64,000 bases of DNA, taken from the NCBI RefSeq assembly GCF_040427915.1, contig NZ_JBETXJ010000002.1, positions 1,426,001 to 1,490,000 of the forward strand, given 5' to 3'. How positions within the stretch are numbered: the first letter of the stretch is position 1; each line of letters starts with the position of its first letter. The notes below the pieces were generated by a model. That model saw nothing but the letters and a program-made list of their open reading frames with translations, searched no databases and was not told the origin of the DNA. Below are positions 1-64,000 of the stretch, piece after piece. The translations under genes were made by a program, and so were the position numbers. The DNA comes from Gardnerella vaginalis. Lineage in GTDB: Bacteria; Actinomycetota; Actinomycetes; Actinomycetales; Bifidobacteriaceae.

Positions 1-1068
1 AGCCATAAAGTGAGCAACAATTCCTGGAATAACAACTGTTGTTCCAGCCAAAGCCATAATAACCATTCCAACGATTCCGCCCGTAAAGCTTGCCAAGAAT
101 CCAATAAGAACAGCATTTGGAGCAAATCCAAAAGTCATAGGAGCATCTAATGCTGGCTTAGCATTTTTAACAAGTTTTTCAGATATTCCTTTAAATGCTG
201 GAACAATTTCATCCAAAACAACCTGTACGCCTGCAAGAATAATGAAAACGCCTGCAGAGAACATTGCAGCCTTAAGAATAACAAACACAATAAAGTTTTG
301 CCCATTAGATAAATGCGATTCAATATATTGCGGACCAGCAAAAAGTGCTACAACAGCGTAGATAATTGCCATTGAAAGTGCAATGAGAACAGTCGTATCT
401 TTTAAGAATCCAAGAGCAGCTGGGAACTTAATATCTTCCGTAGACTTAGACGGATGCTTTTTAGAAACTGTAAGTTTTGCAATCAAAGTTCCAATAAGAA
501 CTCCACTACTCGTAGGGTGTCCAAGTGCAACATCATCTTTGCCGGAAGCAGTGCGCATAAATGACTGAACCAATGCTGGAGAAATCGTAATAAGTAAGCC
601 TTGAGCGAATGATCCGAGAATAATAACGGTTAGAGTATTAAAACCTGCGACATTGAAGATTACTGCGAGCATACTTGCCATATAGAATGCAACGTGACCA
701 GTTAAGTAAATGAACTTAAATCTAGATGTTATTGATAAAACAATGTTAACAATCATTCCAAAGAAGAAAATTAATGCTGCTTCTGATCCATACTTCATAA
801 GAACTGTACCGATTATAGCTTCATTATTTGGTACTACGCCTTGAACATGGAAAGCGTATTGGAACATGCTCCCAAAAGGATTTAGTGCTTCAGTGACCAC
901 TCCAGATCCGGCTGCCAATACTAAGAAACCAATCATTGTACGAATAGAGCCTTGTACTATGTCGGAAATCTTTTTGCCTTGTACTGCAAGACCAATTAGA
1001 GAAATCATTGCAACTATTACAGATGGTTGTCTAAAAACATCTAGCAGTATAGACAGAACACCGTTCAT
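1..1068 (-). CDS. PTS ascorbate-type transporter subunit IIC, 3' end cut by window
   Basis: Membrane channel of a phosphotransferase system of the SgaT/UlaA (ascorbate) family, which imports and phosphorylates its sugar together with IIA and IIB proteins. The reading frame is open for 356 codons from the ATG at 1068 to the window edge, so roughly the last 100 residues of a typical 460-residue family member are missing. It consists of successive hydrophobic segments, with a polar loop near residues 200-215 (HPSKSTED). The start is supported by TAAGGAG placed 6 bases upstream. IIA and IIB partners are not visible here and could lie beyond base 1. Family assignment is from overall resemblance; the true substrate is not known. 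Confidence 0.8.
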   Translation of the reverse strand, partial: MNGVLSILLDVFRQPSVIVAMISLIGLAVQGKKISDIVQGSIRTMIGFLVLAAGSGVVTEALNPFGSMFQYAFHVQGVVPNNEAIIGTVLMKYGSEAALIFFFGMIVNIVLSITSRFKFIYLTGHVAFYMASMLAVIFNVAGFNTLTVIILGSFAQGLLITISPALVQSFMRTASGKDDVALGHPTSSGVLIGTLIAKLTVSKKHPSKSTEDIKFPAALGFLKDTTVLIALSMAIIYAVVALFAGPQYIESHLSNGQNFIVFVILKAAMFSAGVFIILAGVQVVLDEIVPAFKGISEKLVKNAKPALDAPMTFGFAPNAVLIGFLASFTGGIVGMVIMALAGTTVVIPGIVAHFMA

Positions 1069-1457
1069 AGTCTCTCCTTATATATTTTTATTAGTATGTG
1101 AGCTGATTTTGGCATGCATAATTTACAAAATTACAAGAGAGAAAATGTAATTAATGCCAAAAGTCTTTTGCCCAAACTTAACTTAGTGCAAGAAGCCATA
1201 ATAACGGATAAGCCAAGACATAAATTTGTTATAATGTTATATTCAATTTTTGATGATTTTCGTATATATTTTAAATAAAATGAAAATTATTAAGCATAAT
1301 TGCGATTTAATAGAAAATAATACAACAAAATCGCAAACAATCCGAAATTTACTAGCATTTCATTGCAGAATAACATAAAAATATGTGAAAATAATCACAA
1401 TAATTGCAATAAAAGACACGCCCACAATGCGAAAATCACGCGAAAACCAGAAAGACG
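1069..1457. other. AT-rich intergenic region upstream of the PTS gene
   Basis: About 390 bases without a convincing gene. It must hold the promoter of the PTS IIC gene (minus strand) and the 3' end of the permease transcript. The sequence is strongly AT-rich, with runs such as TAAATAAAATGAAAATTATTAAG, but I see no clear terminator hairpin or operator. Confidence 0.5.
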
Positions 1458-2651
1458 CTACTCAATAATCCAAGCTAGACCAATCAAAACAGCCAAGAAA
1501 AGAAGATTCACAATTGTGTACATAAGCAGATAACGACCCTTATGATGAGGGTACTTATGCGTAATACTCTTGTATGAAATCAAAGATGCCATAGACGCAA
1601 TAAGCGTTCCCATACCGCCAAGATTAGTACCAATAATAAGCATCTTCCACTGATCACAGAAGCCTGAAAGTAAGATAGTAGTTGGAACGTTGCTAATCAC
1701 CTGACTAGATACAACAGAAACTTCCATAGGATGAGAACCAACCCACATTTGCGCGATCTCAGTAAATCCTGGAACCCTACGCATGTTCCCGATAAAAATA
1801 AAGAACATTATAAACGTAAGAGGCAAAGCCCAATCTAGAGCGCGAAATACGTGAGAATCACAAATAATAAAGGCAATAACAACTGCCAAAACCATAATCC
1901 AGTCTGGAATCCAGCCAGCTACTCCACACAAGCACAAAACGAATAAAAGACTATAAACAATAACTCGCCATTGAGTAAAGCCAACACCATAACCCATAAC
2001 GCGAATCTCATCTGGCTTAGGTGATTTAGAGTGCGGAGCCAAAACACTTTGTTCAATGTCATCACCATGCAAGCCTTCAAATTGATCGACTTTTCTAGAG
2101 CTAAAGAACACAAACGCAAACGCAATCATAAGAATCGCAGCAGTAAGCGTGTACGGAGCCATAATGGAAAGAAAATCGCCCGTAGACATTTTAGTAAGCG
2201 CTTTAAGATACAAATTGTGCGCGTTGCCAATAGGAGTTAGCATACTTCCAACGTTTGCACCAATCGTCATTAAAGTCACAACAAGAATTGCATGCTTTTC
2301 TGCATTTGCCATCATCAAAACAGAAATCGCAAAAGGAACAAAAGTTACAAGAGCAACATCATTAGTTATAAGCATCGCCGAGAAAAACGTTAAAGACATA
2401 AGAACCAGAACTAATCCGCGCTCAGTCCTAACTCTTCTAAGAAGATTCGCGCCAATACTTCTAAAAACGCCTATTCGCTGGAATCCGCAAACAACCATCA
2501 TTAAGCAAACAAGCTGAGAAATAGTGTTTACATGAATGTAGCCAAAATATTGTGCGTCTGGTGGAACAAAAAAGCAAGAAATAACAGCTAAAACGGCAGC
2601 CACAATAAGGATGGTTTCACATTTGACCAAATTCAGAAGCCAACGCCTCAT
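1458..2651 (-). CDS. Ion-transporter-superfamily permease (ArsB/NhaD/SLC13-like)
   Basis: Polytopic inner-membrane carrier of 397 residues with about ten hydrophobic segments. The pseudo-repeated motifs typical of the superfamily are visible: TNDVALVTFVPF near residue 96 and SNVPTTILLSGF near residue 300, each in a re-entrant-loop context. Relatives move arsenite, sodium/proton or di/tricarboxylates; the sequence alone does not say which. An upstream in-frame start at 2729 exists, but the ATG at 2651 is preceded by an excellent GGAGGAACG ribosome site, so I chose it. It is divergent from the ThDP-enzyme gene, sharing a roughly 280-bp intergenic region. Confidence 0.75.
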   Translation of the reverse strand: MRRWLLNLVKCETILIVAAVLAVISCFFVPPDAQYFGYIHVNTISQLVCLMMVVCGFQRIGVFRSIGANLLRRVRTERGLVLVLMSLTFFSAMLITNDVALVTFVPFAISVLMMANAEKHAILVVTLMTIGANVGSMLTPIGNAHNLYLKALTKMSTGDFLSIMAPYTLTAAILMIAFAFVFFSSRKVDQFEGLHGDDIEQSVLAPHSKSPKPDEIRVMGYGVGFTQWRVIVYSLLFVLCLCGVAGWIPDWIMVLAVVIAFIICDSHVFRALDWALPLTFIMFFIFIGNMRRVPGFTEIAQMWVGSHPMEVSVVSSQVISNVPTTILLSGFCDQWKMLIIGTNLGGMGTLIASMASLISYKSITHKYPHHKGRYLLMYTIVNLLFLAVLIGLAWIIE

Positions 2652-2928
2652 CGTTCCTCCGTGACAAAAATACACAACTTGTTCAATTGTATAAGAAACC
2701 CAATCCAAAGGGGCAAAAATTTCCGACAAAATCGTTGAAATAACAAGGCATATTGTCTTAAAAGAGCTTTAGTTTTGCCACAAAGCGAATAGGCAAAAAT
2801 CCGCCCATTTTTATGACACGCGCAAAATGGTCGCATGTCGTAGAAGACTATATTATAAATGGAAAAGAAGTCTTGAAGTTTAAGCTTAAAGGCTGAAACA
2901 ACTTAAAGCAAAAGCGAGAAGCGCAATT

Positions 2929-4644
2929 ATGGCAAACGAAGAATTGCAGAAAACAAAACAAAACAATCATAAAAGAAACACAGCAGATTTGATTGTAGAA
3001 TGCCTTGTAAATGAAGGCGTTGAAGTTGTTTTTGGAATCCCAGGCGAAGAAAATATTCCGCTTTTAGAAGCAATTGAACGAAATGGAAACATACGCTTTG
3101 TGCTTACTCGCCACGAGCAAGGTGCAGGTTTTATGGCCGCAACTTATGCTCATATTACGGGAAAGCCAGGCGTGTGCTTAGCAACGCTTGGACCTGGAGC
3201 ATTAAATCTTACTCTTCCAGTGGCTCAGGCAAACGCAAGCACAACCCCGCTTGTTGCAATATGCGCTCAAGGAAACGTATCTCGTCTTTATAAAGAATCT
3301 CACCAAATCATTGATTTGGTGTCATTATTCCAACCGATCACTCAGTGGTCTTCGATGATGTTAGCTCCAAGCACTGCTCCAGAAATGGTTCGTAAAGCTT
3401 TCTCAATCGCTCAAAGAAAGCGCCCAGGAGCCACCTGCCTTGTAATTCCAGAAGACATTAGCGAAATGAGCGTTCCAGAAGATGCAAAGCCACTTCCACT
3501 TCCAAGACCTCTGCACATCCTTCCCGCTCCAGATACTATTGACGAAGCTGCTAAAATCATTAGCCAGTCAAAAACGCCGATTATTCTTGCAGGAAACGGT
3601 GTTGCACGAAGCCATGCTCAAGACCAGCTACGCGCTTTTGCAGAACAGCTTAATGTTCCAGTTGCAACAACATTTGAAGGCAAAGGCGTGTTCCCAGACA
3701 ATCACCCTAATGCTCTTGGCGTAGTCGGATTCATGCATAGGGATTATGAGAATTTTGCTTTCGATACAGCAGATTTGATTATTGCTGTTGGATTCTCTAT
3801 ACAACAGTTTGACCCTAAGAAGATTAATCCAAATATTGACAAGACGATTATTCACATAAACACATTTGTTGAAGATACAGACGCTCACTACCCTACTGCA
3901 CTAAACATTATGGCAGATATTGGTCAGACTCTTAAAACTCTTACAAATGTTCTTAAGGATAGAAATATTACTTTTGATGTAACTCACCCAAAGATTCGTC
4001 AAATGATTACGGACGAGCTGCATTCGTTTGAAAACGATAACAGCATTCCTATGAAGCCACAGCGTGTTGTATACGACACTAGGCGCGCTGTTCCAGAAGG
4101 AACCAAGGTTCTTGTAGACACAGGCGCTTTAAAAATGTGGATGGCAAGGCTTTACCCTACAATGCACCCAAATACTTGCATTATAGACAACAGCCTTTCT
4201 ACAATGGCTTGGACTTTGCCTGGAGCTGTTGGAGCATCGTTTATTAAAGATAATAGTGGAAAAATCAACACAAAGCCTGTTCTTGCTGTTATGGGCGACG
4301 GCAGCTTTATGATGAATGTTCAAGAGATTGAAACTGCTGTTCGCGTGGGTTCTAGAATGGTTGTTCTCGTTTGGGAAGACAACGCTTATGGATTGATTAA
4401 GTGGAAGATGGACCTACACGCTGGAGAACATGAATACGTTGATTTTACTAATCCAAATGTTCCAAAATTGGCAGAAAGCTTTGGCGCTAGAGGCCATGTT
4501 GTACAAAAGCCAGAAGACTTGTACAACATGCTTAAAGAAGCTTTGGAACAAGAAAGCGGCGTTGATGTTATAGCCTGCCCAGTGGATTATAGCGAAAACA
4601 TGAAGCTTATTGAAAAGCTTGGCGACATTGATTTTGGCAACTAG
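2929..4644 (+). CDS. alsS: ThDP-dependent enzyme, catabolic acetolactate synthase-like
   Basis: 571 residues with the three-domain layout of the acetohydroxyacid synthase/pyruvate oxidase superfamily. The catalytic glutamate is in TRHEQGAGF (E63), LFQPITQWS resembles the AlsS middle region, and the ThDP/Mg site GDGSFMMN near residue 456 is followed about 25 residues later by EDNAYG. The C-terminus (AESFGARG, PVDYSEN) matches catabolic AlsS best, which condenses two pyruvates to acetolactate in the acetoin pathway. No acetolactate decarboxylase gene or regulatory small subunit is nearby, so pyruvate oxidase or another carboligase remains possible. The ribosome site is weak. The stop codon lies inside an 18-bp tandem duplication. 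Confidence 0.7.
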   Translation: MANEELQKTKQNNHKRNTADLIVECLVNEGVEVVFGIPGEENIPLLEAIERNGNIRFVLTRHEQGAGFMAATYAHITGKPGVCLATLGPGALNLTLPVAQANASTTPLVAICAQGNVSRLYKESHQIIDLVSLFQPITQWSSMMLAPSTAPEMVRKAFSIAQRKRPGATCLVIPEDISEMSVPEDAKPLPLPRPLHILPAPDTIDEAAKIISQSKTPIILAGNGVARSHAQDQLRAFAEQLNVPVATTFEGKGVFPDNHPNALGVVGFMHRDYENFAFDTADLIIAVGFSIQQFDPKKINPNIDKTIIHINTFVEDTDAHYPTALNIMADIGQTLKTLTNVLKDRNITFDVTHPKIRQMITDELHSFENDNSIPMKPQRVVYDTRRAVPEGTKVLVDTGALKMWMARLYPTMHPNTCIIDNSLSTMAWTLPGAVGASFIKDNSGKINTKPVLAVMGDGSFMMNVQEIETAVRVGSRMVVLVWEDNAYGLIKWKMDLHAGEHEYVDFTNPNVPKLAESFGARGHVVQKPEDLYNMLKEALEQESGVDVIACPVDYSENMKLIEKLGDIDFGN

Positions 4645-4663
4645 GTTGATTTTGGTAACTAAA
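4628..4663 (+). repeat. 18-bp tandem duplication spanning the alsS-like stop codon
   Basis: TTGATTTTGGCAACTAGG (4628-4645) is followed directly by TTGATTTTGGTAACTAAA (4646-4663). Eighteen is a multiple of three, so the second copy repeats the reading frame and supplies a second in-frame stop (TAA) 18 bases after the first (TAG). Confidence 0.85.
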
Positions 4664-4682
4664 GTGCTAATCGCATAAGAAG

Positions 4683-4776
4683 AATCTCCGCACTTGCATT
4701 AATTCAGTTATTATCTGCCAATTTAAAGATAATTAAAGGTAGTTTTCTGAAGCATGAATGCAATGCGGAGATTTTT
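4683..4776 (+). terminator. Long-loop terminator-like inverted repeat
   Basis: The arm AATCTCCGCACTTGCATT (4683-4700) pairs with AATGCAATGCGGAGATT (4757-4773), with one unpaired base and then a T run. The 56-base loop has an inner TTATCT/AGATAA pair. It sits between the convergent alsS-like gene and the ROK kinase gene, so it probably ends transcription from the plus strand. The loop is unusually large for an intrinsic terminator. Confidence 0.55.
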
Positions 4777-4805
4777 ATAATACTTTTACGCCACGGTTTA
4801 AATAT

Positions 4806-5762
4806 TTAATTTTCCTCCTTTGCTTTATCGTCGTAGCATCTGCCAATAAGAGCTGCTCCTAACGCACCAAAGAACACTTCTTGATCTGCAATCACTACAC
4901 GATCGGATATTTTTAGTGAGGACAAAAATGACGATTTTTGTTCAAGTCTACAAATATATTCTTTTACGCTTTTTAATAAAATTGCTCCTGTTTTACTCAC
5001 TCCTCCGCCAATAACAATAATCTCTGGATCAAAAGTAACTGTAATAATCTGTAGTGCACTAACTAAGGTGGAAATGAACTTATTCCATACTTTTTCAGCT
5101 TCGTTATTTTTAGTAGAAACATTGCGCAGCAAAGACGCAATAGGATACTCATTCTTTGCTGGCCAAAGTTTGGATAAACCAGTGCCAGAGATTATTGTTT
5201 CTACACATCCACGCTGTCCACATGGGCAATCCCTGCCCTGTGTATCAGCTACTATATGACCTATTTCTCCAGCCACACCAGTGGAGCCATGGAAAATAGA
5301 GCCATTAATGATAATTCCCGCAGAAACTCCAGTACCTAAATTCAAAAACACTAAACTACTAGAATCAGAACCATAATAATGATATGCACCGAATGCTGCG
5401 GCATTAACATCATTATCTATTACAGAATTCAATCCAAAACGTTTACGTATTTCAGTCTTAAAATCTATACTATGAGATCCCAAATTTACTGATTCAGATA
5501 CTTGCCCAGTATTTTGATTAACTAAACCAGGCACACCAATTCCTATAGTGAATTTAGTATCATTGCCATATTTTAGGATAATTTGATTAATCACTTCAGC
5601 AATAAGTTTGCACACTTCATCAACGATCTCTACTTCACCTTGCTTGGTAGAAACTTGAGAATGCGCAATCAGTTCATTATTAGCATTGAAAGCTGCACAT
5701 AATACTTTTGTTCCACCTACATCTACCCCTATGCTTATACGCGACGGTGTGCTGGGCGTCAT
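4806..5762 (-). CDS. ROK-family sugar kinase
   Basis: 318 residues, normal length for a ROK kinase. It shows the phosphate-binding DVGGTK (residues 14-19), the catalytic aspartate in IDND (D118), EIGH (166-169) and the zinc motif CPCGQRGC (179-186) that ROK enzymes share. It would phosphorylate a hexose in the cytoplasm using ATP: glucose, fructose, mannose, GlcNAc and ManNAc are all family substrates. Position in a cluster releasing mannose and HexNAc makes one of those sugars likely (inference). It is transcribed away from a ROK repressor, sharing a 277-bp regulatory region. Confidence 0.88.
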   Translation of the reverse strand: MTPSTPSRISIGVDVGGTKVLCAAFNANNELIAHSQVSTKQGEVEIVDEVCKLIAEVINQIILKYGNDTKFTIGIGVPGLVNQNTGQVSESVNLGSHSIDFKTEIRKRFGLNSVIDNDVNAAAFGAYHYYGSDSSSLVFLNLGTGVSAGIIINGSIFHGSTGVAGEIGHIVADTQGRDCPCGQRGCVETIISGTGLSKLWPAKNEYPIASLLRNVSTKNNEAEKVWNKFISTLVSALQIITVTFDPEIIVIGGGVSKTGAILLKSVKEYICRLEQKSSFLSSLKISDRVVIADQEVFFGALGAALIGRCYDDKAKEEN

Positions 5763-6039
5763 AATAAACTCCTTAGAAAAATACTTCTGCTTTGAAGTTG
5801 AACCCTATTAAACCAATTAAGTACAATTATTGCACTAAAAGATAAAAATGCAAGACTATCTAATATATTTAATAAAAACATTGAAAAATAAAGGAATCTA
5901 TAGCTCTAATATTTCATACATAAAAAATAAAATTAGAAAATATTTTACAAAAACATGTTTTAGTATATATTCCAAACTATATATCTATCTGATAGAATAT
6001 CATGTATAAAACAATGGGAATTAAAAGCGGAATGATGAC
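5763..6039. promoter_or_regulatory. Divergent promoter region of ROK kinase and ROK repressor
   Basis: 277 bases, extremely AT-rich, between two head-to-head start codons. It must contain both promoters and probably the operator of the ROK repressor. I could not define a convincing long inverted repeat by eye. Confidence 0.4.
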
Positions 6040-7179
6040 ATGAGCATAAAAACAATATCGAAACCAATGATTAATCAATTAATGACAGTGTCTCAAAAAA
6101 CCATACCTGCCGACGCAAGAATAAATAACAGAATGCTAATATTCAACTATTTATTCCCAAAACAAATACTTTCTAGAGCTATGCTCGTAAGAAAAACAAA
6201 ATTATCAAAAGCATCTATTTCAACCGTTGTGTACGAAATGCTTGAAGATCACATACTAGTAGAAAGTGGTCAAGAGTCAAAAATAGAAAGAGGTAAAAAA
6301 GGTACACTACTCGAAGTAGACGCAAACTATTGGAACATTATAACTATAGATCTTTCACAGCCTTGTCTCATACAAGGAGCTGTTGTTAATCTGTGCGGAG
6401 ATATATTAAAAAGATCGGAAATATCGTTATATAAAAGCACAGATGCGAACTGTGAAAAAATTATAGAAGTTTGCAACACTCTAATAAATAATTCAAATAA
6501 TCACATACTCGGAATAGGAATTGCTGTACCTGGAATCGTAGATAATGAAGGAAAAGTAGTTCGATCATCGAATCTTCAGTGGGAAAATATAAACATTAAA
6601 GAAGAGTTGATTAAGAATTTTAATTGTCCAATTATCGTTGATCATGACACGAATAGCGCATTACTAGCCGAAAGATTCTTCGGCAACGGCGTGCCAAATA
6701 CAATATTTATACAGTTATCGTTAGGTGTTGGCGCATCAATATTAATAAACGATGCTATTATCACTGGAATAAATAATTCTGCAGGAGAAATTGGTCATAT
6801 TACAGTAGATCCACAAGGACCAGATTGTTCATGCGGCAAAAAAGGTTGTTTAGAAACATATATTTCCGCGGAAACACTGCATAGAAAAATGTTTACATCA
6901 AACAGAAAACCAGAAGATATATTAGCGGAGGCAGGTAATTATTTAGGAAAAGCTCTCACAACAACAATTAATCTTTTAGACCTAACAGACGTGGTAATTT
7001 ATGGACCATCCGACATTGTAAATAAGGTATTTATAAGCTCTACAGAAAAAGCAATACAAGAATATGGTCCATACAGTCCAAAACATCCTTGCACAGTAAG
7101 AAGATGCACTTGCAACAATGACATAACTCTTATAGGAGAATGTATATCAGTAATTCAAAATAGAATCATGAATCTCTAA
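6040..7179 (+). CDS. ROK-family transcriptional regulator (NagC/Mlc-like)
   Basis: 379 residues: an N-terminal winged helix-turn-helix (about residues 35-80, SRAMLVRKTKLSKASISTVV) followed by a ROK sugar-sensing domain. The zinc motif is kept (EIGHI at 250-254, CSCGKKGC at 263-270). The kinase phosphate loop DxGGTK is absent (DLSQPC at 104-109), as expected for a regulator rather than an enzyme. It probably represses the adjacent kinase and the downstream hexosaminidase until a sugar binds. Codon use is rich in ATA and AGA, unlike the core genes further along. Confidence 0.88.
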   Translation: MSIKTISKPMINQLMTVSQKTIPADARINNRMLIFNYLFPKQILSRAMLVRKTKLSKASISTVVYEMLEDHILVESGQESKIERGKKGTLLEVDANYWNIITIDLSQPCLIQGAVVNLCGDILKRSEISLYKSTDANCEKIIEVCNTLINNSNNHILGIGIAVPGIVDNEGKVVRSSNLQWENINIKEELIKNFNCPIIVDHDTNSALLAERFFGNGVPNTIFIQLSLGVGASILINDAIITGINNSAGEIGHITVDPQGPDCSCGKKGCLETYISAETLHRKMFTSNRKPEDILAEAGNYLGKALTTTINLLDLTDVVIYGPSDIVNKVFISSTEKAIQEYGPYSPKHPCTVRRCTCNNDITLIGECISVIQNRIMNL

Positions 7180-7245
7180 AATATAAAAAGCAAAGAAGCA
7201 ATCAACAAAAAATTAATGTAAAAACTAGCAGCAAAGAAGCACAAA

Positions 7246-9189
7246 ATGAAAATCGACAATTCAAATATCGAAATAATACCTTCACCACAAAATATATCAA
7301 TATACGCAAAAGATACTATTACGCTTCCACAATCAAGTCATATTAGTTTCATAAATATTAAACCAGACTTAAGAATAACTACAGCAGCAAAACAGCTATG
7401 TGAAGATTTGAAAAACAATCACAATTGCAACTGGAGCATTAGCTACGGAGAAGGATATAAAAGCGCCATATCGGCAGCTATTAACAAAAATCTACGCATT
7501 CAAGAATATAAAATTTCATCTAAAATCTCGACCAATCAAACACTTGTAAATATAGAAGCTGGGAGCATAGCGAGTATATGCTTTGCAATACAAACTATAA
7601 GACAACTAATTATGCAATATGGTCTAATACTGCCATCATTACAAATTCAAGACTTTCCAGAAATACCTGTAAGAGCATATTCTTATGATGTTTCAAGAGG
7701 AAGAGTGCCAAAACTTTCATGGTTAAAAACTTTAGTAGACCAGTTAAGCCTATACAAATATAATCAACTTCAACTATACGTAGAACATGTTATCGATTTA
7801 GATGACACAATTGAATCCTGGATTGGACATTCACCATTAACTTGTAATGAGATTATCGATCTAGATGAATACTGCTATGCAAGAGGAATAGAACTAGTTC
7901 CAACACTTGCAACTTTTGGACACATGTATGAAATACTAAGAAGCAATTCGTATAAACACCTTGGCGAATTCCCAGAACAAGCAGAAAGACCCTTCAGTTT
8001 TGTTGAAAGAATGATGCATCATACTCTAAATCCTACTAATCCTAACACTATACCGTTTATATCTAAAAGGATTAAAGATTATGCATCACTATTTAAATCT
8101 AATAAGTTTAATATTGGTGCCGATGAGACCTTTGACCTTGGGTGCGGTGAAAGTAAAAATGTTGCTGAAAAAATAGGAGTGGCAAATCTTTATTCATCCT
8201 ATATTAAAAAGCTATGTGAAAAATTACACGAATTGGGTTTGCAGCCAATAATGTATGCTGATATTGCAATAAAACACCCAGAGTTATTAGCTGATATTCC
8301 AAAAAATGTTATTTTTGCAAATTGGGATTACTCAGCAAACGTGAACGAATACAATACAAAACTAATAAACAGTCAGAATCGCGATCAATACGTATGCCCT
8401 GGCACACAATCTTGGAATAGGCTTATACCAGATTTTGACTCTGCTATAAGTAACATATCCAAAACATGTGAATATGGGCACAAAAATCATGTATTAGGAT
8501 TTTTGCTAACTGATTGGGGAGATTATGGACATATAAACGATCCCATACTCTCACTTCCGTATGTAATAATATCATCGGAATATGCTTGGAAATCTAATAA
8601 TATTACAAAAAAAGATTTAATAAACAAGGTAAGTAATGTATTTACTAACGGAACAAACTCAAACTTACTTAACATTATTAAACAAGCATCTCATGCACAA
8701 GCATTCAGCTGGTCTGACGCTGTGCAATTCAAAGAACTTGAATACAACAACGAAAATATAGCAAACGAAGATGTACTATTTTCATTAGGATATCCAAAAA
8801 ACACTTCCCTAGAACAAGCAAGAAGACGATTCTTAAATGAAAGAGAAGCACAAATATTAAATGCTAAAGAATATAATCGCACTCTATCAGAATGCTCAAA
8901 GAGCATCTACGATATAAATGCTTGCAGCGAAAATATAAACTGTGAAAATATAAACAAAGATTTTGTAAGCACTAGCATTTTAAACATTCAAGGTCAACAA
9001 CTGCTCAACCAATTAGGGTTGTACATACTAAACCAGAGATTTACTATAGCTGAAGCAAAATCTTTTAAAACAAATTTGAACGAATGGTTCACACAATATC
9101 AAAATCGTTGGGAATCAATAGGTAAAACGGCGGACTTGTACAGGATACGAGAAGTATTGGATTGGTATATAAAAAGACTAGGGCTGTGA
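7246..9189 (+). CDS. GH20 family beta-N-acetylhexosaminidase
   Basis: 647 residues without signal peptide, so cytoplasmic. An N-terminal GH20b-type domain (about 1-130) precedes the catalytic barrel, which begins at VRAYSYDVSRGRVPK. The catalytic Asp-Glu pair is in NIGADETFDLG (D293-E294). It removes terminal GlcNAc or GalNAc from glycans or oligosaccharides taken up by the cell. It lies 66 bases after the ROK repressor on the same strand, so the two are probably co-transcribed. The C-terminal 150 residues (after the barrel) are helical and not recognised. The gene is very AT-rich and uses AGA and ATA heavily. Confidence 0.82.
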   Translation: MKIDNSNIEIIPSPQNISIYAKDTITLPQSSHISFINIKPDLRITTAAKQLCEDLKNNHNCNWSISYGEGYKSAISAAINKNLRIQEYKISSKISTNQTLVNIEAGSIASICFAIQTIRQLIMQYGLILPSLQIQDFPEIPVRAYSYDVSRGRVPKLSWLKTLVDQLSLYKYNQLQLYVEHVIDLDDTIESWIGHSPLTCNEIIDLDEYCYARGIELVPTLATFGHMYEILRSNSYKHLGEFPEQAERPFSFVERMMHHTLNPTNPNTIPFISKRIKDYASLFKSNKFNIGADETFDLGCGESKNVAEKIGVANLYSSYIKKLCEKLHELGLQPIMYADIAIKHPELLADIPKNVIFANWDYSANVNEYNTKLINSQNRDQYVCPGTQSWNRLIPDFDSAISNISKTCEYGHKNHVLGFLLTDWGDYGHINDPILSLPYVIISSEYAWKSNNITKKDLINKVSNVFTNGTNSNLLNIIKQASHAQAFSWSDAVQFKELEYNNENIANEDVLFSLGYPKNTSLEQARRRFLNEREAQILNAKEYNRTLSECSKSIYDINACSENINCENINKDFVSTSILNIQGQQLLNQLGLYILNQRFTIAEAKSFKTNLNEWFTQYQNRWESIGKTADLYRIREVLDWYIKRLGL

Positions 9190-9227
9190 GAAAAAGTATA
9201 TTTACTGGACATATACGCATTAAATAT

Positions 9228-9280
9228 AAATACGACCGAGAAAGTTTATGAATAATCATAAACAAACCCGGTCGTATTTA
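9228..9280. terminator. Bidirectional terminator between hexosaminidase and nucleoside hydrolase genes
   Basis: AAATACGACCG (9228-9238) pairs with CGGTCGTATTT (9269-9279), and inside it GTTTATGA pairs with TCATAAAC. The two genes converge on it, and A/T runs on both sides suit termination in either direction. Confidence 0.8.
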
Positions 9281-9326
9281 AATGTTATTGCAAGCTAGAA
9301 AAGCATGTCGGTAAAGACAAATTTTG

Positions 9327-10292
9327 CTAATCTACAACATGCAAAGTACGATAAATGTAATTTTTATATTTTTCTGGATTAAGCTTACTGCATATTGCAA
9401 TATTCGGAGTTTTACCAGAGAAGAAATTAGCATCAACAAGAACTGAGCCATAACTTGGTCCAGGAGTTGCATCAACTTGGCAATAATATTTTGTGCATTC
9501 GCTTATACATTCAGGATATAACGCAGCTGCAACAGCAGATGGATCAGCCATATCGAGATAAGCATCCCCAAAACGGCTAATATTCATTTCCATTAATTCC
9601 CTATTACAATCAATGGCAAACTTACCAAGTTCTCCACTTTCGCGAATATTAGCAATTTCTTGTGGATTCAGCATACATTCTCCCAAGCATGCGTCCCATC
9701 CAACAAACATAATATTTTTAAGACCAGAATCAACTAATATCTTTGCAGCTTCTGCATCTTGCCAAATATTGAATTCTGCTACAGGAGAAACATTTCCACG
9801 ACCTAGACCAGCAGATCCCATAACTACTATACGACCAACTTTTTTCATCGCTTCATAATCAACCTTAATAGCTAGAGCAATGTTAGTTAATGGCCCTAAT
9901 GCAATAATGTCTATTTCACCATCTTCACTGTTTCTCAAAGTTTCAATCATTTTCAAAACAGCATTACCATTACTTTCTTTCAAGCGATGAGGCACTAGAC
10001 CAATATCACCCATTCCATCTCTACCATGGGTTTCATGAGCATAAACCAAATCGCGTAACAACATGCTACTGCTTCCTTTATATACAGGTGGCTCATATGA
10101 ACCAGCATGCTCGATAGTAGTAAGCGTATTAATAGTCGCTTGTTCCATGCATACGTTTCCTGATACAGTGGAAAACATTAATATCTTATATCTAGGATCA
10201 TTTAAAGCCATGGCAATTGCCATAGCATCATCTGAACCACAATCTGTATCTATTATTATTTTCTTTTTAGAATAAATTTCTTTATTTTCCAT
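9327..10292 (-). CDS. Nucleoside hydrolase (inosine-uridine preferring type)
   Basis: 321 residues. It has the family signature DTDCGSDDAMAI (residues 15-26), whose aspartates bind calcium and the ribose hydroxyls, then HGRDGMGD, a conserved GPLTNIALAI, and NIWQDAEAA near residue 175. It cleaves ribonucleosides to base and ribose. It starts 17 bases after the MFS gene stop, so both are almost certainly one transcript: uptake followed by hydrolysis. The base preference cannot be read from the sequence. Confidence 0.9.
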   Translation of the reverse strand: MENKEIYSKKKIIIDTDCGSDDAMAIAMALNDPRYKILMFSTVSGNVCMEQATINTLTTIEHAGSYEPPVYKGSSSMLLRDLVYAHETHGRDGMGDIGLVPHRLKESNGNAVLKMIETLRNSEDGEIDIIALGPLTNIALAIKVDYEAMKKVGRIVVMGSAGLGRGNVSPVAEFNIWQDAEAAKILVDSGLKNIMFVGWDACLGECMLNPQEIANIRESGELGKFAIDCNRELMEMNISRFGDAYLDMADPSAVAAALYPECISECTKYYCQVDATPGPSYGSVLVDANFFSGKTPNIAICSKLNPEKYKNYIYRTLHVVD

Positions 10293-10309
10293 AAACTTTC
10301 AACATCCTA

Positions 10310-11488
10310 TCAATTAATAGAATCTGTATTTTCAGATGTAACTATCTTTAACAGTGCAGCTGAAGCAATACATATTGCCAGCATTATAAGCCCAAATGTA
10401 TATGAGAACCCTACTCCAAACTGCGAAATAACAGCACCAACAACGATAGGAGTTAGCATATCAGCTACGCCACTTGCCGTAGCAACAATAGAACATGCTA
10501 TGCTTACGCGCTTATACATAATTCTAGAGGCAATTGCAACGATAACACTAAATAAAACGCCTAAGAAAAGACCAGCAACGAAAAGCCCAATATAGTAACT
10601 CAAGGCAGTGTTAACAAGCATTGCGGCAAGAATAGCAATAAAGGAACCGATGCAATTCATGAGTAGCACTAAGGTACCTTTTACATATCTCAGAATCCAG
10701 GTGAAAAGGAAACCTCCAAGAACACAACCTAAGTTAAATAGTGTAAACATAAATGCAGCATTTGATTCGCTTATTCCTTTTGTTATTGCAAAACTTGTTG
10801 TATACATGCCTATAGCAGTTGACACTCCGCTGAATGCGGCAACTGAAATAACAATTCCAGCATAGGCAAGAATCTTACTCTTAGCATATAGTGGCCTAAT
10901 ATGTTCTTCCTCTTTCTCTGTATTTTTAATCTCAGACGTATCTTTGACTATAAAAGACACAGCACAGATAATAAATGAAAGAATACCTAACACATAATAT
11001 GACCATGCATAAGATAATTTACCACTCAAGAACAGACCTAATACAAATGGCGAAACTGTAGTTCCTACACCAAATAGTCCTTGTCCAAAAGTCAATGAAC
11101 TTTCATAATTCTTTTTGAATATGCTACTTAACAATGTTGGGCATGCAGCATCCTGCGTGCCAAATGCAATGCCTCCTGCAAACGCAAGTATTAAACCAGA
11201 AACAAAACTAGGAATTGTAGGAATACCAAACATAAATATGCCAGTAATAAAAGTACCAATTCCTAAAACTTTTACTGATCCAATTCTCTCTACAAGAACA
11301 CCTGTTATGTTAACGGTGAGAATTCTACCAAGAGCATATGCTGATCCAAGTAAACCGACAAGTTCAATCTTCTGTCCATAGGTTTGTACTAACTGTGGCA
11401 ATGTACTGCCAATCATTACACATGTCGAACCTGCCAAGAAATACATAGCAAATGAAAGAAAAGCTTTTAGCGCATCATTACGCTTCAT
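10310..11488 (-). CDS. MFS transporter, possibly for nucleosides
   Basis: 392 residues with about twelve hydrophobic segments in two halves separated by a charged central loop (KDTSEIKNTEKEEEHIRP). This is a major-facilitator carrier. Substrate is inferred only from its operon partner, a nucleoside hydrolase; a hexose or other metabolite is possible. The promoter region is shared with the divergent Crp-family gene, where a TTATAA box and an ATGACA-CT-TGTCAT inverted repeat lie. Confidence 0.75.
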   Translation of the reverse strand: MKRNDALKAFLSFAMYFLAGSTCVMIGSTLPQLVQTYGQKIELVGLLGSAYALGRILTVNITGVLVERIGSVKVLGIGTFITGIFMFGIPTIPSFVSGLILAFAGGIAFGTQDAACPTLLSSIFKKNYESSLTFGQGLFGVGTTVSPFVLGLFLSGKLSYAWSYYVLGILSFIICAVSFIVKDTSEIKNTEKEEEHIRPLYAKSKILAYAGIVISVAAFSGVSTAIGMYTTSFAITKGISESNAAFMFTLFNLGCVLGGFLFTWILRYVKGTLVLLMNCIGSFIAILAAMLVNTALSYYIGLFVAGLFLGVLFSVIVAIASRIMYKRVSIACSIVATASGVADMLTPIVVGAVISQFGVGFSYTFGLIMLAICIASAALLKIVTSENTDSIN

Positions 11489-11576
11489 GATTTCACACTT
11501 TCCTAGTTCTTTTAATTAACATTTATAAACCATTAGAGGCTTGCCTAAAAAATATCATGATTTTATAATGCTTAAA

Positions 11577-11590
11577 ATGACACTTGTCAT
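11577..11590. promoter_or_regulatory. Crp-type operator 1 (ATGACA-N2-TGTCAT)
   Basis: Perfect inverted repeat ATGACACTTGTCAT between the divergent MFS and Crp-family genes. On the minus strand it lies just upstream of a TTATAA box for the MFS/nucleoside hydrolase transcript. The same 6-2-6 motif recurs at 12334-12347, which argues that it is the binding site of the intervening regulator. Confidence 0.65.
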
Positions 11591-11624
11591 GACTGATTTT
11601 GTTCTTAAGGAGTAAAAGTAAATC

Positions 11625-12326
11625 ATGAACAACAAATGTATAGCAACGGCGCTTGCATTTATACTAGATGCAACGGATAGCATGAGTACGATTGTAAAAA
11701 TAGAGAAAGCAAAACAACTCATTCCTCACCAATTCATACGAACATATCACACTAATGATGTTCTCATAAATATGAATAGTGCAGCAAAATATGTATATAT
11801 CTTTTTAGATGGTAAAGCTACAGTTAGAGGAAGTTTAAATCGTAACGATGGAGTTATTTCAAATATTGAACCAATAGAAATACTGGGACTTTTTGAACTC
11901 GTTACCAACGAACCGCATTATACTGCTTTCGTTATGGCAGAAGAAAAAAGTTTGGTATTTAGAATTCCATCTTCGCTATTTCGCGAAATTGTTCAAGAAA
12001 ATGGCAAAATTTGCTATTGCGTATTATCGATATTCGCAAAAACAGCGGGAAGAACAATGCAAGAAGCAGCAACGAAAAGACTACTTGAATCAATTGACAT
12101 TATCGGATATTATTTATATACTCAGGCAAGCAAACATAGACCGTATATATGCCCATATACTCGCGAAGATTTAGCAAAAATACTAAATATTAATTTACGA
12201 ACTTTATACAGATATTTAGAATCCATGAAAAAAGAGAATCTTATAACAAGCATAAGAGGAAAATTGGTTATAACGGACCAACATTTTGCTTTGCTGCATA
12301 AAAGATACTCTTCTATGACTATTTAA
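11625..12326 (+). CDS. Crp/Fnr-family transcriptional regulator
   Basis: 233 residues: an N-terminal cyclic-nucleotide-binding-type beta roll (about 30-130), a long dimerisation helix, and a C-terminal Crp-type winged helix (about 170-225, YTREDLAKILNINLRTLYRYLE). No Fnr-type cysteine cluster is seen, and the usual cAMP-pocket arginine motif is not recognisable, so the effector is unknown. Flanking genes encode nucleoside hydrolysis and an ECF importer, and matched inverted repeats lie on both sides. I infer it controls both transcripts. Upstream AAGGAG supports the start. Confidence 0.85.
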   Translation: MNNKCIATALAFILDATDSMSTIVKIEKAKQLIPHQFIRTYHTNDVLINMNSAAKYVYIFLDGKATVRGSLNRNDGVISNIEPIEILGLFELVTNEPHYTAFVMAEEKSLVFRIPSSLFREIVQENGKICYCVLSIFAKTAGRTMQEAATKRLLESIDIIGYYLYTQASKHRPYICPYTREDLAKILNINLRTLYRYLESMKKENLITSIRGKLVITDQHFALLHKRYSSMTI

Positions 12327-12365
12327 TTATCAAATGACAAATGTCATTTGATAATTAAATAGTCA
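12316..12365. repeat. Perfect 50-bp palindrome containing Crp-type operator 2
   Basis: Bases 12316-12365 read identically on both strands (24+2+24). The centre is AAATGACAAATGTCATTT, so the core ATGACA-N2-TGTCAT (12334-12347) matches operator 1. The left arm covers the last codons and the TAA of the regulator gene. The right arm holds a plausible -35 box for the ECF operon. As RNA it would form a long perfect hairpin that could end the regulator transcript. Confidence 0.85.
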
Positions 12366-12375
12366 AAAAGATAAT
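12348..12375 (+). promoter_or_regulatory. Candidate promoter of the ECF transporter operon
   Basis: TTGATA (12348-12353), 16 bases, then GATAAT (12370-12375), about 30 bases before the S-component ATG. The -35 box overlaps the right flank of operator 2, so bound regulator would be placed to block or contact RNA polymerase. Confidence 0.45.
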
Positions 12376-12405
12376 ATTTGTAGTAATCAAATAGGAAGTG
12401 ATTGC

Positions 12406-13017
12406 ATGAAACAGATAATTAAATCGTTCAAGGAAGAATTTACTACTGTTGCAGTTGTCACCATACCATTATGTGTTGCTGTTAATTATATTTCTGGAAC
12501 TATAGCAGGTCTACTAAAACTACCTATTTTCCTTGATACTATAGGTACTTTATTTGCATGCATGATTTTTGGGCCACTTGTAGGAATAACAACTGGAATG
12601 CTATCCTCAATAATTTCATCAATCACTATGCCAACCATGCTTCCATTTATAGTGGTCAATATTGCTCTGGCCTTATGCGCTGGTATTCTAGCAAAACATA
12701 AAATGTTTTCAAATTATATGAAAATTTTTATTTCTTCAATAATCATGGCAACAGTATCCATTATTATTTCAGCACCGATTGTAGTCCTAATATTTAGCGG
12801 GTTCACTGGCGGAGGATCATCTATTATAGCGGCTTTAATAACTGCATCTGGAATGAATATCTGGATTTCTGTATTCTCTACTGAAGGATTCTTTACATGG
12901 GTTGATAGAGTATTAACGATTATTATATGCTTAAGCGTTATAAAATGTTTGCCCAATAAATTACTGCTTCTATTCCCATTAGGTTTACTTTATTTAAAAA
13001 ATTCAGATTCTGAATAG
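12406..13017 (+). CDS. ECF transporter substrate-binding S component
   Basis: 203 residues with six hydrophobic segments, basic ends and the FLDTIGTLFACMIFGPLVGITTG stretch (residues 42-64 region) typical of S components that plunge into the membrane with an ECF module. It decides the substrate of the four-subunit importer encoded in this operon. The vitamin type cannot be read from sequence; the neighbouring nucleoside hydrolase and shared operator suggest a nucleoside-related compound (inference). AGGAAGTGATTGC upstream supports the start. Confidence 0.78.
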   Translation: MKQIIKSFKEEFTTVAVVTIPLCVAVNYISGTIAGLLKLPIFLDTIGTLFACMIFGPLVGITTGMLSSIISSITMPTMLPFIVVNIALALCAGILAKHKMFSNYMKIFISSIIMATVSIIISAPIVVLIFSGFTGGGSSIIAALITASGMNIWISVFSTEGFFTWVDRVLTIIICLSVIKCLPNKLLLLFPLGLLYLKNSDSE

Positions 13018-13065
13018 TAAAAATTAAATCGAGTTTACTATATAAAGACAGAGATAAAAGTAATT

Positions 13066-13878
13066 ATGTACATGCATTATATCAATACCATTAATCAAGT
13101 AAAAAATACCAAGATACTTGCGACGCTGTATCCGACAACAAAATTTATATTGACCATATATTTAATATTAGTAGACATTATATTAAATACTTTTTCATTC
13201 ACATTATACAATTTACGACTTTTATTGTTTCCCTATTTTGTTGCTCTACTTGTTCTGATGATTCTATGCGGAGTAAAAAAGAATGGATATAAGCTTGTAT
13301 CAAGTATAGCTATGTTCTCATTATTTGTTGCGATATTTCAAGTCGCTTTCTGTAGACAAGGAAATGCAATATTAAGTCTTAATTTTTTGCAGATTACAGA
13401 TACAGCATTGTCTAATGCTATAACGCTCGGAATGAATACCTTAAATATATCAACTATAGTCATATGTTTTTTCCAAATAACTGATATAGAAGATATTACA
13501 ATATCCTTAAACAAACTTGGGATGAGCAATAAAACATGTTTCATAATACTTTCTACTTTCCAAACGATTGATTATTTACAAGTGCAAATTAAAGCAATCA
13601 TAACCTCGCAAAAAAGTCGTGGAATAAACTTTAATGGAAATTTAATACGTAGAATTGGCACATTTACTTCGATTTTACTTCCAGCATTTATTACTTCATT
13701 AATAAACATCGAGCAACGCATAATGATGCTTGATTCGCGAAATTTTTTTAGTTCAGAAAAAAAGACATATATTAAACAGGTTAATCATAATGGTCACGAA
13801 AAATTAGTACTAACAATAGGAACGATTACACTAGTTTTTCTTATTCTAGGAAGAGTAATTTATGGTTATATCATATAA
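13066..13878 (+). CDS. ecfT: ECF transporter transmembrane T component
   Basis: 270 residues, membrane protein with hydrophobic N-terminal half and the two coupling-helix signatures near the C-terminus: SQKSRGI (about residue 184) and MLDSRNF (about 225). These helices dock onto the two ATPases. It overlaps the first ATPase gene by 17 bases, which indicates translational coupling. It forms the scaffold joining the S component to the ATPases. Confidence 0.82.
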   Translation: MYMHYINTINQVKNTKILATLYPTTKFILTIYLILVDIILNTFSFTLYNLRLLLFPYFVALLVLMILCGVKKNGYKLVSSIAMFSLFVAIFQVAFCRQGNAILSLNFLQITDTALSNAITLGMNTLNISTIVICFFQITDIEDITISLNKLGMSNKTCFIILSTFQTIDYLQVQIKAIITSQKSRGINFNGNLIRRIGTFTSILLPAFITSLINIEQRIMMLDSRNFFSSEKKTYIKQVNHNGHEKLVLTIGTITLVFLILGRVIYGYII

Positions 13879-14716
13879 TATTTGCAATTTTTCATATACT
13901 TATCCACTTACTTCAAAACCAGCTTTAAGCAACATAACAATACAGCTAGAATTAGGAAAAATATATGGAGTAATTGGAGCTAACGCTTCAGGTAAATCAA
14001 GTCTATGCTTATCTCTTAAAGGATATATTCCTCATTTCTATAAGGGGAAATATTCTGGAAAAATACTATTAAACAACACGATTGATTTAGTAAAATCTAA
14101 TGATTGTGACAGTGTAGGATTTGTATTTAGCGATCCTTTTTCACAGTTAAGTCATATCAAAAAAACTGTATTTGAAGAAATTGCATTTAGCTTAGAAAAT
14201 CGCAGTATCCCTGTTCAACAAATAGAGAGTCTGGTTACACAAGTTATGCAATTACTTAACATAGAACAACTTGCGCTTCAAAACCCACTAAACCTATCCG
14301 GCGGGCAGGTTCAACGCGTTGCAATCGCGTGCGTTATAGTTAATAATCCAGAAATACTAATTCTTGACGAACCTACTTCACAACTTGATCCAGAAGAAAC
14401 TAAAAATATTTATAATTTTCTACAAAAATACAGAGACGAAGGACATACCGTAATAATTAGTGAACAAGATACAAATTTGTTAGCAGAATATGCAGATAAT
14501 ATTATTGTTCTTCAAAATGGTTTTATCACTCATTATGGAAATAAATATGATGTTTTTTATGATGAAACTTTCCCTTCTGACTGTATTGATATTCCAGAAG
14601 TTGTCAAAATTGTGAAAAAGTTACGTAATTTTGATATCAAAATAACCCCTGACATAACAGATATAGGCGAATTAATAGTTTTATTAAAGGAGAAATGCGA
14701 TGAGCATCGCAATTAA
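13862..14716 (+). CDS. ecfA: ECF transporter ATPase, canonical subunit
   Basis: 284 residues. Walker A GANASGKSS (39-47), ABC signature LSGGQ (145-149), Walker B LILDEPTSQLD (166-176) and an EQD switch (SEQDTN) in place of the usual His-loop histidine. It hydrolyses ATP to drive the ECF importer and pairs with the next gene product. It overlaps its neighbours on both sides (17 bases each), so the four genes are one tightly coupled operon. Confidence 0.85.
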   Translation: MVISYNICNFSYTYPLTSKPALSNITIQLELGKIYGVIGANASGKSSLCLSLKGYIPHFYKGKYSGKILLNNTIDLVKSNDCDSVGFVFSDPFSQLSHIKKTVFEEIAFSLENRSIPVQQIESLVTQVMQLLNIEQLALQNPLNLSGGQVQRVAIACVIVNNPEILILDEPTSQLDPEETKNIYNFLQKYRDEGHTVIISEQDTNLLAEYADNIIVLQNGFITHYGNKYDVFYDETFPSDCIDIPEVVKIVKKLRNFDIKITPDITDIGELIVLLKEKCDEHRN

Positions 14717-15545
14717 ATTGGACGATGTAAGTTTTCAATATCATTCAAATGAAAAAATAAAAAATAAAAACAATGATAAACAAGAGAAATCCTGCAGAAT
14801 ACTAAAACACGTAAACGTAGAATTCGAAAGTGGTGAATTATGCGCAATAATAGGTAGCAATGGAGCAGGTAAAAGCACTCTCGCCAAAATAATAGACAAT
14901 TTATTACAGCCAACTTCTGGTGACATAACTATTGAAGGAAAACAATATAAGACATTAAAGCAACACGACATTACATCACTCGTTGGTTATATTTTTCAAA
15001 ACCCAAATGATCAAATTTTTAACAGCACTGTGCATAAAGAAATTACATATGGGATAAAGAATATAAACAATGATCTTTACCGTCGCGTTCTGAATCTTAC
15101 TGGTTTAAACGATAAAGAAAATACAAACCCGTTTAATTTGTCATTCTCTGAAAGAAAATTTATTAACATTGCATCTGCACTACTAAGAGAACCACATATT
15201 ATTATTATGGATGAAGTGACTGGTGGATTGGATAAACTACAAAAAATGCGACTTGTAAAAATACTTAATTATTTACATATGATAAATGTAACAGTATTAT
15301 TTATCACCCATGACATGGAATTTGCATACGAAAATTGTCAAAATGCTCTCATACTTGATAACGGAAATGTGCTATACAAAGGGAGTATCGAATCTGCATT
15401 CCAGAATGTAGAAATAGTAAGACGCGCGCATATTGACCAACCAATCATAGTACAGATAATGAATGCGCTCGGAATCAACTATATATATAAAGATAATCCT
15501 ATAAGTGCTTTAGCTAAATATATCGCGAATCGCAATAATCATTAA
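14700..15545 (+). CDS. ECF transporter ATPase, second subunit with degenerate signature motif
   Basis: 281 residues. Walker A GSNGAGKST (52-60), Q loop FQNPNDQIF (99-107), Walker B IIIMDEVTGGLD and H loop ITHD are all present. The ABC signature reads LSFSERK (147-153) instead of LSGGQ. Since each ATP site uses Walker A of one subunit and the signature of the other, the site formed by this signature and the partner Walker A is probably weakened, giving an asymmetric pair. Last gene of the ECF operon. Confidence 0.85.
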   Translation: MSIAIKLDDVSFQYHSNEKIKNKNNDKQEKSCRILKHVNVEFESGELCAIIGSNGAGKSTLAKIIDNLLQPTSGDITIEGKQYKTLKQHDITSLVGYIFQNPNDQIFNSTVHKEITYGIKNINNDLYRRVLNLTGLNDKENTNPFNLSFSERKFINIASALLREPHIIIMDEVTGGLDKLQKMRLVKILNYLHMINVTVLFITHDMEFAYENCQNALILDNGNVLYKGSIESAFQNVEIVRRAHIDQPIIVQIMNALGINYIYKDNPISALAKYIANRNNH

Positions 15546-15591
15546 GATATGTGCGATCAAAAAGCATCAAAATATAAACAAAATATCAACA

Positions 15592-18500
15592 TTAAGATGC
15601 AATGCGAATACGCAATGAACATAATTGGAAAGGACGTAATTCTATATTTAACGCGTCATTATTCTTGTGCAAAGCTATAGGAATACCGTGCAACACTGGC
15701 ATTTCCATAAGATCTACCTCTTCAATTGAAGCCGCACACAAAATTTTATTGAGTTTTATTTGCCCACTTGCATATCCACCACATGGCTCGTGAATACGTA
15801 AGATTATATCTCCAGAACAATCATCAGCCAGCTTAACCCAATCTAATGCAATTAGACCTGAGTTTCTATGAATCGTAAACAATGAATCGACATCTGGTAA
15901 CATATCAATAATTGGCGAATTCAAAAGATCGGCTGCACTTAGCACTGAATCCATATTTGCATCAGCAATAAATGACCAAGTAAATTCATGCTCACCTTGA
16001 TCAGTGTTAGGATCGGGATAAAGCGGTGCAGAAAGCAAAGATAATCTGAGCATAGTTCCATAAGATGAAGAATAATCGCCAATAGGAGCAGCATCAGCGC
16101 CATAAGTAGACGAATTTGCAACAGCAACAGCATAAGAGGAATCTTCTATGCGAACAAACCTATGAGTACATGATTCAAATTTTGCATCATCACTACGAGT
16201 ATTTTTTACTATTGGCCGTTCAACTAAACCATATTGACACTCATATTGCGCATTATTTGAACATATAGATGTTGGCATATCTACTTTTAGAAATTGCTCT
16301 TTAGCATTCCAATCAACTTGCGCATGGAAATCAAGTCGTTTAACACATGGCTCTAAAATTATATTTGTTTGAATCTTAACATCCTTTTTACATGCCAAGA
16401 TTTCAACAGATACACCGCCCGATAAAAGTTCTTTAACGGCAACAATTGAAGAATCATCAATCTTACAATTCCTCATAAATGCATCTCGCTCAATATCCCA
16501 CGCATCCCACTGATATGGCTCATCTTTTAATATCTCATATTGCGCCATGCGATAACCAGATGGGATTAGCTCACGATTAACTTTAATATCTTTAACAGAA
16601 GATACTGTGCCATCTTGTTCAATAGTCACACTTAAAACACCATTATTAAGAATTATTCCACCATCATTTTTGTGTTTTACAGTTGTTGTATTATTTTTAC
16701 CGCTTTCACTACATTGATATAAATTCCAAGCGACCTCATTTTTACCTGTATAAGTCAACAACTTTACATTTTCACGCGCATTAACCGTGTTAACCGTGCT
16801 GCTAGTTTTTACAATCGCATCAGCAATATTTGAAATAATTTTACGCAAACAAGAAATATCTCTAGCATATTCTTCTCTAGCTTGTCTATGAACCCATGCA
16901 ATAGCAGAACCCGGAAGAATATCATGGAACTGGTTCAATAATAAAGTCTTCCAAATTCTAGTAAGCTCATCGTTATTGAAACGATATTCCGGTGCATACA
17001 CTCGAGCTAAAACAACAAGATATTCAGCCACGCGCAACAACGATTCCTCCATGCGGCAATAACGCTTCATATCTTGCTGAGATGTAAGAGTTTTCCTGTG
17101 CAACTCTAAATACAGCTCACCCTTGAATACTGGTGTATCACCATTTGAATCATCAACAATATCTTCGCGTATTTTTTCAAACAACTCATCAGGAGTGCCG
17201 AAATCAACTCTAGGAGCACCCTCTAAATTGCGATCACGTCTAATGCGAGCAGTCATCTCGCGAGTAGGTCCGCCACCGCCGTCGCCAAAACCGTACAACA
17301 ATATTGCGTGATTAGATAAATCTTTATCCAAAAAATTGCGCTGAGAATAAACCAACTCATGCATACTAACAGATGAAGCATAAGTATTAGATGGAGGGAA
17401 ATGAGCTAAAATCCTAGAACCATCTATTCCCTCCCAAAGGAATGAATGATGTGGGAATTTAGTGGTATCGTTCCATGAAATTTTTTGAGTTAAGAACCAA
17501 TCAAAACCAGCTCGACGAGCGAGTTGAGGAAATGCACCAGTATAACCAAAACTGTCTGGAAGCCAAATTCCATGCGGCTCAACACCAAGATGTTCCTTAA
17601 AATAGCGCTTACCAAAAGTCATTTGGCGAATTAAAGATTCACCGCATGGCATAATTGCGTCAGACTCAACCCACATACCTCCAACAGGTATAAAACGTCC
17701 TTCCTTAATCCTATTTTTCATACGCTCAAACAAATCAGGATGTTCGTTTTCTAGCCACTCATATTGTTGAGCAGAACTCATAGCATAAGTAAAATCAGGA
17801 TCCTCATCCATAAGAGCTAAAACGTTGGATACCGTGCGTGCAACCTTTCTATGAGTCTCACGCACAGGCCATTGCCAAGCAGAATCAATATGAGCATGAC
17901 CAACAGCAATATGCCTTAGAGAACTTGCAGCCGCAGGCTGATTTAATACATTAGTCAACATATTACGAGCATTTTGAACAGTAGAAGAATCATGCTCATC
18001 ATACGCATTTAAGGAGCGCTGTAAAGCTTTAGCTAGTTTCCAGTAACGCGGATTATCATCATTCAATTCTCGCATCAAAGAACTTACAGTCTCAAGATCC
18101 ATATAATAATCAAAAATATTACGATTAAAAACGGTAACGTCAACATATTTCAACATATATTGGCATTCTGTATTTCCAGTCGCACACTCACCTAAATCAG
18201 TAGGAGAAAATGGAGTAGGTCCTTCAACAAATGGATTGTCTGCAGCTTCCAAATATAAAGTAAAATTACCATTTTCATCAATACTGATAGAACGATTATT
18301 ATGTTCATCAATCAATGGAACCCAATGATTACAAGGGTTTACAGCTTTGATAACTTTTCCATCAGAATTATATACTAATCCTTCAGCTTGAAAACCAGGA
18401 AAAAGATTCTCAATCCAACCTAAATCAACATTTAGCTCAACTTTGCGCCCTTTTACCTTTGAAAAATCAATCGACCCTGTAACTTCAAACCACGTTGTGC

Positions 18501-18717
18501 CCCATGTTGTTCCCCAAACGTCTGGAGCATTAAATGAATAAAACATAATATCATTTCTTTTCAACTTAGAAAAGAATTTGTTAGAAGAAATAGGTTCTCC
18601 AGCAATCTCATACGCTCGAATTTTACAATGCGATAAAACAGTATTTATATACGGATATAAGCGTTGTTGCATAACTCTTGTGCAGCGATTCAACTGCTGC
18701 TCAGGTAATAAAAACAT
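15592..18717 (-). CDS. GH38 family alpha-mannosidase
   Basis: 1041 residues, the normal size for bacterial GH38. The zinc site HAHIDSAWQW (H276, D278) opens the catalytic barrel, and the nucleophile aspartate is in WLPDSFGYTG (D388). The mid-domain and beta-sandwich domains follow. No signal peptide is seen, so it acts inside the cell on imported manno-oligosaccharides such as N-glycan fragments, releasing mannose. It is divergent from a mannose-isomerase-type gene, with which it forms a two-step route: mannoside to mannose to fructose (inference). Confidence 0.9.
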   Translation of the reverse strand: MFLLPEQQLNRCTRVMQQRLYPYINTVLSHCKIRAYEIAGEPISSNKFFSKLKRNDIMFYSFNAPDVWGTTWGTTWFEVTGSIDFSKVKGRKVELNVDLGWIENLFPGFQAEGLVYNSDGKVIKAVNPCNHWVPLIDEHNNRSISIDENGNFTLYLEAADNPFVEGPTPFSPTDLGECATGNTECQYMLKYVDVTVFNRNIFDYYMDLETVSSLMRELNDDNPRYWKLAKALQRSLNAYDEHDSSTVQNARNMLTNVLNQPAAASSLRHIAVGHAHIDSAWQWPVRETHRKVARTVSNVLALMDEDPDFTYAMSSAQQYEWLENEHPDLFERMKNRIKEGRFIPVGGMWVESDAIMPCGESLIRQMTFGKRYFKEHLGVEPHGIWLPDSFGYTGAFPQLARRAGFDWFLTQKISWNDTTKFPHHSFLWEGIDGSRILAHFPPSNTYASSVSMHELVYSQRNFLDKDLSNHAILLYGFGDGGGGPTREMTARIRRDRNLEGAPRVDFGTPDELFEKIREDIVDDSNGDTPVFKGELYLELHRKTLTSQQDMKRYCRMEESLLRVAEYLVVLARVYAPEYRFNNDELTRIWKTLLLNQFHDILPGSAIAWVHRQAREEYARDISCLRKIISNIADAIVKTSSTVNTVNARENVKLLTYTGKNEVAWNLYQCSESGKNNTTTVKHKNDGGIILNNGVLSVTIEQDGTVSSVKDIKVNRELIPSGYRMAQYEILKDEPYQWDAWDIERDAFMRNCKIDDSSIVAVKELLSGGVSVEILACKKDVKIQTNIILEPCVKRLDFHAQVDWNAKEQFLKVDMPTSICSNNAQYECQYGLVERPIVKNTRSDDAKFESCTHRFVRIEDSSYAVAVANSSTYGADAAPIGDYSSSYGTMLRLSLLSAPLYPDPNTDQGEHEFTWSFIADANMDSVLSAADLLNSPIIDMLPDVDSLFTIHRNSGLIALDWVKLADDCSGDIILRIHEPCGGYASGQIKLNKILCAASIEEVDLMEMPVLHGIPIALHKNNDALNIELRPFQLCSLRIRIAS

Positions 18718-19094
18718 CGTTTCTACACTTCTTTCTTACCCAACTACACATTTATAAATAAATCATGTATCTCTGTATATAAAGACAAAACAAGTATACG
18801 ATATTACATCAGTAAAAGTTTATGACAAAAGACAGTAATTAATAAAAATTCATAACTGCTGTGAATTTTGCTGACCAAAATTATAATATTTAATCAGCGA
18901 ATAGTAATTGTCCATATATAGTGATGAGCTGTTAGAAACTTTGGAAAATATTAAAGATGATATTTTCTAATTGGAATAATTATCTATAGTCAGTATATAA
19001 ACAGCATAAATGAAGATAGGCAATTAGTCATCTATAACATAACACATGACTCTGTTGATTCAATTTTAAAATTACAATCTACGAAAGGACAATA
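18718..19094. promoter_or_regulatory. Divergent intergenic region between alpha-mannosidase and isomerase genes
   Basis: 377 bases, about 75% A/T, without a gene. It holds promoters for both divergent genes. A hairpin AAAATAT...ATATTTT lies near 18943-18968 and TTTTG...CAAAA near 18868-18882; neither is clearly an operator. AAAGGACAATA just before 19095 is the ribosome site of the isomerase gene. Confidence 0.45.
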
Positions 19095-20345
19095 ATGCAA
19101 GATTTTGAAACATCTAAATATGCGTTTGGCACACAAGCCAACAGAATATTTATGGCAGAACAAACAAAACAATTACTTGATTTCGCAAAAAACTTCCCAG
19201 CACCAATAGGAGGGTCGGGATGGCTCAGCACAGACGGATCACTAGATAAAACACGCGGAGTACAAACATGGATTACAGCACGAATGACTCACGTTTACTC
19301 AATAGGAGAAATGTTAGGATACACAAAAGCGAATCAACTTGTTGAACGAGGACTCGACGGACTATTAGGTCCTTTACACGACAACGAGCACGGAGGATGG
19401 TATCCACAAGTAAGTTGGAACAAAGAACCTGAAAAAGACAAAATTTGTTACACTCACGCATTCGTTATACTAGCCGCATCAAGCGCACTACTAGCAGGAC
19501 ATGAACGCGCAAAACAACTATTAGAAGATGGATTAAAAGTATTCGATAAATACTTCTGGAATAATGAAATAGGTTTAACAGTAGATACATGGGATACAAG
19601 CTTCAATAAGCTTGATTCTTATCGCGGGCTTAATGCAAACATGCATACAACAGAAGCATTTCTTGCAGTAGCTGATAGCACAGGAGATGAAAAATATAGA
19701 GAACGAGCAAAGCGCATAATCAGCCACGTAATCAATTGGGCATCTAACAACAATTGGCGAATACCAGAACATTTCAACGATCAATGGCAAGCAGACTTAG
19801 AATATAATAAAGACAAAAAAGATGACCAATTTAAACCATACGGTGCAACACCAGGTCATGGAATCGAATGGTCAAGATTAATACTCCAATGGGCATACAG
19901 TTACTATAAGGAAGATTGCAAACAGCGAAGAGAAGCATTAAACGCTGCAGAAAATTTGTTTAACCAAGCATTAAAAGATGGATGGAATGCTGACGGACAA
20001 CCAGGTATCGTATACACAACAGACTGGAATGGAAAGCCTATAGTCCACGACCGTATGCATTGGACACTAGCAGAAGCCATTAATACATCATCAACACTTT
20101 ACAGAATCACTAAAAATAAGCAATATGCTACTTGGTATAAAGAATTCTGCAAATATCTAGACCACTCAGTCATTGATCATGCTAACGGTTCGTGGTTCCA
20201 TCAACTCGATGATAAAAACAATGTTTTAAATACTGTATGGCCAGGAAAATCAGACGCTTATCATGCCTTCCAATCCACTCTGATTCCATTTATAGATCCA
20301 ACGTGTTCTATAGCAAGCGCTATATACAGAGAGCAACTTGATTAA
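19095..20345 (+). CDS. AGE-family sugar isomerase, YihS/mannose isomerase-like
   Basis: 416 residues forming an alpha/alpha barrel of the N-acylglucosamine 2-epimerase superfamily. Landmarks: TWITARMTHVYSIGEMLG (about 57-74), LNANMHTTEAFLAV, PGHGIEWSRL (about 252-261), and a late DRMHWTLAEA. These histidines fit the catalytic pair of YihS-type aldose-ketose isomerases (mannose/fructose, also sulfoquinovose in E. coli). The neighbouring alpha-mannosidase makes D-mannose the likely substrate. GlcNAc 2-epimerase or cellobiose epimerase are less likely by length and motif. Confidence 0.75.
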   Translation: MQDFETSKYAFGTQANRIFMAEQTKQLLDFAKNFPAPIGGSGWLSTDGSLDKTRGVQTWITARMTHVYSIGEMLGYTKANQLVERGLDGLLGPLHDNEHGGWYPQVSWNKEPEKDKICYTHAFVILAASSALLAGHERAKQLLEDGLKVFDKYFWNNEIGLTVDTWDTSFNKLDSYRGLNANMHTTEAFLAVADSTGDEKYRERAKRIISHVINWASNNNWRIPEHFNDQWQADLEYNKDKKDDQFKPYGATPGHGIEWSRLILQWAYSYYKEDCKQRREALNAAENLFNQALKDGWNADGQPGIVYTTDWNGKPIVHDRMHWTLAEAINTSSTLYRITKNKQYATWYKEFCKYLDHSVIDHANGSWFHQLDDKNNVLNTVWPGKSDAYHAFQSTLIPFIDPTCSIASAIYREQLD

Positions 20346-20374
20346 TAATAAAATATTGTTAATTTATTAATTTA

Positions 20375-20416
20375 ATAATCCACATTGCAGTTAAATCTGC
20401 AGTGTGGATTATTTCA
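20375..20416 (+). terminator. Intrinsic terminator after the isomerase gene
   Basis: ATAATCCACATTGCAG (20375-20390) and CTGCAGTGTGGATTAT (20397-20412) form a 16-bp stem with one G-U wobble and a 6-base loop, followed by a short T run. Confidence 0.8.
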
Positions 20417-20523
20417 TCGCATACACTCCAAGCATTCCACAAATACATACCAAAATATAAAAATAAGAAACGTTAAAAAGCAAAGTAAACAGCATTAAGA
20501 TGTAAATACAATACTGATAAATC

Positions 20524-22626
20524 TTATAGAATTTGCGACTGAAGGTTTTTTCGAGCGCTTTCCATTTTAGTGATTTGACCTAAAAGATTAAGCTTTTCTT
20601 GACCATCAGGAAGCTTACTCATACGAACTTTAAAAGCTCCGATTTTTCGCATAAAACCAACGTCTAAAAGCTTAATAAGCAACTCGTTTGCATATTTTTG
20701 CTCTTCTTCACTAGGAACGCGCAAAAGATCAGATGGTCCGCCTTTAGTGCCTTCGCCACCATAGTCGTAAGCAGCCGACGAGTTAAGCGAAGAGGCCCCA
20801 CTTAAGCCCTTATTAAAAGACAATGGAAGAGGCATTACAGAAAGCTCGTTAATAACGCCTTCTAGCATTGGACCAGCAGCTTTAGTTATAATATGAAGCC
20901 ACAATCCTTGACTTGCATTTGAAGTAGGCAATCCCCCAGCTGCCACAAAAGCCTGAAAAAGCGTTCTAAAAACTGGCGTAATAAAATTATTCAAAGTAAG
21001 CTGCGCAAAAAGCTTACTGTTAAACGCTAGAGGAGATTGCATAAGAACGGCCATAAATTGCTGCTCACACATAAACACAGAATCGTCAACCTTATAATAG
21101 CTTTGATTTTTGTACGCACTCCTAGACATAGCGGTTTTTATAGCAGCTTCATTCATACTCTGCGAACGCTGATCAAACACGCGAGAATCCGAAGAAACGC
21201 TAAAAGAATAACCTTTAGAATAAGCATCATCGTCTACAACGTGCAATCGCCTTCTAGCAGACTCCACTTCCCTACGCATAACGTCTAGATCAACACCAAT
21301 ATTTCTAACGGCTTTCCTAGTGTACAAGTCCAACAAAGACCTGTCTCGAATTTGCGCAACAAGAGGAGCAACAGCCTTAACAGCACCCATCTGACCTGTT
21401 GCAAAAAACGTGTCAAACTTACGAATAACAGTGTCAATTACAAAATCGTAAAGAGGGTTAGCGTGCGAAATCAAAGAACGAACAGCCTCGTCTCCCCTTT
21501 GAATACGCAAATCGCAAGGGTCTAAATTGTTATCTGCAACAGCAACAAAAGTCTGTGTCAAAAACGCTGAATCTAAGCCAAAAGCATGCAACGCAGCTTT
21601 CTGGCCAGCCGCATCCCCATCAAAAGTAAAAACAATACGAGAACTAACTTGCTGACCTTCTACTTTTACAGGTCCTACAAGCTGAATCGCTCCCAAAGAA
21701 TCGTCTGCAATAAGACGGCGAATAATCTTCGCATGCTCCGCGCCAAAAGCCGTTCCACAAGTTGCAACAGCAGTATCTACACCTGCTAAATGACAAGCCA
21801 TAACATCCGTATAGCCTTCCACAATCACAACTTGACGCTTTTTAACAATATTCGACTTAGCAATGTCAATTCCATAAAGAACTTGCGTTTTTCTATACAA
21901 CACAGTGTCTGGAGTGTTAATGTATTTTGCGCTAATAGAATCGTCATCGTAAAGCTTTCTAGCACCAAAACCCAAAGTTCTGCCTGTAGAATCGCGAATA
22001 GGCCACGTTAATCTGCCGCGAAAATAATCGTAAATTCCGCGCTGACCTTGGCGCGCTAAACCTGCATCCAATAATTCTTGACGAGCAAAGCCTTTATTAG
22101 ACAAATATCTAACTAGAGTATCCCAACTATTCGGCGCATATCCGCAACCAAAACGTTCACATTGAGCTTGAGTAAAATCACGTCCAGCAAGCAAACTACG
22201 AGCTGGAGCTGCTTCTTTAGAGTTGATTTGGGACACGAAAAAACGCTGAGCTTCCTCATTTGCTTCTATAAGACGAGCACGCTTTGAACCTGCGTGAGCA
22301 CTATCTTTACCAGCTTGCGATTGGTCATAATGAACTTCAACATGGTATCGATCTGCCAATAGTTCTACTGCCTCGCGAAAATCAATGTTTTCTTTTTGCT
22401 CAACATACTTAAAAACATCTCCACCAGCACCGCAACCAAAGCAATGCCAGACACCTAAGCTTGGACGAACGCTAAAACTAGGCGTTTTTTCATCGTGAAA
22501 CGGGCAAAGCCCTACAAAAGTACCCGTTCCAGAAGGCTTAAGCGTAACAGTTGCAGACACAATATCGTACAAATCTGCAGCAGCGCGCACACGCTCAACG
22601 TCTTCTTTTACAATCATTCCAGCCAT
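20524..22626 (-). CDS. dnaG: DNA primase
   Basis: 700 residues. CHC2 zinc ribbon with ligands C41, H44, C62 and C65 (CPFHDEKTPS...HCFGCG), then the catalytic core with TOPRIM motif VIVEGYTDV (about 268) and DGDAAGQ (about 340), and a C-terminal helicase-interaction region. It makes RNA primers at the replication fork. The start at 22626 gives MAGMIVKEDVERVRA; the internal Met at residue 4 is equally possible, and no strong ribosome site decides it. Codon use here is that of core genes, marking the end of the AT-rich accessory block. Confidence 0.95.
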   Translation of the reverse strand: MAGMIVKEDVERVRAAADLYDIVSATVTLKPSGTGTFVGLCPFHDEKTPSFSVRPSLGVWHCFGCGAGGDVFKYVEQKENIDFREAVELLADRYHVEVHYDQSQAGKDSAHAGSKRARLIEANEEAQRFFVSQINSKEAAPARSLLAGRDFTQAQCERFGCGYAPNSWDTLVRYLSNKGFARQELLDAGLARQGQRGIYDYFRGRLTWPIRDSTGRTLGFGARKLYDDDSISAKYINTPDTVLYRKTQVLYGIDIAKSNIVKKRQVVIVEGYTDVMACHLAGVDTAVATCGTAFGAEHAKIIRRLIADDSLGAIQLVGPVKVEGQQVSSRIVFTFDGDAAGQKAALHAFGLDSAFLTQTFVAVADNNLDPCDLRIQRGDEAVRSLISHANPLYDFVIDTVIRKFDTFFATGQMGAVKAVAPLVAQIRDRSLLDLYTRKAVRNIGVDLDVMRREVESARRRLHVVDDDAYSKGYSFSVSSDSRVFDQRSQSMNEAAIKTAMSRSAYKNQSYYKVDDSVFMCEQQFMAVLMQSPLAFNSKLFAQLTLNNFITPVFRTLFQAFVAAGGLPTSNASQGLWLHIITKAAGPMLEGVINELSVMPLPLSFNKGLSGASSLNSSAAYDYGGEGTKGGPSDLLRVPSEEEQKYANELLIKLLDVGFMRKIGAFKVRMSKLPDGQEKLNLLGQITKMESARKNLQSQIL

Positions 22627-22684
22627 AGTCTCTAGCTTATCGCAAGCCGGAGGCTATAGACACTCTATACTAGAAAGAGTTGAT

Positions 22685-23968
22685 TTAACACAAAGCGGCA
22701 TGAAGAGCTGTAGCAGATCCATCTGTAAGACTTGCAACTTGATCAATCGCAACTCTTAAACGCTCGTCATCGCTAGAGCAAGCATTCCAATCGCTTATAA
22801 ACACAGATTCCATAGCATCGTGCGCTCGCGGAGACTTGCTCATAAACACTTCAACCAAATCCGTTAGAATCTTTTGCTCACGCCTATAAAACTCGCGCTC
22901 TCTAGGTTGGATTATAAAATGCACAGCCAAACTTTTAAGAACGATTATCTCGTAAGACGTTTCAGGCGGAATCACAACGTTTGCGCGGTATCGAATTAAA
23001 GCGCCGTTTCCATATTTTTCTCGAGTTGCTCGCTCAACAGAACTTGCAAACCTTCCGATTAAAGCACTCGTAATATTCTTTAAATGAGCGAGCGACCTTC
23101 TAGAGCCGTCAAAAGAATCAGGGAACATATTAAGAGCACGCAAACGCTTAAAAGCTGCCAAAAGACTATCCGCATCCCACTGGCTACCGTACCAATTATG
23201 AGCTTCTTGAACAATTTGATCTGCAACGCTTGAATCCCAAACAAGCTCCGTGTTAAAAGCGCCAGTCACAATCGCGTCTTCAATATCGTGAACACTGTAT
23301 GCAATATCGTCGGAAAGATCCATAATTTGACACTCCATAGGCTTCGATTCGCGCGGAGAGCCACTTTTTAGCCAATCAAAAACTTCTCTATCGTCTGGGT
23401 AAACGCAGAATTTTAGATCACGCTCGCCTTTATCGTGCGCTTTTGCTTCATCAAAACCCCAAGGATATTTAACAGCAGCATCCAAGCTTGCACGCGTAAG
23501 ATTTACGCCTGCGCTAGCTCCATTTTCTCTAAAAACTTTAGGCTCTAAACGCGTTAAAAGTCTAAGAGTTTGAGCATTTCCTTCAAAACCACCAATATTG
23601 CTTGCGATTTGAGCAAGAGCGCGCTCTCCATTATGACCAAAAGGAGGATGACCTAAGTCGTGAGCTAAGCAAGCGCAATCTACAACGTCTGGATCCGCGC
23701 CAAGCATCGCAGCAATCTGGCGACCAATTTGCGCAACTTCCAACGTATGCGTTAAACGTGTGCGAGCAAAATCGTCGGAGCCTGCTACAAGTACTTGACT
23801 TTTAGCACCAAGCCTTCTAAGCGCTGAAGAGTGGATTATTCTTGCTCTGTCTCGCTCAAACGGTGTGCGAGCGCGCGTGTGATGAGGCTCGCTAGCCCAT
23901 CTCTCAGTATCGTGCAAGCTGTATTCGCCAACAACTTCGTTATCGGAAGCAATCACCTCATCACACAT
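22685..23968 (-). CDS. dgt: dGTPase-like HD-domain triphosphohydrolase
   Basis: 427 residues of the HD superfamily. Metal ligands are visible as HTLEVAQI (H74), the HD pair in AHDLGHPPFGHNGE (H103-D104) and DLSDDIAYSVHD later. It hydrolyses dNTPs to nucleosides and triphosphate, keeping dNTP pools balanced. It precedes dnaG by 58 bases on the same strand, the usual order in bifidobacteria and other actinobacteria, so the two are probably co-transcribed. Confidence 0.92.
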   Translation of the reverse strand: MCDEVIASDNEVVGEYSLHDTERWASEPHHTRARTPFERDRARIIHSSALRRLGAKSQVLVAGSDDFARTRLTHTLEVAQIGRQIAAMLGADPDVVDCACLAHDLGHPPFGHNGERALAQIASNIGGFEGNAQTLRLLTRLEPKVFRENGASAGVNLTRASLDAAVKYPWGFDEAKAHDKGERDLKFCVYPDDREVFDWLKSGSPRESKPMECQIMDLSDDIAYSVHDIEDAIVTGAFNTELVWDSSVADQIVQEAHNWYGSQWDADSLLAAFKRLRALNMFPDSFDGSRRSLAHLKNITSALIGRFASSVERATREKYGNGALIRYRANVVIPPETSYEIIVLKSLAVHFIIQPREREFYRREQKILTDLVEVFMSKSPRAHDAMESVFISDWNACSSDDERLRVAIDQVASLTDGSATALHAALC

Positions 23969-24043
23969 TAAAAACCTCTTCTTCTAAACAACAAGTAGCA
24001 AATCGCAAATTAGCTAATAGAAATTCAGCAAATCGCAAGATCG

Positions 24044-25399
24044 CTAAATCAAGCTTTTTTCATCCAACATTTTTATGTCTTTTTTAGGCAAAACTTCGTA
24101 AGCATTCTTATACAATCGAGGAACTCTAGGACCTATGCCAGTCATAATCTCGTAGCTTATTGTTCCTGCAGCTGCTGCCCAATCGTCTGCCGTCGGCTCC
24201 GCATATTCAAGACCCCTGCCTGGACCAAAAAGCCTGACTGTATCTCCTTCTTTAACCCCAAGCTCTTTAGCGCTGCCTTTTAAGTCAACAATAAATTGAT
24301 CCATGCAAACGCGCCCCGAAACGTGCAAAATCCTAGCACCGTTATTAGTTTCCACGCGCACGGGTCCTCCATGCTTATCAACATGCCGAGATCCTTGCAT
24401 ATCAAATCCGCTAGCGGCGCGCAAAATGCCATCCGCATAGCCAAGTGGAACGATTGCTGTGCTTGTATTATCTGGCGTTAAATACGTGCGGCCGTACGAA
24501 ATGCCGTGACCTGCTTCTACAGATTTAACTGTTCCTAATTGCGCTTGTAAAGTCATAGCTGGGCGCAAGTCGTAAGTTTGAGGCGCTCCCATAACAGGGT
24601 CTGGCTCGTATCCATATAATCCAATTCCTGGGCGAACAAGCTCAAATCGTATCTCTGGCCTGTTAAGAGTTGCAGCTGTATTAGCTAAATGTCGGATTTT
24701 AGGCTCCAACCCAGCTTCGCGCATTCTTCGAGTAAAATCGTGGAATTGCTCAATTTGCCTATCTGTAGATGCAACAAACTCTGGAACATCTGGGCAATCA
24801 GCAACAGCCAAGTGACTCCATTGACCAATAACTTTGATTAATCCCTGGCTAGAATATTCACTAAGTTTTTCTAAAGCAGCATTAAAACCTGCAGGCGTAA
24901 AACCGTTTCTACCAAATCCTGTATCTACCTTAACGTGCACGCGTGCAGCGGCACCAACCGATTTAGCAGCGAGCGCAACAGCGTCAATGGAATCGAGCGA
25001 GCCAACAGAAATATCAATATCTGCTTTTATTAAATCAGCAAAAAGAGACGTTGGAGCACTAGTAAGCCATGTAAGAATACGGCATCTGCTTGAGTCAATT
25101 CCACATGTGCGAAGTCGCAAAGCCTCATAAGGCTGAGCTGTGCCAAGCCAAGTTGCTCCTCCTGCTAAAGCTGCAAGCGCACTAGGAATAAGTCCGTGAC
25201 CATAAGCGTCTGCTTTAACAACTCCCATAACTGCTGGCGACTTTTGCCCAGGCTGCAAATCTTTAGAAACACGCTCAACAAGCGTTCTCATATTATCTCT
25301 TAGTGCTTTTAAATCAACGATTACCTGCCCTGGGTATGCACTCAAGGCGCGAGCATAGTTTTCTTGCAAAATCGTTTGTATACTCGAATTTTTACACAT
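24044..25399 (-). CDS. alr: Alanine racemase
   Basis: 451 residues, somewhat longer than the usual 370-400 because of extra loops and an N-terminal extension. The PLP lysine is in VVKADAYGHG (K62), the second base in GISYGRTYL and a conserved GRVCMDQ near the C-terminal domain. It makes D-alanine for peptidoglycan. The stop lies in a region of degenerate direct repeats (AGCAAATCGCAA twice, 23998-24040). Confidence 0.94.
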   Translation of the reverse strand: MCKNSSIQTILQENYARALSAYPGQVIVDLKALRDNMRTLVERVSKDLQPGQKSPAVMGVVKADAYGHGLIPSALAALAGGATWLGTAQPYEALRLRTCGIDSSRCRILTWLTSAPTSLFADLIKADIDISVGSLDSIDAVALAAKSVGAAARVHVKVDTGFGRNGFTPAGFNAALEKLSEYSSQGLIKVIGQWSHLAVADCPDVPEFVASTDRQIEQFHDFTRRMREAGLEPKIRHLANTAATLNRPEIRFELVRPGIGLYGYEPDPVMGAPQTYDLRPAMTLQAQLGTVKSVEAGHGISYGRTYLTPDNTSTAIVPLGYADGILRAASGFDMQGSRHVDKHGGPVRVETNNGARILHVSGRVCMDQFIVDLKGSAKELGVKEGDTVRLFGPGRGLEYAEPTADDWAAAAGTISYEIMTGIGPRVPRLYKNAYEVLPKKDIKMLDEKSLI

Positions 25400-25496
25400 A
25401 TCTCACGCCTTTACTTTTAGTTTTTACTTTATTTTTTTATATCTACTATATATGCAACTAATTTTGACTTACGTTTTGATACAGCTAATACCGTAT

Positions 25497-26042
25497 TTAA
25501 TACCGTATTACATGATTATGCGAGCGCAACCATTGATACGCGATTCTAGTTGCGCTATGTGCGCGATCTGGAATTACAACAAGACCACACTTGCTAAAGC
25601 CTTCTCGCAAAATAACTTTTTGCATAATCAAGTTGTCGGGATGAGTGTCGATTCTAACATTAGAGTAGTTGAGTTTAGCCCATTTTAAACACTCGCTTGC
25701 CATTTTTGGTCTAACTCCCGAAGATGCAAGTCGATGGATTGTAACGTATGGCAAAACGTCATCTAGCCATGCTCCGTCGATCTTTGCATAGACTTCATCA
25801 AGCCCCTCGCACAGTGCAAATTGCGCCAAAATGCGCTCATCGCCAAAGTCTGGGTCCGTGTCTACAAGAAGATTAAAACGATTCAAACGAATATCTTCTA
25901 TAACACTAGACGTCAGAGGAAAACGATCTCCCCATTGATGAGGATTACCATTATTTGCCATAAATACTCTTGCTCTCTCATAAATATTTTCAATATCTTT
26001 TAGATCGCTAAGAGTTGCTTTCCTCAATCTTATATCACACAT
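25497..26042 (-). CDS. GNAT-family N-acetyltransferase
   Basis: 181 residues with a GNAT fold: an N-terminal MCDIRLRKATLSDLKDI strand-helix, a central strand TIHRLASSGV followed by KMASECLKWAK where acetyl-CoA binds, and an R-I-D-T-H-P-D-N segment typical of YjdJ/YkkB-like members. The usual R/Q-x-x-G-x-G/A loop is altered to SGVRPK. Substrate is unknown. Confidence 0.75.
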   Translation of the reverse strand: MCDIRLRKATLSDLKDIENIYERARVFMANNGNPHQWGDRFPLTSSVIEDIRLNRFNLLVDTDPDFGDERILAQFALCEGLDEVYAKIDGAWLDDVLPYVTIHRLASSGVRPKMASECLKWAKLNYSNVRIDTHPDNLIMQKVILREGFSKCGLVVIPDRAHSATRIAYQWLRSHNHVIRY

Positions 26043-26135
26043 ACACCCCCCTATGCTTAGAATATGGCGATTTTACAGTCTTACACACAAGTGAAGTCTT
26101 AACAAGCAAAGTCTTACACAATCGAACGCAACGAA

Positions 26136-26636
26136 TCACACAATCTTGCGCTCAAAAGGATCGGAGCTAATGCCCTTATCTAAAATATCTTTACACCATT
26201 GACGCGCTCCAAACAAGCTATGATCGCGGTAGTTTCCGCAAGACTCAATAGTTGTAGCTGGAACATCATCCCAAGTAGCTTTATACGCAATAAATTCAAG
26301 CGATTCCTTCAACGCACGCGCAACATCTTCCGTGCTATGAGTGCCCCAAGTTAAAAGATGGAATCCTGTACGGCAACCAAATGGAGAGCAGTCAATGTAG
26401 CCTTCAATACGCTGGCGCAAAAGAACAGCAATAGTGTGCTCAATCGTATGCAAAGCGCCCGTAGGAATAGCCTCTTGGTTAGGCTGAGTTAAGCGAATAT
26501 CATAGTTAGAAATAACATCTCCATTCGGGCCTTTTTGAGTGTCAATATAGCGAACATATGGAGCCTTAACTTTAGTGTGGTCAAGCTCAAAGCTTTCTGG
26601 ACGAGGAGTCGGCTGATTGTTTTGATTTTCGCTCAT
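26136..26636 (-). CDS. luxS: S-ribosylhomocysteine lyase
   Basis: 166 residues. The zinc site HTIEH (H63, H67) and the later [10 protein letters not shown] cysteine are present, and the catalytic cysteine is in FGCRTGFHL (C88). It splits S-ribosylhomocysteine into homocysteine and DPD, the precursor of autoinducer 2, in the activated methyl cycle. AGGAAAG upstream supports the start. It lies downstream of the peptide transporter operon on the same strand but 163 bases away, so probably has its own promoter. Confidence 0.96.
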
Positions 26637-26799
26637 TTTATCTTTCCTAACTTATATTCATGCGCAAAATATATGCGTAAATAACGATTACTAAATAATA
26701 TTAGACGCTATTCTTGCCAAACACACATAAATGCGAATTTAAAAATATTTTTTATTGACTTATTAACTTATAAGACTTACATATACAGAATATACAGAC

Positions 26800-28509
26800 T
26801 TACAAAGTAGAAGCATCAATAAGCTCACGCGTGTAACTATGTTTTGGATTAGTTAAAATTTGATTTACACGCCCCGATTCAACAACAACGCCATCTTTTA
26901 GAACAACAACACTAGACGCTAAATGCTGAATCATACCAAGATCATGGCTAACGAATACGCATGCCATATTAGGGCGATTTGCGCGAATCACATTAAAAGC
27001 ATCTAAGATTCTTGTGCGTTCAGCAACATCGATTGCGCTCATTGGCTCATCCGCAACCAAAACTTTAGGATTATTGATTAGCGCTCTAGCAATCGCAACG
27101 CATTGAGCTTGTCCGCCCGAAAGCTCGCAAGGGTATCTTTTGCCAAAAACATTAGGATTTAATCCAACTAAATTCAAAACATCATCTACTTTAGAGTCAA
27201 TAGCATGTGAATCAACATCACGTGAATCAACAATATTTGAGTCAGAACTCATGTTTTTACGCCATATTTCAAGCGGTTCAGCAACGCTTTTTCTAACTGT
27301 CCAACGCGGATCTAAAGCTGCAAAAGGATGCTGAAATACAAGCGAACATTGTCTTCTCATATTTGCGTAAGCAGAGTCTTTTAAACTTGATTTTTTAGCG
27401 TTTTCAACAGTGTCGACAACTTTGCCGCAATACTCTATTCTTCCTTCGCTTATTTCTTGCAATCCGAGCAAAGAGCGAATCAAAGTTGTTTTACCACTTC
27501 CCGATCCGCCAATTAAAGCTAAAGATTCGCCAACTTTAAGATTAAAGTCAACGCCTTTTAATGCTTCAACGCGGTTTTTTGAGCTTCCTAAAACAACGTG
27601 AACGTTTTTAGCTTTAAAAATGCAATCATCTTTAGAAGAATCATGCTTATTTGAATCATTCTTATTTAAATCGCTTTTACTATCAAAACTTAAATTATTC
27701 TTATCAAAACTCGAAGCATTTTTACTAAGACTTAAATTATTTTTACTAAGACTTAAAGCGCGCGCCGCAAGGACAAGCTGCTTAGTAGAGTGAACCTTAG
27801 GATTTTCTAGCAATTCACCAACACGCGCGCTATCGACTAATCGCCCAGAATCCAAAACATAGCAACGAGTAGCAGCGCGAGAAAGAACCGAAAAATCGTG
27901 AGTAACAAAAAGCATTGAAGCGCCCATATTATCAACTAAAGAAGTGAGCATATTCACAACATCTTTTTGTGTAACAGAATCAAGAGCAGTAGTCGGCTCA
28001 TCCGCAAGAATCAACTTAGGGCAAGTTATAAGCGCTGTAGCAATCCCAACTCGTTGCATTTGACCGCCCGAAAGCTCAAAAGTGCGCTTATTTAAAATAT
28101 TTGCGTTTAAACCAACTTTTTCAAGCATAACTTTAACGCGATTTTGAATATCGTCTTCGTCTAAATTGTAATGAAGCCTAAGAGGTAACGCGATTTGCTC
28201 GCTAACATTCATAATAGGGTTAAGAGCACGATCCGCTTGCTGAAAAACAACGCCAACATACTTGCCACGAATGTTTGCAAGCGCAGAATCGTTAGCGCCA
28301 ACAGTTTGGGCATTGCCAACATGGCAAGAGCCAGTGATTTTGCAATTAGAAGGAACTAAGCCAATCGCAGCTCTTAAAAGCATTGATTTACCAGAGCCAG
28401 AAGATCCAACTAACCCAACGCGCTCGCCATCTTTAACGTTAAGTGAAACATCACTTAAAATGCGCGAAGATCCAATGCTAAGAGATAATCCTTTTACATC
28501 AAGACTCAT
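26800..28509 (-). CDS. Oligopeptide ABC transporter, fused double ATPase (DppD-DppF type)
   Basis: 569 residues carrying two complete ABC ATPase domains. Domain 1 has Walker A GSSGSGKS, signature LSGGQMQR and LADEPTTALD; domain 2 has GGSGSGKTT, LSGGQAQC and VADEPMSAID. They are joined by a low-complexity linker rich in S, K, N and D. Domain 2 also carries a D-S-rich insertion before its signature. I chose the ATG at 28509 because AGGGAG stands 7 bases before it; it overlaps the preceding permease by 11 bases. It drives peptide uptake with the next two permeases. Confidence 0.9.
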   Translation of the reverse strand: MSLDVKGLSLSIGSSRILSDVSLNVKDGERVGLVGSSGSGKSMLLRAAIGLVPSNCKITGSCHVGNAQTVGANDSALANIRGKYVGVVFQQADRALNPIMNVSEQIALPLRLHYNLDEDDIQNRVKVMLEKVGLNANILNKRTFELSGGQMQRVGIATALITCPKLILADEPTTALDSVTQKDVVNMLTSLVDNMGASMLFVTHDFSVLSRAATRCYVLDSGRLVDSARVGELLENPKVHSTKQLVLAARALSLSKNNLSLSKNASSFDKNNLSFDSKSDLNKNDSNKHDSSKDDCIFKAKNVHVVLGSSKNRVEALKGVDFNLKVGESLALIGGSGSGKTTLIRSLLGLQEISEGRIEYCGKVVDTVENAKKSSLKDSAYANMRRQCSLVFQHPFAALDPRWTVRKSVAEPLEIWRKNMSSDSNIVDSRDVDSHAIDSKVDDVLNLVGLNPNVFGKRYPCELSGGQAQCVAIARALINNPKVLVADEPMSAIDVAERTRILDAFNVIRANRPNMACVFVSHDLGMIQHLASSVVVLKDGVVVESGRVNQILTNPKHSYTRELIDASTL

Positions 28510-29344
28510 TCTTAGACTCCCTATTTGCTGGATTTGTAACACTTCTTAAAACATCACCCAAAAGATTAAGAGCCAAAACTGTTAAAGTGACAACAAGACC
28601 AGGCCATAAAGCCGCAAGCGGATAAACATGAATCAAAGTAACCGAAGTAGAAAGAACACGACCCCAGCTCGGTACTCCCGATGGAACACCAACACCTAAA
28701 TAAGTCAATCCGCTTTCCGCTAAAATAACAGTTCCTGCCGAAAGCGAAAGCTGAACGGAAGCAATAGGCAAAATATTAGGGAGAACATGCTTTAGTAGAA
28801 CGTAACTTCTGCTAGCTCCATTAGAAATCGCGCAATCAACATAGTTGGACTTAAGAACAAGAACAGCACTTGGTCGCAAAATACGAGCAAGATTTAAGCC
28901 ATATCCAAATCCGCATGCAAGCATAATTACAAGAACGGATGCTCCAAGAGGCACAGCAAGCATAAGCGCGATCAAAACTGTAGGAATGGAAATTAAAGCA
29001 TCTACTGCCATAATGCTTACGGAACGAATTTTTTGAACGCGGCAAATCGTAAAACTAAAAATCACAAACCCAACAACGCTCGCAATCGCAACCGTTGAAA
29101 TAACAAGCAAAATCTCTACTCTAGAACCAGCCATAAGCCAACTAAGCATATCTGCACCCGTGCCATCTGTGCCAAGCCAATACTTTAGCGAAGGCTTTTG
29201 CCATACCTGGTATCCGTTTGTTTCTAGAAGAGAATAAGGCGTCCACACAAAAGAAAGAGCAGCTACAAAAATCCACAAGCACAAAATAATGCAAACGAAT
29301 TTTCCAGTAACTCCGCGCCAAATGCGTCTTAAAAACTTAATCAT
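28499..29344 (-). CDS. Oligopeptide ABC transporter permease (DppC type)
   Basis: About 281 residues with six hydrophobic segments and the binding-protein-dependent transport signature (EAA-like NGASRSYVLLKHVLPNILP). N-terminal cytoplasmic basic stretch and a large loop after the first segment, as in DppC/OppC. The ATG at 29344 is preferred over an upstream GTG because GGGGAG lies 11 bases before it. It is 36 bases after dppB and overlaps the ATPase gene. Confidence 0.88.
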   Translation of the reverse strand: MIKFLRRIWRGVTGKFVCIILCLWIFVAALSFVWTPYSLLETNGYQVWQKPSLKYWLGTDGTGADMLSWLMAGSRVEILLVISTVAIASVVGFVIFSFTICRVQKIRSVSIMAVDALISIPTVLIALMLAVPLGASVLVIMLACGFGYGLNLARILRPSAVLVLKSNYVDCAISNGASRSYVLLKHVLPNILPIASVQLSLSAGTVILAESGLTYLGVGVPSGVPSWGRVLSTSVTLIHVYPLAALWPGLVVTLTVLALNLLGDVLRSVTNPANRESKNES

Positions 29345-29380
29345 TGTTTGAAGCACTCCCCACTTGAATCACTGCTCGAA

Positions 29381-30349
29381 TCATTCACTACTCGAATCTT
29401 GGCTAAGTCTTGAATCCAGCAAACGATGCAACACGTCAATCGCAAAACCAACAAGCAAGAACAATGCAGAAAGCATAAAAAGATTGCCTTGAACAGATAT
29501 AAGATCTCGCAAACCAACATCTCTCACAAGACCCATACCCATTCCAGGAAGCGAAAACAGATTTTCAATAACCATTACGCCCATAATCATATGCGCAAAA
29601 GTCAAGCCGATTACGGATACAAGCTGCGGCAACGCTAATCGCAAGCCAACTCGCCAAATCATTTGCTTTTTAGTCATTCCACAAGCCATAGCTTGCAAAG
29701 CAATGTCACTATTAGAAATCTGCTCTAATGATGCTGCAGTGTAACGCATAAAACCAGATCCAACAATAATGCCAACTGTTAGCGCTGGAAGAATCAAAGA
29801 CAAAAATGCGCTACCAAAATCTCGCCAGCCGTCTGTTGGAAAACCTTGAGTAGGGAAAAACTCCACCAAACCAATGCCCTTGCCAAAAATCATGATTAAA
29901 ATCATTCCGCCCCAAAGAGCTGGAACAGATCCTGCTGTAATAGCACAAAACCTTGCGACTACTTGCGAAGCCTTACCAGAATGCAAAACTTGCAAGCATC
30001 CCAGAGGAATACCAATTGCGAGCGCAATTAAAAGTCCAAGGAAAATAAGTGGAAAAGTTATACTAGCACGCATGGCAATAGTGGATGCAACGGAGCGGCC
30101 CGTAAGCATTGAAACACCAAAATCGCCTCTAAAAACGCCAAAAATCCACTCTAAATATTGAACGAAAAGGGGCTTGTTTAATCCTAAATCGCGTCTTAAT
30201 TGCTCAACTTTTCCATCTGGCGCATTTAAGCCAGCCATAACTTGAGCAACGTCTCCAGGTAAAACTCTAAGAGCAAGAAATACGATTGCAGAAATAAATA
30301 GCAGCGCTACAAAAAACAACGCGATGCGTTGAAGAATCATGCGCTTCAT
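29381..30349 (-). CDS. Oligopeptide ABC transporter permease (DppB type)
   Basis: 322 residues, membrane protein. The DppB/OppB N-terminus (FLALRVLPGDVAQVMAG) and the EAA-type loop ACGMTKKQMIWRVGLRLALP are visible. It forms the peptide channel together with the DppC-type permease. AGGGGTTTGT before the ATG is a good ribosome site. Confidence 0.9.
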   Translation of the reverse strand: MKRMILQRIALFFVALLFISAIVFLALRVLPGDVAQVMAGLNAPDGKVEQLRRDLGLNKPLFVQYLEWIFGVFRGDFGVSMLTGRSVASTIAMRASITFPLIFLGLLIALAIGIPLGCLQVLHSGKASQVVARFCAITAGSVPALWGGMILIMIFGKGIGLVEFFPTQGFPTDGWRDFGSAFLSLILPALTVGIIVGSGFMRYTAASLEQISNSDIALQAMACGMTKKQMIWRVGLRLALPQLVSVIGLTFAHMIMGVMVIENLFSLPGMGMGLVRDVGLRDLISVQGNLFMLSALFLLVGFAIDVLHRLLDSRLSQDSSSE

Positions 30350-30660
30350 ACAAACCCCTTACTTAATCTAGTGTTCCCTATAGTGTTCCCTATTTTGTAG
30401 CTTTACGAGCTAGTTTGAGCAACATTTTCGGTAAATCGCTCGCGCGGATTAGCCGCGCTCACGTCTTCGCTTGCGTTGAAAGCACACTGTGCTTTCAACT
30501 TGAGCAAGCTCAGCGCTCCGAATTGCCTTCGCGCCCGCATTTGTTCCCTTTTTTACCTAAATGGTAAACAAACTCGTGAAAGTGTTCCTGCTTTTGTTTA
30601 CCGAATGAGCCAAAACGTAAACAAAAGCAAGAAAAAAGAAACAAACGCGGGCAATTTTTC
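30350..30660. repeat. Intergenic region rich in hairpins and palindromic repeat elements
   Basis: Between the peptide-binding protein and its permease. It holds a 12-bp direct repeat TAGTGTTCCCTA (30369-30392, twice), a GCGCGG/CCGCGC hairpin (30442-30458), a perfect 12-1-12 hairpin (30475-30499), and a 40-bp element with 10-bp inverted ends GGTAAACAAA/TTTGTTTACC (30563-30602). Around the last are outer arms (30533-30557 with 30631-30652). A related 40-bp copy lies at 57402-57441. No gene is supported here. The hairpins may lower expression of the transporter genes relative to the binding protein's transcript. Confidence 0.75.
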
Positions 30661-30700
30661 AGAGCAAATCAGCTAAGTCTAGAGCAAATCAGCTAAGTCG
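30661..30700. repeat. 20-bp tandem duplication over a stop codon
   Basis: AGAGCAAATCAGCTAAGTCT then AGAGCAAATCAGCTAAGTCG, 19 of 20 identical. The stop of the peptide-binding protein (minus strand, 30689-30691) lies in the second unit; the first unit is the copy downstream in the transcript. Confidence 0.85.
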
Positions 30701-32371
30701 CAAGTTGTATAGCGGCAAAAGAACTTGATTAATGTCAAAAGGCATGCCTTCAAGATTCTTTACCTTAGCTGTAACAACCTTATAATTAAGCAACCAATCT
30801 GCAGGAGCATCCTTGCTAACGATTCTCGCAGCCTTGGCAAGAAGCTTATTAGACTCCTTAGTATTCGCGCAAAGCATTGCCTTAGCGTACAAATCCTGAA
30901 CCTGCTTATTGTTGTAACCGTAGTAATATTTAGGATCTGCCCATTGTCCAAAATCATGGCTTTCATTGTGATCTACCATAGACAAATCGTAGTTTTTATT
31001 GTTATAAACGTCGTGAAGCCAAGTAGTAAATTCTACAATGTTTACCTTCAGATCAATGCCAATCTGCTTTAGCTGAGACCTCAACTGGTCACCAAGTTGC
31101 GTTCCATAAATATTCGGGTACGTAAGTGAAAGATGCAAAGGATTTGATTCACTAAAACCAGCTTCCTTCATCAATGACTTAGCGCGCTTAACATCATGAG
31201 TGTAAATATTAGTCAAATCCTCATAACCTGGGTCAAGAGAAGGAATTGGACCACCCAACAAAGCATCCGTGCCTCCGCGTGAAGCAATAATTTGCTTATG
31301 GTCAATCGCATATCGAATCGCTTGGCGCACGCGCTTATCTTTAGTTCGTTCACCATTCATGTTCATAGCAAGCACAAATTTATCGGTGCTGTTTCCAGCT
31401 TTAACCACATAGCGCTTTGTATCCGCTTTAAAAGTCTTAGCAAGCTGACCGGAAATAGGCGCCAAAGCTTGAACAGCTCCAGAAGAAAGCGCATCTACAG
31501 CAGCAACATCATCCACAAAGTAGCGAACAACAACTTTTGATGTTCTAGGCTTATTAATACCCTTGTAGCATGGATTTGCCTTTAACACAACGCGGTCATT
31601 CGGTACAAACTTTTCTACCAAATACGGGCCAGATCCAACAGCTTGAGTTTTAGCATCATAATTCGCAAGCTTATCGAAGACTAATCCAGCTCTAGAGCAC
31701 AATGCCCACAAAAGTTTTGCGTTTGGTTCTTTAAGCTTGATTTCAAACGTGTAATCATCCTTAGCTTTAGCGGATTCAACTTTTCCAACCATGTTTGATC
31801 CGCGATACTTCTTTGCAACAAGCTCGTTAAAAGACCACTCAGCATCTTTAGCCGTAAGCTTGTGCTTGTTAGAAAACACGACTCCCTTACGCATGTGGAA
31901 CGTGTACTTTAAGCCATCTTTGCTAATTTCCCAACTCTTTGCAAGTGATGGAACAACCTGATTTTTAGTATTTCTAGCTACAAGACCTTCATACACGTTT
32001 CCAATCAACAACTGCTCTAAGGAAGAGCCAGATTGATTACGAATATCAAGATTTGTAGGAGCAAGTTTTAGTCCAATTGACACAATTTTATTTGACACTT
32101 GTGTAGAGGAAGTTTGACTTGCAGGATTTTTTTGCGGACCTGTAAACGTTGCAATAATAGCGCTAACCACCGCAATTACTACGATTGCTACAGAAACAAG
32201 CCAGAATTTTCCTAAACCACGCTTATTAGTTTTATATCCCCTTTTAGACGCAGCGTTAAGCGAAGCATCTGTACTAGAACTAAATTGCGATTGTTCTGCG
32301 TTTTCTTGCCCATAGAATTTATCGGTCGCGTCGTTATTGTACGCGCCATCTTTGGGTTCTTTGTTATCCAT
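30689..32371 (-). CDS. Oligopeptide ABC transporter substrate-binding protein, membrane-anchored
   Basis: 560 residues of the extracellular solute-binding family 5. Unlike most relatives it has no lipobox. It begins with about 55 charged, polar residues, then a single hydrophobic segment (FWLVSVAIVVIAVVSAIIATF, about 54-74) that should anchor it with the N-terminus inside. The family fold follows (LEQLLIGNVYEGL, MRKGVVFSNKHKLTAKD, KDKRVRQAIRYAIDH). First gene of the peptide transporter cluster, separated from dppB by a hairpin-rich 339-bp region. Confidence 0.88.
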   Translation of the reverse strand: MDNKEPKDGAYNNDATDKFYGQENAEQSQFSSSTDASLNAASKRGYKTNKRGLGKFWLVSVAIVVIAVVSAIIATFTGPQKNPASQTSSTQVSNKIVSIGLKLAPTNLDIRNQSGSSLEQLLIGNVYEGLVARNTKNQVVPSLAKSWEISKDGLKYTFHMRKGVVFSNKHKLTAKDAEWSFNELVAKKYRGSNMVGKVESAKAKDDYTFEIKLKEPNAKLLWALCSRAGLVFDKLANYDAKTQAVGSGPYLVEKFVPNDRVVLKANPCYKGINKPRTSKVVVRYFVDDVAAVDALSSGAVQALAPISGQLAKTFKADTKRYVVKAGNSTDKFVLAMNMNGERTKDKRVRQAIRYAIDHKQIIASRGGTDALLGGPIPSLDPGYEDLTNIYTHDVKRAKSLMKEAGFSESNPLHLSLTYPNIYGTQLGDQLRSQLKQIGIDLKVNIVEFTTWLHDVYNNKNYDLSMVDHNESHDFGQWADPKYYYGYNNKQVQDLYAKAMLCANTKESNKLLAKAARIVSKDAPADWLLNYKVVTAKVKNLEGMPFDINQVLLPLYNLRLS

Positions 32372-32816
32372 CCAACAAACCTTTCTGGATTGTAATTAGA
32401 TACATTATTTATATTTAATTTATATTTATTCTGTTTTACAGCTCGTCGCTTTATCTAGCTGCAACTTTCGCAACCATAAAGTCAACGGCAAACACAATCG
32501 TATCCGATTCACAAGTCAAACAAAGATGCGGTGAGTCTAAACAACACATTGCATATTTACATTGCATATTTACATGATTTTTCAGATATTTTAAGCCTAT
32601 TTTATTGCCATATATCCTACGAATGTGGTTAAATGCCAACAGACGTAAACTTGCAAACGTGCGCAAAATCCTAAAAAGATTAGAATCACGCTAGCTTGCA
32701 TATTAACAAAATACATACGTTTAATAGCATATGTTTAATAGATGCATGAAAATGTGTAGTATAACACTGTACAACATAAAAATGCGTTTAATAGGTTTAG
32801 TAAAAAGCGAGGAATA
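32372..32816. promoter_or_regulatory. Intergenic region with direct repeats upstream of pdxST
   Basis: 445 bases between divergent genes, no gene supported. A perfect 13-bp tandem repeat ACATTGCATATTT lies at 32546-32571. Upstream of pdxS, GTTTAATAG occurs at 32719-32727, 32733-32741 and 32786-32794, around a TATAAC box at 32760-32765. Direct repeats of this sort are what MocR-family PdxR regulators bind, but no pdxR gene is in the window. The ribosome site GAGGAATA precedes the pdxS ATG. Confidence 0.5.
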
Positions 32817-33752
32817 ATGGCTGAGAACCTGAATACTACAGTAACCGTGAACGAATCCTCGGATCCGCAAAATAAAGGCAGCGAGGACCGCACTGCTCTA
32901 AATCGCCAGCTTGCACAAATGCTTAAAGGCGGCGTAATTATGGACGTTACTACTCCAGAGCAGGCACGAATTGCTGAAGATTCTGGAGCTTGCGCAGTTA
33001 TGGCGTTAGAGCGCATTCCTGCTGATATTCGCGCAGCTGGCGGCGTATCTAGAATGAGCGATCCAGCTATGATTCACGGAATTCAAGAAGCTGTGTCTAT
33101 TCCTGTTATGGCAAAATGCCGTATCGGTCACTTTGTTGAAGCGCAGGTACTTGAGGCTATTGAGATCGATTACATTGACGAAAGCGAAGTGCTTAGCCCA
33201 GCAGACGACGTTTACCACATTAACAAGCGCGATTTTGCTGTGCCTTTCGTTTGCGGCGCTAAGGATTTGGGCGAGGCTTTGCGCAGGATTAACGAAGGCG
33301 CTTCCATGATTCGTACTAAGGGTGAGCCTGGAACTGGAGACGTGATTCAGGCAGTACGCCACATGCGCATGATGAATTCCGCAATTCGTAAGCTTACAAG
33401 CATGCGCGAGGATGAGCTTTTTGAGGAAGCTAAGACTTTGCGCGTGCCTTTCGATCTCGTAAAGTACGTTGCACAAAACGGCAAGCTTCCTGTTGTTAAC
33501 TTCGCTGCTGGCGGTGTTGCTACCCCTGCAGATGCTGCTTTAATGATGCAGCTTGGTGCTGAAGGCGTGTTCGTTGGCTCTGGCATCTTTAAGTCTGGAG
33601 ACCCAGCAAAGCGCGCTGCTGCAATCGTTAAAGCTGTGACTAACTACAAGGACGCTAAAATGATTGCTAAGCTTTCCGAGAATTTAGGCGAAGCAATGGT
33701 TGGCATTAACGAGCAGGAAATCAAGCTTTTAATGGCTAATCGCGGCGAGTGA
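32817..33752 (+). CDS. pdxS: Pyridoxal 5'-phosphate synthase subunit PdxS
   Basis: 311 residues. The synthase barrel of the DXP-independent vitamin B6 route, making PLP from ribose 5-phosphate, glyceraldehyde 3-phosphate and ammonia. Highly conserved segments are [34 protein letters not shown] (catalytic lysine) and the GTGDV phosphate site. The N-terminus is about 20 residues longer than usual and polar. The gene abuts pdxT directly. Confidence 0.97.
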
Positions 33753-33761
33753 TTGAGGCGA

Positions 33762-34361
33762 ATGATTTTGGCAGACTCACCTACTACTACTTCTAACTGC
33801 GCGCACACTGTAGCAGTTTTAGCTGTTCAAGGAGCTTTTCTTGAGCATCGCTTAATGCTAGAAAAACTTGGCGCGCGCGTTATTGAGCTTCGTCAAGCAC
33901 GCGATTTAGAGCAATCTTTTGACCGCCTTGTTTTGCCTGGCGGCGAAAGCACTGTGCAAACTAAGCTTCTTAAAGAGCAAAATATGCTCGAACCTTTGCG
34001 CGAGAGAATTGCAAACGGAATGCCTGTTCTTGGCACTTGTGCAGGCTTGATTTTGCTTGCAAAAAACGTGGAAGGTAACGAAGTTAGCGGATTTGGCACG
34101 CTAGACGTTACTGTTAAGCGCAACGCTTACGGCCGCCAGCTTGGAAGCTTCCACTACGAATCTGAGTTTGGAAATCTTGGCAAAGTGCCGATGACATTTA
34201 TTCGCGCGCCTTATATTGTGCAAGTCGGTCCTAATGCCGAAACTCTTGCAACAGTAGATGGCAACGTTGTGGCTGCTCGTCAAGGAAATCAAATCGGAAC
34301 AGCTTTCCACCCAGAGCTTGACGAAGACACTAGAATCCATCAGCTCTTCTTAGATTTGTAA
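33762..34361 (+). CDS. pdxT: Pyridoxal 5'-phosphate synthase glutaminase subunit PdxT
   Basis: 199 residues, class I glutaminase that feeds ammonia to PdxS. Motifs: AVQGAFLEH, LPGGEST (oxyanion loop), nucleophile GTCAGL and catalytic TAFHPE near the end. A TTG at 33753, immediately after the pdxS stop, is an alternative start; I prefer the ATG at 33762 with GAGG just before it. The stop codon lies in a perfect 17-bp tandem duplication. Confidence 0.94.
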   Translation: MILADSPTTTSNCAHTVAVLAVQGAFLEHRLMLEKLGARVIELRQARDLEQSFDRLVLPGGESTVQTKLLKEQNMLEPLRERIANGMPVLGTCAGLILLAKNVEGNEVSGFGTLDVTVKRNAYGRQLGSFHYESEFGNLGKVPMTFIRAPYIVQVGPNAETLATVDGNVVAARQGNQIGTAFHPELDEDTRIHQLFLDL

Positions 34362-34381
34362 ATATCTTAGATTTGTAAATA
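34348..34381 (+). repeat. Perfect 17-bp tandem duplication over the pdxT stop codon
   Basis: TCTTAGATTTGTAAATA occurs twice in a row (34348-34364, 34365-34381). The TAA at 34359-34361 is in the first copy. Confidence 0.9.
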
Positions 34382-34419
34382 AATGTGGCACTTAAATCAC
34401 TTGTTTAAGTGCCACATTT
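34381..34419. terminator. Bidirectional terminator between pdxT and the GH13 gene
   Basis: AAATGTGGCACTTAAA (34381-34396) and its exact complement TTTAAGTGCCACATTT (34404-34419) form a 16-bp stem with a 7-base loop. The genes on both sides converge on it. Confidence 0.88.
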
Positions 34420-34453
34420 ATGATTAAAACACTATTAAAACGCCATTAAACCG

Positions 34454-36217
34454 CTATTTTACCTCAAAAATCGCGTATCCAAAGGCTCCAAGAGCATGAT
34501 TTTGAGCATCATAATTGTAGCTAATAATCGGCTCACAATCAGGCAAAGCACTAAACGAATCATTAGATTCATTGAACGCATTTAAAGCCACAACAACGCG
34601 CTTAGAATCAGTTGCTCGCGCAAACACAAACTTTCCGCGCTCATCATAGTCAAGAACCCTAAAATTGCCATGAATAAAGCAATCGTTGCTTCTACGTAAT
34701 TTTATGAGTTCGCGGAACAAATCGCGATTATCCTTTACAGGATTTTCCCAAGGCATAGGTGCGCGATAATCACACTCTTCAAAACCAACTACACCAAGCT
34801 CATCACCGTAGAACACGCTTGGAGCTCCAACAGATGTAAGCAAACAAAGCTCAGCCAAGCGGAATCGCTTATCTACCGTAGAAAAGTCGCAAGCATCCGA
34901 AGAGCTTTGAGTACACAAGCTTCTAAAGCGACTAACGTCATGGCTATCAAGCAAATTCAATTGACCTTGAACAATCGGGAATGGGTATCTTAAAAGCATA
35001 TCTACAAATCGACTATTAAACTCGCGCGCATTAATCTTGCCAAAAGCAAAGAAATCGCGGCAAACTTTGCGGAATTCGTAGTTCATAGTGGAGTCAAACA
35101 TGTCTCCTTGCAGCCAACGCTCAGAATTCTCCCAAATCTCCGCAATTAGCACACTATCTTTTTTAGTCTTTTTAGCAACAGCGCGGAAGGCACGCCAAAA
35201 GTCTTTATCAACCTCATTAGCAACATCCAAACGCCAACCGTCAACATCAAAATCTTCAAGCCAATAGCGGCAAACGTCCATAAAATAGTCGCGAACTTCG
35301 GGATTAGAAGTATTGAGCTTTGGCATTTTACGCTCATACGCAAAACACGTATAGTTTGGGCGCTGACCATCTTGAGGGCGCACAACAGGGAACTTTAATC
35401 CATAGAACCAATCCTTGTATCGCGAATTTTCACCATTTTTAACAACATCGTCAAACGCGAAGAAATACCAACTAGAATGATTAAAAACGCCGTCAATAAT
35501 TATGTGCATGCCGCGATTATGAACCTCGCTAACAAGCTCCCTAAAATCGTCATCCGTTCCCAAATTAGGGCAAACGTGGTAATAGTCAAGAAGATCGTAA
35601 CGGTGGTATTCTGCAGCTTTAAAAATAGGATTTAAATACAGGCAATTAAAGCCCAAATCCTCAATATAATCAAGATTTTCTATTATGCCTCTAATTGTTC
35701 CACCCAAACGAGTGTGCAAAGTTTGACCAGTTTTCTCATCAAAATAATCTTTTGCTGTGCAACTTATGCCACGCTTAGAATCTGCAAAACTATCTGGGAA
35801 AATGTTGTAAACAACAGCCTCTTTAAGCCAATTGGGAACGTCGCTAATCTCCTCGCGGCGAATAAATGGGAACTGGTAGACTTCTGTACGATCTTCTGGA
35901 AAATCAGTCGCAATAGTATCGGCGTACAGATACAAGCGCTCATCCGCATCTTGCATCTCAAAGTAATAACAAACTCTATCCAAATCGCTGCTTATATTTG
36001 CTTCATAGTAGTCAAAGTAATCGTCGCTCGCAATCTTTTCCATTTTCAGCGTGCGGAACTTATCTAACGGAGTCAAATCAACGCGATTTCCGTAATGCAA
36101 AACGCATGAACAAAGATTATTCTTTGCTGCACGCAAGCGAATTGTTAAACAATATTCTGCCGTAGAATACGCATATTGTGAAAGTGGTCGGTGCAATATT
36201 GCTTGACGATTTATCAT
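34454..36217 (-). CDS. GH13 neopullulanase/cyclomaltodextrinase-type alpha-glucosidase
   Basis: 587 residues. An N-terminal CBM34-like beta domain (about 1-125) precedes the barrel, which opens at WLKEAVVYNIFPDSF. Catalytic residues: nucleophile in DGWRLDVANEVD (near 329), acid/base in LIAEIWENSERW (near 358), third acid in LLDSHDVSRF. This layout is that of cytoplasmic enzymes cleaving maltodextrins, pullulan or cyclodextrins. No signal peptide. Close to its stop are degenerate 11-bp repeats (ATTAAAACACT-like, 34422-34450). Confidence 0.88.
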   Translation of the reverse strand: MINRQAILHRPLSQYAYSTAEYCLTIRLRAAKNNLCSCVLHYGNRVDLTPLDKFRTLKMEKIASDDYFDYYEANISSDLDRVCYYFEMQDADERLYLYADTIATDFPEDRTEVYQFPFIRREEISDVPNWLKEAVVYNIFPDSFADSKRGISCTAKDYFDEKTGQTLHTRLGGTIRGIIENLDYIEDLGFNCLYLNPIFKAAEYHRYDLLDYYHVCPNLGTDDDFRELVSEVHNRGMHIIIDGVFNHSSWYFFAFDDVVKNGENSRYKDWFYGLKFPVVRPQDGQRPNYTCFAYERKMPKLNTSNPEVRDYFMDVCRYWLEDFDVDGWRLDVANEVDKDFWRAFRAVAKKTKKDSVLIAEIWENSERWLQGDMFDSTMNYEFRKVCRDFFAFGKINAREFNSRFVDMLLRYPFPIVQGQLNLLDSHDVSRFRSLCTQSSSDACDFSTVDKRFRLAELCLLTSVGAPSVFYGDELGVVGFEECDYRAPMPWENPVKDNRDLFRELIKLRRSNDCFIHGNFRVLDYDERGKFVFARATDSKRVVVALNAFNESNDSFSALPDCEPIISYNYDAQNHALGAFGYAIFEVK

Positions 36218-36667
36218 TTACATTTCCTTTCTAGCCTCGCTGCCATTGTTTTCGACTTTATCACCTACTCTTCTACACCGCTACACTTTGATTGTGACTC
36301 GCCGAGAGAGCGAAAAAAATCGAGAATCTCAGTGTCTAAGCAATACGTAATTGTTCAAGCATGTAAGAGGGCTGGGTGATTCTTGGTCGAACAATATAAG
36401 AGCGGCGCCGATACCAAATAATCCAATGAGTCACCACTACAAACAAACTTCAACCCAAAAAACAAAATCAAAACCAAATCGGAACAACCGCAACAACAAC
36501 CAACACACAAAAGGCAGAGCGTTGTGAGACAAGAATTAGCCAGCCCTCGCGCAACACCAAGTAAGGAAAGCTTGTAAAAGCCCGCAACGGACCTAGCATT
36601 AATGTAGTATTGCTCTAAAGATGCGCATACTTAAGTTTGGCAACACACAAACACAACGGAGGCGAAT
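36218..36667. other. 450-bp intergenic region between GH13 gene and coaX
   Basis: No protein gene is supported. It contains the promoter of the GH13 gene on the minus strand, the candidate structured RNA (36367-36548) and the promoter of coaX. ACGGAGGCGAAT immediately before 36668 is the coaX ribosome site. Confidence 0.6.
36367..36548 (+). ncRNA. Candidate structured RNA with paired ends, possibly 6S-like
   Basis: GAGGGCTGG (36367-36375) pairs exactly with CCAGCCCTC (36540-36548). Past a small internal loop (GTG/TAG) the helix goes on: ATTCTTG-TC with GACAAGAAT, then a GA/GA tandem mismatch, then ACAAT with GTTGT. The last uses a G-U pair, which works only on the plus-strand RNA. A 182-nt RNA closed by a long, interrupted end helix resembles 6S RNA in size and shape, but I cannot identify the family. 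The interior contains an 81-base segment that is about 90% A and C. No T-rich terminator follows. Confidence 0.45.
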
Positions 36668-37438
36668 ATGCTTTTAGCAGTCGATATTGGAAACACGAAT
36701 ATTGTGCTTGGATTCTTGGAGAACGGCAAGATTGTTGGCACGTATAGAATGACTACAAAAGCAAATCACACTTCCGACGAATACGGCATTATGATTACGC
36801 AATTCTTAAATCTTAGCGGTTTTAGCGTAAACGATGTTGAAGATGTTATCGTTGCTTCGGTTGTCCCAAAAGTTATGCACTCGTTCCGCGCAAGCATTGT
36901 TAAGTTTTTGCAAATCGACCCTATGATTGTAGGCCCTGGCGTAAAAACTGGCGTAAATATTCGCATTGACGAGCCACGCTCTTTGGGCGCTGATTGCTTA
37001 GCGGATTGCGTTGGCGCGTTTTACGAATACGGCGGGCCTGTATTAGTTATCGATTTTGGCACGGCTACCACCTATAACTATGTTGATAAAAGCGGCGCAA
37101 TTACTTGTGGACTTATTTGCACGGGAATTAGTGCGGCGGCTGCAGCTCTATGGGATAATACTGCTCAGCTTCCAGAAGTTGAGATTTCTCGCCCTAAATC
37201 CGTTCTTGCAAAATCAACTCGTCCTGCTATGCAAGCTGGATTGTATTACAGCTTCCTTGGGGGCATTGAGCGCACAATTGAGCAGTTCAAAATAGAGATA
37301 AATGAACCTTTTAAGGTTGTTGCTACAGGAGGCTTGGGGCGACTTTTTGAAAAAGACGTTGACTCTATTGATTATTACGATTCAAATTTGATTTTTAAAG
37401 GAATGTACGAGATTTATAGACGAACGATCGGCTGCTAG
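36668..37438 (+). CDS. coaX: Type III pantothenate kinase
   Basis: 256 residues, first step of coenzyme A synthesis from pantothenate. The acetate/sugar-kinase fold is shown by the phosphate loop DIGNTN (6-11), PGVKTG (about 95-100), the catalytic aspartate in LGADCLADCVGA (about 109) and FGTATT (about 128-133). The usual arginine after GAD is cysteine here. Strong ribosome site GGAGGCGA. It stands alone on the plus strand. Confidence 0.93.
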   Translation: MLLAVDIGNTNIVLGFLENGKIVGTYRMTTKANHTSDEYGIMITQFLNLSGFSVNDVEDVIVASVVPKVMHSFRASIVKFLQIDPMIVGPGVKTGVNIRIDEPRSLGADCLADCVGAFYEYGGPVLVIDFGTATTYNYVDKSGAITCGLICTGISAAAAALWDNTAQLPEVEISRPKSVLAKSTRPAMQAGLYYSFLGGIERTIEQFKIEINEPFKVVATGGLGRLFEKDVDSIDYYDSNLIFKGMYEIYRRTIGC

Positions 37439-37477
37439 CGACTTTTCCTTTGGATTACAGACCTAAAGTGCATAAGT

Positions 37478-38914
37478 CTAGCGCACAACAAAACCCTGAT
37501 TATACCCGTATTCTTTCAAGTCTTTTTTCCAAAGATTAATACCATCTTTAAGACTAATTTTAGGACCAGGGTCGTCTGGAAGTTGAAAATCCTTACCATC
37601 GTCTTGTTTAATGCCTGCATCAATCATCGACTGCACTGTTAAACGTGCTCTTGATTTTCTGTTCCAATCATAGGCCAAACCGACTGTGAAACGAAAATCG
37701 CTACGAGAATATACTTCAAACGGCAAATATTTGTAGCCTGTATCTACATGATTTGCTGCATCTGCAAAAATACGGTTGAATTGTTGTCCTCCGAAATATG
37801 GCACATCGATTCCGCGAGAATCACGAACCATTGTTTTGTTTAGAAACGATTTGTCTCTAAGAGTCACAACGTCTGCTGGGAATGCTCCAGATAAAACTCT
37901 TTCTTTAATACCAGTCTGATCATGGCATACAAAATTCACAAAACGCATCGCGGCTTCAGGCTTGCGACTAGACTGAAGGACGCTTAGAGCAGATCCTCCC
38001 ATTTGCGCATTATCATTGTTTCCATTCATAGTTGGAACTCTCGCTACACGCCACAATCCTGCTCCGCCTGGAATATCATGCATAAGAAGCGATGTCATCC
38101 ATGCTCCGGCAAAAACAGATGCAACACTGCCAGAACCGACTGCATTTTTCCAAGCTGGAGTCCAAGTTGTTAGTCTTGTATCAACCAAATCTTCGTCAAT
38201 CATTGACTGCCAGAATTTGGTAAAGTCTTTTGTCCCTTTGTCTTTACTTAAGCGAACTGTAACGGTTTTACCATCGTGAGAAGTTATAAAAGGTCTTCCT
38301 CCTGCAAGCCAAATCATAGCGTTATAAAAACTAGCATCTCCAGAATCTGCAGCAATATAAACGCCAATATTTTTTAATTTTCTTGCAGCATGTAGATAAT
38401 CCTTCCAGGTGTGAATTTGCGTAGCATCCACACCTGCTTGGTTGAATACGTCTTGATTATAAAACCATGCTAAGGGACCTGAATCCATTGGCAATCCATA
38501 AACTCGTCCTCCTAGTTGAACAGAAGACCATGTGCCTGGCGTATAGAATGTTTGAGTTCCTTGAACGCGATTTGTAATATCCAAAAGTTGTCCGCTAACC
38601 GCGTATTGTGGCAAAGCGTGATATTCAAGCTGAGCGACATCCGGCATACCGTAGCCGTCTTGAATAGCGCTGTTAAGATTGTTGTATCCGCTTGTATCTT
38701 TAACACTAACGCGAATATCTGGATTTCGTTTCTCAAAATCTGCCGCAATCCGCTTCATGCTTGGTTCCCAAGACCATACTGTTATTTTTGTTCTAGAATC
38801 AACAGATCCGCATGACGCACAAAAAGCAACAATAAAAACGCATGTAATCGCAGAAATTACGCGCTTTATATTACGAACAAAAACGCGGTTTATATTACGG
38901 TTTATATTACGCAT
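37478..38914 (-). CDS. Extracellular sugar-binding lipoprotein (family 1), orphan
   Basis: About 478 residues from the chosen ATG. A basic N-region (RNINRNINRVFVRNIKRV), a hydrophobic core ISAITCVFIVAF and a lipobox-like CASC mark a lipoprotein, followed by an ABC sugar-binding fold (ITVWSWEPSMKRIAADFEKRNPDI, WTYDW-type aromatic sites). A GTG at 38977 gives a 499-residue version, but that places the signal core too far inside. The signal region is encoded by a 12-bp tandem repeat (GGTTTATATTAC). No permease or ATPase gene adjoins, so it must share a transporter encoded elsewhere. Confidence 0.8.
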   Translation of the reverse strand: MRNINRNINRVFVRNIKRVISAITCVFIVAFCASCGSVDSRTKITVWSWEPSMKRIAADFEKRNPDIRVSVKDTSGYNNLNSAIQDGYGMPDVAQLEYHALPQYAVSGQLLDITNRVQGTQTFYTPGTWSSVQLGGRVYGLPMDSGPLAWFYNQDVFNQAGVDATQIHTWKDYLHAARKLKNIGVYIAADSGDASFYNAMIWLAGGRPFITSHDGKTVTVRLSKDKGTKDFTKFWQSMIDEDLVDTRLTTWTPAWKNAVGSGSVASVFAGAWMTSLLMHDIPGGAGLWRVARVPTMNGNNDNAQMGGSALSVLQSSRKPEAAMRFVNFVCHDQTGIKERVLSGAFPADVVTLRDKSFLNKTMVRDSRGIDVPYFGGQQFNRIFADAANHVDTGYKYLPFEVYSRSDFRFTVGLAYDWNRKSRARLTVQSMIDAGIKQDDGKDFQLPDDPGPKISLKDGINLWKKDLKEYGYNQGFVVR

Positions 38915-38979
38915 AACAAAACAACCAAAATTCTGCTTGCGACTTTTCTGCGGGCTTCTTGCACACATAATATTCACTG

Positions 38980-40887
38980 CTATTCTACAGTTACAGATTT
39001 TGCAAGATTCCTAGGCTTATCAACGTCATAGCCTTTAAGCTTTGCCATATTCATAGCAAAAAGTTGTAATGCTACAACATCTACTAAAGGACTTAACAAC
39101 GTTGGGCATTTAGGGCGCCAGAACACAATATCTGCGTAACGCTCAGCGTCTGGATCACCATCTTCTGCAACCGCAATCGTAAACGCTCCGCGAGCCTTAA
39201 CTTCTTCAATTCCCGAGATTACTTTAGCGTGTAAAACGTCTCTGCCTCTAGAAGATGGCACTATAACAACAACTGGCTCGCCTTTGTCTACTAGAGCTAT
39301 CGGGCCATGCTTTAATTCTCCTGCCGCAAAACCTTCTGTAAACGTGTACGCAATCTCTTTTAGCTTTAATGCGCCTTCTAAAGCAACTGGGTAGCCAACA
39401 TGCCTGCCAAGGAACAGGAACGATTTTGCGTCTATTGTTTTCTTTGCGGCTTGCATAATCGAATCAGCTTGCGTATCTAAAACGTTTTGGATTTTATCTG
39501 GCATTTCTTTAAGCTGAGACACAATTTGCTGAATCTCATCCCTGTACATTGTTCCCTTGACTTGAGCCAAATAAAGCCCAAGCATGTATGCTGCCACGAT
39601 TTGCGCAACAAATGCTTTTGTAGAAGCAACTGCGATTTCTGGGCCAGCATGAGTGTAAAGTACAGCATCCGATTCTCGCGGAATACTCGAGCCTTGAGTG
39701 TTGCATATTGCAAGCACGCGGCTACCCTGCTCGCGCGCGTGCCTTAACGCCATTAACGTGTCCATTGTTTCGCCAGATTGAGATATTGCGACAACAAGCG
39801 TTCTATGCGTTAAAATTGGGTCCCTGTACCTAAATTCGTGAGCCAACTCCACTTCTACTGGCACGCGCACCCAATGTTCGATCGCATATTTTGCAACTAA
39901 TCCAGCGTAGCTTGCTGTTCCACAAGCCACAACTATTATCTTGTCGATTGATCGCAAAATATCTTGACTAATCCTAACTTCGTCAAGAATAATGTTCCCT
40001 TTTGCGTCAAATCGTCCTCGTAAAGTATCAGCTACAGCATGCGGATCTTCGTGGATTTCCTTATCCATAAAGGAATCCCATCCGCCTTTTTCTACCGCAG
40101 AAGCGTCCCAGTCTACTGTAAAACAACTAGGGTTTTCAATCTCGTTGCCGTCAAAATCTGTAAGAAGAAGCTCTGCTTTTTTGTTTCCTTCTATATCACC
40201 TATTAAAACAGCTTGATCTTGACCAACTTCAAGCACTTTATCTGTGTATTGAACAAAAGCTGCAACATCAGAGCCCAAGAAATACTCATTATCTGAAACA
40301 CCTACTACAAGCGGCGAATCGTGACGAACAGCGGCAACAATACCAGGCTGTCTAACATCCACTGCAAGTAGAGTAAAAGCTCCTTTAAGAATTTTTGCAA
40401 CTCGTCTTATTGCTTCAAAAAGATCTGGTTTACCAGTTTCTTCAATTATTTGATTCGCGATTTTTCCAAGCGCTTTTGCTGCAACTTCCGTATCTGTTTG
40501 AGACGAAAACTCTATGCCTTCTTTTTGCATTTGTTCTTTAAGGCTAATAGCGTTTTCAATAATACCGTTATGAATAAGAGCGATTTTTCCGTCTGCACTA
40601 GTATGCGGATGCGCGTTTAAATCACAAGGAGCGCCATTCGTAGCCCATCGAGTGTGACCGATTGCCACGCTCGCTTCTGGCATTGGATTAGCTTCTATAT
40701 CTTTTCTTAAAACAGCTAAGCGACCAGCTTTTTTGCGTACGCATATAGAATCCATTCCTGGAGCAGCAAGCGCTACTCCAGATGAATCATATCCGCGATA
40801 TTCTAAGCGTTCTAACCCATTTAAGCAAACTTCTAAAGGCTTTGCGCAAACTGTGCCAAAACCTGCATATCCTACAATGCCACACAT
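38980..40887 (-). CDS. glmS: Glutamine-fructose-6-phosphate aminotransferase (isomerizing)
   Basis: 635 residues. N-terminal Ntn glutaminase domain with nucleophile Cys2 (MCGIVGYAG), then two SIS isomerase domains (VACGTASYAG, SQSGETMDT, FLGRHVGYPVALEGALKLKEIAY) and the C-terminal KSVTVE. It makes glucosamine 6-phosphate for peptidoglycan. The ribosome site is weak. I see no glmS ribozyme upstream, as expected in Actinobacteria. Confidence 0.97.
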   Translation of the reverse strand: MCGIVGYAGFGTVCAKPLEVCLNGLERLEYRGYDSSGVALAAPGMDSICVRKKAGRLAVLRKDIEANPMPEASVAIGHTRWATNGAPCDLNAHPHTSADGKIALIHNGIIENAISLKEQMQKEGIEFSSQTDTEVAAKALGKIANQIIEETGKPDLFEAIRRVAKILKGAFTLLAVDVRQPGIVAAVRHDSPLVVGVSDNEYFLGSDVAAFVQYTDKVLEVGQDQAVLIGDIEGNKKAELLLTDFDGNEIENPSCFTVDWDASAVEKGGWDSFMDKEIHEDPHAVADTLRGRFDAKGNIILDEVRISQDILRSIDKIIVVACGTASYAGLVAKYAIEHWVRVPVEVELAHEFRYRDPILTHRTLVVAISQSGETMDTLMALRHAREQGSRVLAICNTQGSSIPRESDAVLYTHAGPEIAVASTKAFVAQIVAAYMLGLYLAQVKGTMYRDEIQQIVSQLKEMPDKIQNVLDTQADSIMQAAKKTIDAKSFLFLGRHVGYPVALEGALKLKEIAYTFTEGFAAGELKHGPIALVDKGEPVVVIVPSSRGRDVLHAKVISGIEEVKARGAFTIAVAEDGDPDAERYADIVFWRPKCPTLLSPLVDVVALQLFAMNMAKLKGYDVDKPRNLAKSVTVE

Positions 40888-40966
40888 AATTTTCTATTGT
40901 ACGTTATAAAACGTGCGTGTTTCTACACATGTCGAAAATATGCAAAAATCTTATTAAAATACGCGA

Positions 40967-41014
40967 AAAATACTTGCAAAATATTTATATAAAATACTTG
41001 CAAAACACTTATAA
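40967..41014. repeat. 24-bp tandem duplication over the glnQ-type stop codon
   Basis: Two 24-bp units, each beginning AAAATACTTGCAAAA (40967-40990 and 40991-41014), 21 of 24 identical. The stop codon of the ATPase gene (minus strand, 41009-41011) lies in the second unit. Confidence 0.8.
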
Positions 41015-41830
41015 AACGTGATGTAGAAAATCTTTAAATCTTTCTGTTTGTGGGCAATCTATGATTCCTGAAGTACCACATTCAACAACTTTTCCGCCGT
41101 CCATGAACACAACTTGATCTGCAACTTCTCGAGCAAAGCCAATCTCGTGAGTTACGACAATCATTGTCATTCCATCATTAGCTAAATCGCGCATAACGTT
41201 AAGCACTTCCCCAACTAGTTCTGGGTCTAATGCAGACGTAGGCTCGTCAAAAAGCATTATTTCTGGTTTCATTGCGAGCGCACGCGCAATGGCAACTCGC
41301 TGCTGCTGACCGCCCGAAAGCTGAGAAGGATAATGGTCTAATCTATCTGCCATTCCGACACGTTCAAGTTCTTTAATTGCTAAATCGCGTGCAGCGGTTT
41401 TGTCCATGTGTAAAACATGAACTGGCGCTTCCATAACGTTTTCAATAGCAGTCATATGTGGGAATAAGTTAAAACGTTGGAATACCATGCCTAGCTTTGC
41501 GCGTTGCGCTGCAATTTCATTGTCGTTTAACGCTTGCAATGCTTCTTTACCGTTATGTATAACGGTTTTTACGCCAATGCGCTCGCCATAAATCGTGATT
41601 TTACCAGACGTAATTTTTTCTAGCTGATTTATCAATCGCAATAGGGTTGATTTTCCACTTCCAGAAGGACCAAGTATGACTGTTACACTTCCTGGATTAA
41701 CAGTCATGTCAACTCCCTTAAGGACTTGAAGATTGCCGAAGGACTTGTGTAAATCTTTTATGACTACTGCTGGAGTATCACTTTTAGTACCATTTTGGTT
41801 TTGTGTATCAACCGTTAAAATATCAGTCAT
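41009..41830 (-). CDS. glnQ: Polar amino-acid ABC transporter ATPase (GlnQ type)
   Basis: 273 residues with Walker [11 protein letters not shown] loop [11 protein letters not shown] (GlnQ/HisP signature), [15 protein letters not shown] and [11 protein letters not shown]. It powers uptake of glutamine, glutamate or another polar amino acid with the next two genes. Its first 20 residues are an extra polar extension. Confidence 0.92.
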
Positions 41831-41879
41831 TTTTCCTCAAATCTAATTACGATTATATAAAATTTGTAATTTTTACGCG

Positions 41880-41909
41880 GTTTATGCGTTATATGTTTAT
41901 GCGTTAAAA
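41880..41909. repeat. 15-bp tandem duplication over a permease stop codon
   Basis: GTTTATGCGTTATAT (41880-41894) then GTTTATGCGTTAAAA (41895-41909). The permease stop (minus strand, 41897-41899) is in the second unit. Confidence 0.8.
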
Positions 41910-42889
41910 CCTAACATTGTTGCATTATTGCGACCTTTTACAGCGTCACTATTCGCTTTAATCGCATTATCTCCACGCTTTGCAGCATTAGAGTTAATTT
42001 GAGCATTGTTTACAATGTCTTTTGCTTCAAATCCTTTACCAAAATGCTTTTCTAACATAACTTGAAAAACCATCAAAATAGACGTAATAATTAAATACCA
42101 AATGCTAGCAACTATAAGCAACGGAATTGGCTTATAAATACGATTTGCTACAGCATTTGTGGCAAACTGAAGCTCTAAGGTAAAAGGCACAGCTAAAACC
42201 AAAGACGTAGTTTTAAGCATACCAATAGTCTCATTGCCCAAAGGTGGAACGATAATGCGCATAGCCTGAGGCAAAACAACCCTGCGCATAGTCAAAGACC
42301 TGCCCATGCCAAGAGCTTGAGCTGCCTCAACCTGACCAGCATCAACAGCTTCTAAACCAGCACGAACAATCTCCGACAAATACGCAGCCTCATTAAGCGA
42401 CAAGCCAATAACTGCAGCGTTTAAAGAAGTCATAACAACGTTGGAATCAATGGAGAAAAACTCAACGGATGTAAATGGAATGCCCATACTCAATTTAGGA
42501 ACAAGTACAGCAAACATTCCCCAAAATACTAGCTGCGTATAAACTGGTGTACCCCTAAAGAACCAAATAAAGAACCAGCTTACGGCTCGAAGAACAGGGT
42601 TTACAGACTTACGCATCATTGCTAATCCTATGGCAAGAACAATTGCAATAATCATAGATAAGAATGTGAGTATTAGCGTCCAAGCAATGCCTGTAAGAAC
42701 ATTGTCGCTTATTAGATAAATGCCTACAATATTCCACTCAAAACGCGGATTTGTGATAATTGAATAAATCAAAGAGCAGGCGATTATTGCTACTATTACG
42801 CCAGCTACAATCGGTCCAGGGTTCTTTACTGGTAGAATCCGATCACCATCAGAGTTTTGCGAAAGCTTCTTACTCGCATTGTTAAACAT
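41897..42889 (-). CDS. Polar amino-acid ABC transporter permease
   Basis: 330 residues of the HisM/GlnP family. Several membrane segments and the EAA loop EAAQALGMGRSLTMRRVVLPQAMRI (near 200-224) contact the ATPase. The last 40 residues are a polar tail rich in N, A and K (about NAQINSNAAKRGDN onward) that family members usually lack. TGGAGAAAAT supports the start. Confidence 0.9.
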   Translation of the reverse strand: MFNNASKKLSQNSDGDRILPVKNPGPIVAGVIVAIIACSLIYSIITNPRFEWNIVGIYLISDNVLTGIAWTLILTFLSMIIAIVLAIGLAMMRKSVNPVLRAVSWFFIWFFRGTPVYTQLVFWGMFAVLVPKLSMGIPFTSVEFFSIDSNVVMTSLNAAVIGLSLNEAAYLSEIVRAGLEAVDAGQVEAAQALGMGRSLTMRRVVLPQAMRIIVPPLGNETIGMLKTTSLVLAVPFTLELQFATNAVANRIYKPIPLLIVASIWYLIITSILMVFQVMLEKHFGKGFEAKDIVNNAQINSNAAKRGDNAIKANSDAVKGRNNATMLGFNA

Positions 42890-43049
42890 ATTTTCTCCAT
42901 TAACATTTTAAATTGTCACATATGTGAATAATAACTAGCGGATTATTAACTAGCAATTAACGCACTTGCGATGCACAAATATATTAAATACAAATAAGGC
43001 GTGCGATTTTCACTATACTAATAGCTACAAACGCACGCCAAATTTAAGA

Positions 43050-43976
43050 TCAAACTTCTGGATTTACTTGCGCTTCCTTAATGGCAACGTTTTCAACACC
43101 CCACTTCTTTAGAATGTCATTATAAACGCCATTCTTCATAAGCTTATCTATTGCAGCCTTAATGAGCTTTAACATCTTAGCGTCGCCCTTTTTAACCGCC
43201 GCTCCCATTGGCTCGGAATCATTGCTGCTTTCAAGAATCTCTAGCTTTCCATCGTTCTTTATTGCAGCATAACCAGCTACAGGAGTGTCAGCATACATAA
43301 CGTCTGCACGACCAGAGAGTAATGCTGTAGTAGCATCTGTCTGCTCTTTAAAGCTCATGATTTCTAGTGGCTTATCATTATTTGCCTTGCACTGCTTTTT
43401 GGCTTCTTCCATAATTGGCTCGCCAACAGTGCCTGTTTCTAATGTAACTTTTTTGCCGCAAAGATTCTTTGGATCTACCTTAGTTGGGTTTCCTTTGCGA
43501 ACTTCAAAAGATAAGCCAGCGTTTGCGTACGTCACGAAGTCAACGGACTTCATACGTTCAGCGTTTACAGTAAAACCAGAGATTCCAACGTTATACTTGC
43601 TTCCGATTGCTGGAATAATGGAATCAAACTGAGCATGCATAATCTTCGCTTTTAAGCCCATCAATTTTGCTAAAGCTTTAGAGAAGTCGATTTCGTAGCC
43701 GACTGGTGTTTTTCCATCTGCAGCGAAGAACTCTGCTGGAGCATAGCTAACGTTTACACCAACTGTTAATTCGCCAGTTTTTGCAACGCTTTCTGGAACG
43801 AGTTTTGCAATCTCTTCATCTTTTTGAACTTTGCTTACATCGTAGCTGCGTGCCACATCTGGATCTGCTGCTTTAGAATCAGCTGGACCGCACGCGCAAG
43901 TGCATCCAATTAATGCAAGAGTTGCAATTGCTGCAATAGGCTTAATTGACTTAAAAATCTTATCCGACTTAAGCAT
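43050..43976 (-). CDS. Polar amino-acid ABC transporter binding lipoprotein
   Basis: 308 residues of solute-binding family 3. N-terminal signal with LIGCTCAC lipobox region (residues 22-29), then the two-lobe fold: TVGVNVSYAPAEFFAADGKTPVGYEID, ISGFTVNAERMKSVDF, a hinge KKVTLETGTVGEP. First gene of the transporter operon (GGAGAAGGAA ribosome site). Confidence 0.92.
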   Translation of the reverse strand: MLKSDKIFKSIKPIAAIATLALIGCTCACGPADSKAADPDVARSYDVSKVQKDEEIAKLVPESVAKTGELTVGVNVSYAPAEFFAADGKTPVGYEIDFSKALAKLMGLKAKIMHAQFDSIIPAIGSKYNVGISGFTVNAERMKSVDFVTYANAGLSFEVRKGNPTKVDPKNLCGKKVTLETGTVGEPIMEEAKKQCKANNDKPLEIMSFKEQTDATTALLSGRADVMYADTPVAGYAAIKNDGKLEILESSNDSEPMGAAVKKGDAKMLKLIKAAIDKLMKNGVYNDILKKWGVENVAIKEAQVNPEV

Positions 43977-44162
43977 TTCCTTCTCCTGTTCAATATTTCA
44001 GTCTTAAACAACTAATAACTTATAATTTACAGTGATGTGCATAACTATACACTATATCGCTACTAAATTGCGATTACTAAAATGCAAAAACTGAATATTC
44101 ATAAATTGCCATACATGAATATGCTAAAAATCAGCAAAAAATAACGAATTACAAAATCAAAA

Positions 44163-44196
44163 ACCGTATATTATTCGTAAAAATGAATAATATACG
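44163..44196 (-). terminator. Intrinsic terminator after smpB
   Basis: CCGTATATTATTC (44163-44175) pairs exactly with GAATAATATACGG (44184-44196). On the minus strand the stem is followed by TTTTTGATTTTG, so it ends the smpB transcript. Confidence 0.85.
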
Positions 44197-44226
44197 GCGT
44201 GTCGCAATACAATCACAAACAGCAAA

Positions 44227-44715
44227 TCACCTAGATTGCATATTCTTGTATCGCATAGCGCGCAATGCCTCGCGCTTATCTTGTTCCTCTCGCAATGCCT
44301 GCCGCTTATCGTACTCTTTTTTGCCTCGCGCCAAAGCAATCTCAACTTTAGCGTAGCTGCCTTTAAAGTAAATCCTCAAAGGCACAATAGTGTAACCTTT
44401 AGCTTCAATTTGCCTAGAAAGTTTAGCAATTTGAATCGCATGAAGAAGCAACTTACGCTTGCGCTTAGGAGCATGATTATTCCACGTGCCATTTAAATAT
44501 TCAGGAATATTTGCGCCTTCTAGCCAAATCTCACCACGTCTATCAATATTCACAAACGCCTCAGCTAAAGAAGCGCGGCCTTCTCGCAAAGACTTAACCT
44601 CTGTGCCAGTAAGAGCAATACCTGCTTCATAGCAATCTTCAATCGCATAGTCGTGATTTGCTTTTTTATTTCTTGCAACAGTTAAAGTACCATCTGAACC
44701 AGGTTTTTTATCCAA
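44227..44715 (-). CDS. smpB: SsrA-binding protein
   Basis: 162 residues. Binds tmRNA and delivers it to stalled ribosomes in trans-translation. Typical elements are NKKANHDYAIEDCYEAGIALTGTEVKSLREG, the KRKRKLLLH segment and a basic C-terminal tail with DKRQALREEQDKR. The tmRNA gene itself is not in the window. It follows the CHAP-protein gene by 37 bases, so may be in the ftsEX transcript. Confidence 0.96.
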   Translation of the reverse strand: MDKKPGSDGTLTVARNKKANHDYAIEDCYEAGIALTGTEVKSLREGRASLAEAFVNIDRRGEIWLEGANIPEYLNGTWNNHAPKRKRKLLLHAIQIAKLSRQIEAKGYTIVPLRIYFKGSYAKVEIALARGKKEYDKRQALREEQDKREALRAMRYKNMQSR

Positions 44716-44752
44716 ATTACACCAGCCTAAATAGAATCATAAAAATTAAAAT

Positions 44753-46147
44753 TTAGTAGTGAACATACTCATAATTGCCAGCATTACGAATAGTCCTATA
44801 AGACGGGAATGTTGCGAAACCAACGCCACCTTCGGAAATCAGTACCGAACCGTCCGAATTAACGCGTTCAACAACAGCAACATGTCCATATGTAGGATCT
44901 GATCCAGCAGCTCCTCTAGCAAATACCATAACAGCGCCAACGTGTGGAGTGCGGTTAACCAAATACCCAAGTCTACGCCCAGAATTCGCCCAATCAGCAC
45001 CGTTGCCCATAAAGGATCCTACTGGAAGACCAAGCTGAGATCTGCGCAAATACGCCCAAAGTGTGCATTGACGAGCTGGATAGGCAGAACCTCCAGCTGT
45101 GTTACCAGTATTATGCCCGTAGCAATTGCCAGAACCAGCAGGACAATTCCCAGGAACCGCGTAATTCATACCATTTGCGGCACCATTAGAAAGCGGTAGT
45201 GCAGGCAAGGAAGGAGTATTCCATCTGCCACCGCCTCTAAGCTGTTGACGATTACCATTATTAGGATTCATGCGAGCTGCAGCAGTAGCAGCTAAAGCCC
45301 TAGCTTGAGCGTCAATTTGTGACTTCAAAGCAATTATTTCAGCAGCTTCGCGAGCATCTTGAGAAGTAAGACTATTCTTTTGACTCTCTAACTGCTTTCT
45401 TAGAATAGTTCCTTGATCTCTTAAAGACTGAAGAGAACGCTGCTTTTCACTGGCAGCCTTAGCCGCAGCCTGGGCACTTTGCGCCTCAGAATCAGCTTTT
45501 GCTTTTAACTTTTGAATCTCTGTTTCAATAGCAGCTAAGCGCTGACGTCTATTCATAGAATTATTCAAAGTCACAGCAGCATCATTTGCAGCATTTGCTT
45601 CGCTACGTGCAACAGCAGCTTCTGATTGAAGTTTTCCAACAAACTGCTCAGTAGTAGTGGAGTTAGTCACCATTGCCATTACGTTAGAAGCATTGGAGCC
45701 ATGGAAACTTTTGCGAGCAAGTTGAGCTACAGCAGCCTTTGCATCATCGAAATCTTCGCCAGTCTGCTTGATTTTTTCTTCCAAATCGCGTTTGTCTTTT
45801 TGTGCAGATTGCAAACGCTGATTTGTTGATTCAACAAGACTCATAGCTTGTTGAGCTTGCTCCTGAGCTTGCTGAGTAGCACGGACTTGATTAGGGATTT
45901 GATGCTCGTTTAAATCATTAAGCTCTAGAATTTTATCAGCAAGCTGTTTATTTACTCCAGCAAGACGCTTTTTAAGAGCAGCATTACTTTGAACTTTCCT
46001 GTTGTAATCTTGCATGGTAACGGCATCAGCGCGTAGTGGCTGGTAAGCATATAAGGTAATACCAGCGGAAAGCATAAGAATGCTGCTTGCAATCGCGCTT
46101 GCAACAGTGCGCTTACAATATTTTGCATGGCATTTCTTGCTTTCCAT
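44753..46147 (-). CDS. CHAP-domain peptidoglycan hydrolase with coiled coil, probable FtsEX partner
   Basis: 464 residues. A signal peptide (ASAIASSILMLSAGITLYA) is followed by a long coiled coil (about 50-290, with many Q, A, K and E), a short N/G-rich hinge, then a CHAP amidase domain with catalytic Cys in RQCTLWAYLRR and His in YGHVAVVERV. This order matches PcsB/CwlO-type hydrolases, which the FtsEX complex activates across the membrane, and ftsX-ftsE lie directly upstream on the same strand. AAGGGAAG before the ATG at 46147 fixes the start rather than the in-frame codon at 46183. Confidence 0.88.
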   Translation of the reverse strand: MESKKCHAKYCKRTVASAIASSILMLSAGITLYAYQPLRADAVTMQDYNRKVQSNAALKKRLAGVNKQLADKILELNDLNEHQIPNQVRATQQAQEQAQQAMSLVESTNQRLQSAQKDKRDLEEKIKQTGEDFDDAKAAVAQLARKSFHGSNASNVMAMVTNSTTTEQFVGKLQSEAAVARSEANAANDAAVTLNNSMNRRQRLAAIETEIQKLKAKADSEAQSAQAAAKAASEKQRSLQSLRDQGTILRKQLESQKNSLTSQDAREAAEIIALKSQIDAQARALAATAAARMNPNNGNRQQLRGGGRWNTPSLPALPLSNGAANGMNYAVPGNCPAGSGNCYGHNTGNTAGGSAYPARQCTLWAYLRRSQLGLPVGSFMGNGADWANSGRRLGYLVNRTPHVGAVMVFARGAAGSDPTYGHVAVVERVNSDGSVLISEGGVGFATFPSYRTIRNAGNYEYVHY

Positions 46148-46226
46148 ATTTACTTCCCTTTCAAGTAGAAAATTCAAACACAACTAATGCGAATTATACA
46201 TTGAAAATTCTATTATCGATAAAATT

Positions 46227-46254
46227 TTTTTATTTATGATTTTTTATTTATGAT
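46227..46254. repeat. 14-bp tandem repeat between ftsX and the CHAP-protein gene
   Basis: TTTTTATTTATGAT occurs twice in a row (46227-46240, 46241-46254). Confidence 0.8.
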
Positions 46255-46301
46255 TTTTTAATGTTCATAATTTATTGATAATTTAAATTTTGCTTTTATA
46301 T

Positions 46302-47228
46302 TTACGCTTGAAGATATCTTCTGAGTGCAGCCGCGGAGGCGACTATTGAAAGTAGCACAGCTCCAAGAACCAGCACTGGAACTGTCATCCAAACAGTTGT
46401 TTGATTTACAAATGGCATCCAACGAACGTTTTGTGCAAGCCAATCTGTAATAAACACTTTAACAACAACGCTTAGTGCACACCCAGATAGTAGGGATCCC
46501 ATAAGGGACGCAAAAGCACCTTCTAAAATAAATGGCATGCGAATTGTCCAATTAGACGCGCCCACAAGTCGCATAATCTCCGTCTCTTGTTTTCTAGAGG
46601 CTGCAGACATACGAATAGTTGTACCGGTTAGCATAATCGCAACAACAACCATAACTGCAGCAAGCACAATAGTCACAGCCGTAGCATGATTCAAAACGCT
46701 AAACACTGGGTCAAAAATTTGTCTTTGGTCTACTACTTCCTCAACACCATTTCTGCCAGAAAGAACTTCTGAAACAACCTGATATTTGGTTGGATTTGTA
46801 AGCTTTAGTCGCAAAGAATCTTGCATATCAGCAGCTGTTAAAGTACGCCCCTGATATAAGCCATTAGGATATTGCTTAAGAAAAGTATTCTTGTAAAATT
46901 CGCTTCTACTAACATAAGTGATATTCGAAACATCATCACCTAACTCTTGGTTAATAATGTTCTCCAATTTTACAATTTCTTCTTTAGTAGGAGCTTTTCC
47001 AGAAGCACAGGATGCTGACTGACTTGTACCGTCTGGGCAAAGCCATGCTACAACTTCTACCTTGTCATACCAATCGCCTTTGGCTTTTGTGATTTGCGCT
47101 TGCATAAGAACAGATGCGCCTATAAACAAGAACGATATGAATGTAACGAGCATTACCGAAACAATCATAGAAACGTTTCTGCGCAAGCTAATCCACGTTT
47201 CTGAGAATATGAACCGCAATCGCATCAC
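46302..47228 (-). CDS. ftsX: Cell division protein FtsX
   Basis: 308 residues with four membrane segments: one near 20-42, then a large extracellular domain (about 45-190), and three more in the C-terminal half. It relays ATP-driven changes from FtsE to a cell-wall hydrolase outside the membrane. Its start overlaps the ftsE stop by four bases (ATGA), typical of this pair. Confidence 0.94.
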   Translation of the reverse strand: MMRLRFIFSETWISLRRNVSMIVSVMLVTFISFLFIGASVLMQAQITKAKGDWYDKVEVVAWLCPDGTSQSASCASGKAPTKEEIVKLENIINQELGDDVSNITYVSRSEFYKNTFLKQYPNGLYQGRTLTAADMQDSLRLKLTNPTKYQVVSEVLSGRNGVEEVVDQRQIFDPVFSVLNHATAVTIVLAAVMVVVAIMLTGTTIRMSAASRKQETEIMRLVGASNWTIRMPFILEGAFASLMGSLLSGCALSVVVKVFITDWLAQNVRWMPFVNQTTVWMTVPVLVLGAVLLSIVASAAALRRYLQA

Positions 47229-48571
47229 TCGTCTCCTTCGTTCTTAAGATTTTCGCTTTTACTGGCTTCAGATTTACTTTTTTCATCGGATTCTTTAGAT
47301 TCAATATAATCGTCAGTTTCGCTTGGATTCTCGCTTGTATTGCCGACGTTTTCGCCAGAATTATCGCCAGAATTTTCAATATCGTTTTCGACAATATTTT
47401 CTGCATTATTCTTATCTTTTTGGTTCTCACTTAAATCCAAAGAATCGCCGGAATCCAAAGAATCGTCAGAATCTGCAAAATCTGAATTCTTCATATCTTC
47501 AGCATCATTCGACTTTTGTACAGGAGGAGCTGGTGGAATCGAAAGACCACGCCCCCAAGTCATAGTTGTTTCTAAAGGCTGAAAAACTTCACCATATCTA
47601 CCCGTTCTGCCTGAATGAACAGATTGCGCAAGTCGAGCAATGCCCTCATTATCTTCAGAACCATTTTGCAAAGTTTGCGCAACAGCATCCATAGCCTGCT
47701 TTGCTTGAGCTGCACGCTTTGCGCGTTTAGACATGAATCTGTAATTTTTAGGATCTTCAGAAGACGAGTTAAAACTAGTGTGATCAGAGCCAGAATCTGC
47801 CACAGTACGAACACCTGAATCGCCTTCAACTGACTGCTGAGCTTTCGACTTTTGCTCAACATCTGCATCTGGGAAGTAAAGCGCAGAATCATAAGAGCCT
47901 TCACGCTCGTCTCGCACAATTTTTCCAGCATGAAGCTCCACAACTCGCTTGCGCATTGAGTTAACAATTTCCTCATTATGCGTAGCCATAACAATTGTAG
48001 TGCCCGTACGATTAATGGCGTCCAAAACTTCCATAATGCCAAGCGAAGTAGTTGGATCCAAATTACCAGTAGGCTCGTCGGCGAGAAGAATTTGCGGATG
48101 ATTCACGTACGCGCGCGCAATGGCAACACGCTGAGCTTCACCACCCGAAAGCTCATGAGGATAATTATTTTCTTTACCCGTTAAGCCAACCGTTTCAAGC
48201 ACACGCGGAACAAGCGACTTAATAGTAGAACGACTCGTACCAATAACTTCTAGTGCAAAAGCCACGTTCTGGTACACGGTTTTATTATTCAACAGTTTAT
48301 AATCCTGGAAAATAAAGCCGAGAGTACGTCTATACTGCGGAACCTGACGATTCACTAAGCGTCGCAAGTCATTACCAGCAACGTGAATCTCGCCCTTAGT
48401 GGCCTCCTCTTCGCGCAGCAGCAAGCTTAGAAGAGTTGTTTTACCAGATCCAGACGCTCCAACAAGAAACACGAAGTCGCCACGATTAACGTCTAAAGAA
48501 ATATCGTCCAAAGCAGGGCTCGTACCCTTAGGATAGATCTTCGACACATGTTCTAGTGAAATCAGAGACAT
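47225..48571 (-). CDS. ftsE: Cell division ATP-binding protein FtsE with long acidic C-terminal tail
   Basis: 448 residues, about twice the usual 225-230. Residues 1-225 are a complete ABC ATPase: [52 protein letters not shown]. The remaining 220 residues first contain a basic patch (SKRAKRAAQAKQAM) and then an acidic, low-complexity stretch rich in S, D, E and N. The tail is cytoplasmic; its job is unknown. It pairs with FtsX at the divisome. Confidence 0.93.
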   Translation of the reverse strand: MSLISLEHVSKIYPKGTSPALDDISLDVNRGDFVFLVGASGSGKTTLLSLLLREEEATKGEIHVAGNDLRRLVNRQVPQYRRTLGFIFQDYKLLNNKTVYQNVAFALEVIGTSRSTIKSLVPRVLETVGLTGKENNYPHELSGGEAQRVAIARAYVNHPQILLADEPTGNLDPTTSLGIMEVLDAINRTGTTIVMATHNEEIVNSMRKRVVELHAGKIVRDEREGSYDSALYFPDADVEQKSKAQQSVEGDSGVRTVADSGSDHTSFNSSSEDPKNYRFMSKRAKRAAQAKQAMDAVAQTLQNGSEDNEGIARLAQSVHSGRTGRYGEVFQPLETTMTWGRGLSIPPAPPVQKSNDAEDMKNSDFADSDDSLDSGDSLDLSENQKDKNNAENIVENDIENSGDNSGENVGNTSENPSETDDYIESKESDEKSKSEASKSENLKNEGDE

Positions 48572-48689
48572 ATTCTGCAGTTTCCTTTACGAACTATTGA
48601 ACGATATACTTTAATTTTGTTTTTAACTATTTTATATTTTATTTTTGATTTTTATTCTGACTTTTATCTTGAATTTTACCTAGTGCAGA

Positions 48690-49832
48690 CTAAGCTTGCG
48701 ACTTTTCCTCGGCTTCTTTTTTAGCTGCAACTCTCTGTTCGTGTCTCCAACGAATTCCAGCTTCAATAAAACCGTCAATATCGCCGTCAAAAACAGCCTG
48801 AGTTTGCGAAGTTTCGTAGCCAGTGCGCAAATCCTTAACCATCTGGTATGGGTGAAGCACGTATGAGCGCATTTGGTCTCCCCAACTTGCCTTAATATCT
48901 CCAGCAAGCTCCTTCTTTTTCGCTGCTTCCTCAGCATGCTTAAGCACAAGTAAACGCGATTGCAAAACCGCCATTGCAGCAGCTCGGTTCTGAATCTGGC
49001 TGCGCTCATCTTGCATTGAAACAACCAAACCAGTTGGCAAATGCGTGATGCGCACAGCAGAATACGTAGTGTTTACGCCTTGTCCGCCAGGGCCAGACGC
49101 CTGGAAAGTATCCACACGAATGTCAGAATCTGGAATATCAATATGATCCGTAGCTTCAACAAGTGGGATTACTTCTACGGCACTAAAGCCAGTTTGACGC
49201 CTGCCTTGATTATCGAACGGCGAAATACGAACCATTCTGTGAGTGCCGCCTTCTACGGAAAGACGACCATACGCATATGGGGCATCAACTTGGAAAGTGG
49301 CGGATTTAATACCAGCTTCTTCTGCGTAAGACGTATCCATCATCTTAGTTTTGTAGCCGTTTCGTTCCGCCCAACGCAAATACATTCTAAGAAGCATTTG
49401 CGCAAAATCGGCAGCATCCACACCACCCGCACCAGAGCGTATTGTCACCACTGCTGCACGAGCATCGTATTCGCCGTCAAGAAGAGTTTGAACTTCCATA
49501 TCGTCCAACTCGTGAGCAATAGAGCCAAGCTCCTCTTGAGCCTCGCTCATAGAATCAGCATCCTCTTCTTCCTGACCAAGTTCAATTAAAGTCTTAGTAT
49601 CTTCAATGCGTTGCTCAACGGCTTGTAAACGCTTTAATTGAGACTGAGCTGCCGAAAGCTTACTCGTAACTTGCTGAGCGTGCTCAGAATCATCCCAAAG
49701 TCCAGGCTCCGAAGCCTGCTTTTCTAAATCTGCAATAGCAGTCTTCAACGAATTAACGTCTAAAGCCTTAGAAATCAAAGAATACTTTGCTTCAACATCA
49801 TTTAACGCTTGGGCAAAATCAAATTCCGCCAT
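48690..49832 (-). CDS. prfB: Peptide chain release factor 2
   Basis: 380 residues. GGQ motif in [16 protein letters not shown] (about 250) and the codon-recognition domain before it with the SPF-type motif in [15 protein letters not shown]. It ends translation at UAA and UGA. The frame is continuous, without the programmed +1 frameshift found in many other bacteria. prfB before ftsEX is the usual actinobacterial order. Confidence 0.96.
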
Positions 49833-49892
49833 TTACTTAAAGTACCTCTTTATATTTTATATTATTCGTTTTACGCACTTACTATTCGAAGT

Positions 49893-50666
49893 TTAGCGTA
49901 CGGTCAAAATCTCTGGACCATTCTCAGTAATTGCAATCGTATGCTCAGTGTGTGCACCGCGAGAACCATCAGCAGAACGAAGAGTCCAGCCGTCCTTTGG
50001 ATCTTGGTAAATTTCGTCAGTAGTCTTTAGGAACCATGGCTCAATTGCAATCACAAGACCTGGGCGAAGCTTGTAGCCGTGGTGAGCAGTGCCATCGTTA
50101 GGAACGTGCGGATCGCCATGCATAATATGGCCAACTCCGTGACCACCAAACTCAAGGTTTACGCTGTAACCATACTCGTGAGCAACGCATCCAACAGCTG
50201 CAGAAATGTCTCCAAGACGGTTTCCAGGCTGAGCCATGTTAATTCCAGCCTCAAGTGCTTCCTCAGTGCACTTAATTAAGCGCAAATCTTCAGGATCCGC
50301 ATGCTTTCCAACCACGAAACTAATAGCAGAATCTCCAACCCAGCCATCAACGTTAATTGCCAAATCAAGAGTCAACAAATCGCCGTCTTTAAGGTTGTAA
50401 TCAAAAGGAACTCCGTGAAGAACAGCATCGTTTACAGAAGTGCAAATGTAGTGTGCAAAAGGACCAGTTCCAAAATCAGGAGCGTAATCAACATAGCAAG
50501 AAGACGCATCTTTACGGCTCATAATGCGTTGGCGAACAAAGTCATCGATCTCAAGAAGATTTGTGCCAACTTTTGTCATTGCTTTCAAGTCTTTAAGAAT
50601 ACTACCAACGAAGCGACCTGCAGGCTTCATAGCTTCAATTTCGGATGGAGTTTTAAGTTCAATCAT
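49893..50666 (-). CDS. map: Methionine aminopeptidase type I
   Basis: 257 residues. The five metal ligands are visible: DLAINVDGWVGDSAISF (two Asp), HGVGHIMHGDPHVPN (His), AIEPWFL (Glu) and HTEHTIAIT (Glu). Removes initiator methionine from new proteins. Lies 60 bases before prfB on the same strand. Confidence 0.95.
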   Translation of the reverse strand: MIELKTPSEIEAMKPAGRFVGSILKDLKAMTKVGTNLLEIDDFVRQRIMSRKDASSCYVDYAPDFGTGPFAHYICTSVNDAVLHGVPFDYNLKDGDLLTLDLAINVDGWVGDSAISFVVGKHADPEDLRLIKCTEEALEAGINMAQPGNRLGDISAAVGCVAHEYGYSVNLEFGGHGVGHIMHGDPHVPNDGTAHHGYKLRPGLVIAIEPWFLKTTDEIYQDPKDGWTLRSADGSRGAHTEHTIAITENGPEILTVR

Positions 50667-50757
50667 GATTTAAGACTAACTCGCAGGCACGAAAATAGCG
50701 CAAAATATGGCGAAAATACTAGCTAATGATGTCGCTTAATACTTGTAATCTAGGCAC

Positions 50758-52896
50758 ATGCATAATAACAATGAAAATAATAATAACAATGAGGAATCGC
50801 AGAAGGAAATTTCTGCTGTAAATTTTGACCCAGCTTCCTTCTCTTCAGTTACTCGACCACAAGACGATTTGTTCCGCTATGTGAACGGTCCTTGGATTGA
50901 CACTTACACTCTTCCAGAAGATAAGCCAATGTATGGTGCTTTCTACAAGCTCGCAGAAGATGCAGAGACGCAAATTCGAGATATTTTAGAAAGCGAAGAT
51001 TGCCCAGCCAAAAAGTCGCGAATCTTATACCGCAATTATTTGGATACTGAAGCTATTGAAAAAGCTGGAATTACGCCAATTAAGGGCGATTTAGACGCTG
51101 TTGATGAGGCTGCTAGCAAAGAAGACTTAGTTCGCACTATTGCTTCTCTTACTCCATATGGCGGCCCAAATGCAATGTTTGCTTTTGGCGTTTGCGGAGA
51201 CCCTAAAGACCCTAAGACGAATATTATGCATATTGAGCAGGCGGGATTGGGCTTGCCAGACGAAGCATACTATCGCGAAGATAATTACGCTCCGATTCGC
51301 GCTGAATACGTAAAAATGGTGGCAAAGTTGCTGCGCTTAGCTGGCTACGGTGATGCCACAACTACAAGCGAGCAGTCGGAACGTTTCTTGAAGGTTGAAA
51401 CACAAATCGCAAGCAACCACTGGGATAACGTAGCAACACGCGATTCTCAAAAAACTTATAATCCTTACAATTATGCGGATTTGGCAAAAACGCTTGAAGC
51501 GTTAAATCTTGACGCTTTCTTAGATGCTGCTCAAAAATCATACGACGATTCCGAAGAAGCAAAGAATCAGCCAATAGATTTTCGCAAAGCTTTTAGCAAA
51601 GTAGTAGTTCACGAACCAAGCTTTATAGAAGGATTGAATAAGATTTGGCAAGAAGCCGACTTAGAAGATCTAAAGCTTTGGGCACGCGTGCACGTGATTT
51701 TGTGCTGGGCAAGCATGTTAAGCGAGGACTTTGCACAAGCACGATTTGACTTCTACGGCAAAGTTCTTTCCGGCGCCACCAAGCCGCGCGATCGCTGGAA
51801 GCGCGCAATCGGAGTTGTTGACGATGCTTGCGGCGAGGAAGTCGGTAAAGAATACGTGCGCTTGCACTTCCCTGAGTCTTCTAAAAAGTATATGCAAGGC
51901 TTAGTTGACAATCTTATTAACGCTTACCGCGAGTCGATTTCTCACAGCAGCTGGCTTGGAGAGGAAACTAAAGCAAAGGCTTTGGAAAAGCTTAGCAAGT
52001 TTGAGCCAAATATTGGTTACACAAATCATTGGATTGACTACTCTGCTCTAAATATTAAGGAAGACGCTGGCTTAATTGAGAATATGCGCGAAGTTTCTCG
52101 ATTTGTGTTTGGTAGGTATACTGCAAAAGCTGGAGAACCTGTGGATCGCGAAGAATGGCAGATGACTCCGCAAACTGTAAACGCTTACTACGATCCGTTG
52201 CTTAACGTAATCGTGTTCCCAGCTGCGATTTTGCAACCGCCATTCTTTAGCCCAAGCGCTCCAGACGCAGCAAACTACGGCGCTATTGGTGCCGTAATCG
52301 GTCACGAAATCGGCCACGGTTTTGACGATCAAGGTTGCGAATACGACGGCGACGGCGTGCTTAACAATTGGTGGACAGAAGAAGACAAAACCAACTTCAC
52401 TGAACGCACTAAAACGCTTATTGAGCAATACAATGCTTTTACGCCAACGCAGCTTATTGTTAAATATTCTCACTTAAAGAGCAAAGAAGAGCGCGATGCA
52501 ATGCCTCACGTAAATGGCGCTTTAACAATCGGCGAGAATATTGGTGATTTAAGCGGCGTAACTATTGCTCTTAAAGCCTACGCTTTTGCTTTGCAAAAGA
52601 GCAAGGGACAAGAAATCGACGGAAGTGACGATGCGATTCGCGAAACTTTGCTGAGCGCTCCTAAGATTGATGGCTTCACTGCTTTGCAACGATTCTTCCT
52701 AAGCTACGCGCTTGTATGGCGTTCAAAGTCTCGTAACGAGATTGCGGAGCAATACCTTCAAATCGACCCACACTCCCCTGCAGAGTGCCGAACTAACGGC
52801 ATTGCGCGCAACGTTGACTTGTTCTACAATGCATTCGACGTTAAAGAAGGCGATGAGATGTGGCTCGACCCTGCTAAGCGCGTACACATTTGGTAA
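50758..52896 (+). CDS. pepO: M13-family (neprilysin/PepO) zinc endopeptidase
   Basis: 712 residues. Zinc motif HEIGH in VIGHEIGHGFDDQG (about 520), third ligand in ENIGDLSGV (about 590), substrate-binding NAYYDP (about 480), and the HSPAECRTNG C-terminus of the family. No signal peptide, so it acts in the cytoplasm on oligopeptides, complementing the peptide importer of this window. It begins with a run of asparagines (NNNENNNNNEE). Confidence 0.93.
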   Translation: MHNNNENNNNNEESQKEISAVNFDPASFSSVTRPQDDLFRYVNGPWIDTYTLPEDKPMYGAFYKLAEDAETQIRDILESEDCPAKKSRILYRNYLDTEAIEKAGITPIKGDLDAVDEAASKEDLVRTIASLTPYGGPNAMFAFGVCGDPKDPKTNIMHIEQAGLGLPDEAYYREDNYAPIRAEYVKMVAKLLRLAGYGDATTTSEQSERFLKVETQIASNHWDNVATRDSQKTYNPYNYADLAKTLEALNLDAFLDAAQKSYDDSEEAKNQPIDFRKAFSKVVVHEPSFIEGLNKIWQEADLEDLKLWARVHVILCWASMLSEDFAQARFDFYGKVLSGATKPRDRWKRAIGVVDDACGEEVGKEYVRLHFPESSKKYMQGLVDNLINAYRESISHSSWLGEETKAKALEKLSKFEPNIGYTNHWIDYSALNIKEDAGLIENMREVSRFVFGRYTAKAGEPVDREEWQMTPQTVNAYYDPLLNVIVFPAAILQPPFFSPSAPDAANYGAIGAVIGHEIGHGFDDQGCEYDGDGVLNNWWTEEDKTNFTERTKTLIEQYNAFTPTQLIVKYSHLKSKEERDAMPHVNGALTIGENIGDLSGVTIALKAYAFALQKSKGQEIDGSDDAIRETLLSAPKIDGFTALQRFFLSYALVWRSKSRNEIAEQYLQIDPHSPAECRTNGIARNVDLFYNAFDVKEGDEMWLDPAKRVHIW

Positions 52897-52932
52897 ATCG
52901 CATATTAAAACAAGTAAAGTAAACAAATAAAC

Positions 52933-52970
52933 AAAAGCCTGCAAGCGTTTAAAACGTTTGCAGGCTTTTT
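52933..52970 (+). terminator. Intrinsic terminator after pepO
   Basis: AAAAGCCTGCAAGCGTT pairs with AACGTTTGCAGGCTTTT (one wobble), followed by T residues. It lies 37 bases after the pepO stop, and could work for the convergent CAP gene as well. Confidence 0.88.
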
Positions 52971-52977
52971 AAATGAT

Positions 52978-53016
52978 ACTAATCAGATTTACTAATCAGA
53001 TTTACTAATCAGACTC
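52978..53016. repeat. Three 13-bp tandem units at the CAP-gene stop codon
   Basis: ACTAATCAGATTT at 52978-52990 and 52991-53003, then ACTAATCAGACTC at 53004-53016. The CAP-gene stop (minus strand, 53015-53017) touches the third unit. Confidence 0.9.
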
Positions 53017-54226
53017 ACACTCCGAAAGCGTAGGTCTTAACGTCCGACAAATTACCGTTCTCATCGTAAGCTTCGAAATGAGTCCAGTAAACGCCTGGGC
53101 GTGGGCTCCACAAAGCCCAAGGACCATCAAATCCTTCAACCCACTGCTTAGCATTGTAATCATAAATCTTAATCTTGGTATAACCATTAGGATTATTAGT
53201 AGTTGCACCAAGAAGAACATTATTACCCTGCCATGCAGCATAAGTTCCAGAAACAACAGTCTGACTTGGAACAGCATAATGGAAAGCAATGGTCTTTTCT
53301 AGAACAACTTCCTTGGTAGAAGGATCACGAGCTTCGCAATGCAGCCAATAGTCACCTGGCTTTGTAACCCAAGAAGCCCAGTTTCCAGTACCCCAATCAG
53401 CAATAGTAGCCCACTGCTGAGTATTCAAATTGTAGGAAAGCCAACGATACTCAAGCTGCTTGTCGGTGTAAGCATTTGCACCAACAGCAATATCGTTATT
53501 ACGGATAATCCAAGCAAAATCAAGGTGAGGAGCCACGCCTAATTTGCCTTGTGGGTAGTCAGTGTCTCCAACCTGAGTTGAAAGAGTTAAAACAGATACT
53601 CTTCCGTATGATGTACCTGCTATTTCGCCATATCCGAAGGAAATGTTTTCTGGATTCAAAATCTGGTAAAGATGAGCATTGTCAGTAGTTGCAGCACCAT
53701 TAGACTGGTGTAATGCAGATTCCTCTCCAGCAGTCCAATCCGACATAGCTTCTTCTGGGCTTTCACCCCAAGCAATGTTTTCGCCCCAAGCCTTACGACC
53801 ATCGTAGTTTGGAAGGCTCACACCATCCGCAGCAAAATGACCAAGTTTTCCATGCTGAACAGTCTCATTTGCACGACGATAAGCATCCTCTTCATTAGCA
53901 CGATCGTAGCGAATATCGTTAATATACTGCTCTTTTGTAAGACCTTTAGAAGCAACATAATCCGCAAGAGGCATACCGTTCATAAGGGTAACGCCATCGT
54001 CATAATACTTTGAACGCACATCACGAATTGCACCTAAAATGTAGCTTGCAACTGACTGATTCTGAACTTGCCAATTAGTATTAACATTAGCAACACTGTG
54101 ATTCTGCACTATAACCAAAGCACTAGCAGATACTGCAGTAGATCCAATCATTGCTACGCAAGCAACGGCTGATGCTGCAACAGCTAAACATTTCTTTGCA
54201 GAAAATACGTGCGACTTATGCCACAT
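53015..54226 (-). CDS. Secreted CAP (SCP/PR-1) domain protein with C-terminal repeats
   Basis: 403 residues. Signal peptide ending near SASALV (about residue 37). A CAP domain follows (about 75-235) with paired tryptophan/glutamate motifs GENIAWGESPEEAM and EESALHQSN. The C-terminal 170 residues contain two related beta-sandwich-like units, each with W-x-x-W-V/SP-x-P-G-x-Y-W-x-H (WVTKPGDYWLHCEA and WSPRPGVYWTHFEA). Likely surface or secreted; function is not known. Confidence 0.82.
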   Translation of the reverse strand: MWHKSHVFSAKKCLAVAASAVACVAMIGSTAVSASALVIVQNHSVANVNTNWQVQNQSVASYILGAIRDVRSKYYDDGVTLMNGMPLADYVASKGLTKEQYINDIRYDRANEEDAYRRANETVQHGKLGHFAADGVSLPNYDGRKAWGENIAWGESPEEAMSDWTAGEESALHQSNGAATTDNAHLYQILNPENISFGYGEIAGTSYGRVSVLTLSTQVGDTDYPQGKLGVAPHLDFAWIIRNNDIAVGANAYTDKQLEYRWLSYNLNTQQWATIADWGTGNWASWVTKPGDYWLHCEARDPSTKEVVLEKTIAFHYAVPSQTVVSGTYAAWQGNNVLLGATTNNPNGYTKIKIYDYNAKQWVEGFDGPWALWSPRPGVYWTHFEAYDENGNLSDVKTYAFGV

Positions 54227-54620
54227 AAATGTAGTCCTCTCTCCACGTGATTAATAACTACTTTTTCAGTAATCCCTGATTCAAATAACACAAACATGTA
54301 GGCAAAAAATTCAAGTTTCACCTTCCAATGCTAATGAAAAACAAAAACTACTTCCGCTAAGTATATCAATCTACATATATTTTTCGCATTTTAGACTCGC
54401 CTACTCAGTTTTATATATTTTGTCAAGAGTTTTTAAACGATGTGCATAAAGCATAGGCTTTAACCACATTGATAAAAATATCTTGCAAAACTATTTTTGA
54501 TACTTCATAGTTGATTCTACTGCGGCGAATTTATTGAAAATCACAATAATCAACACGTGTTGCGCGATGAATTTTGAGATTTAAATTAGTCGCAGTCCAA
54601 ACTTTTGAAAGGTTAAGAAT
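54227..54620. promoter_or_regulatory. Divergent intergenic region between CAP gene and ssb, with a palindrome
   Basis: 394 bases, AT-rich, no gene. A perfect 12-bp palindrome CAACACGTGTTG lies at 54551-54562, 59 bases before the ssb start. Its core AAC-N4-GTT resembles the actinobacterial LexA box (GAAC-N4-GTTC) but lacks the outer G/C, so SOS control is only a possibility. AGGTTAAGAAT is the ssb ribosome site. Confidence 0.45.
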
Positions 54621-55265
54621 ATGGCACAACAACAAGCAACACTAACAATCAGCGGCTATGTAGGGAGTGACCCTGTGAACTTTAGTCGCAACGAAAACTC
54701 ACCCGCATGCTCACTTAGAATAGGAAGCACAACGTCTTACTATCATAGCGAGGAAAGACAGTGGAAAGATAGACCGACAACTTGGATGACAGTAAAAGCA
54801 TACAAGTCTTTAGCTGCAAATGTGCTAAAAAGCGTGCATAAGGGAGACGCGATAGTCGTGTGTGGAAATTTAAACACGGAATCCTGGCACAAAGATGGAG
54901 AAGACCGATCTCGAGTTGTACTAGAAGCAACCGCAATTGGACACGACCTAAATCGAGGAATCAGTGCTTTTACTAAATACTCTTATAATCGTGGAAGAAC
55001 CGATCAGAGTAACAATAGTAAATATCACACTAATCAAATAAACCAAGAAAATCGGGCAAATCAAGATACTTATTCCAATCAAGATTTGAGCTTGGCGATG
55101 AAAAACCCTATGGCTAATACTTATTCTATGGATTCTTCACAAGAAAACGACAGTCAAGAATACCATCATGATGCTGAATCTTCAGCAAAAGAAACAATAG
55201 ATTTCGGCTCACAAGTCGAAGAAAACCAATATGACGATATTGAAGGAGGCGCGAATGATTTTTAG
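54621..55265 (+). CDS. ssb: Single-stranded DNA-binding protein, probably a second paralogue
   Basis: 214 residues. The N-terminal OB fold (about 1-115) is recognisable: LTISGYVGSDPVNF, SYYHSEERQWKDRPTTWMTVKAYKSLAANVLKSVHKGDAIVVCGNL. The C-terminal 95 residues are polar and rich in Q, N and S. The tail ends YDDIEGGANDF, so the usual DDDIPF tip that binds partner proteins is altered. It is not next to rpsF/rpsR, where the main actinobacterial ssb lies, so I take it as an accessory paralogue. Confidence 0.85.
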   Translation: MAQQQATLTISGYVGSDPVNFSRNENSPACSLRIGSTTSYYHSEERQWKDRPTTWMTVKAYKSLAANVLKSVHKGDAIVVCGNLNTESWHKDGEDRSRVVLEATAIGHDLNRGISAFTKYSYNRGRTDQSNNSKYHTNQINQENRANQDTYSNQDLSLAMKNPMANTYSMDSSQENDSQEYHHDAESSAKETIDFGSQVEENQYDDIEGGANDF

Positions 55266-55341
55266 AAAGTTTTAATAGAATTAAATATTAAAACTTATGA
55301 ACATTTTATTTTAACAATTCAGATAATTTTTTACTATTCAT

Positions 55342-55406
55342 AGCAATATTGCCGCTGAAAATAATGCGCATAATATGCAAAGCATTACACCAACGGCAAT
55401 ATTGCT
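55342..55406. terminator. Hairpin between ssb and proS
   Basis: AGCAATATTGCCG (55342-55354) pairs exactly with CGGCAATATTGCT (55394-55406), with a 39-base loop. It lies between convergent genes and probably ends one or both transcripts. A 16-bp near-repeat GTTTAATTGTTTAATA/GTTTAATTGCTTAATC follows at 55412-55443. Confidence 0.6.
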
Positions 55407-55471
55407 TAGTCGTTTAATTGTTTAATAGTTTAATTGCTTAATCGCTGATTAGTTGTTAACAGCTATTGCGA

Positions 55472-57301
55472 TTACAACTGTTCGCGAACGCGCTCTACAA
55501 TGCGGCTAGCAGCCTCATCCACTGGAACCGCCTCAACGTTTGAACCGTTACGATCGCGGATTTCAATCGTTCCATTGTTCACAGTATCGCGGCCGGCTAC
55601 AGCAATCAGCGGAACGCCAACAAGCTCAGCATCCTTAAACTTCACACCTGGAGAAACCTTTGGACGGTCGTCGAAGATTACTTCAATTCCCTGCTTACTA
55701 AGCTCTTCAACAACTTTTTCAGCAGCATCGAAAGCAACTTGATCTTTGCCTGTAGCAACGACGTGAACTTGAGCTGGAGCAATCGCCATAGGCCACGCAA
55801 GACCAGAATCATCGTGATGCGTTTCTGCCAAGCATGCAATCACGCGGCTAACGCCGATACCGTAGCAACCCATCCAAACTGGTACAGCTTTACCGTTTTC
55901 GTTAAGAACGCTTAAGCCCAAAGCCTTAGAATACTTTAAGCCGAGCTGGAACACCTGACCGATTTCCACGCCGCGTTCGAAGCTCAATGGTCCGGAACCA
56001 TCTGGGCTCATATCGCCATCGCGAACCTGAGCTGCTTCAACAACACCATCAGCCTCAAAATCGCGGCCGTAAACAGCGTTATAAACATGCTTTCCGTCTT
56101 CGTCAGCTCCTGTAATCCAGGCGCTTCCCTTTGCAACATGAGCATCCATCAAGTAGCGGACAGGATTTTCAATTCCACTACCCTCTTTGCGAGCTTGAGG
56201 ACCTAATACACTAAAGCCAATGTAGCCCTTAACAAACTCAGGATGAGCCTTCAAATCATCCTCAGTTGCTTCTTCAATTTCTGCAGGAGCAAACTGAGCT
56301 TCAAGACGCTTCATATCTACCTGGCGATCACCTGGAATACCAATAGCAACGATTTCGCGCCATGGCTCTTCATGCTCGCCGCCCTCAGCATCAGCCGGGT
56401 GCTTAACAGCAATAATAAGGTTCTTCAAAGTATCGGACGCTTGCCATTCGCGACCATCTTTACGCGGATGCAAATCGTTGGAAACCTTAACCAAAGCCTC
56501 AATTGTCTTAGCGTCTGGAGTTTCAAGAGCTTCTGCTGCAGGAGTTGCCGAATAATCAACCTCTTGCATTTCTGGAGTGGTAAGAGCTTCAACATTCCAA
56601 GCTTTTCCAGAAGGAGCGAGAGCAAAAGTATCTTCGCCAATTGGCATTGGAGCCAAGAATTCCTCGGAATCAGAGCCACCCATAGGGCCAGAAACAGCGT
56701 GAACAATCACGTATTTAATGCCCAAACGGTCGAAAATTCGAGAGTAAGCAGCACGCTCTTCAACATAAGCAGACTTTAAACCATCTTCGTCAATCGAGAA
56801 CGAGTAAGCGTCTTGCATAATAAACTCGCGGCCGCGAATAAGACCTGCGCGAGGACGGAATTCGTCGCGATACTTCGTTTGAATCTGATACAAAGTAACT
56901 GGCAAATCCTTGTAAGAAGAATACATATCCTTAACAAGGAGCGTGAAAACTTCTTCGTGAGTTGGAGCAAGAAGATAGTCAGCCTCATGACGATCTTTAA
57001 GACGGAAAATGTTATCGCCATATTCTTCCCAACGGTTTGTAGCCTCATAAGGCTCACGTGGAAGAAGCGCTGGGAAGTGGACCTCCTGCGCACCGATACC
57101 GTTGATTTCTTCGCGAATAATCGCCTGAACCTTGTTTAAAACCTTGAGGCCAAGCGGCAACCAAGTCCACACACCTGGGGCAGATTTACGAATATAGCCT
57201 GCGCGCTGCATAAGTTTTGCGGAAGTCACGTCCGCGTCTGCTGGATCCTCGCGCAGCGTACGAAGGAACAGCTGAGACATACGAAGTACATTGGAATTCA
57301 T
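55472..57301 (-). CDS. proS: Prolyl-tRNA synthetase
   Basis: 609 residues. Class II synthetase of the bacterial type with the long editing insertion (about residues 220-400) between motifs 2 and 3. Visible landmarks: LPLGLKVLNKVQAIIREE (motif 1), FRPRAGLIRGREFIMQDAYSF (motif 2), GCYGIGVSRVIA (motif 3) and a C-terminal anticodon domain. The ATG at 57301 (MNSNVLRMSQ) is preferred over an upstream start at 57337 because TTGGAACGC precedes it. Confidence 0.95.
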   Translation of the reverse strand: MNSNVLRMSQLFLRTLREDPADADVTSAKLMQRAGYIRKSAPGVWTWLPLGLKVLNKVQAIIREEINGIGAQEVHFPALLPREPYEATNRWEEYGDNIFRLKDRHEADYLLAPTHEEVFTLLVKDMYSSYKDLPVTLYQIQTKYRDEFRPRAGLIRGREFIMQDAYSFSIDEDGLKSAYVEERAAYSRIFDRLGIKYVIVHAVSGPMGGSDSEEFLAPMPIGEDTFALAPSGKAWNVEALTTPEMQEVDYSATPAAEALETPDAKTIEALVKVSNDLHPRKDGREWQASDTLKNLIIAVKHPADAEGGEHEEPWREIVAIGIPGDRQVDMKRLEAQFAPAEIEEATEDDLKAHPEFVKGYIGFSVLGPQARKEGSGIENPVRYLMDAHVAKGSAWITGADEDGKHVYNAVYGRDFEADGVVEAAQVRDGDMSPDGSGPLSFERGVEIGQVFQLGLKYSKALGLSVLNENGKAVPVWMGCYGIGVSRVIACLAETHHDDSGLAWPMAIAPAQVHVVATGKDQVAFDAAEKVVEELSKQGIEVIFDDRPKVSPGVKFKDAELVGVPLIAVAGRDTVNNGTIEIRDRNGSNVEAVPVDEAASRIVERVREQL

Positions 57302-57349
57302 GCGTTCCAATCTATTTGCGCATGAGGACATAAACACTTGTTTACACTA

Positions 57350-57441
57350 TTAAACAATAGCAATAACACTTTCCCGCATTTGTTTCCATATCAGCCCATT
57401 TGGTAAACAAAAGCAAGAACACTTCCCCGCATTTGTTTACC
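57350..57441. repeat. Palindromic intergenic repeat element, one full and one partial copy
   Basis: Full 40-bp copy at 57402-57441 with 10-bp inverted ends GGTAAACAAA/TTTGTTTACC. A diverged copy stands just before it (57350-57387). Read on the minus strand, the full copy and its flank match 30563-30611 at most positions, including the interior AAGTGTTC-TGCTTTTG. Confidence 0.8.
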
Positions 57442-57485
57442 GTTTTGCAAAATAACAACACCGTTTCAACAGCAACAAATAAAAA

Positions 57486-58949
57486 CTAAAACTCGTTATC
57501 GAAGGAAAATTCGTCATTATACGCGTAATCGCCAGAGCCAAAAATATCAAACTCTTGCTGATCGGCAGAATCGCCATTTGCGCTATTCGCATTATTTGTA
57601 AAAGCGCAAGCGCCATCGTTTGCAAGAATCTCACTAGCTCGTTTAGAAGCCTCACGCAAAGATCCATCTAGCAGTACAGCATCCGCCGAAACACTAAACG
57701 CGCGATCGTTAATACCTTCCAGATAAAGCCCGCCCAGATTTTCCACGCGAGAAAGCGCCACGTATCCCATTCCAGGAGCAAAAGTTCTACGCAAATCCAT
57801 TACAGCACTGTCAAGCGTCATACCTTGCGACTTATGAATCGTAATTCCCCACGCACAACGAAGAGGCACTTGATTTACGCTAGCAAGCACGGTCTCGCCA
57901 TCCGTCATTTCCCATGCAGCTGGCTTAAGAGTGACAATATTGCCGTTTTCAAACTCAACAATCGGCCAGCCACCTTTGGATTCAGGTGCGAATCTCAAAA
58001 CTCGCCCAACAGAGCCATTTACATACTGCTTTTCCTGATCGTTTCTTAAAGCCATTACTGCAGCTCCGGCCTTTAAAACTAAATGCTCCGGAGCAAGCAT
58101 ATTCTTTTTTAAACGCTCGACGAGATTTTTAGGCCCTGCTTCCGTTGCCACGAATTCGTGAGGCTCAGCATCAATCGCCGCAAGTTGCACATTATTTAAG
58201 CCATCTGCCTGTGAGTTCGTAGGGAAAAGATGAACCGAAACTGCGCTATTTTGAGGATATTCTCCAAGCCGACTGGCAAGAACTTGTTTATCTTCATCAC
58301 TCACAATACCGCTTCGAATATCCGTCAAAACTTCAAGCAATTTGCCGTCATCTTGACGATGTTGCTCAGTTAAGTAGCACACAACAGGCTTTAAAGAATC
58401 CCAGGCGAAAGATTCCGTAATATAACCTTCTGGATTTTTGCCAGCGGCAGCATACTTTTCGCGCGACTCAATAAATGCCTGACTTGTCTCGAACACATCG
58501 CGATTTCGCATAGAAGTGCTAACCGGCGGCAACTGGAAGAAATCTCCCGAAATAACTACTTGAAGCCCTCCAAAAGGAGCAGGATTTTTGCGCACTTTAC
58601 GGCATACTTCGTCAACCATGTCAAAAAGCCACGCGTGAATCATTGAAACTTCGTCCAACACAAGCACGTCCGTGGCTTTTATGCGTTTCCCCCGCCGAGA
58701 TCGAATAGTTTTAAGAAGCGTATCACTAAGCGCATTTGAAACTCCAACTCCACTCCACGAGTGAATGGTTTGACCGTTTAAATGAGTTGCCGCAATGCCG
58801 GTAGAAGCAGTTACGGCAACACTTAAACCGTTTTTTCGCATTTCGCGAATAGCTTCGTTTAATACGTAGGTTTTACCTGCACCCGGAGCGCCGGTAATGA
58901 ACGCGCTTGCACCAGCGTTGATTATGGTTAGAGCTTCGGATTGCTTCAT
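57486..58949 (-). CDS. Pif1-like AAA ATPase/DNA helicase
   Basis: 487 residues of helicase superfamily 1. Walker A GAPGAGKT (19-26), Walker B VLVLDEVSMIHAW, an Asp-containing motif III with GDFFQLPPV, and a C-terminal UvrD-type motif with WGITIHKSQGMTLDSAVMDL and VALSRVENLGGLYL. It is expected to unwind DNA, perhaps G-quadruplex or stalled-fork substrates like Pif1. Bifidobacteria often carry this gene. The last 50 residues are acidic and aromatic. Confidence 0.87.
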   Translation of the reverse strand: MKQSEALTIINAGASAFITGAPGAGKTYVLNEAIREMRKNGLSVAVTASTGIAATHLNGQTIHSWSGVGVSNALSDTLLKTIRSRRGKRIKATDVLVLDEVSMIHAWLFDMVDEVCRKVRKNPAPFGGLQVVISGDFFQLPPVSTSMRNRDVFETSQAFIESREKYAAAGKNPEGYITESFAWDSLKPVVCYLTEQHRQDDGKLLEVLTDIRSGIVSDEDKQVLASRLGEYPQNSAVSVHLFPTNSQADGLNNVQLAAIDAEPHEFVATEAGPKNLVERLKKNMLAPEHLVLKAGAAVMALRNDQEKQYVNGSVGRVLRFAPESKGGWPIVEFENGNIVTLKPAAWEMTDGETVLASVNQVPLRCAWGITIHKSQGMTLDSAVMDLRRTFAPGMGYVALSRVENLGGLYLEGINDRAFSVSADAVLLDGSLREASKRASEILANDGACAFTNNANSANGDSADQQEFDIFGSGDYAYNDEFSFDNEF

Positions 58950-58970
58950 TGGCAGTACCTTTTATTGCGT

Positions 58971-59006
58971 TTAGTAGTCGCGCTTTGTTTAGTAGTCGCG
59001 CTTTTC
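58971..59006. repeat. Tandem duplication (about 18 bp) over the orn stop codon
   Basis: Two adjacent copies of TTTAGTAGTCGCGCTTT, nearly identical. The orn stop codon (minus strand, near 58989-58991) lies at the start of the right-hand copy. Ends are approximate within a base. Confidence 0.75.
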
Positions 59007-59696
59007 TGCGGAATTTACATCTTCTAGCGCTTCACCACGACGTTCGTAGTCACGAAGCAAGCTCGTGCTCTCAATGTGTTGCGCACCGGCTTTTGCCTGA
59101 GACTCGCTTGGGCCTGGCGCTGGAACGAACATCATATCGCGGTAGTAACGAAGCTCATCAATCGACTCAATAATATCCGCGAGCGCACGGTGGCCGCCAT
59201 GTTTTGCTGGCTTATTGCGGTATACGTCTGGGTAAAGTCTGCGCGAAATCTCCTTCAACGTGCTTACGTCGATTACACGATAGTGCAGATTTGCCATTAA
59301 ATCTGGCATATAACGGTCGAGGAACTTTTTGTCGGAACCAACCGAGTTTCCAGCAAGATGAGCTTTTCCGCGCTCTGGCAGGAAACGCTTTACATACTCA
59401 ACAACCTGCTTTTGCGCTTCTTCCAAAGGCAAACCGTTCTTATTCCACTCGTCAACAAGTCCAGAAGAAGTGTGCATATTGCGCACAAAATCGTTCATAT
59501 GAGCCACAGCAGCATCGCTCGGCTTAATCACTAAATCAATACCGTCGTCTAGAACTTTCAAATTAAAATCGGTTGGAACTACAGACACTTCGCATAATTC
59601 GTCGTGGAAAATATCGAGTCCCGTCATCTCACAATCGATCCAAATTAAGCGCGATTCTTCCGGCGTAAACGTAAGATCTTCCTTAGCTTCTGCCAT
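58989..59696 (-). CDS. orn: Oligoribonuclease
   Basis: 235 residues. DEDDh 3'-5' exonuclease that degrades RNA of two to five bases. Motifs: [11 protein letters not shown] (ExoI, D and E), [16 protein letters not shown] (ExoII), [17 protein letters not shown] (ExoIII, H and D). The C-terminus is longer than usual by about 40 polar residues. AGGAAAGGAACG is the ribosome site. Confidence 0.94.
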
Positions 59697-59783
59697 TTTC
59701 GTTCCTTTCCTAATATTTTTTCGAACCCATCAGCCTACATCTTCGTACAGACGACTATGAGCTGAGTTGTACGAAATATTGAT

Positions 59784-60104
59784 TTAATCATCTAATAAAT
59801 CCTGCATAAGTTCATCTGTGTTATTAAATGATTTTCCCTCATGAGCTTCAGATTGACGACGAGCTTCAACACTTTCACGGCTTTCACGAGTAATCAAAAA
59901 AGGCATAGCTTGATCAACAATTGACTGTCTTAAAAAGACATTAATCGCAGTCGACAAATCCATTCCCATTGAGGAAAATAATTTTTTTGCTTCCTCTTTA
60001 ACTCTAGAATCTGTGCGAAAACTCACAGTTGCTTGAGACGTGTTTTCAGTATATTTACTTTTGACGCTATCGCTAACCAATATTGCAGACAATTTTATAC
60101 ACAC
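59784..60104 (-). CDS. RelB/DinJ-family antitoxin, orphan
   Basis: 106 residues from a GTG start; a shorter version is possible because the family core begins at TSQATVSFRTDSRVKEEAKK (about residue 22). The ribbon-helix-helix DNA-binding part is followed by SSMGMDLSTAINVFLRQSI and the toxin-wrapping tail. No YafQ/RelE-type toxin gene follows within the 88 bases to orn, nor precedes it, so the antitoxin appears alone. A perfect ATTGTA-A-TACAAT palindrome lies in its promoter. Confidence 0.8.
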   Translation of the reverse strand: MCIKLSAILVSDSVKSKYTENTSQATVSFRTDSRVKEEAKKLFSSMGMDLSTAINVFLRQSIVDQAMPFLITRESRESVEARRQSEAHEGKSFNNTDELMQDLLDD

Positions 60105-60130
60105 TTTCTAATGATTTTTATTTTTATTAA

Positions 60131-60166
60131 ATTGCTATTGTAATACAATATACATACAACAGCAAT
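60131..60166. promoter_or_regulatory. Inverted repeats in the antitoxin promoter
   Basis: ATTGTAATACAAT (60137-60149) is a perfect 6-1-6 palindrome, nested between ATTGCT (60131-60136) and AGCAAT (60161-60166). It lies about 30-60 bases upstream of the antitoxin start, as expected for an autoregulatory ribbon-helix-helix operator. Confidence 0.5.
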
Positions 60167-60186
60167 CATAATGTTTAAACAAACAA

Positions 60187-60241
60187 AAACGACGAAAAGC
60201 ATGCAAGTTGGGGAAACTTGATTAACTTTTCGCCGTTTAAA
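60187..60241 (-). terminator. Intrinsic terminator after guaB
   Basis: On the minus strand ACGGCGAAAAG pairs with CTTTTCGTCGT (one mismatch) around an inner CAAGTTT/AACTTG stem, followed by TTTTTGTTTG. It is 55 bases past the guaB stop. Confidence 0.8.
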
Positions 60242-60296
60242 ATAGTTGCGCTTTATACGCGACTTATACGCGATTTAATTGCATAATACTCGCGAT

Positions 60297-61886
<1,590 letters not shown>

Positions 61887-61922
61887 TCATAAACTATGAT
61901 TCGCGAGTATTCGAGTATTATT

Positions 61923-63026
61923 TCACGAATTTCGTAGCTCTGGCAGCCGCCTGCGCAAATATGGCATCATTGTGAGCACTGTAAGCAGCACAGCCGCAAT
62001 AATCATGCCAATCATCACGTAAACTGCTTTAAAGAACAGTATCATTATCGAACCGAAAGATATAAGCGCCGCCCATCCCCAGAGAATAAGCACCGCTCCT
62101 TGCACAGAATGCCCAATGCGCAACATGCGATGATGCAAATGCATGCGGTCTGGATGCATTGGCGACTGCCCTTTTGCAAGCCTCCTGCATATTGCTAAGC
62201 ACATGTCTAATACTGGCAAAAACAGTACTAAAATTGGTAGCAAAATCGGCATAAATACTGGCAAATAGATACTTGTGTGCACTGCAGATGGATCTAAGTG
62301 ACCTGTCATTATAATAGACGCGCAAGTTATTAGATATCCGATTAGCATGGATCCAGAATCGCCCATAAAAAGCTTTGCTGGATGCCAATTGTGCAAAATA
62401 AACCCTAAGCACATTCCCACCATTGCAACGTCTATAAGAGTTGCCATTGACGCATAGCTTGGAGATGTGCGCGCAAGAATATAAGAGTATGTTGCGAATG
62501 CGATTCCGCCTATTGCTACAATTCCAGAAGCCAGCCCATCTAGTCCGTCTACAAAGTTGACTGCATTAATTGAAGCCACGATTAGTATTGCGGTTATTGC
62601 GATTGAAAGACTTGGAGACGCTGTAACTAGCGATCCTAGCGGCAATGTAACAATTTGTAATCCGCCCCACGCTACAAAAACAGCTATTAGCAATTGACCT
62701 GCAAGTTTTAGCATCCAATCTAAGTCCCAAATGTCGTCGCAAACGCCCAAAAGGCATATGAGTACAGCTCCAGCTAAAACTACCCACGGCTGGTGTGTTC
62801 CTGTAAAAAGCCCTGAAATAAAAGGCATGGAGCTTGCAAACGCCATTGATACAGCAAAGCCGAATAGCATTCCCACTCCACCCATACGTGGCGTAGGTAT
62901 TGTGTGTACGTCGCGAGCGCGCACTTTTCCAACGGCTCCTATGCGAATCGCAAGATGACGTACAAGCGGCATTATTAGCCAAGTTGCGCCTCCTGCGACT
63001 GCTGCTATAAACAGGTATACCCTCAT
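61923..63026 (-). CDS. wecA: Undecaprenyl-phosphate N-acetylglucosaminyl 1-phosphate transferase-type enzyme
   Basis: 367 residues with about eleven membrane segments. MraY/WecA/TagO superfamily motifs are visible: RDVHTIPTPRMGGVGML, NFVDGLDGLASG (catalytic Asp), and the cytoplasmic loop HPAKLFMGDSGSM; HLHHRML in the last loop is typical of WecA/TagO. It transfers a sugar phosphate to a lipid carrier for cell-wall glycans. Its start overlaps tsaC by four bases; the preceding genes in the transcript are prmC and tsaC, the common actinobacterial order. Confidence 0.9.
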   Translation of the reverse strand: MRVYLFIAAVAGGATWLIMPLVRHLAIRIGAVGKVRARDVHTIPTPRMGGVGMLFGFAVSMAFASSMPFISGLFTGTHQPWVVLAGAVLICLLGVCDDIWDLDWMLKLAGQLLIAVFVAWGGLQIVTLPLGSLVTASPSLSIAITAILIVASINAVNFVDGLDGLASGIVAIGGIAFATYSYILARTSPSYASMATLIDVAMVGMCLGFILHNWHPAKLFMGDSGSMLIGYLITCASIIMTGHLDPSAVHTSIYLPVFMPILLPILVLFLPVLDMCLAICRRLAKGQSPMHPDRMHLHHRMLRIGHSVQGAVLILWGWAALISFGSIMILFFKAVYVMIGMIIAAVLLTVLTMMPYLRRRLPELRNS

Positions 63027-63700
63027 TTCTTGCGACTTTCTGCTCTTATCTGTTCTTCGCTTATCACGCCTTCGCGCAAAATTACAATCCCGTCTTTGTC
63101 GCTTGCATCCGCACCAACCACTGTGCTTGCCACATGCGAGCGCGTTGGGCCAGCGTTTAAGTACAACGGAATTTCGTCTCCAAAAGCCGCTACAGCTTCT
63201 TCTACGCTGTCTGCGCTCTCGTTTCCGCTGCGATTTGCGCTAGATGCAGCAAGCGGCCCCGTAACGCGCAAGATTTTCATTAATTCTGGGCAATCTGGCA
63301 CGCGCACTCCTTGCGTTGCTTCAGCTTGCGTTGCTTGACTTTGCTCACTGCTCTCATCTGCTTTACAAAGCGTAGCAAGCCTTGTAGCTACCGAATCTTT
63401 TTTTGCACACGCGATTGGCGAGTATCCGCCTGGCAGGAATTTTTCCGCCAGCACGTCTAATGGGCTTGGCAAGTAAAGACCGAGTTTTTCTAAATCACTT
63501 ACGCTGCTCATAAGTATTTGCAAGGCTTTTGTGCGTGGCCTGCGTTTTAGTTGGTAGATTTTCGCTACTGCCGCCTCGTTAAATGGGTCGCATGCTACTC
63601 CGTAAACTGTGTCTGTTGGCACTACGATTACGCCGCCTGCGTTGATTATTTGCGCTGCGAGTTGCAATGATTCTTCGTTAATCGTGCAAATTTTACTCAT
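63023..63700 (-). CDS. tsaC: Threonylcarbamoyl-AMP synthase (TsaC/Sua5/YrdC)
   Basis: 225 residues. YrdC domain with VVPTDTVYGVACDPFNEAAV, KRRPRTKALQILM and ASSANRSGNES. It makes threonylcarbamoyl-AMP for the t6A modification of tRNAs. Overlaps both neighbours (8 bases with prmC, 4 with wecA), so translation is coupled. A 12-residue A/Q/T-rich insertion (SSEQSQATQAEATQG) interrupts the usual fold. Confidence 0.93.
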   Translation of the reverse strand: MSKICTINEESLQLAAQIINAGGVIVVPTDTVYGVACDPFNEAAVAKIYQLKRRPRTKALQILMSSVSDLEKLGLYLPSPLDVLAEKFLPGGYSPIACAKKDSVATRLATLCKADESSEQSQATQAEATQGVRVPDCPELMKILRVTGPLAASSANRSGNESADSVEEAVAAFGDEIPLYLNAGPTRSHVASTVVGADASDKDGIVILREGVISEEQIRAESRKK

Positions 63701-64000
63701 TTTTAGCCTCTTTTTTGCATACTACAAATCTTGCTCTGTTTGTTAAGTCGTTTTTGACTTTTGCGCTGCTAAATCCTATGTTTTTTGCATAATCTGTAAG
63801 CGCTTTTCCTTGCGTAATGTCGTGTTCCATAATCATTATTCCACCGTTGCGCAAATACGCAAAACTTGTTTTCATAATTTTTTGCGGTATTAGTAGTCCG
63901 TCTTGAGATCCCCCGTATAGCGCCATTTTTGGGTCGTAGTCTCGTGCTTCAATCTGCTCTACTGGTTTATTTTCCGGCACGTATGGAGGATTCGTAATTA
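63693..64000 (-). CDS. prmC: Release factor glutamine methyltransferase, C-terminal part (cut by window)
   Basis: The frame is open from the window edge to the stop at 63693, about 102 residues. It begins ITNPPYVPENK, the NPPY catalytic motif that binds the glutamine side chain, and continues with DPKMALYGGSQDGL and a C-terminal ARFVVCKK strand typical of PrmC/HemK. It methylates the GGQ glutamine of release factors, including the PrfB of this window. The N-terminal half lies beyond base 64000. Confidence 0.92.
   Translation of the reverse strand, partial: ITNPPYVPENKPVEQIEARDYDPKMALYGGSQDGLLIPQKIMKTSFAYLRNGGIMIMEHDITQGKALTDYAKNIGFSSAKVKNDLTNRARFVVCKKEAKNE

Follow-up and report, generated by a model that had tools for sequence, protein, structure and literature searches.

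The gene of a Crp-family regulator (crp) in Gardnerella vaginalis ends inside a perfect 50-bp palindrome, and the genes of an ECF importer follow it. This arrangement raises the question of whether the palindrome is an operator for the regulator protein, a hairpin that ends the regulator's mRNA, or both at once, as a first-pass annotation had proposed. We addressed this question by computational analysis of the window, the whole 64,000-nucleotide stretch of DNA that contains the locus, and by comparison with other genomes. Table 1 lists the features of the locus.

Table 1. Features of the crp-ECF locus, by position in the window. L033 is the corresponding stretch of Arcanobacterium urinimassiliense.
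Feature	Position	Strand	Basis or remark
Inosine-uridine type nucleoside hydrolase	9327..10292	-	PF01156, 255.5 bits
MFS transporter, divergent from crp	10310..11488	-	PF07690
Candidate -35 TTGCCT, crp	11541..11546	+	promoter scan
Candidate -10 GATATT, MFS operon	11551..11556	-	would put op1 at -39.5 (weak); offset shared with L033
Candidate -10 TATAAT, crp	11564..11569	+	7 nt upstream of op1; same offset as TATACT at L033 3890-3895
op1, putative core operator ATGACACTTGTCAT	11577..11590	.	divergent MFS/crp gap; 6-bp arms only; counterpart ATGACAGTTGTCAG, L033 3903-3916
Crp-family regulator, 233 aa	11625..12326	+	cNMP-binding domain and Crp-type HTH; PF00027 and PF13545 above cut-off
Perfect palindrome, 24+2+24	12316..12365	.	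arm pairing; same in the second species (G109); arm without a second copy
Stop codon TAA of crp, inside left arm	12324..12326	+	7 nt before op2 (L033: 6 nt)
op2, putative core operator ATGACAAATGTCAT	12334..12347	.	center 12340.5; one of two genome places; counterpart CTGCCATTTGTCAT, L033 4634-4647
Candidate -35 TTGATA, ECF operon, right arm	12348..12353	+	promoter scan
Candidate -10 GATAAT, ECF operon	12370..12375	+	op2 at -41.5; same offset as AATAAT at L033 4670-4675
ECF S component	12406..13017	+	PF12822, 33.6 bits; NF045596 (CD3073 family), 111.8 of 180, below cut-off
ECF T component	13066..13878	+	PF02361
ECF ATPase	13862..14716	+	domain and NCBIfam scans
ECF ATPase	14700..15545	+	domain and NCBIfam scans

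The regulator and its gene cluster

The regulator is a member of the Crp/Fnr family by its domain scores and its predicted fold. The N-terminal cyclic-nucleotide-binding-type domain (PF00027) scored 44 bits against a cut-off of 27.5 and the C-terminal Crp-type helix-turn-helix (PF13545) scored 31.1 bits against 27, and no NCBIfam model reached its cut-off. The best Foldseek matches to the structural model (mean pLDDT, 79.9) were CRP, NtcA, GlxR, and their kin, with E values from 1.5e-10, at a TM score of only about 0.4 and an rmsd near 14 and with the placement of the domains uncertain. The closest solved chains were those of E. coli CRP, at about 20% identity, and the protein homologues P0002 and P0004 showed 51% and 38% identity, respectively. 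Judging from the neighboring genes, the ECF importer probably takes up a nucleoside or a similar compound.

A perfect palindrome at the end of the crp gene

The first-pass annotation described 50 bases that are exactly self-complementary over 24+2+24, and arm pairing confirmed this: positions 12316 to 12339 and 12342 to 12365 are 100% complementary around an AA spacer. The crp open reading frame ends with ATG ACT ATT (12315 to 12323) before the TAA, and the left arm does hold the final codons and the stop codon as described, except for the first base of the ATG, which lies outside it. The ATGACA-N2-TGTCAT motif reported at the center is also present and forms the core that we call op2.

The palindrome is real and nonrandom. 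By simple arithmetic (loops of 0 to 12 nt, per-pair match probability of 0.2725), a repeat this perfect would turn up by chance in the 1.64-Mb genome with a probability of about 6e-7. In 464 kb of sampled sequence that included the window, 11 perfect inverted repeats had arms of at least 13 and loops of 0 to 12; the palindrome was the longest of them, the runners-up being 22+2+22 and 20+5+20. Assemblies can produce perfect inverted repeats, but the identical 50 bases are found in a second species of the genus (G109), which differs from the window's own genome (G000) at 226 positions over the surrounding 9.7-kb stretch (2.3%), and we find an origin by chance or by misassembly scarcely credible. 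The genome sample holds further long perfect hairpins, as would be expected if the palindrome were a dispersed palindromic repeat or the remnant of a mobile element that had landed by accident at the end of a gene. We rejected this highly improbable reading, which requires several copies in the genome, because the 24-nt arm, searched with up to 3 mismatches, matched only its own two positions in both G000 and G109 and matched nothing in the genome of A. urinimassiliense. A 1001-bp query likewise matched only this locus, which among the 112 genomes of the genus only G000 and G109 carry, but the arm search is the better test for copies, the longer query having scored 4 of 31 first-look candidates in G000 and 4 of 34 in G109. 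There was no match to a known RNA family at Rfam gathering thresholds between positions 9000 and 16000. In the open-licence literature we found nothing on this locus, nor on an operator, a stop codon, and a hairpin combined in one element.

The core of the palindrome as an operator

The 1.64-Mb genome has two copies of the 14-bp pattern ATGACANNTGTCAT, op1 and op2, which lie 757 bp apart and flank the Crp-family gene, and it has none of the reversed control. With up to 3 mismatches allowed, the core pattern was found 37 times in the window versus a shuffle mean of 32.2, which is no excess, and the only exact matches were op1 and op2. The looser 12-mer TGNCANNTGTCA was found at 8 distinct places in G000 (2 at the locus; reversed controls, 0 and 4) and at 6 in G109 (2 at the locus; reversed controls, 2 and 3). 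Because the loose pattern is not rare in these genomes, it carries little weight there, and the argument is carried by the exact 14-mer. A full TGACANNTGTCA at C2:1289772 of G000, upstream of a gene that we labeled by eye as MerR type, matches the core in its inner 12 bases but not in the outer two, and we treated it as a chance occurrence.

An alignment-based scan of genome contigs, a kind of scan that may omit near relatives of the window's genome, found one relative of the cluster, in A. urinimassiliense. This genome carries all seven genes in the order and orientation of the window, with identities of 74% for the nucleoside hydrolase, 76% for the MFS transporter, 48% for the regulator, 59% for the S component, 47% for the T component, and 48% and 44% for the ATPases. 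The hydrolase and the MFS transporter (74 to 76%) are far more conserved than the regulator and the ECF parts (44 to 59%). By eye, the Arcanobacterium stretch also encodes a near copy of the homologue P0003.

Core-like sites occupy the same two positions in Arcanobacterium: ATGACAGTTGTCAG precedes crp, and CTGCCATTTGTCAT lies 6 nt beyond the stop codon of that gene. The latter agrees with the op2 core at 12 of 14 bases, the two central positions being free. A third core-like site, TGGCAAATGTCA (L033 4718-4731), covers the start codon of the ECF S component. Across the whole Arcanobacterium genome, TGNCANNTGTCA was found at 4 distinct places, 3 of them within 827 bp at the cluster (reversed controls, 0 and 1); random scatter would give such clustering with a probability of about 1e-6, an estimate made with a pattern that was relaxed after the first two sites had been seen. 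The claim that the palindrome's center binds the regulator is thus supported by the uniqueness of the two places in the genome, by the sites at both syntenic positions in another genus, and by a shared promoter spacing (see below). On this sequence evidence, the core of the palindrome is very probably the regulator's own operator, a reading that we consider well supported.

A regulator of the same type (E values up to 1e-15) was found in 2 of 189 genomes of the family and in 1 of 213 genomes of the Arcanobacterium family, the latter being A. urinimassiliense. A phylum-wide search matched 5 of 396 genomes, including the window's own, and the matches in the other 4 were distant Crp proteins; no ECF cluster was seen in the 2.7 to 3.6 kb around each of these 4 genes, for which beginnings of open reading frames were read by eye. 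A single-sequence scan of genome contigs and an alignment scan of viral contigs returned no relative. One of these 4 distant Crp-family genes has a 6+2+6 palindrome, GTAACATATGTTAC (L056 1380-1393), about 16 bp before its likely start, and this sequence shares 4 of 6 half-site bases with the core.

The G+C content of the cluster (9327 to 15545 in the window; L033 1660-7776) is 32.7% in the window and 34.9% in Arcanobacterium. The surroundings average 41% in the sampled stretches of the window's genome and 47 to 51% in the short Arcanobacterium flanks (1.7 and 0.8 kb). In both genera, then, the cluster stands out by its low G+C content, which suggests horizontal acquisition from a low-G+C source.

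The junction in G109 carries the palindrome unchanged (50 of 50 bases), with 0 differences over the 90 bases of the palindrome and the next 40 bases and 1 difference over the 136 bases of the op1 gap. However, only about 1 change would be expected in 50 bases at 2.3% divergence, and ten other segments free of differences within these 9.7 kb are longer than the 129-base one around the palindrome. Identity of this kind says little about constraint. Selection, too, would be consistent with perfect arms in both species. The two genomes are closely related, and our comparison covers two independent lineages only.

Candidate promoters and operator geometry

The -35 box that had been placed in the right arm of the palindrome is plausible as a box, and the promoter to which it would belong is predicted only. 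The hexamer TTGATA is present there on the plus strand and, with GATAAT after a spacer of 16 nt, gives a 10-of-12 match to a sigma-70-type promoter, in a noisy scan that returned 16 matches in 1.7 kb versus a shuffle mean of 10.3.

The distances between operators and candidate -10 boxes are shared between the two genera. The crp -10 lies 15 bases from the operator center and the ECF -10 lies 30 bases from it in both; a weaker MFS -10, at 28 bases in both, reads GATATT in the window and GATAAT in Arcanobacterium. The crp -35 candidates, TTGCCT in the window and TTGGTG in Arcanobacterium, match 4 and 3 of 6 consensus bases, respectively, at a spacing of 17 nt. In base-shuffled Arcanobacterium flanks, shared offsets arose at rates of 0.0245 for crp, 0.016 for ECF, and 0.24 for MFS, and all three together arose in 0.00015 of 20,000 shuffles; these rates apply to thresholds that were fixed after the hexamers had been seen, in A+T-rich DNA where -10-like hexamers are common. 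The first transcribed base usually lies seven bases after the -10 box, and by this rule the shared offsets would place op1 immediately downstream of the transcription start of crp and center op2 at -41.5 relative to that of the ECF operon. Relative to these predicted starts, a repression geometry of op1 for crp and a class II activation geometry of op2 for the ECF operon are plausible. The -35-like box would also suit a promoter that is active on its own.

The long arms and the RNA hairpin

Pairing outward from the center continues for 24 bases at op2 and for 6 at op1, and it breaks after 2 at the Arcanobacterium counterpart of op2. With pairing limited to 6 bases at op1 and to 2 at the Arcanobacterium site, the putative operator does not include the long arms. 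In RNA, they form a stable hairpin at the end of the crp gene (-31.3 kcal/mol for 86 nt, z = -9.13); the other two foldings of the window hairpin gave z scores of -8.35 and, for the minus strand, -9.32 versus shuffles. The Arcanobacterium op2 RNA folded no better than its shuffles (z = -0.19).

The first-pass annotation had suggested that this hairpin could end the regulator's mRNA, and that part of its proposal was left unsupported. The bases 3' of the stem are A rich, not T rich, and we rejected an intrinsic terminator of the U-tract type for want of a T run after the stem, even though the hairpin itself is stable; a scan for terminator-like sites between 11400 and 13100 returned 0 (shuffle mean, 0.7), and Arcanobacterium has no comparable hairpin. 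According to a review, mycobacteria have terminators that lack U-tracts; papers on both sides of the matter are among its references. Transcripts of the ECF operon are predicted to start at about 12382, past the end of the palindrome, and the hairpin would therefore be confined to the crp mRNA, where it is probably incidental.

Template switching is described as making perfect hairpins in a single event (PMC8794818). The simplest account is that such an event enlarged op2, and the arms are probably a lineage-specific by-product. When we aligned the flanks with those of Arcanobacterium, neither the left (0.31) nor the right (0.20) did better than shuffles, and these tests did not show which arm is the older. 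The comparison would then tell a short conserved operator apart from a long palindrome that grew around it, and it cautions against taking every perfect hairpin at the end of a gene for a terminator.

A model for the locus and its alternatives

From the sites, their rarity, their syntenic counterparts, their spacing, and the absence of the long arms elsewhere, we infer a model in which binding, its sign (activation or repression), an inducing ligand, and the origin of the arms are conditional. The 14 bp at the center of the palindrome would be an operator for the Crp-family protein whose gene lies just upstream, and op1 and op2 together would place a nucleoside-type uptake cluster under local control as a regulon. 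Bound at about -41.5, a dimer of the regulator on op2 would most likely act as a class II activator of the ECF operon. On op1, a dimer would cover the crp start and most likely hold down the regulator's own expression, and it may also activate the divergently transcribed operon of the MFS transporter and the nucleoside hydrolase. The remaining 18 bp of each arm would be dispensable for binding; most likely, a template switch during replication across the operator made one flank a copy of the other. We give this model as a whole, including the activating role of op2 and the template switch, a probability of somewhat under 60%. If correct, it specifies, for two genera with small genomes, how operators and promoters are arranged where a Crp-family protein controls an ECF importer of the nucleoside type.

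The regulator could instead repress at both sites, with the ECF and MFS operons turned on when a ligand releases it. In favor of this reading, op2 lies directly next to a fair -35 box (TTGATA, 10 of 12 with its -10), so that the promoter may need no help, op1 overlaps the predicted crp start, and the third Arcanobacterium site covers the S start codon. However, the -41.5 spacing common to both genera is the classic position of an activator, and the Arcanobacterium ECF promoter has a poorer -35 (by eye, TAGATA with a 17-nt spacer at best), and we regard repression at both sites as possible but rather doubtful. A different alternative retains op2 as an operator and adds a function in RNA, with the hairpin ending the crp mRNA, pausing transcription, or allowing RNase III to process the transcript, so that the ECF mRNA is separated from it. 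The great stability of the hairpin, its start at the final codons of the gene, a likely place for a 3' end, and the U-tract-free mycobacterial terminators of the review all speak for such a role, but the stem is A+T rich and lacks a U-tract after it, Arcanobacterium does without such a hairpin despite the same gene order and a core-like site, and a hairpin with its T run lies downstream of the crp paralogue of this genome, so canonical-looking terminators do occur there. We consider this dual role unlikely. Should the hairpin act on the mRNA, one element would serve two layers of control, an unusual economy. In one form of this reading, a single element would be read twice, as a DNA operator from which the regulator activates the ECF operon and as a 24-bp RNA hairpin, able to form only as ribosomes leave the crp stop codon, that ends or cuts the crp mRNA; the same bases would then link binding by the regulator, its translation, and the separation of the two transcripts. 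This form seems to us improbable, and we retain the model of an activating op2 with incidental arms.

Comparison with known systems

PrfA-type boxes of the Crp/Fnr family are 14-bp palindromes of 6+2+6 with the half-site TTAACA. Both op1 and op2 have this geometry and flank the gene of a Crp-family regulator, but their half-site is ATGACA. The Listeria protein Lmo0753, which we take to be PrfA-like, was among the PDB sequence matches of the regulator, and PrfA itself was not among the matches listed, the best 60 of 79. CRP and FNR activate class II promoters from sites centered at -41.5, the position predicted for op2 at the candidate ECF promoter, itself predicted, in two genera.

The E. coli gene yeiL, of the Crp family, resembles the gene described here in being divergent from a nucleoside transporter and hydrolase pair, nupX-rihB. 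Unlike at our locus, no ECF operon follows it in the stretch examined, and its site is without a long palindrome. That site, TATGAGAAATCTCATA in the rihB/yeiL gap of E. coli K-12 (L058 2788-2803), is a candidate YeiL operator: it lies about 50 bp before yeiL and forms a perfect 7+2+7 palindrome spaced like op1 and op2. We rejected orthology with YeiL for the window's regulator, whose alignment score of 39 versus a shuffle mean of 31.6 (z = 1.4) was not significant; the Arcanobacterium homologue gave a weak z score of 4.6.

Ribonucleoside regulons of bifidobacteria are described for RbsR2 and RbsR3, with the motif TGATAAAACGTTTTATCA (PMC4746261). They have in common with the present locus the local control of genes for nucleoside hydrolase and transport, but those regulators are of the LacI family and have another motif, whereas ours is of the Crp family. 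The word Crp does not occur in the main text of that article.

Other hairpins and repeats in the genome

Perfect hairpins were also seen at L068 13354-13399 (22+2+22), L065 17577-17621 (20+5+20), L077 5204-5248 (17+11+17), and L071 7066-7103 (15+8+15) and at 34379 to 34421 of the window (18+7+18). Those of L068, L065, L077, and L071 start with runs of A and end with matching runs of T, and they could be bidirectional terminators. In G109, no match was found for the portion of the L068 query with the 22+2+22 hairpin. The L065 hairpin is present in G109, where one change in the left arm keeps the RNA pair as G-U.

The genome of the window contains a second set of such genes (L026 4722-9932; C2 of G000, about 1594720 to 1599930), with a Crp-family gene, the S and T components and two ATPases of an ECF importer, and a nucleoside hydrolase, all on one strand. 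Its regulator is a distant Crp paralogue, and the labels of the T component, the ATPases, and the hydrolase were assigned by eye. In the scans used, no core-like palindrome or ATGACA-type site was found at the locus of this paralogue. Some 290 bp before the crp gene of this set, six 23-bp units lie head to tail (L026 10221-10358), a repeat that was reported as five overlapping 46-bp copies that are 72 to 87% alike.
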